Positions 1 through 28,114 of a stretch of DNA of 28,114 nt are shown in pieces. The DNA is taken from NCBI RefSeq assembly GCF_000002865.3, contig NW_001865044.1:640564-668677 (forward strand). The letters are read 5' to 3'. Numbering within the stretch: position 1 is the first letter of the stretch; every line of letters begins with the position of its first letter. Made by a program: the position numbers and the translations under genes. The notes below the pieces were generated by a model. That model ran no database searches and had not been told where the DNA came from. It saw nothing but the letters and a program-made list of their open reading frames with translations. Origin of the DNA: Monosiga brevicollis MX1 (taxonomy: Eukaryota > Opisthokonta > Choanoflagellata > Craspedida > Salpingoecidae).

Positions 1-119
1 GGCACGGCACGGCACGGCGGGAAAGGGTGCCAAAAGGTTGCGATCGGACCGACCTGAAGGTGATTGTCATTGTTGTTGCGGGCAGCGTGCAGATGCATGG
101 CGTCTTCGATCGAGCCCAT
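1..119 (-). CDS. Possible 5' end of a leftward gene (partial)
   Basis: An ATG at 119-117 lies in a very good start context (CACCATGG) and opens a frame beginning MGSIEDAMHLHAARN. The frame is open to the left edge. A plausible splice donor (CTTCAG then GTCGGT) follows position 54, which would make a 22-codon first exon (54-119) of phase 0. No domain can be recognised in so short a piece. The long microsatellite-rich stretch to its right would then be its upstream region. The alternative is that this is chance coding in an intergenic region; the start context and clean phase-0 donor are the only support. Confidence 0.4.
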   Translation of the reverse strand, partial: MGSIEDAMHLHAARNNNDNHLQVGPIATFWHPFPPCRAV

Positions 120-500
120 GGTGCAGATGAATGGGGCAGGCTAAAGCGTGGAATAGGCTATTAAGACCACCTAAAACATGAGTATAAGCAAGGTGGCGGG
201 GGGGTGGGGAAGGGGGCAGGTGAGATGCACATGCGCACACACAAAGCAGCCGGCGCTTTCTTCTTGCAGCGAAACGGGACCCGATCAAAAGGGCTGAATG
301 GATCTGATCGCCGTGCACACGACCCCAACGCAAGAGGACAAGCTCATCGGGGGCACATGACCACCCAAGCTTGTCCACATTAGCTGGATTAGATCCTTCC
401 AGCGCGCCCATCAACGCCCAAGAAACACAATGGCAGCCGGCATCGTCGCAAGAACGAGCGCGCGCGCGCGCGTACCAACCGAAACGCAGAAATCGATAAT

Positions 501-577
<77 letters not shown>

Positions 578-633
578 AGAGAGAGAAGAGAGAAGACAGA
601 CAGACAGAGAGACAAAGAAACAGAGACAGAAAG
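501..633. repeat. (GA)n-rich microsatellite
   Basis: About 130 bases are almost pure GA dinucleotides, interrupted by occasional CAGA and AAGA units. The tract is a polypurine strand and flows directly into a (CA)n run. Confidence 0.95.
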
Positions 634-657
634 ACACACACACACACACACACACAC
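634..657. repeat. (CA)n microsatellite
   Basis: A perfect run of about twelve CA dinucleotides directly follows the GA tract. Confidence 0.95.
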
Positions 658-821
658 CCAGCCGCATACTTTGGGATGTGATTCTAACCTTTTGCTTCCT
701 TCTCTCTCTTCTTCTGTTCCTCGCTCCGGATCTGGTGCTCTGCGGGCTTAAACGCTCATGCTCTCTCGTATTGACCTGGCTTGTCTGGTTCAGGCTCTCG
801 CTGACCATCCGCTGCTGTGCG

Positions 822-1152
822 ATGTTCGCTGATACCGTCTGTTTGCAGGAGGGTAGGAAAGGCGTCACGCACGCATCTGGCCCGGAGGCAGGGAGGAGGG
901 GGGCGCGCTACCAAGCCAGCTGCTACCAGGTGCATGAGGTTGCCCCTAACCTAGATGTCGTAATCGAGACATGGCTCAGACTGTCAGCATTTCTGGTCTT
1001 TTTTGCAGGCACGCAACGTGACGTGTCGTGGTTTTGACAGCGGTCTTGAGGGCTTTGATTGGGTTGGTGACACGGATGTGTCGGCGTTGAGAGATCGGGC
1101 ACCATCACCACCACCAGCGCAGACCAGCAGGCACATGAGCTCGACGCGATGA
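822..1152 (+). CDS. Weak candidate: small two-exon protein or 3' end of a gene
   Basis: Two segments can be joined in phase 0. The first is 822-929, starting at an ATG and ending CTACCAG before GTGCATG. The second is 1009-1152, after an acceptor with a T-rich lead (TTTTTTGCAG), and ends in TGA. The joined product is 83 residues and is not recognised; its second exon reads ARNVTCRGFDSGLEGFDWVG at the start and then becomes proline- and serine-rich. The first exon could instead begin at the acceptor-like TTTGCAG near 848, with further exons upstream. The good acceptor and the non-repetitive second exon are the reasons for listing it. No homology supports it. Confidence 0.25.
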
Positions 1153-1174
1153 GCATCAGAGCTCGCCGCCGGAA

Positions 1175-1260
1175 TGAAGAAGGAAGAGGGAGAAGAAGAA
1201 GAAGAAGATGAAGAAGAAGAAGAAGATGAAGAAGAAGAAGATGAAGAAGAAGATGAAGAT
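1175..1260. repeat. (GAA/GAT)n trinucleotide-like repeat
   Basis: An imperfect purine-rich repeat of GAA units with GAT interspersed. In one frame it reads as runs of lysine with methionine, and the antisense reads as leucine runs. Neither looks like part of a real protein. Confidence 0.9.
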
Positions 1261-1427
1261 AAAGTATGACAAGATGCAGAAAGTCGGGGTGACCCAACGG
1301 GTTTTAGTCTTAAACAGACACCTATTTTATGTGTCTACTTTTCACGTTTTTTTGCGATCTGTACTTGTCAGACAAAAGCGTCTATTACCAAGTGATATGG
1401 TTATGTCAGATAAAATGTGCCCTCGCA

Positions 1428-1450
1428 ACACACACACACACACACACACA
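1428..1450. repeat. (CA)n microsatellite
   Basis: A perfect CA run of about eleven units in the spacer upstream of the SH3 gene. Confidence 0.95.
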
Positions 1451-1757
1451 AGCGGTCACCGCCCACTTTTGACTTGCGACGGTGACGCCTCTGAGCTTGA
1501 CTGCTGCGCCGTGTCGCGTCACGTATCGCTCTGTGGCTTGACCTCTGCTCAGCCGCAGTCAGATGGGGGCTGGTTTTTATGGGTATACATGAGAGATATA
1601 CAGGATATGAACTAGCCTCCACCGAGTTGAGTTTGACGCAGCTGAAGTAGAACACTGCCAGCCAGCCAGCCTCTGTGCCCTGAGGGCCGTGCTCCTTGCG
1701 TACCCCGCATCGTGCACACGTGCTGCTCCGCCACCCGACCTGGGTGGGCGGTTCATC

Positions 1758-1912
1758 ATGTCTCCAAGCACTGAACGCCTGGAGGTTGTGGTGCGCAAGC
1801 GGTTCAAAGCGCGCCATGATCACGAACTCAGCGTACGCAAACACGATCGAGTCCTCTTCCTCGACCACATGAACGAAGCCTGGTATGTTGACCTTTGCCG
1901 ACAAAAGTTCCA

Positions 1913-1945
<33 letters not shown>

Positions 1946-3747
1946 CACGCACTGCATGCCCGTGCAGAAGTGTCTGAGGCCCTGATCCTTCTTGAATGTT
2001 TGGCTGCACGGTTAACATCTTACCGCTCGAAACAATCCATCTCAATTTCACGGGCCCCTTCCTTGTATTTGACCCCTCTCCACTGTCTGCCTTCCACCCC
2101 CCACCCCTCTTCAGGTCACGTGTCAAAAATGAGCAAGGAGTCAGCGGCGCTGTTCCCACAAAGATTCTCGTCTTCCCAGGCGGAACAGTTGACCCCTCAA
2201 CGGCCGCATTTGCCAACAGAACCCGATCCCAACACCGCCGAGCTAACCGACCTGGACCCAGCGCACGGGATGCCACTTACGATGATGACTACGATGATGA
2301 CGACGACTTTGCTCCTCCGCCCTTACCAGCTGGCCCGGCCCCAGATTTGCCCAGAGGCTACGGCTTTGAGGAGGAGGATGTCGACGACCAGCGAGATGCC
2401 TCTTTCGCCGCCCGTCGCCACCGCCATCGCCCTGATCGCCGAGACAAATTCAACTCGTACAACTCCCAGGCGGGTGCGGACGACGACGATGAGGACGATG
2501 ACCCGCTGCAGGTTCGACGACCTGGATCGTATCAGAAACAGACAGCCGACTTTCGGCGCCCGAATGGCCCTCGTGGCGAGGATTCAGATGAGGACGACGA
2601 TGACGCCGACCTCGTCTCGGAACCCGTCAACATGCGCCAAGCCCCGGGTGCCCGCCATCCCGGTCGTGGTCCTCCCAAGGGCCGCGGCCGTGGACGTGAC
2701 AACCCCGCACGCTTGCCCACCAACCGTCCTCCCAGCCGTGAAATGCGCCCGCCAAGCCGAGGCCCGCCGTCTCGGGATCATTATCGCCCCGATGGCCCTC
2801 TGTATGATCGTGATGGCCTTCCCATCTCACCTCAGAGCGGCTATTATGATGACCCTGGTCGCGATGAATATGATCCACGAGGCAATTATGGGGGATACCG
2901 TGACCGCCGTGATCGTCGCTCCGACCCCAACTATGGCCCACAGCGTGCTAGCTACGGCGGGGGCGGCGCCATGATGGCTCCCACCATGGGGGACATTGGA
3001 CGTCCCACAAGCTTCATGATGCCCATGTCCTTCCCCATGCCCATCATGCAGCCCTACATGCCCATGGCTGCCCCCATGCCTTATGGTGCCCCGCCCATGC
3101 AGTATCCACCCATGATGCAGCAGCCCCTCTTACCGAGCATGAATACAGGCATCAGCCTCAAAGACCGGTTTAATCAATCCCGCGTTGACGCCCTTCGCAG
3201 CGGTCTACACCGCCCCCTCCGCCCCGATTATGACGAACCAGATCCCGCCTCCAACAAGCCGACCCGCGCTGGCCCCCCCAAAACCACAGCCTCCGCTCCT
3301 GCATCTACGCCTGCACCGCCCTCGAGCGCTGTCTTGCCCCCGCCCCCGCCCCCGCCCCCTTCTGCCAACGCCGGCGCCAGCGCTGCTCCTGCCGCTCCGC
3401 CCCCACCACCTCCGCCTCCGCCACCGCCACCGCCACCGTATGTAGCTCGTTTTATTGCAACCTGCCGAGTGCACTCTGACAAGGCTCACGCATCTCCACT
3501 GTCTCCCAATGACACTGATGCAACATGCACTGGCCTCTCACCCGTTCGCTTTCCTGCTCCTTGACTTGACCTGTTGTGCAGACCGGAGCCGGTCGAGGTT
3601 GTGGGTGTGGGCAAGGCCAAGCCTCAACAAAAACTCAAACCTTCTTTGAACCAAGGAGCGGCTTTTCAACCCGTTGGCGAGCTCGTGGCCAAAATTGCGC
3701 AACGCAAAAATGGCAACATCATGGATCGGCTCAAAAACCTCCCATAA
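1758..3747 (+). CDS. EPS8-type SH3 protein with acidic, RG-rich and polyproline regions
   Basis: Exons are 1758-1882, 2115-3437 and 3582-3747, giving about 537 residues. The first intron splits a tryptophan codon inside an SH3 domain (residues about 8-60). The joined domain carries ELSVRKHDRVLFLD and then W, GVSG and VPTKIL. In the last strand the usual NYV is replaced by KIL, the same tyrosine loss seen in the EPS8 family (VPNNIL), whose SH3 prefers PxxDY ligands. After it come Asp/Glu runs, an RG-rich segment (GRGRGRD), a Met/Pro-rich stretch, and polyproline runs that could bind profilin or other SH3 domains. The last exon ends in a basic helical tail (ELVAKIAQRK), perhaps actin-binding but not a clear WH2. 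EPS8 proteins cap and bundle actin. No PTB domain is seen here, so this is either an SH3-only relative or a gene missing upstream exons. The start at 1758 is the first in-frame ATG before the domain. Confidence 0.8.
1914..1942. repeat. Intronic (CA)n microsatellite
   Basis: About fourteen CA units lie about 30 bases downstream of the GTATGT donor of the first intron of the SH3 gene (intron 1883-2114). The intron also has a long pyrimidine stretch before its acceptor. Confidence 0.95.
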
Positions 3748-4091
3748 TTTTTTTCTTTGTTTTTGTTTTCTTCCCTTCCTCAACGCTGCCCTGTGATTAA
3801 CCAATATGCCCCACTCGACGCCACTGCGTGAGCGCCGTCTCTGCCCTTGCTGTCCTCTTGACAACAATATTTTAATGACCGTGATACTACAATGTGACAG
3901 TGACCAACATAGCACACATTTCAACCAGAAGCACGTAGGGCATTTCACGGCACCCTTCGATCGATCGATAGCATCGATTCTGATATCCAAAACTTAATTG
4001 ACTAATGTGCTGCCCTGGCTGAGCAATTGAATACATGACATTATTGCATCTGGAGAATAGCAAGAACGTGGCGGTAAATGCCAAGCCCCCA
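3748..4091. other. Convergent intergenic region
   Basis: It holds the 3' flanks of the rightward SH3 gene and the leftward DCDC1-like gene. The stretch is T-rich just after the SH3 stop and AT-rich around 3860-4050. No coding exon is seen. Confidence 0.6.
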
Positions 4092-7000
4092 TTACTCATC
4101 AATCACGCTCATTGCTTCAGAGTCACCAACACCCGAATCGGCCACGGGTGGCTTGGCAGTCGATGTCGAGCTCTTGCCACCGACGAATGGCTCGCCGGCC
4201 GACGCCAGAACCTGCAATGCGCATGATGGAACCATGATGAGATGCCGTGCGACGATGCAGACCTAGCATGAGCCAGAAACCAACAACAACAACAAAAACA
4301 ACACACACACCATACACGTTTCAATCCGAGCCAATCGTACCTCTTGATTCGTGGCTAGTTCTTCGAGGGAGTGCACCAACTGACCCTGCAGGGTGTACAA
4401 ACGCCGAACGGGATTCATTCGTAATTTTTCGGTGCAGTCCACTAACAAATCCTCCAACGAACGGGCCATGCACAACAGCGGCGGTGCATCCCATGCACCG
4501 TTCCGCCGCGCCAGGACACGAGCCATCGGTCGCACAGGTTTGGCCAGGCGCTGAAAGAGATCCGGGTCTCGAGGTTGCGAGGCTTTGGCAATTTTGGGGC
4601 GCCCAGCCTCGTGTACAGCCAAGTCAATTTGCCGCAGACGCGCCTTAAACTGGGTCATGCGCTCAGCCACCGCTTCCAGATCCAGCTTGTTCGAATCCAG
4701 TTCTGTTTGCAGTGTGTCGAGACGGCGCCCCGTGGATTCGGTGGCCTCCTTCGCCATCAAAGCTTTCAAATTCTTGCGCTGGCTTTTTAGCGCCTGTGCT
4801 TCCTCCTTGCATCGTGCAAAGGCCCCACGCAGCTCCTGGCGCTCTTGACGCAAGGCATCGAAGCACGTTTCGGGTCGTACAAACGGCTCTCCGCACGAAA
4901 CCCACAACTCTAGATCATTGGCGTCCGAGACATGCTTTTTGCCGAGGCTGCTCAAGCGCTCTACAGGCGTCCCGTCACGCAAAAAGAGAGCCCGAGCTGC
5001 GTTGGCTAGATTTAACAGCCCTAAGATCCATGCCAACAAAATGCTGTGTTAGTTTCGAGTTGCCACAGAGAGGCACAGATTTCTTTCGCCTTCTGAATGC
5101 AGGTACCCCTGCCCCAAGCACGAAGGCACAGGGCAAGAGGGGGGACACTGCGCAGAGGAAATGGTCAACGTACGAGTTGCTTCACTCAACAAGAAGGCCA
5201 AGCTTCGCTCGTCGCTTTCCAACACCACCACAACCCGCTTGGACCGTGTTTTAAGCACCTCGCCGTTCTTGTACAAAACTGTCTTGAGGCGACGGCTCGG
5301 TTCGAGCGAGGACGTTGGAGCCGATGCTACAAGGTACGAGGATCTCGTGTGACACCAAAGCAAGATCGGCAAGTCGAAGGCAAGCATGCAAGAGAGCAGC
5401 AACATACGTTTAATGTGCACGGTACGACGATCTAAAACGCCGACAAGACGGCCCAGATAGCGATCCCAGCGCGCCAAAGCCTCCTCGGCATCCTCCACAC
5501 TGCGCAACGTGACCCTCGCACCCAAAGGCACGGGCTGTGGGGGTGCAAAGACCCCCTTGGGTCCACGCAACCCAAAGCGCGATTCAATCTCAAGAGCTCG
5601 GTTGCGATTACTACACACAAATGACTGCACGCCAAGACTCAGCGAGTGGGTCGAGGATGAGCCATTGTGGCCGCTGTTCTCGGCACAAGCCGGACAACTA
5701 AGCAGGCAAAATACCCGGCAGTGAGCCAAACCGTGACGAACAACAACAAAAAAGTGGTGGGCACAAAAGTGGGGCAAGGAGAAAAAATATTCCGCACATG
5801 AGATTATCTCGGGCATCAAGGTAGGCCAGTTGATCCACAGCCTGTGCGCCATGGAATGCGGCTGAGCACACGCCAGCTTGTTGTAGCAACCCTGGCAAGG
5901 AAGCCCCGGGTAATTGAAGGCGGAATGTAGCCCGATCCTTGACGGCCCGCACCAAGCTCATACGATTCTGCAAAAACCAACAAGCGGTGCTGCTGCATGA
6001 GTACACATGGGCAAGTATTCGCAGCGGGCAATCCCTATCACTACCCACGCACCGTGTTGCGATCCAACAGACAGAGGCGAGCCTCGCCATCAAAGTCCTC
6101 GCCCGCAGCAGCTTCAGCTCGTGCTTCTCGACGGGCCCAACCCAAGCAAAGATTGGCATCCATGGCACTCACAAAGAGCCCGTCCTCAACAATCCATTTT
6201 TGTCCAGGCTCGTTGAGCGCCAGGGGTTCCAGCGTGATCGTGGCTCCAGCCGCCACCTCGATTGCCGTCAGACAATCGTCGCCAACCATGAGCTGCCGCT
6301 GTGGCTTAAGCACAGCCTGGAGGGCGGCCTCCTCGTCCGTTGTTGTCGTGAACGTCGAGCCATTGCGCTGCGCAAAAGTGGCAATGCTGTCGGCAGCGGC
6401 ATACGCCTCGGCCACTTGGCGCAGGGCCCGAATTTCACCCTCGAGCAATTTGGTGGCCCGCGTGACGGCAGGACCAGGGTGCCACGGCTCGCCACAGCTC
6501 ACCTGCAGCACCACGGCTGAGTCAAATGTCTCTGGGTCTGTCACCGCCGCACCCCAGGGCGTGAACAGCTGGCGACTTGCGCCCGTCAGCTGTGGTAGTG
6601 CAGCATCACACTTGACCAACAGCAGCTCAAGCCGCCACTCCTGGCGCTCATCACGCTGCTGAGTGAGTGAATCGGTCATGCTGACGGCCCAGTCCGTACC
6701 GAGCTTTTTGCTCAGCCAGTGACGCGTGTCCTTGGGCAGGCTTGATGCCAAGGTCGCGGGCGCCATGGCATTACCCACGGTATTGCTGCGCCCACGCTCG
6801 CCGGCACTTAGAGGCAACACCACAGAGGAGGGTTCGGCGCCGGGGTTGACATTGGGTACAACCTTGAGCTTGCGGTGGTAGAGATGCCTGTCAAAGCGAG
6901 CCGAGCTGCGCTGCGTCGGCCAGGGCGCCTTGCCCACGAGGAGGGCCTCAAGGGGTGCTGGCATTTCCGCATTCCACTGACAGTTGGCGTCGCAGGGCCA

Positions 7001-10000
7001 CATGAGAGCCTTTTCAATCCATCGCCGATCCTGGTTCACGTCCCGTGATTCTTTGAAGAGTGCCACCTGGTCGAAGCGATACGACTTGAAGGCCCACCGC
7101 TGCCGCTGGCCCACTGCGGTTGCGGGTGCTTCGACGGCTTGTACCGACAGCACGACATGGTCTGCGCTAGAGCCATCGGCGCCGACAGCGTCATCCGCGG
7201 TCCATGCCACGCCACCCGAGGTCGGTGGGCTGCCATTGCCGTCGCTGTCCTCGTCTTGTTCACCGCGCTGGGTTTGTCCGTGGTCATTGTTGGTACTAGA
7301 AAAGCCCATGCTGGTGTTTTCGTCAGCGTGTTTCAACGCCACATCGACGGTTGCCGAGAGAGTCAGACCAAACTCTGCGTTGGCTGCCGTTCGAATTGTG
7401 CCATCGTCTGCAAAGAACCAGAGTGCATTCAAGTTACTTGCCGCCGCTTCTCCAAAGCCCACCGGCAAGGGAGACGCAGGAGAGTCGGCAGCCGGGTCAC
7501 CTAGCACGGTGAGGACCATGGAGGGACACAAGCGCGAGGATATGAAGCACAGAGTCGGCCCTTCAGTGGCAGTACGCAACGGTTGCACCTGCCAACGCTG
7601 GAGTAGGTTTGACTTGTCAGCTAACTGGCGCAGATGAAAGGCCACGCGCGGTTGGAAGACGGCCACCTCGCGCTCGCGACGCAGCAAGAGCATGGCCGTG
7701 CTGTGTGCCAACGGCTTGAGCCGTTCGAGTGCCTCCGTTCCCACGGTTTTGGCGTCGTACTTGAGAGCTTCGGGTACAGGCTCGTCGGCCGCCAAGAGAG
7801 CAAAGTTGTTGGCATTCAGTTCGTCATCTTCGACCACGTCAAAGTGCTCAACAAACATGGGATGCGGCGAGTTCGAGCTCTCGCTCGTTTCGGGTGTGGG
7901 TGTCTCGGTGTCGGAAGCAGTGGGGGCTCTGACCAAAACCTGTCGGGCGCCCGATAGCGAGACCCCCAACACCACGTCCTCGTAAGGGACAAAGGGTTCG
8001 CCACGCGAAACCCAGACAGTGTTGACCTTGCGCAACTGATGCACCTTGCGTAGCTCGCGTCCTGATTTATCAAAGAGGCGCTTGGCTGGTCCACCCAAAT
8101 CAAGAAGGCTGTCGATGCGAGCCAGCAGCAGAGCAAAGACGCCCTGGGCATCTTGAGCACGCCGCTCGGCCTCCCCGACATGAAAGGTGAAGGTCCGACT
8201 GTTTTCCGGGCGGGCAGGGAGACCATTGGGCACGGCAGCGAGGTACAGGGCGGGCCGAGCATCGACGAGCGTCGAGTTGGGCTTGAGGCGCGGGATGGAG
8301 GCGGCTAGCGGCGGCTCGGGCCCATCAGCGACGCTCTCTAACAAGGTCGCTCGACAAGCAAGAAGGTAGCGGCGCGACTCCTGTAGGCGATTGGTCTGCA
8401 GGTCCAAATCTCCGAGAGCCGCTTCTTGAGCCTCGTAGCCCGAGATGATAGAGTCGAGAATCTCTTTGCGTTGCTCGCACTGCTTGATACGCGCATCAAG
8501 GCGCTGGACATGATGTTGGATGAATGCGAGGGGCCCGCGAGTATCAAAGGCCTCGGTGCCTGCCACAACCCAGAAGGGTCCGGCCACGCGGCCGATAACG
8601 TACTGCAGCGCTGGGTGACACAGGGCGTGCAGATCACCAGTGGCCTCTCGGATGACGTGACCATCAAGGGCAAAGAGACGAGCGGCTGGCCCACTGAGAG
8701 CCAGCCGACGGGTGCAAGCGTGGAGTACGTCATCCAGGGAATCGGGAAGAAGCAAGGCGGTGCCGTTGATGCCCTCTCCAAGGTTGAAAAAGGTTGCGCG
8801 AAGCCGACCGGCTTGATCAATGGAGGCAGTGCAGCGCCCAGCAGACAGAGGCCGGGAGTTGGCGGTGCGACCGTGCAATCCGGAAGAGAGGCCAACAGAT
8901 GCCGAGAGGGAGGCTGTGGGCCCTAGTCGACGGCGATGCTCGGCCGCAACGCGGGCAAAAGGATCCGCAAAGGGCTCGCCGAGGCTCACGTAAACGATGG
9001 CATGGGGTTCCAGCAGTTGACAATCCTCGGTGGAGAGGAGCTCTTGGCCCGACTCATCGAAGAGACGGCGGGCGGCAAAGGGCAGGTCGAGGCGCTGGGT
9101 GCAGGCTCGCAGCAGGGCATGTAGCGTATCGCCTTGAACCCTGATGCCATGCTGATACGTTCCATTTTTGTGAGCCACACACCGCACGAGGTGGGGACGG
9201 GCCTGGTACATGCGGCGGGCTGCGGCCTCTGCGCGCCGTGAGGTCTCAAGTGGGGCTGAGGTGGGCCGAGCACGGACGGAGCGACGCAACGATTGGCTGC
9301 TAGCGCCGTTGTTGCGATGCACGGCTGAGGTGGGCCGTGAACGTCGAGAGGGAGCATTGCGCGGCAAGCGCATGGTAGCAGCATAGGGAGAATTATCGAC
9401 AAAACTGGCTCTGGTGAGGGTGCGGGGGCGAGATTGCGAGGTCATGGTCGATGTGCGGGAGCTTTGCGATGTATCTGAGCGGTAAGAAGATGGCCGCTGC
9501 GGCCGCGACGCCACAGGTATGGCCGCCGCATAGCGCTACATGGGCCCCGACGAAGACGTTGGGTAGGAGGGATGAGAAGGGATGTTGATCCACAAGCTTT
9601 GAGAACAAGGCGAGGGCCAAGACAGGCAACGGCTGAGTTCCGACGGAGGAGCGAAATAGCTCACCTGAAGCTGCTCCTGCTTTTCCCGACTGTCCAGCAG
9701 CTCATGAAGCAGCGTAGGATCCAACTACCGCATCATTGCAACAAGCCTCGGTCAAGACGGGGCGGCGAGGGCAGCGTGCTTGTGTGCGTTTTTGTGCACG
9801 TCTGTACGCGGCTGTGTGCAAGTGTGTAGAAAAGGACATGGACGCCGATCGCGGCAATGCCAGTGCTCGACTCACCTGCGGCATGATGACAGACTGTTGA
9901 TGATCCAGGTAATTCACGAGAGCCGTTGGCAGCGCAAGCTCCTGGGCAGCCCGGACTGCGTGCCACCAGCTGAGAACCCTGCCCAGCGCAGTCAGCAGTG

Positions 10001-10263
10001 CTGTGACCACACACACGCGCACACACACACACACACTTGAACCGGGGCTCGACTTGGCCTTGGCTCCAGTCGAGGACGTGGTGCGGCTCCTGTTGAACCA
10101 ACAAAACTGACATGTGCACACCCTGAACAAACACACACACACACACACTCTCAACGGGGAATGGAAGCTGTGTGTGTCTCTTGGGAATTAATGATCCAAA
10201 GCTACAAATTTGCTTCAGCCTTGAGGCGTTCGTGTCACGCCTATCCAGACTCCCGCCTACCAT
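4092..10263 (-). CDS. DCDC1-like multi-doublecortin protein with ricin-type fold
   Basis: Exons, 5' to 3' on the minus strand: 10263-10037, 9978-9876, 9724-9665, 9535-6053, 5967-5798, 5697-5408, 5326-5174, 5020-4341, 4211-4092. All join in phase to give about 1761 residues, close to human DCDC1 (about 1780). Doublecortin modules end in a recurring GEPF-type motif: GEPFADP (module about 245-320), AGPFWV (374-452), GEPFVPY (575-647), GEPWHPG (about 1096-1147), GEPFVRP (about 1455-1540) and GEPFVGG (about 1665-1735). Between modules three and four, and again after four, are stretches like a ricin-type beta-trefoil (QRW, LWFFADDG and QKWIVEDGLF motifs). Coiled coils follow modules two and five. 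Doublecortin domains bind tubulin; DCDC1 acts at microtubules in cell division and transport. The 5' end is the weak part: the first exon reads through a (GT)n run, the first intron is only 58 nt, and coding-like sequence also lies at about 10350-10430. The C-terminal five exons are well supported because each junction restores a doublecortin or flanking frame. Confidence 0.85.
10013..10036. repeat. CA/TG microsatellite at a splice donor
   Basis: A near-perfect CA run on the plus strand is, on the coding strand of the DCDC1-like gene, a (GT)n run that itself supplies the predicted donor (TTCAA then GTGTGTGT). A second CA run at about 10130-10148 lies inside the proposed first exon. Confidence 0.85.
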
Positions 10264-10812
10264 CCCCAAGCACCCTGTGCTGTCTGTACTGTACGACTGG
10301 CGCTGCCGGCGCTGCCGTTTTCACACACACACACACACTCACACACACAGATTTGCTGTTGTAGTGTTGTTGTTGTTCGACATCGCGTTGCGAGGGTGCG
10401 TGGCCTATTGTTAGATCAGCATCCTCATCTATATTTAGTCGAAGCCAGGTGGGCGGAAACAGTTGAAAAACGAAGAGAGAGAGCGCGCTTTTCGAGAGAA
10501 CGGCAGTCGAAGGTGCGATGATGGCGATGGCAGCGTTGCTCACTTGGTTCGAGGGAGATTGGGATCGTAAGGAAGAGGCTTGCTGGTCTTGAGCTCATTG
10601 GGTCTCTGTGTTTGTAGAGGGAGCCCTGGCTTGACGGCTGGGTTTGAATGGGTGGTCCAACCCCGCGTTTTCTTGGATCCGCTTCATCGACCGGTGGCCC
10701 CCGAGGCCGGCGTGGCAGCCCGCAGGGCGCCAAACGCCATGCCGGAGCGACTTGCCTGATTTCCTTAGTACCAGAGCGATTCATCGCCATCTAGAAACAT
10801 CGACACGACATC
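10264..10812. promoter_or_regulatory. Divergent intergenic region between DCDC1-like and alpha-kinase genes
   Basis: Both neighbours point away from this 549-base stretch, so it should hold both promoters. It contains a (CA)n run (10322-10350), a TATATTTA box-like sequence near 10431 and GA-rich patches. On the minus strand an ATG at 10790 opens a 121-codon frame, and a second segment (about 10350-10432) reads EDADLTIGHAPSQRDVEQQQ after a good TATAG acceptor. These could be extra 5' exons of the DCDC1-like gene. If so, its start would lie only about 22 bp from the start codon of the rightward gene. Confidence 0.5.
10322..10350. repeat. (CA)n microsatellite
   Basis: A run of CA dinucleotides with one CT interruption, in the divergent intergenic region. 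Confidence 0.95.
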
Positions 10813-13800
10813 ATGGAACTGTCTTGGGTCGGCCTGGCCGTTCGTGCCTTTGCCCTGCTTGGTACGCGAACCTGCTTCCCCTGTGCATCCATGCGCAGCC
10901 CCGAGCCGAAGCTCTGATTTTGCCGTGACGCCAATTGGGGCTTCGTTTACGGGACCATGTATATCGCTAACCTCATGTGCTCATATTTTTTTTCATTCTC
11001 CTTCCGCCCTCCACCGCCTTGTTCGGCAGTCTGGCCCCTTGGGGTGTGTGTTCCGTTGGCCACGACTCTCACACCGTCGGAGAGCGGGAACATGGCCCTC
11101 ATCTTCTTTGCCCTCCTCCCTCATTGGTTGTGGCCCCTCATCTACCTGGCGGAGCGCTTGGGTCTGACGGACTTTGGCGATCTGATCAGCCTGGTCGAGA
11201 TTCTTGTGGGCGCCGTGGCGTCAGGCTTGGTCCTACCCATCATCATTCTCACCCCGCTGCTGCAAACCCTGGATCTAACTCCCAGCGAATACGGCATGCT
11301 GTTGTTCAACATTATCATTCTGCCCAGTGTCTGGCTGCCCTTGGTCGTGGCTATTTTCCAAACCCCGATCGTGGTCGATGCCAAGCGCGCTGAAGACCTC
11401 CAGCCACAGCGCCAAAGCTTCTCCGATCACGCCGAACTACGTGGCGAGTTTAGCGTGAGCTATGGCAGCTACTTCTTGCTGGCTTCGGTTCCATTTGGCA
11501 TTTTTCTGCCCCTCTTCATTCACGGCACCACCAACGCTGCCGGCGAAGCGGCCGTGCTCTTTTTTCTTCTCCTTCTGGGCTCAGCCTCGGCCCTTTTGCT
11601 GGTGGCCCCGCGCCTGGGTTGGGTCCTGCATCAAACCATGCGCTGGTTCAAGGACGTGGCCAGCTATCGCGCACTGGCCGAGGGCGTGCTCTGTCTGGTT
11701 GTCCTCCCAGTCTGCCTCATGGTGCCCGTATTGGCTGAGGTTCACCTCAATCGGCCCTCTTACGACGTTCTCCAGGCGTGGTTGCTGGGTCTACCCGCCG
11801 TTACCCTCCTGCGCATGACTTTCACCCTGCATCGTGAAGCGCAGTATTTACCCTCCTACATGGCCGGTGTCTTCTTGGTTGTGGACCTCCCCTGCTTCAT
11901 CCTACTCCCTGCCTGGATTGCTGCCCATCCAGTGTCCATGGCGGGTGAGGTGACCTTCTTGGTCTTTATGCTCGTGCCGCTTGTTGCCGCCTTGGCCTTG
12001 GTCGTCTATTTGACGTTTACGTCCTATCAAAACCTACCCTTTCATCTCTTGACCAAGTATCTTGAGCCCGAGTGGTGGGTCGAGCAGGTTCTAGCCACGT
12101 TGATTTTTTCTGCGCCCATGCTTGTGGCTGTGCCCGTGTATTTTCGGGCTGACCTTGATCCTACCACCGATTACGTTCTCGTGGGCTTTCTTGTCGTTAT
12201 CGAGATCTTGCTGGCAGTGGCCTTCTTGGCCTCTTATGCCTTGCGTCAGAATGACATGCCAGACGCCATTTCGCTCGCCCCCACCATCGCGCGCTCTCGT
12301 GCAGGCACAGCCGTGTCGCGTAGTGATGCTGGATTAATGCGTGGCCCTGCCCACGCCCAGTTCTCTGCACAGGACCTTGAATCGCGGCGTGGTACAATGG
12401 CCAATGCGCGTCGTGACAGCGTTGATCCGACCCACGTTGATGCCGACGGCCTACCGGCACCGGCCGACAGTGCACCAGCGCCGGCACCCTCGAATGCATC
12501 TGCATACCGACCCTCCGTGGTATCTGCTGCAAGTTCCCAGGGCGGGCTGCTGGGGCACCGCGTGCCTGGCTCGTATCATGCTACCAACTGGGGCTCCATC
12601 TCCAAGGTACCGAAGGATTTCGACCCCGATGCTTTTGAAGAACCAGCGGCCATGGCTGGCAGTCCCCTGAATTCCACCGTCGAAGTTCGCACCTATGATC
12701 TTGCCACCCCGCTCGGAGCCTCGGGTCGCACCGAGGTGGCGACCGTGCTTACCGACACCCAGCCGCCCCCTTCCCCCGGAACCTCATTCAATGGTTCAGA
12801 TGCCGAGCGTCTCACACCAGACGCAAGCACCTTGCCCGCTCTACTGCCATCCGCTGAGAGGGAGCCCGTACACGCGCAGACCGGTGATGATACTGAGTAT
12901 GAGATTGTGCCGCTGCCCGAGCGCAGCGATGATCCGGACAAGTCCGAGTGGGAGCATTGCGATGTGTATGACCTGGATGCTAGCTCACACCTGCAGCTTC
13001 AAGACCGTACGTGTTCTCCTTTCGTGCCCGCAGCCGCTCGTGTCTACGCTGGCTCGTCCCGTGCCCATACATGCCGTCGAAGCATTGTTGTTTCTCCCGC
13101 TTGTGTGTCTATGTTTGCGTCCGTGACCGTGGTCGCAGCGTACTCACGCGTTGGATTCTTGACCCTGATAGGTGGCGTTTTTCTGTTTGTGAGCGAGAGC
13201 ACGGGCGAGGACTTGCGGCAGGGCGCATACCATTCTGCATACCCAGCGTATTTGTCGGGTACTGAAGATAGCTTTGTGCTCAAGTGGCCCTGCTATGCAA
13301 CCATGCAGACGCAAGAGGCCAGTGAGATTGGGCTGTCCAAGGTTGCCCATGCATCGCGCATTGCTCAGGCGTTCAATGCTGCGCTTGGTCGCTCCAGTGA
13401 AAATGCAGTGAGTTTCGCGCAACCACGCGCGGTGCAGTTGACGGCGCGGCCCGCTGCCAACGGGCGTGTGCCATGGGCGTTGCTTGAGCCGGAGCTGGAA
13501 GACCTCGAGGCCACCGGTGTCATGGACTACTTTTGTATCTTCAATGACTCGGCTGGTGGGGTGGTGAGCGAAGAGGACATGCAGGACGAGGTGGGCGACC
13601 ACGGTGAGGACTGGCGCGAGGAATTCCGCGAGTGTAATGACTTGGCCCAAGCCCTCAGTTGCTACAGTTACCATGCCTCCCAGCGCCAGGAGCTTATGAT
13701 TAACATCCAGGGCGTGCGCCACCGGTACACCAACCCTGACTTTCACTTTGCCTCGGCCGTCCACGATCCATACTTCTCACCCCATAACAACGGCCCTGAG

Positions 13801-13899
13801 GGCATTGCTGCGTTTCAACGGTCACATGTGCACAATGATTTCTGCCGGCTCGCCCTCCCCAGCTTGCCTGGTTTTACCGACTCGTGGTTGACGTCTTGA
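10813..13899 (+). CDS. Multi-pass membrane protein with C-terminal alpha-kinase fold (likely pseudokinase)
   Basis: Exons are 10813-10861, 11030-13006 and 13172-13899, giving about 917 residues. The first exon (MELSWVGLAVRAFALL, good start context) joins in phase 1. Residues 1 to about 420 contain about twelve hydrophobic segments of 18-25 residues separated by short loops, so this is a polytopic membrane protein; I do not recognise the transporter or channel family. Residues about 421-675 are a Ser/Pro/Ala-rich, probably disordered linker. Residues about 680-905 match the atypical alpha-kinase family (MHCK, eEF2K, TRPM6/7) in order: DLRQGAYHSAY as the glycine loop, FVLKW with the ATP-binding lysine, AFNAAL, an LLEPEL hinge, then MINIQG, YTNP, NNGPEGI and SHVHNDFC. 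Two catalytic aspartates of the family are asparagine here (family DxQG is NIQG, and TDP is TNP), so catalysis is probably lost. The second intron (165 nt, GTACGT donor) has no stop and is in frame, so retention would only insert 55 residues. Confidence 0.85.
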
Positions 13900-14648
13900 T
13901 GGCAGTGGGCTGGATTTGGCTGCTCGAGCACGCCTTTGAAGAAGCTTTGAAATTTATTACCCTTTTTGACTTTCGTTTCGTGATCAAAATGCTAGTTTTG
14001 AACTGCTTGTTGTTCTTCTTCTCCAAGTGACGCACGATTCGTTTTTGTGTAGCGTGGTCAACTCGAATCCATGCTCTTGGTGCAGGGTTAGCGACGGGAC
14101 AATGCATTTTACCGTCACTTCTAGAGTCCGTCTTTTGTGTTTGTTGACTGCCCACCTTCAAGGAGAGTTATGGGTGATTTTGGTGAATTACGGCTATTTT
14201 TTGCATATTTTCGTGCCTTTTTCGTTGTATTTTTCGTCTTGACATAACGAACAGTTCGACGACCTGGTACTGCGTTGCCGAGGAGGGGGGTATTCCGTTG
14301 AAGCTGTGCGACATCCTTTCGGTGCGCGCCGGGTGTGGGTGTACAGGATACAGATGATCATATCTGTTCAAACAACAACATCTGGACAGATAGGTATAGG
14401 ACATCAATTTTATTTAATCGTCAAAAAAATACACTGCTGTGTGTGCAGCTCCAACTATGGGGTCTCTGGTTTTCTGTACATACATGCGCTGCTCAACTGC
14501 TGACTGTGAAAAAGACAGCACGCGATGGTTGACGTGCGGCGTGCGTCGCGCTGCCACCGAGCACACCAGCCCATCATGTCTGAGCGAGACCCCCCCCCCC
14601 CTTCTGCGAAGGAAACTCGTCAATATTTATGCATAACAGCAGGGAAGC
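13900..14648. other. Convergent intergenic region
   Basis: It lies between the stop of the alpha-kinase gene and the stop of the leftward cysteine-rich gene. No exon is seen. The region is T-rich near 13960-14000 and 14190-14240. On the minus strand an AATAAA at 14414-14409, about 235 bases past the cysteine-rich stop, could be its polyadenylation signal. A run of eleven C lies at about 14590-14600. Confidence 0.55.
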
Positions 14649-17600
14649 TTAGGCGGTGACGCATGCACGGTTGAAGTTGCCCGAGCCACGCATGCGGTAA
14701 CCATCGGGGCATGTCTGGGCGCAATAACCGTTGTAAAGGGCAAAGCCGTTTTTGCACACCTCACACGCGGTACCACCGAGGTTGCAACGGTAGCACTCAT
14801 CGACAAGGGCAGTGCAACCCACTCCACGCTCATGGCACTCAAGGTTGAAGTTGCCGCGACCAACCGGCATGTGCGTGTGGGGGCATGCGTCGATGCAGGA
14901 GCCCTCATGCAGGTACCGCGCGTCCCGACAGCGCACACACTGATCAGCTTCCTCGTCGCACAGGTCACAGCTGTCTTGACCGCGCTGGCAAGCACGATCC
15001 TTTTCGCAAAAGTTGTGAAAGTTGCCCCGGCCCTTGCCTGTATAACCAGCCGGGCAAGTCGTATGGCAGGTGCCGTTTAGAAGATATGTGCCATGGCGAC
15101 AGACCAAGCAGGTCTCAGGCATATCCTCATCGCAGCTGTGGCAATGGTCTGCACATACGCGCGCCCGGCGACAAGTGTTGCGGTAGTTGCCCGACCCCAC
15201 GTTGACATATCCGGCAGGGCAGGATGCAAGGCAGGCCCCGTCAAAAAGGAAGCGGCCCGATCCACAGACCGAGCACACATTGCGGTCGGCACTGCAGTCG
15301 TGGCAAAACTCATCAGCACACGCGAAAGCAGCCAACTGACAGTACTTGCCAAAGTTGCCACGACCGACTGGCTCGTAACCCGAGGGACATGAAGCCACGC
15401 AGCCATCCTCATGAAGAAAGTAGCCATTTTTGCACATGGTGCACAGATCACGGTCCTCCTCACACGAGTAGCACTCGTTATCGGCACAGCCAGCGAGCGC
15501 TTCCAAGCGGCATTCGTTGTTGAAGTTGCCACGGCCCACCTCTTCGTAGCCGGCGGGACAATGCTCAAGGCAGGCACCCGCATGGAGGTACCGACCACTG
15601 GAGCACACGGTGCACACCGAACGGTTACCAGCACAGTCATGGCAAAACTCGTCGGCGCAGGTGGGTTCCTCGACTTGAATCTCACGGCAGAAGCGGTTGA
15701 ACTGGCCCTTTCCGACGGCTTCAAAGCCGGCGGGGCAGGTCTCACGGCATGCGCCATTGTGAAGGAGGAACTTGTTTTTACACACTGCGCACTGCGCAAA
15801 GTCATCCGCGACACACGCATAGCACTGGTCCAGCTGACAAATGGCCGGTGTTGTAGAGGGCTCCATGCCCCAATCACCCGAGTCATCGCCTGAACCATCT
15901 TGATCTGGCACAGTATCGGTAGAAGCAGGCGCGGAGGTCGAGCTGGAAGCTCCCTGCGTTGGCAGTGTTGCAACAGTGCTGGGCTCGGCGTCCTGCTCAG
16001 TAGTGGGTTCCACCACCTCCTCCTCGGTGGTAGGCTCAGCAGCGGCCTTGGTGGTGGGTTCAGCAGCAGCCTCGGTGGTGTGTTCAGCAGCGGCCTTGGT
16101 GGTGGGTTCAGCAGCAGCCTCGGTGGTGTGTTCAGCAGCAGCCTCGGTGGTGGGTTCAGCAGCAGCCTCGGTGGTGTGTTCAGCAGCAGCCTCGGTGGTG
16201 GGTTCAGCAGCAGCCTCGGTCGTAGGCTCGGCAGCAGCCTCGGTCGTAGGCTCGGCAGCAGCCTCGGTCGTAGGCTCGGCAGCAGCCTCGGTCGTAGGCT
16301 CGGCAGCAGCACCAGTTGTGGGTTCAGCAGCAGCCGCGGTGGTGGGTTCAGCAGCAGCCTCGGTCGTAGGCTCGGCAGCAGCACCAGTTGTGGGTTCAGC
16401 ATCAGCACCAGTTGTGGGTTCAGCAGAGACAGTTTTTGTGACCTTTGCAGTTGTCATATCTTCGGGTGCACGAGTGGTGGGTTGCTCACCACTCAGCTCG
16501 TCATCACCGGAGCCCGTGCTAGGCATTGGCGTGGTCTCATCACGGTTTGTTGTGGAGGGAACGACAAAGTATCCGCAGTGAACCTCGCAATAGGAGGCAT
16601 AACCTACAGAGTAACTTGTTTATAAGCGAGCAACCTATTCCATCATGAAAGGCTGGATTCAGGCGCTACAAGCTTACCAATTTCGCCTTGCAGGCAGCGT
16701 GAACAGTGAGCACACGAGCCGTCTTGATGACAATATTCTTCTTCGCCGCAATGAGCGTCGGTCTGGCACTCCAAGGTTTCGTTGCGGCAATGGCTGGGGC
16801 AAGCTAAGGTTAACAGCATCATTTGAAGGTTGAGCCAACGTTAGTCTTTGCGCAGCCCATGGCACGTTTCTTTTAACTCAAGAACAGCAGTCAACCATGC
16901 GTGATGCAAAAACGCCCGAGCACTCGCAATCCGACGCACCGTGATCAACCGCGTCATCGTAGAACCAGCAGGCTTCGCATGCATAGCAATCCCCATGCCG
17001 GTCGCAATCTGAGCGAGGAGGGGATGGCAGATGAACTGAGGTGAGCTGAAGCCAAAACAAGTCAGTGGGTCGGAACAAGATACAGGAATCAAGTGGTGCA
17101 TACAAGAGCTGTCATCGCAGTCGTCGTGCGCCTGGCATTCGTTTGCTGAAAGAATGGGTAGAATGCGACATAGCAGGGGCAATCTCGCGCGTGAGTCGGG
17201 TTAAACGGTCAATAAGCAGCAGCATGATGCCATGCAAATGAGGGCGTACATTCAGCTCTAGCAGCACAATGCTCACTGCAGTCTACGTTATCCAGTGCAG
17301 CAAGGCCACCGCAGGCCAAGCACTATGGTGGTATCATAGAGCACATGAGTAAGAACGTTGATTTTGTGTTTCAAAGAGGACGTTTCGGCCATACCGAAAT
17401 GCACTCGTAGCCTTCACCGCAAAAAAAGCTACCCTCACAATGTGAATGGTGCTGGCATTCCAATTCGGGGTTGCGGCACTTGTCTGGACAAGCGCCTGAG
17501 TTGGAAGAGGACACAGGGTGAGGTGCGCGTGGAGAGCCGGGGGGCTGAGACGAAGAACACGGCCTTGGGGTGACCAAGACACACCTCCGTCAAAGGAATC

Positions 17601-18067
17601 TTGCCAAAAATAGCAGCCTTGAGGCTCGCTACAATGATGCATGACCGGGTTCGGGGTGGGCAAGATGAAATGAGCCAAACCAACAACAGTTCATCGATGG
17701 CACTGAAGCATTGGGGACATACCATTGATAACAGGCTGAGGACTCATCGCTACCAACAGCACATGCATGGTTGTGCAGTGCCCAGCCCCGGATCAAGAAT
17801 GCAAGTGAGCGAGTCATGTCTCGGGCCGCGCTTGGGAGGGGGGGTATACAAGTTCAGAACAGCCGTACCAATACTCGTCGGCGGCACAATCGTCATGGGA
17901 GGCGCAATTGGCCGCTGTGATTCGCAAGTGAGCCAAGGGCGGCGTGAGGTGCGTGCAGTACGTAAGCAAGAGAAAAGAGGTCATATGGTCAGCATCGTAC
18001 TCGCTGTAGGCAGGACGGCAAAGGCCAGGGCAACGAAGAGTGCCAGCGGCACCCCGTGCTGCATCAT
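14649..18067 (-). CDS. Secreted protein: signal peptide, four 8-Cys repeats, mucin-like stalk, seven furin-like repeats
   Basis: Ten exons on the minus strand: 18067-18001, 17914-17869, 17749-17723, 17628-17585, 17495-17395, 17322-17250, 17145-17104, 17008-16940, 16803-16678, 16603-14649. They give about 849 residues. Exon 1 encodes a signal peptide (MMQHGVPLALFVALAFAVLP). Residues about 25-208 are four tandem repeats with spacing C-x5-C-x5-C-x5-C-x2-C-x2-C-x10-C-x3-C; repeat one has x4 and x11 at two positions. The spacing appears only after splicing and thereby confirms the junctions. Residues about 225-440 are a Thr/Glu/Pro stalk built of AAAEPTTE octapeptides, likely O-glycosylated. Residues about 453-849 are seven furin-like/growth-factor-receptor-type repeats with CPAGY and GRGNFN signatures. 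No membrane anchor is seen after the last repeat, so it is probably secreted or matrix-associated. Ligand and function are unknown. Confidence 0.85.
16024..16432 (-). repeat. In-frame 24-bp minisatellite encoding the mucin-like stalk
   Basis: About seventeen imperfect 24-base units encode the octapeptide AEPTTEAA with Ala, Lys, His and Gly variants. The unit length is a multiple of three, so gain or loss of units would keep the frame. Near-identical neighbouring units suggest recent expansion. Confidence 0.95.
17723..17749 (-). other. 27-nt microexon in the cysteine-rich gene
   Basis: The exon is bounded by GGTAG upstream and GTATGT downstream and contributes one base, eight codons and two bases. 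Both flanking cysteine codons are created at the junctions (TG plus C). Without it the first 8-Cys repeat would lose two cysteines and its spacing. Confidence 0.7.
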
Positions 18068-18891
18068 GGTGAAGGAGGGCTGATAGGCACGGCCAACGCT
18101 GTCGCACTGAGGGTGGCGCTGGAAGCGGCGCAGCGAAAAATGACCAATGAGGTCTAGAGCTCATTGAAATTTGGGGTTCATGGGGAAATTCGCTCGAGAC
18201 AGTTTGCGCGCGGGAGAAGCCAAAGTCTGGAATGTTGACACCATCTCCAACAATGAACCGCCACAAATTCTTGGAAGGACGACAGAGTCTGGTCAGCCTG
18301 GTTGGGGTTGGGACAGTCAGATGGGCACTTTCGCTGGACTCTGTACGTGTCCGCGGGAACTTGTCCGTTTTCAGCCAGGATCCAAACTGCCGCATATGAC
18401 AGATGCAAAACAAACAGAACGAACTGTAGCAGCCCAACGTGCTTGCACGCATGCAACGAAACAACGACAAGCGTCCTGCATGAAAAATAGATGACAATCT
18501 GACAATAACCACCCTTCCGATTGTCAGCATAGATTGTCAGCACAGGAGATGCTCTCTCTCTCTCTGCATTCTCATCGTGACGCTGATCGTCGTCAGCGTC
18601 GGCTCACAAGCTCTCTCGCAGACATTGGGACCCTGGTTCTGAGCTGAGCACACCGTGGTCGGTAAGCCCTCCTTGTCGCGCTTGCAGCAGGTTGCAGTGG
18701 AGTGTGGCTATGGGCTTTGCTTGTTCTCTTGGGTGTCGAGGAGTCCTTGGGCCCTGGTACTTTTTGTGCAGCCCGCTCGGTGCTCATTGCTACTCTCTCT
18801 CCCTCGATGCAGGACTTTGGGCAGGTTGCAAACCGATTGCCCACGTGCCTTTCCGGCTGTCTTGAGCGTATGCCTGGCGCTTGAATGCGTG
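18068..18891. promoter_or_regulatory. Divergent intergenic region
   Basis: It lies between the cysteine-rich gene (leftward) and the reductase gene (rightward) and should contain both promoters. There is a CT run near 18553-18563. A minus-strand open frame (about 18178-18543) contains a hydrophobic stretch and then KCPSDCPNPNQ. It could be an unrelated or older cysteine-rich exon, but it lies upstream of a convincing signal-peptide exon and cannot be joined with confidence. Just before the reductase start an ATG at 18885 in another frame would open an overlapping upstream frame of about 48 codons. Confidence 0.5.
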
Positions 18892-21875
18892 ATGCTGCGA
18901 CGCGTGGCCGCGCTGGCGCTGCGCCCTCGTGCGGGCCAGCTCCCCTCGATCACGGGTCCTGTGTCACCGCTGCTGCGGTCATGTCGGCTCCAGGTCGCCC
19001 GTGCGCTGACCACAGCAAGTCCTAGCCGGCCCCCTCGAGTAGCCATCGTCGGCGGTGGTCCATCAGGCTTTTATGTAGCGCATTTTCTCCTCAAGGTCTG
19101 CATAGTTTCGTGTGCCCCGCCCATCCTTGTCATCCTCGGCCTGCATCCTCCTGTGTGCCGGCACACATATCATGGTGTGGGTGGTACCAAAGACCATGGC
19201 TGTGATTACATTGTAGTGTCTTTCAACCCGGGTGCTTGGGTTTTGCCTGCTCTGAATAGGCACACCCCGAAGCGAGGGTTGACATATTTGAAAAATATCC
19301 CGTTCCGTATGGCCTTGTTCGCTATGGCGTCGCCCCCGACCATCCTGAGGTGCGCCAGCAGGCCAGGTTGATATCGCGCAGATTGGCGTGCTACCTCTCC
19401 ACTACGCCTTGACTGCTGTCTGCCTTGTGAAACGAGCTGCAGGTCAAAAACTGCATCAATCAATTTGAAGCGACAGCTGCCCTCCCCAATGTCCGGCTCT
19501 TTGGCAATGTGCATGTCGGAAACGACCTTTCAGTTCGTTCAAACTTACCCTCAACATTCTCGCTCGTCACCGCGGTGCCCATCGCTTTCCTTCTCTCGTG
19601 CGTACCACTCATCGACACCGCCCCGCCCCTCAATGCACATTCGCACAGCTTGCCGATGTGCGTGCGCGCTACGACGCCGTCGTCTTAAGTTATGGCGCAG
19701 CTGGCGATCGTCCCCTCAACATCCCAGGCGAAGACCTTCAGGGTATGTTGGGGTTGAACCGTGTGCCGGTTGCTCGGATCTCAATATATCCCCAGTCATC
19801 TTGTGTGCCGACCCTCTTTTGCCTTGCTGAACTTGACAGACACTCACACAGTCCTTGTTGCGTGGCCGACACCGCTGCTTTTAGGCGTTATGTCTGCTCG
19901 TGAATTTGTCGCTTGGTACAACGGGGACCCGGCCGCAGCTGCCACCGACATTGATCTGCGAGGCCCGCAAGCCGTTGTTTTTGGCATGGTGTGGCAAATT
20001 GCTCTAGTGTCAGAAAACAGGACCACACAACTCATTCTCTTCGATTGTGTGCTGCGCAGGGAAACGTCGCTTTGGATGTGGCTCGCATCTTGCTCTACAA
20101 TCCTGCCGAGTTGGCTTCAACTGACATCAGCACGCGAGCCCTGTCCAAGCTGGCTGATCAAAACGGCATCCAAGCCGTGCGCATTGTGGGCCGTCGTGGG
20201 CCTCTCGAGGTTGTTGATCGTTTGGACAATGCCGCAGACGTGTCACGCCCTGACCGCTTTTGCGACATGTTCGACACGAGTGAGGCCACTTCTGCTCAAG
20301 CGACAAATTGCACCTTGTCCTTCCGCGTTCTTTCAGGTGACCTGCACGGTCAAGGAATTGCGCGAGCTGAAGAAGCTGGTGCCCACCGACATGGACTTTT
20401 TTGATTACACAACGGTATGATTACCGCGATTGTTCACCATCTTATCAGCCACTTTAAATTTTAAGGCTGGGTGCGCCGCTCCTCGCCGTTTGGAACAATT
20501 CACTCAGTCGGGTCGCGTGGCCTTTGTTAGGAGGAAAAGGCTTGGATCGACGCCAATCGGCCGCGCCGCCGAACACTCATGTTGCTACAGGAACTTGCCG
20601 GCAAGGGTAGGTCTCTTGCCTGGACGCGCAGACCAGGGTTTCATGTGTCGGGATAACCTTGTTCACTCACCCGTCGGTTTAACGTTTGGCTGTGTGATGC
20701 TTCACACCGCAGGTCGGCTAGCCGAGCACACGGACGCAGCCGCGGCTGCTACACCACGAGCCTGGGGGTTTGATTTTAATCTCGCACCAGAGGAATTCCT
20801 ACCCGACCCCGATGACCCAGTACGTATTTTGAATGCGAATAACTCAGTTTTTTAAAAAAAAACCCCGGCCTTTTCGGGGTGGAGGGCAACCTCCTCCATC
20901 CTGGTTTAATCGGGCCAACCACCACAACAAGTCATACCACTCAGCTTGTTACTCATACGTTTGGACGGCGCGTGAATCGCGATCCGTAGACTCGTGTGGG
21001 GCAAGTTGTCCTGCGGCGCACACGCCTAGAGGGCCCACCTGGTGCGCGCAAGGCCATCTTGACAGACGAGCGCATGTATGTGCATGAGATAGGCGACTTT
21101 TGCGCGTTAAATCACAATGTCTAGCTTCTTCATGGCGCCACCTCCACACCTGAGCAAGCCTCACCCGGTGGATGGGCGGTCCATGGTTGCAGTTTGATGC
21201 CGTGCCAATTGGCGGTGCGAAGCATTGGCTTTCTCGGATCAAACCTGACGCCAGAGCTTGCCGCTGCCTTCGATGAGCAGCGAGGCCATTATCTTCACGA
21301 AAATGGTACGAGCACATGTGAAACTTGCCGATGACCGGCACACATCTCTGCCTTTTCATCATTCTATTGGCTCCGGGCTGTCAGGTCGCATCAAGGACCA
21401 GCCACACTTGTATTGCAGCGGCTGGATCAAGAACGGTCCCATTGGCACCATTGCCATCACAATGGCCGATGCACAAGACACGGCACAAAGTATTGCACAA
21501 GACCTTGAGCTTCAACTTACCAACCTCGACCCCAGTGATGACTGTGCCGATGTTGCTGAGCTTCTGCGACGTCGCAAGAAAACTGTTGTGGATTACGCGG
21601 GCTGGCAACGCATCAGGGACACCGAGCTGAGCACTGTACGGTCCATGCCTGCTCACTCGCGACGCGTCTGAGCACTTTGCCCATGTGACTGTTGGCCTTT
21701 CGGTTTAGGCCAAGTTGTTTCTTCCCGACTGTCACGCTCAATTGTGCGAGCCATGTGCTGTAGCTCACGCCCTATTTTTCGTTTGGATATCAATTAGGGT
21801 GAAACTCTTGGGAAAGCTCAAAATAAGATTGAGAGCATTGCAGAAATGCTCAAGGTTGCCCAGGGCGACTGCTAG
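18892..21875 (+). CDS. FDXR: Mitochondrial adrenodoxin/ferredoxin-NADP+ reductase
   Basis: Thirteen exons: 18892-19095, 19260-19349, 19443-19532, 19649-19742, 19885-19988, 20060-20209, 20337-20414, 20531-20606, 20713-20819, 20990-21075, 21193-21305, 21385-21635, 21798-21875. They give 506 residues; the human enzyme has 491. It transfers electrons from NADPH through FAD to a mitochondrial ferredoxin for Fe-S cluster, heme and related pathways. The N-terminus is Arg/Ala/Leu-rich ([15 protein letters not shown]), a likely matrix-targeting signal. The FAD-binding loop VGGGPSGFY is at about residue 50, followed by [29 protein letters not shown], the NADP-binding [14 protein letters not shown] (split by an intron), [21 protein letters not shown] and the C-terminal [15 protein letters not shown]. 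Every junction restores family sequence with matching phase. Its last coding bases overlap the end of the opposite-strand gene. Confidence 0.95.
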
Positions 21876-24800
21876 TTAGAGCTTGATAGGCCTCATCATC
21901 CCGGATATTGTAGTTTCGTGGCATGCTCACAGAGTTGCGGGTCCGGGCGCGTGGGGGTGGAGCATCAAAGGTCATCTCTGGCGCCGCGGCCCTTGACTCG
22001 GGCAGGGGTGCCAGCTCTGGTTCTTCGGCGCCACCGGTGCCACTGGAATGCACACGGCGTAAGCGGTTTTCGTGGCTTGCCTGTGCTCGGCTGACAGATG
22101 GACTGGGTCCATCGTAGCTGGCTGGCATGGGGGTTGGGGCATTGGCCAGATCTTCATCAAACGATCTGGTTAGCCCAGTTGCGAGACCCGCCGCGAGGGA
22201 TCGCGTTGGAGGTCGTGAGAAACTGAGGGCCATCAGGTCTTGCACGCTTGTATCCGAGGGCGTAGAGGCCGATTTGTTATCGTCTTCTTCAACCTGTGCT
22301 GCCGTGGCTGGTGTGGCCCCCAATGGAGCCCCGAGGCTGGGGGCTGGGCCCATCGACCCCAATGGCCGGGTAGTCGGTGTGGTCAGTGCTGAGAGGCGGG
22401 GTGATTGTGCCCTCACGCTAAATTGAACAGCAGGCTTGTTTGATCGTAGATTGGGCGTTGTCGTCATTAGCCGCCCGGGTGTCGCGGTCCGATTCATGTC
22501 ATGGGATCGGCGCAACGGCGTGGTTGTGTTTGAATTTGCAGGTTGCGTCGAGCCTATGTGAGTAACAGACGCCTGGAGCGAGGAGAACATGAGACATGGG
22601 GCGAGAGGCGCGTCTTGAAAGAAAGAAAGAAAGAAAGAAAAAAAAAAAAAAAAAAACCAGGGCGAGGGTGCTCGGTGTTTGATGTACCTGGTTGCCACGT
22701 GCTTGCGGTGTCACGTGTGTAGAGGCCACAGCCTGCGTATGAGTCTGCCCCACTGCAGAATAGGAAGCTACTGGTGCCGAAACTCGTGAGGCAGCCTCGA
22801 GTCGTGCTTCATGCAACTCCCTCCGCGAGGTTGCGAGCGCAGCCTCCAGCTGTGCGTCAGCGAGAAAGGGGCATCAGCAGACAAATGTTTCCTGAGTCAG
22901 TCTCTCCATCTCTGTCATGCACAAAAGCGCGGAGAAGCAAACCTGCAGCCACCAAAGCCAGTCCTGTCCTGGTTTGACAACGCCATTTTCAGTCTAGCGG
23001 ACTTACCTCAGCAATGCGTTCAAGCGTCGCAGACCGCTCCTTCCGCAGGGCTACCACTCGTTGGCGTTCAGCTTCCTCAAGCGGTCTATAAGAATTGAAG
23101 ACAAGTTCCATTACCCGTATCACTGCGTGAGGGATGTGTCGCGTGGTGTGTGCCCCCAAGCTGATGCTCGAAAGTAGGTGAGCGCGAACAAACTTGATGT
23201 GCTGGAAACGGGTTTTGTGTTGGGCAATGTCCGACTTGAGCTGCTGCATCAACTCCACGATGCCACGACGCACTTGTTCAGAGAACGCAAGCATCGTGGG
23301 CTGGTAGTTAAATGCAGTGCAAGGGCGCAAATATTGATGAGTACAGCGGGCTGACATGCAAAGGGAGGAGATGCATCACGAAAGCCGTAGCGCAGGAGCA
23401 GGCGAGCAGGAAAAAGAACAAGAGGAGGCCAGGAAGAACAAGCAAGAGGCCAGGAAGAACAAGCAAGAGGCCAGGAAGAACAAGCATGAACGGAAAGAAA
23501 GGGGCAACGTACCGGTGTCAGTTGTGCCATGGCTGCTTCCTCGAGCGTGTGCAAGGTCGACTCGAGATACTTGCAATTGCCTGCCTGACGAATAAATATC
23601 TGCAATAAGTCATCATTCTGCTCCTCCTTAGCTCGGAGAGTTTGTGCCAAATCAGCGGCCGCCACTTGTTCCTTTTGAGCGTCATGCAGGGCCTCATCAA
23701 CCTGATGCTGGGTAGCTCGGAGTTTGTCCTGTAACACCGCGAGCTCAGTTTCGAGTCGTTGCAGGCTCTCGTCTCGCTGCTGCAGCTGTGCCCTGAGAGA
23801 CTGCTGAGTGCTGTCATAATTTTGCAGTTGACGGTGAGATTCATCCAGCGCTGCTTGTAACGTTGCCACGCGCTGTGCGAGGGGGCTCTGTTCTCGGCTC
23901 GCTTCCAAACGCGCACCCGACTCATCAACGTTGCCCGGGCCAGAAGCAGCCGCAACGTCTGCACCATGCCTGACACTTGTTGGGCGCTTGGTGGCTGACG
24001 GAGAGACTGGCGATTCAAGAAGGCGCAGGCGTTCGGCAAGCTGCACCTGCGTGGCGATGCGCTGATTCAACTCGCGTTGCAGAGCTTGCACCAACTGGGT
24101 TGGAGCATGACCAGGACCCTTATCCGTCGCCGCGGGTGTCACGTTGGGGTCCGTGGTACTGTTTTGTAAGTTGTCACGATAAATTTTGAGCTCAGTGCTG
24201 AGCTGCTCACGCTCCGTCTGTAGTTGAGTCAAGAGATCACGGTGACGCTGTAGATCCTGGCGTAAGCGGGCTGCGTCCTCTTGAGCCTGCTTTTCCGCGA
24301 GCTGAGCTTGGACAAGCTGGCGGGTGAGTTCCGAAGCCGAGGCTTCGCTGCTCGAGACGTGATTCATGCGCATTTCCCAGGTCGTGTTGAGGGCTGCAAG
24401 TGCGGTTTGCAAGCCTCCATTGGCCTGCTGTAGATGCTCGATATCGCGACACAGGCGTTGAACCTCTGCCACAAGCTCGCAATTATCGGTTTCAAGCCGC
24501 CCGATGGTATCACGCTGTTGCTTCACCACTCGCTCAACGGCTTGGTGGGCCTCTTGGAGGCGATCGTTCTCGGCCTTGAGTTCTGCCTGCTCGGCCTTGT
24601 GGCCGTCATGGGCGTGAATCCAGACTTGTTGGCTGGTCGTGCGTGCATCTTCCAGCGCGAGCTTAGTCTCCAAAAGGGCAGCCTGAGCCGTGGCAGCGTC
24701 ATGACGCGCCTTTTGTAGTTGTTGAGCCAAATCTGCCGTTTGTTGCTGATGTTGGCGTGCCGTCGCTTGCATTTGAGCTTCGTGCTCGCGCAATGCCTGT

Positions 24801-26127
24801 TGGTTGCTGGTCAGGCGGCGTGTAAGGCTCGTCACTTCCACATCATGTCGAGCCTCCAGCTGCTGCCTTTGCCATTCTGCTTGCTGTTGGCTACGCAAGG
24901 TGGAGAAAAGAGAGAAAAGCGAGAGAGTGACATGAAGAGTGAGAGAGTGGGGCCTTGTGGTTTTTTGGATGCGCAATGATATGCAAAGGAGGAGAAGGCA
25001 AACGATTGCCTGCGAGTGTGGCCGTGACGATCTACATACGCTTGTTCGCAGCGGGCCTCGGCGTCCCGCGCTTGAAGGCGAGCCTGAAAGAGTTGCTGCT
25101 CGAGGCTTTCCAAGTCTTCTTGGCGAGCCGATAGGGCTGCGGCCTCATCTTGCCGTGTCTTGTCTAAATGCTTGACTCGTTCCTGTGCCTCTTCGAGGCG
25201 TCGCTCAGTCAATACCTTATCTTGCGTGAGTGCGGCGTTTTGGGCACGCAACTCAACATAGGACTCACGAAGCACCTGAAGAGTGGGGCAAGATGCCCGG
25301 CAGCGCTCGACAGAAGGGTTAGATATGGGCGACCATGACATGATGGTGCGCGCGTGCATTGGCAAGGGAGGAACTTGCTTGCTCAAATTCTTGCCGCAGG
25401 TCACGGAGCTCACACTGCCGCTGAAATTCAAACTCGCCATGAAGGCGTTGCATCTGTGTCTGCAAATCACTGCGCTCACATTGAAGCTCGACTCGCTCTT
25501 GTTGCCAAGCGCGGCGCTCATCGGCGAAGCCCGACTACGACGCGTGCGGCTCCCATGAGCTCTGATCATACTGGCATCGGTTGAGGAGAGGGGCGTACCT
25601 TGAGCTCTTCGAGAGCAGCACGGTGTTGCTCGGCTTGTCGGTCGCGGGCTGCTCGCTCCTCCACAAGGTGTTGCTGTGTGGCAGCGGCCTCGGATCGTAG
25701 CTGTCCGTACTCTTGTTGCACGAGGCGGAGGGCGTCCTGAACTTCTTCTAGACCTCGCTCGTGTCGGAGTAGCTCTTGATCGCGTTGGGCAATAAGTTCA
25801 AGGTTGAAGCGAAAATCTTGTTGCAGTTCATGAAGCTGGTGCTAAGAATGAGAAAGGGTAAGAGCGAGAGGAACAGATCAGGCGGACGAGGCATAGTCTG
25901 AGAGCTGTGGGGTTGATGCAGGACGCGGGTGTGTGCACGATGGTTGAGTGTTGGAGTTCAAGATCAACACGATTCATTTTGTCCAGCACTCGCACCTGCA
26001 GATCGGCGAGCTGCCGGTTCTTTTGTTGGAGCTGCTGCTCAAGGTGAGAGCCGCGCTCGCGCTCTAACAGTCTCCACTCACGCTCCTTCTCGGCGGCCAG
26101 CCGGGTCAGCTGTTCGAGCTCCACCAT
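21850..26127 (-). CDS. CCDC57-like centrosomal coiled-coil protein
   Basis: Eight exons on the minus strand: 26127-25996, 25841-25599, 25534-25379, 25275-25040, 24890-23513, 23300-23007, 22849-22688, 22572-21850. They give about 1107 residues. The N-terminal part resembles vertebrate CCDC57: an EKEREWRLLERER segment, then LQQDFRFNLELIAQRDQELL, which parallels the family's LQEDF.YNLQ..ERDREL. CCDC57 is a centriolar-satellite and centrosome protein involved in centriole duplication and ciliogenesis. Residues 1 to about 800 are nearly continuous coiled coil. After this a C-terminal tail of about 240 residues is Ser/Pro/Thr-rich and probably disordered. The start at 26127 is the first in-frame ATG (GCAAGCATGG), with an in-frame stop upstream. 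The intron after exon 3 needs either a GC donor (CAA then GCAAGT) or a weaker GT donor about 37 bases downstream, which would add the residues ASSSLANARAHHH. The gene's stop lies inside the reductase's last exon. Confidence 0.8.
22617..22656. repeat. Intronic GAAA/poly(A) tract
   Basis: GAAA tetranucleotides run into a stretch of about 19 A. On the coding strand of the CCDC57-like gene this is a poly(T)/CTTT tract just before the acceptor of the last intron (22573-22687), so it probably serves as the polypyrimidine tract. Confidence 0.9.
23425..23486. repeat. Three tandem 21-bp repeats inside an intron
   Basis: Three near-perfect copies of a 21-base unit beginning GAGGCCAGGAAG lie in the CCDC57-like intron 23301-23512. 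On the coding strand they are pyrimidine-rich. The unit has no stop in one frame, which explains a Cys/Leu/Phe-rich open frame across it that is not part of the protein. Confidence 0.9.
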
Positions 26128-26766
26128 GCTTGCCTTCGAGCCGTATTCAGGATCAAGGAGCAAATCACCATGCCATTGCTGCTGCACCGCGAATAGACAA
26201 AACCCACGACCTTGCTTCTCCTATCTGCCCCTTCCGTCCCCCCTTGCTTCTCGTACAGCCCGCAACTCAATCTCTGGCTGGACACGCGCGTCAACAACTT
26301 GAAGCGCGCGCGCGAGCGAGCGGAGAGGAGAGAGAGAGAGGAGAGAGAGAGGAGAGATAGAGAGAAATGAAACGGTCGAATTTTATTTTGTGAAATTTCA
26401 TTTGAAAAATAAATTTTGGTGTATTTTCGATCGATCGGCATGCCAAGGGGGGGGAGGTGCTGTGGTGAGACTGAGTCTCGGTTTTTCCTGGTGGGTTTCA
26501 CGGTGAGCAAGTTGTGGTACTTGTTACATTCAACATTGGTGACATGAGCGTTCAAGTACTAGAAGGTCAATTTGCATGCCAACTCGGAAAGGAAGGCTCG
26601 CGGGTCACACGATTCATGCGGTAGGTCTGATGGCGTTTTGATACGATTGCTTGGGACCGAGCAGAAGGGAGGCAACACGGAAAAAGCAGGCACAACAGTC
26701 TGCATGGGGGATAGCGGGTGCACGGCTGGGTAGATAAGGGCAAGAAAGAGGGTTGGGGACGCTCCT
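26128..26766. promoter_or_regulatory. Intergenic: upstream of CCDC57-like, downstream of GTPase-like/PH gene
   Basis: Both neighbours are on the minus strand, so this 639-base stretch holds the 3' flank of one and the promoter of the other. It contains a GA tract (26322-26366) followed by an AT-rich patch (about 26380-26445). The reading frame of the first CCDC57-like exon is closed by a TAG upstream near 26215. No exon is supported. Confidence 0.55.
26322..26366. repeat. (GA)n microsatellite
   Basis: A purine tract of GA dinucleotides with GGA interruptions, about 200 bases upstream of the CCDC57-like start codon. Confidence 0.9.
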
Positions 26767-27910
26767 TCAGTTGCCCTGTATGATCTTGAGAATATCACGT
26801 TTCCAGCCCGTGCATGCCACGGTGTCTTCAGTAATGAGGAAATAGGTTCGCTTTGGGGTCACAATGCCAAAGACTGTGGTCATGTCTGCACCAGCAGGCC
26901 AAATGACATTGCAGGCATCACCATCTAGAACGGCCGTGGCCGTCTTCAGATCGATTTCACCCTTGAGGCTGCGGGCAGAGACAGTCTTGTCATAATAACT
27001 ACGGGAGCAGCAAGGGGGACAGGGACAAGGGGGACAGAGGCAAAGGGGGGAGGGGGCATATGAGCCAAGGATGGGCCCACAAAAAGCTGGGCGACGTGTC
27101 AGGTGGCAAGCCGGAGGAGGTTGACGGACCGAAGTTTGCCAGTGTCTTCGAGAACGAAGAATCGGCGACGCCACGTTTTGAAGAAGGAGCCTTGCTTTGC
27201 ACAATAGCCACGCCGAAGGATGGGAAAATTATCTAGGCTCACAATTTTGCTAAAAAGTTGAAGGAGGCTACCTTGGAAGGCCGGGGGCATGCGGCGCTCG
27301 TGGCGACCAAAGACACAGCCCCGCTCTGATGCCCAGGCCTGTACTTTCTCCAAGGGCGTGGCCAGGTTCTTTTCTTCGGCGTGCGAGGCCACAATCATGG
27401 ACCAGACGGCCGCTGAAGGGTGCGCATGGGCCTTGATCAGATCAAACCAGGTGTTTAGATTCTCAAGGCAGCGTTGTTGTTTGGGATTGCAGAGCACGAG
27501 GAAGCCATCGCACTCAAAAACAGAGGCAATTGTTTCTTGGTTGCCGCGGCGAATCTCACGAAAGGCCTGTTCCGAGTAGTCGCGCAGTGTCAGCATGACA
27601 GTGCGGCCCTTGTCATTGCAACACAGATATGCTGTGCAACCGAGTGCTCCACGACTGGTGGGGGCTTCAGGAACAAGGTTGGCCTGTAGATTGTCAAACA
27701 GCTGCAATGGCATGGATGAAGCGCGGGACGCGCAAGCATGGTTCACACATGAGGCGGTAGGACCAAGCAAAGTTTTATTTTCTGAAAGCAGCGTGCACAG
27801 ATTCTGTGCTGATGCTTGGGCGGAGACGCGTCATGCTGCAGTACCTTGGTCTTGCCGGAGTCAGCATCGCCGAGGATACCGAGCACAATGCGAAAGTCGT
27901 AGGCTGCCAT
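26767..27910 (-). CDS. Degenerate small-GTPase-like domain fused to a PH domain
   Basis: Exons on the minus strand are 27910-27845, 27701-27130 and 26998-26767, giving 289 residues. The start (ACCATGG) is excellent. Residues 1 to about 165 look like a Ras-type fold: a beta strand and P-loop GDADSGKTK (G1, residues 14-22), then an equivalent of the DxxG strand reading LTLRDYSEQ, and a G4 strand reading MIVASHAEEK. The glycine of G3 and the NKxD of G4 are missing, so nucleotide specificity is doubtful. Residues about 180-289 are a PH domain: RRGYCAKQGSFFKTWRRRFF, then LEDTGKLRYYDK, and a final helix with the conserved tryptophan (TGWKRDILKII). The protein probably works at a membrane, with the PH domain binding phosphoinositide. 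AGAP/centaurin-gamma proteins also join a GTPase-like domain to PH but add an ArfGAP domain, which is absent here. The ortholog is not recognised. Confidence 0.8.
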
Positions 27911-28114
27911 GGTACTTGTGTTCGTACGCTGTATTGAAGTGTGGTTGAAAAGCGTAGGCGTGTGTGTGTCTGTGTGTGTGTACGTTCAGGGTGGGACGGC
28001 GATCAGGATGTATCCACGTGCGCCAGCGCACGTCGAGCCTGCTGATCTTGCGCGCGCGCAGCCGCATTGTATGATCCCAGCGTCAGATCACAACAACCCC
28101 TCCCGATGCTTTTC
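27911..28114. promoter_or_regulatory. Upstream region of the GTPase-like/PH gene
   Basis: This is 204 bases up to the window edge. It contains a TG microsatellite (about 27960-27982) and a GC-rich stretch. It is probably the 5' UTR and promoter; no exon is seen. Confidence 0.5.

Follow-up and report, generated by a model that had tools for sequence, protein, structure and literature searches.

An alpha-kinase domain with replaced catalytic residues is encoded at positions 13219-13845 (+) of the window, i.e. the whole stretch of 28,114 nucleotides of Monosiga brevicollis MX1 DNA that was analysed, and was located by the PF02816 profile and a whole-genome search. Judged from its residues, it probably forms the cytosolic C-terminal end of a roughly 12-pass membrane protein and would have kept a zinc-stapled fold while having lost phosphate transfer. 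A previous reading made from the sequence only (the sequence-only reading) had proposed a membrane-anchored pseudokinase, and this proposal is backed by the replaced pair of aspartates, the losses in the G-x-F-x-K motif, an aspartate (Asp189) at the position of TRPM7 S1777, a candidate zinc set kept in kind and a hydrophobic region in the same frame. All coordinates given below refer to the forward (+) strand of the window.

Identification of the domain and of related loci

In the Pfam search the domain matched PF02816 (Alpha_kinase) with 93.9 bits and an E-value of 1.7e-26 over profile positions 2-185 of 185, the curated cut-off of the family being 21.3 bits. The assignment to the alpha-kinases, made before by eye, is thus confirmed by a match to the whole profile. 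The extent of 13172..13899 given for it stands in part: the predicted last exon opens with position 13172, which is therefore sensible as an exon boundary, whereas the coding frame of the kinase part begins at 13174. An AlphaFold model of the domain, for which four rows of relatives' fragments were used, reached a pLDDT of 42.9 and was too poor for a fold search.

The genome-wide profile search found PF02816 at the same place with 93.7 bits, compared to 157.3 and 148.1 bits for two canonical loci. Three other alpha-kinase loci were found in the genome, two with both aspartates and one frame-broken copy with NIQG. With the domain as query against the genome, four matches were obtained, namely the domain itself, L001 (E 1.3e-5, 31% identity), L002 (E 0.047) and another place (E 0.55). 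L001 and L002, which we take to be VWA-type alpha-kinase-like loci, read DLQG and DMQG, respectively, together with TDP; in both, G-x-F-x-K comes after the hinge (GKFVK in L001 and GRFCK in L002) and the zinc ligands stand in the usual His/Cys order. The broken copy, L004/L005 on contig C54, shares 84.6% identity with L002 across 1609 aligned columns. Its frame is broken by a 4-base insertion, its motif reads NIQG and TGP, and a loop is deleted; the frame of the domain described here carries no break of this kind. Profile searches of the same genome (39.5 Mb) also gave 114 matches for SH2 and at least 150 for cadherin (150 of 288 candidates scored). On contigs C34 and C55, an SH2 and a cadherin match are separated by about 2.5 kb within a single open frame of 1678 and 1667 codons, respectively, an arrangement reminiscent of the M. 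brevicollis cadherins MBCDH1/2 and in keeping with a choanoflagellate.

The outside collections covered sequences of viruses, phages, bacteria and archaea. Short-pattern searches of viral contigs gave 31 matches in one case and 22 in another, none of which was confirmed, and no match for a further pattern, while those of bacterial and archaeal genome contigs gave 139 and 81 matches with none confirmed. A search of phages with a fragment of MHCK-A as query gave no match. In the open-licence literature on alpha-kinases or pseudokinases together with choanoflagellates or Monosiga brevicollis, no title among the matches listed reported this protein.

Replacement of active-site residues

Both catalytic aspartates are replaced by asparagine with the codon AAC, as shown by phmmer and by row alignment. 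Asn177 (13702-13704) stands in place of the DxQG aspartate (TRPM7 D1765) in NIQG (AAC ATC CAG GGC, 13702-13713), and Asn187 (13732-13734) in place of the TDP aspartate (TRPM7 D1775, MHCK-A D766) in TNPD (ACC AAC CCT GAC, 13729-13740). The motif of the domain, NIQGVRHRYTNP, is spaced like that of MHCK-A, DIQGVDDLYTDP, the distances in N-x-Q-G-(5)-T-N-P being exactly the same. Due to the equal length of NIQGVRHRYTNP and DIQGVDDLYTDP, the placement of the asparagines cannot be shifted by the choice of gaps. In the phmmer search against PDB sequences, in which the best single-sequence match was TRPM7 (1ia9, E 1e-4), alignments were displayed for five chains, i.e. TRPM7 (1ia9), three MHCK-A entries and eEF2K, and the two asparagines were placed opposite the DxQG and TDP aspartates with no gap within the motif. 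The claim that NIQG and TNP are found where alpha-kinases carry DxQG and TDP is therefore well founded. The spacing in these alignments (D, Q at +2, T at +9, D at +10 and S at +12) agrees with that of the TRPM7 residues D1765, Q1767, T1774, D1775 and S1777 named in PMC5318989, so that the two sites correspond to D1765 and D1775 of TRPM7, as had been stated from family knowledge. Alignment with L001 and L002 of the same genome likewise left both asparagines in the columns of the catalytic aspartates; the sequence-only reading had suggested other choanoflagellate alpha-kinases for such a check.

The same reading had derived a pseudokinase from these two changes; both aspartates are indeed replaced, but they are not the sole damage, which also comprises the G-x-F-x-K lysine and glycine and the residue at Asp189. 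In the alignment with L001 and L002, DYFCI (Asp118-Ile122, 13525-13539) is found where G-x-F-x-K is conserved. Lysine occurs in the domain only at residues 37 and 56, and since there is none beyond residue 56, the loss of the G-x-F-x-K lysine holds for any alignment; that of the glycine depends on the alignment chosen. Asp189 (13738-13740) is located at the position of TRPM7 S1777, at which 0/6 canonical rows (TRPM7, MHCK-A, eEF2K, 4kuj, L001 and L002) are acidic. In TRPM7, D1765 is described as the key catalytic aspartate, S1777 is bonded to it, and the exchange S1777D/E abolishes activity (PMC5318989). Asp766 of MHCK-A is reported to be indispensable for catalysis and to carry a phosphate in several structures (PMC4876393).

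The upstream part of the domain calls for a more restricted interpretation. For the stretch preceding the C-lobe, the phmmer alignment with TRPM7 differs from the alignment anchored at EP, and the latter was preferred. The alignment of the N-lobe with L001 and L002 varied with the MAFFT settings, and residues 1-130 used alone as query gave no match named alpha-kinase, all matches having an E-value of 0.1 or worse. Because the N-lobe alignments are unstable, claims about this lobe are confined to the FVLK motif, and His20 is treated as doubtful. This residue (13231-13233) was assigned by eye from the pattern GAYHSAY, in the unreliably aligned N-lobe, to a possible position of the P-loop arginine (TRPM7 R1622, MHCK-A R592), which in MHCK-A is described as important, not essential (PMC4876393).

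Conserved residues and candidate zinc site

The lysine of FVLK and the glutamine of QG had been noticed to remain, and both are found in place. FVLK is encoded at 13273-13284 and is the same motif as in MHCK-A; its Lys37 (13282-13284), matched by motif, is the ATP-site lysine (TRPM7 K1646, MHCK-A K645). Gln179 (13708-13710) corresponds to TRPM7 Q1767 according to phmmer and row alignment. Additionally, Glu105 of the hinge W-x-L-x-EP-x-LE (13486-13488, alignment with L001 and L002) and Asn205 of the N/D-loop (13786-13788, TRPM7 N1795, phmmer) are kept.

Among 14 C-lobe columns that are invariant in the six canonical rows, 9/14 are kept and 5/14 are changed (Phe replaced by Leu, His by Cys, Cys by His, and both aspartates by Asn). 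Both aspartates would be among five changed columns by random chance in about 11% of cases. The count is therefore weak as evidence by itself, and the case for a pseudokinase rests on the further active-site losses together with the kept structural residues.

Cys163 (13660-13662) is located at the zinc ligand position H1751 of TRPM7 (phmmer and row alignment), and the zinc positions at 13825-13845 are occupied by His218 and Cys224, which are both kept, and by His220, where the six canonical rows have Cys. The three ligand positions other than H1751, including C1810, are presumed ones. In order, the candidate ligands read C, H, H, C, with cysteine at the H1751 position and histidine at the C1810 position, and the candidate zinc set is a Cys2His2 set with two positions exchanged. 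A rough, after-the-fact estimate of the chance of both Cys/His exchanges is 0.0014, given that Cys and His together make up 3.8% of the predicted protein. H1751 is reported as a zinc ligand in TRPM7 (PMC5318989), and the zinc sites of MHCK-A and eEF2K are given as Cys2-His2 (PMC9921739).

Predicted gene structure and membrane region

A single open frame of 993 codons (10918-13899) spans the hydrophobic region and the kinase; the frame is open and looks coding-like. Exon joins are predictions made by visual inspection of GT..AG ends and reading frame, and codon scores were trained on four other frames of the same genome. The predicted gene (10813-13899) has three exons and would encode about 12 transmembrane (TM) helices followed by the C-terminal alpha-pseudokinase, with 917 amino acids if spliced in this way. 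Predicted exon 1 (10813-10861) starts with ATG at 10813, has the donor GTACGC and is in frame with 11030; its join to exon 2 makes a hydrophobic segment across the junction. It is followed by predicted intron 1 of 168 bp (10862-11029) with GT..AG ends, the coding score being 0.06 per codon for 10918-11029. Predicted exon 2 (11030-13006) would encode the majority of the TM helices together with a polar linker that is probably disordered; its coding score is 0.24 per codon (11032-13005), compared to a mean of -0.197 (SD 0.127) for off-frame windows. Between exons 2 and 3 a possible in-frame intron 2 of 165 bp (13007-13171) is bounded by GT..AG ends with CTGAT near the AG, and its coding score of 0.086 is intermediate between 0.243 in frame and -0.197 off frame. 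Its retention would yield an extra hydrophobic segment (13084-13140) just before the kinase and leave the downstream frame unchanged. Predicted exon 3 (13172-13899) encodes the kinase and scores 0.253 per codon (13174-13896) compared to -0.197 off frame in the neighbouring exon.

In the spliced model, 12 hydrophobic segments were found at a Kyte-Doolittle cut-off of 1.1, segments 2-12 being located at 11092-12231; with the stricter cut-off of 1.6 and the unspliced frame, ten segments were found at 11092-12231. Lysine and arginine residues on alternate sides number 20 versus 2; of the 20, loops contribute 11 and the initial 80 tail residues 9, so that 11 versus 2 remain when the tail is left out. 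This asymmetry therefore suggests that both termini are cytosolic and that the kinase domain lies in the cytosol, although retention of intron 2 could put the kinase on the other side of the membrane. The membrane link of the kinase depends on the predicted gene model.

No Pfam match above the cut-off was obtained for the TM region (one match to Orai-1 had 7.5 bits and an E-value of 4.1 at a cut-off of 25), and the region gave no match among PDB sequences and no second copy in the genome. An AlphaFold model of the membrane region alone had a pLDDT of 50.1, too poor for a fold search. TMEM185 had come up as a guess from repeated Leu-Pro motifs; the genome search for it matched nothing anywhere and was thus uninformative.

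Alternative explanations

If the gene were drifting to a pseudogene, the asparagine changes would represent decay. The same genome offers an example of this in L004/L005, with NIQG and TGP at the motif and a frame interrupted by the 4-base insertion, and the score of the domain (93.7 bits) is below those of the canonical loci (157.3 and 148.1 bits). Nevertheless, decay is unlikely in view of a frame that is open over 993 codons, the coding-like codon use of the kinase exon, the nine of 14 invariant C-lobe columns kept and zinc ligands that are exchanged in kind. Kinase and TM parts might also belong to two genes that share a frame by chance, as the 165 bp between them have GT..AG ends and a weak coding score; with one 993-codon open frame spanning both and a donor/acceptor pair that joins in phase, we consider this improbable.

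Very improbable is a protein that carries aspartate after all, either by A-to-I RNA editing with AAC read as GAC at both sites or due to two assembly errors. Both codons are AAC and only one base away from GAC, but it is unlikely that two errors arose independently within 31 bases of a frame that is open elsewhere, ADAR editing is known as an animal feature, and the lost lysine and Asp189 would be left unexplained. Spontaneous deamidation of the asparagines was set aside, Asn-Ile and Asn-Pro being slow contexts. An active kinase with a rewired site, in which Asp189 of TNPD would serve in metal binding or catalysis instead, would resemble the WNK kinases, which moved their catalytic lysine: Asp189 is located two residues from the lost TDP aspartate at a position that is acidic in none of the six canonical rows, and Lys37, Glu105, Gln179 and Asn205 are kept. 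The chances of such rewiring appear slim, as no replacement for the DxQG aspartate is seen nearby, the lysine of G-x-F-x-K is also lost, and TRPM7 S1777D/E is reported to be inactive even with both aspartates present (PMC5318989).

Proposed mode of action

The preferred explanation is that of a membrane-bound domain which, to judge from its residues, would be inactive and probably binds rather than phosphorylates. Without the TDP aspartate, no aspartyl phosphate as in MHCK-A would form and the metal would not be held normally; without the DxQG aspartate, the acceptor hydroxyl would not be oriented. With asparagine at the TDP position, the phospho-Asp route should be closed and the metal bound less tightly, although ATP binding need not be lost. 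As a structure of MHCK-A D766A with ATP has been reported (PMC9921739), nucleotide binding by the domain is plausible by analogy, and the loss of the G-x-F-x-K lysine argues for weaker or altered binding. The domain may then act by binding: a nucleotide or a peptide of a partner would fill its cleft, and the long polar linker would signal to the membrane part whether the cleft is occupied. Since the lysine, glutamate, glutamine and asparagine of the cleft are kept, ATP that is bound but not turned over could gate the membrane part. Partner docking at the membrane would be an alternative role. Both the identity of a partner and the control of the membrane part by binding are matters that we infer.

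Comparison with known systems

ALPK3 is called the first pseudokinase of the alpha-kinase family and is described as lacking four cleft residues and having no detectable activity, being variant at the conserved positions G1725, K1729, Q1769 and N1797 (PMC9698156). According to our own mapping, in which G1725 and K1729 are read in human TRPM7 numbering, these two are the glycine and lysine of G-x-F-x-K. A paper from 2023 treats ALPK3 as a signalling kinase (PMC11358020), and the inactivity of ALPK3 may be debated. The domain resembles ALPK3 in having an alpha-kinase fold with residues of the interlobe cleft lost, among them, by our mapping, the glycine and lysine of G-x-F-x-K in both. It thereby shares the trait of the ALPK3 type: the domain can still be recognised, but cleft residues that are conserved elsewhere are missing from it. 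In contrast, ALPK3 keeps the predicted catalytic aspartate D1774 as well as D1784 and loses the glutamine and asparagine of the cleft, and the domain shows the reverse. Moreover, ALPK3 has Ig-like domains, and its description contains no multi-pass membrane region (PMC9698156). The logic of ALPK3 as a non-catalytic anchor is comparable to the role proposed for the domain.

TRPM6 and TRPM7 are similar in architecture, as multi-pass membrane proteins with a C-terminal cytosolic alpha-kinase. The TRPM7 kinase is active, unlike what the residues of the domain suggest, and the TM region described here has about 12 segments, with no Pfam match above the cut-off and no match among PDB sequences. The kinase fusion of TRPM6/7 is placed once, in vertebrates, in the account given in PMC13143021, so that a multi-pass fusion in M. 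brevicollis would be independent. Whether a 12-pass protein and an alpha-kinase fused independently of TRPM in a choanoflagellate-type protist, the kinase then becoming a non-catalytic sensor, is a tentative scenario which we regard as possible but doubtful. With MHCK-A and eEF2K the domain shares an identical spacing of the C-lobe motif as well as the QG motif, the asparagine of the N/D-loop and the last cysteine, but both aspartates are present in these two kinases and D766 of MHCK-A was found phosphorylated (PMC4876393). The NUDT9H tail of human TRPM2, described as a former hydrolase domain that lost its activity and serves as a ligand sensor (PMC5671594), is an analogy only: it is likewise an enzyme-derived cytosolic tail, its fold is unrelated, and ligand sensing by the domain is a proposal.

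Taken from its residues, the domain is judged to be a membrane-integrated alpha-pseudokinase. If this is true, alpha-kinase domains became non-catalytic modules more than once, and fusions of membrane proteins with alpha-kinases are not confined to TRPM6/7. As a natural double Asp-to-Asn variant, the domain would allow the separability of nucleotide binding and phosphotransfer in the alpha-kinase fold to be tested. It would represent a membrane-integrated case outside animals that arose by losing the opposite residues to those lost in ALPK3.

Alpha-kinase loci elsewhere in the Monosiga brevicollis genome

A near-copy of the canonical alpha-kinase locus L002 was found on contig C54 at about 1969226-1969826 (L004 and L005), which is 84.6% identical to L002 and has a disrupted reading frame. 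The motifs at this copy are NIQG, in which the codon GAC is changed to AAC, and TGP, and a loop of the alpha-kinase is missing by deletion. This copy is a second case within the genome in which both Asp residues have been lost, here apparently due to decay. Both Asp residues are present in the canonical alpha-kinase L001 (contig C51, 595949-596587, minus strand), which is located on the same contig as the window gene at a distance of approximately 57 kb.

Membrane region and neighboring reading frames

Leu-Pro motifs, as read by eye, recur across several hydrophobic segments of the membrane region (window 11092-12231, plus strand) and may represent internal repeats. A cysteine-rich frame (window 14652-16616, minus strand) comprises seven Furin-like stretches (PF15913) as well as a Thr/Glu/Ala-rich stretch with repeats of the EPTTEAAA type. 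The frame at 6044-9532 (minus strand) has a DCDC1-type doublecortin match, a ubiquitin-like match and, close to its end, a ricin-B lectin match under its cut-off. Elsewhere in the genome, two frames, each with one cadherin and one SH2 match, were located on contigs C34 (62786-65515) and C55 (2085275-2088007), with similar lengths of 1678 and 1667 codons, respectively; the combination of cadherin and SH2 in one frame is a mark of M. brevicollis.
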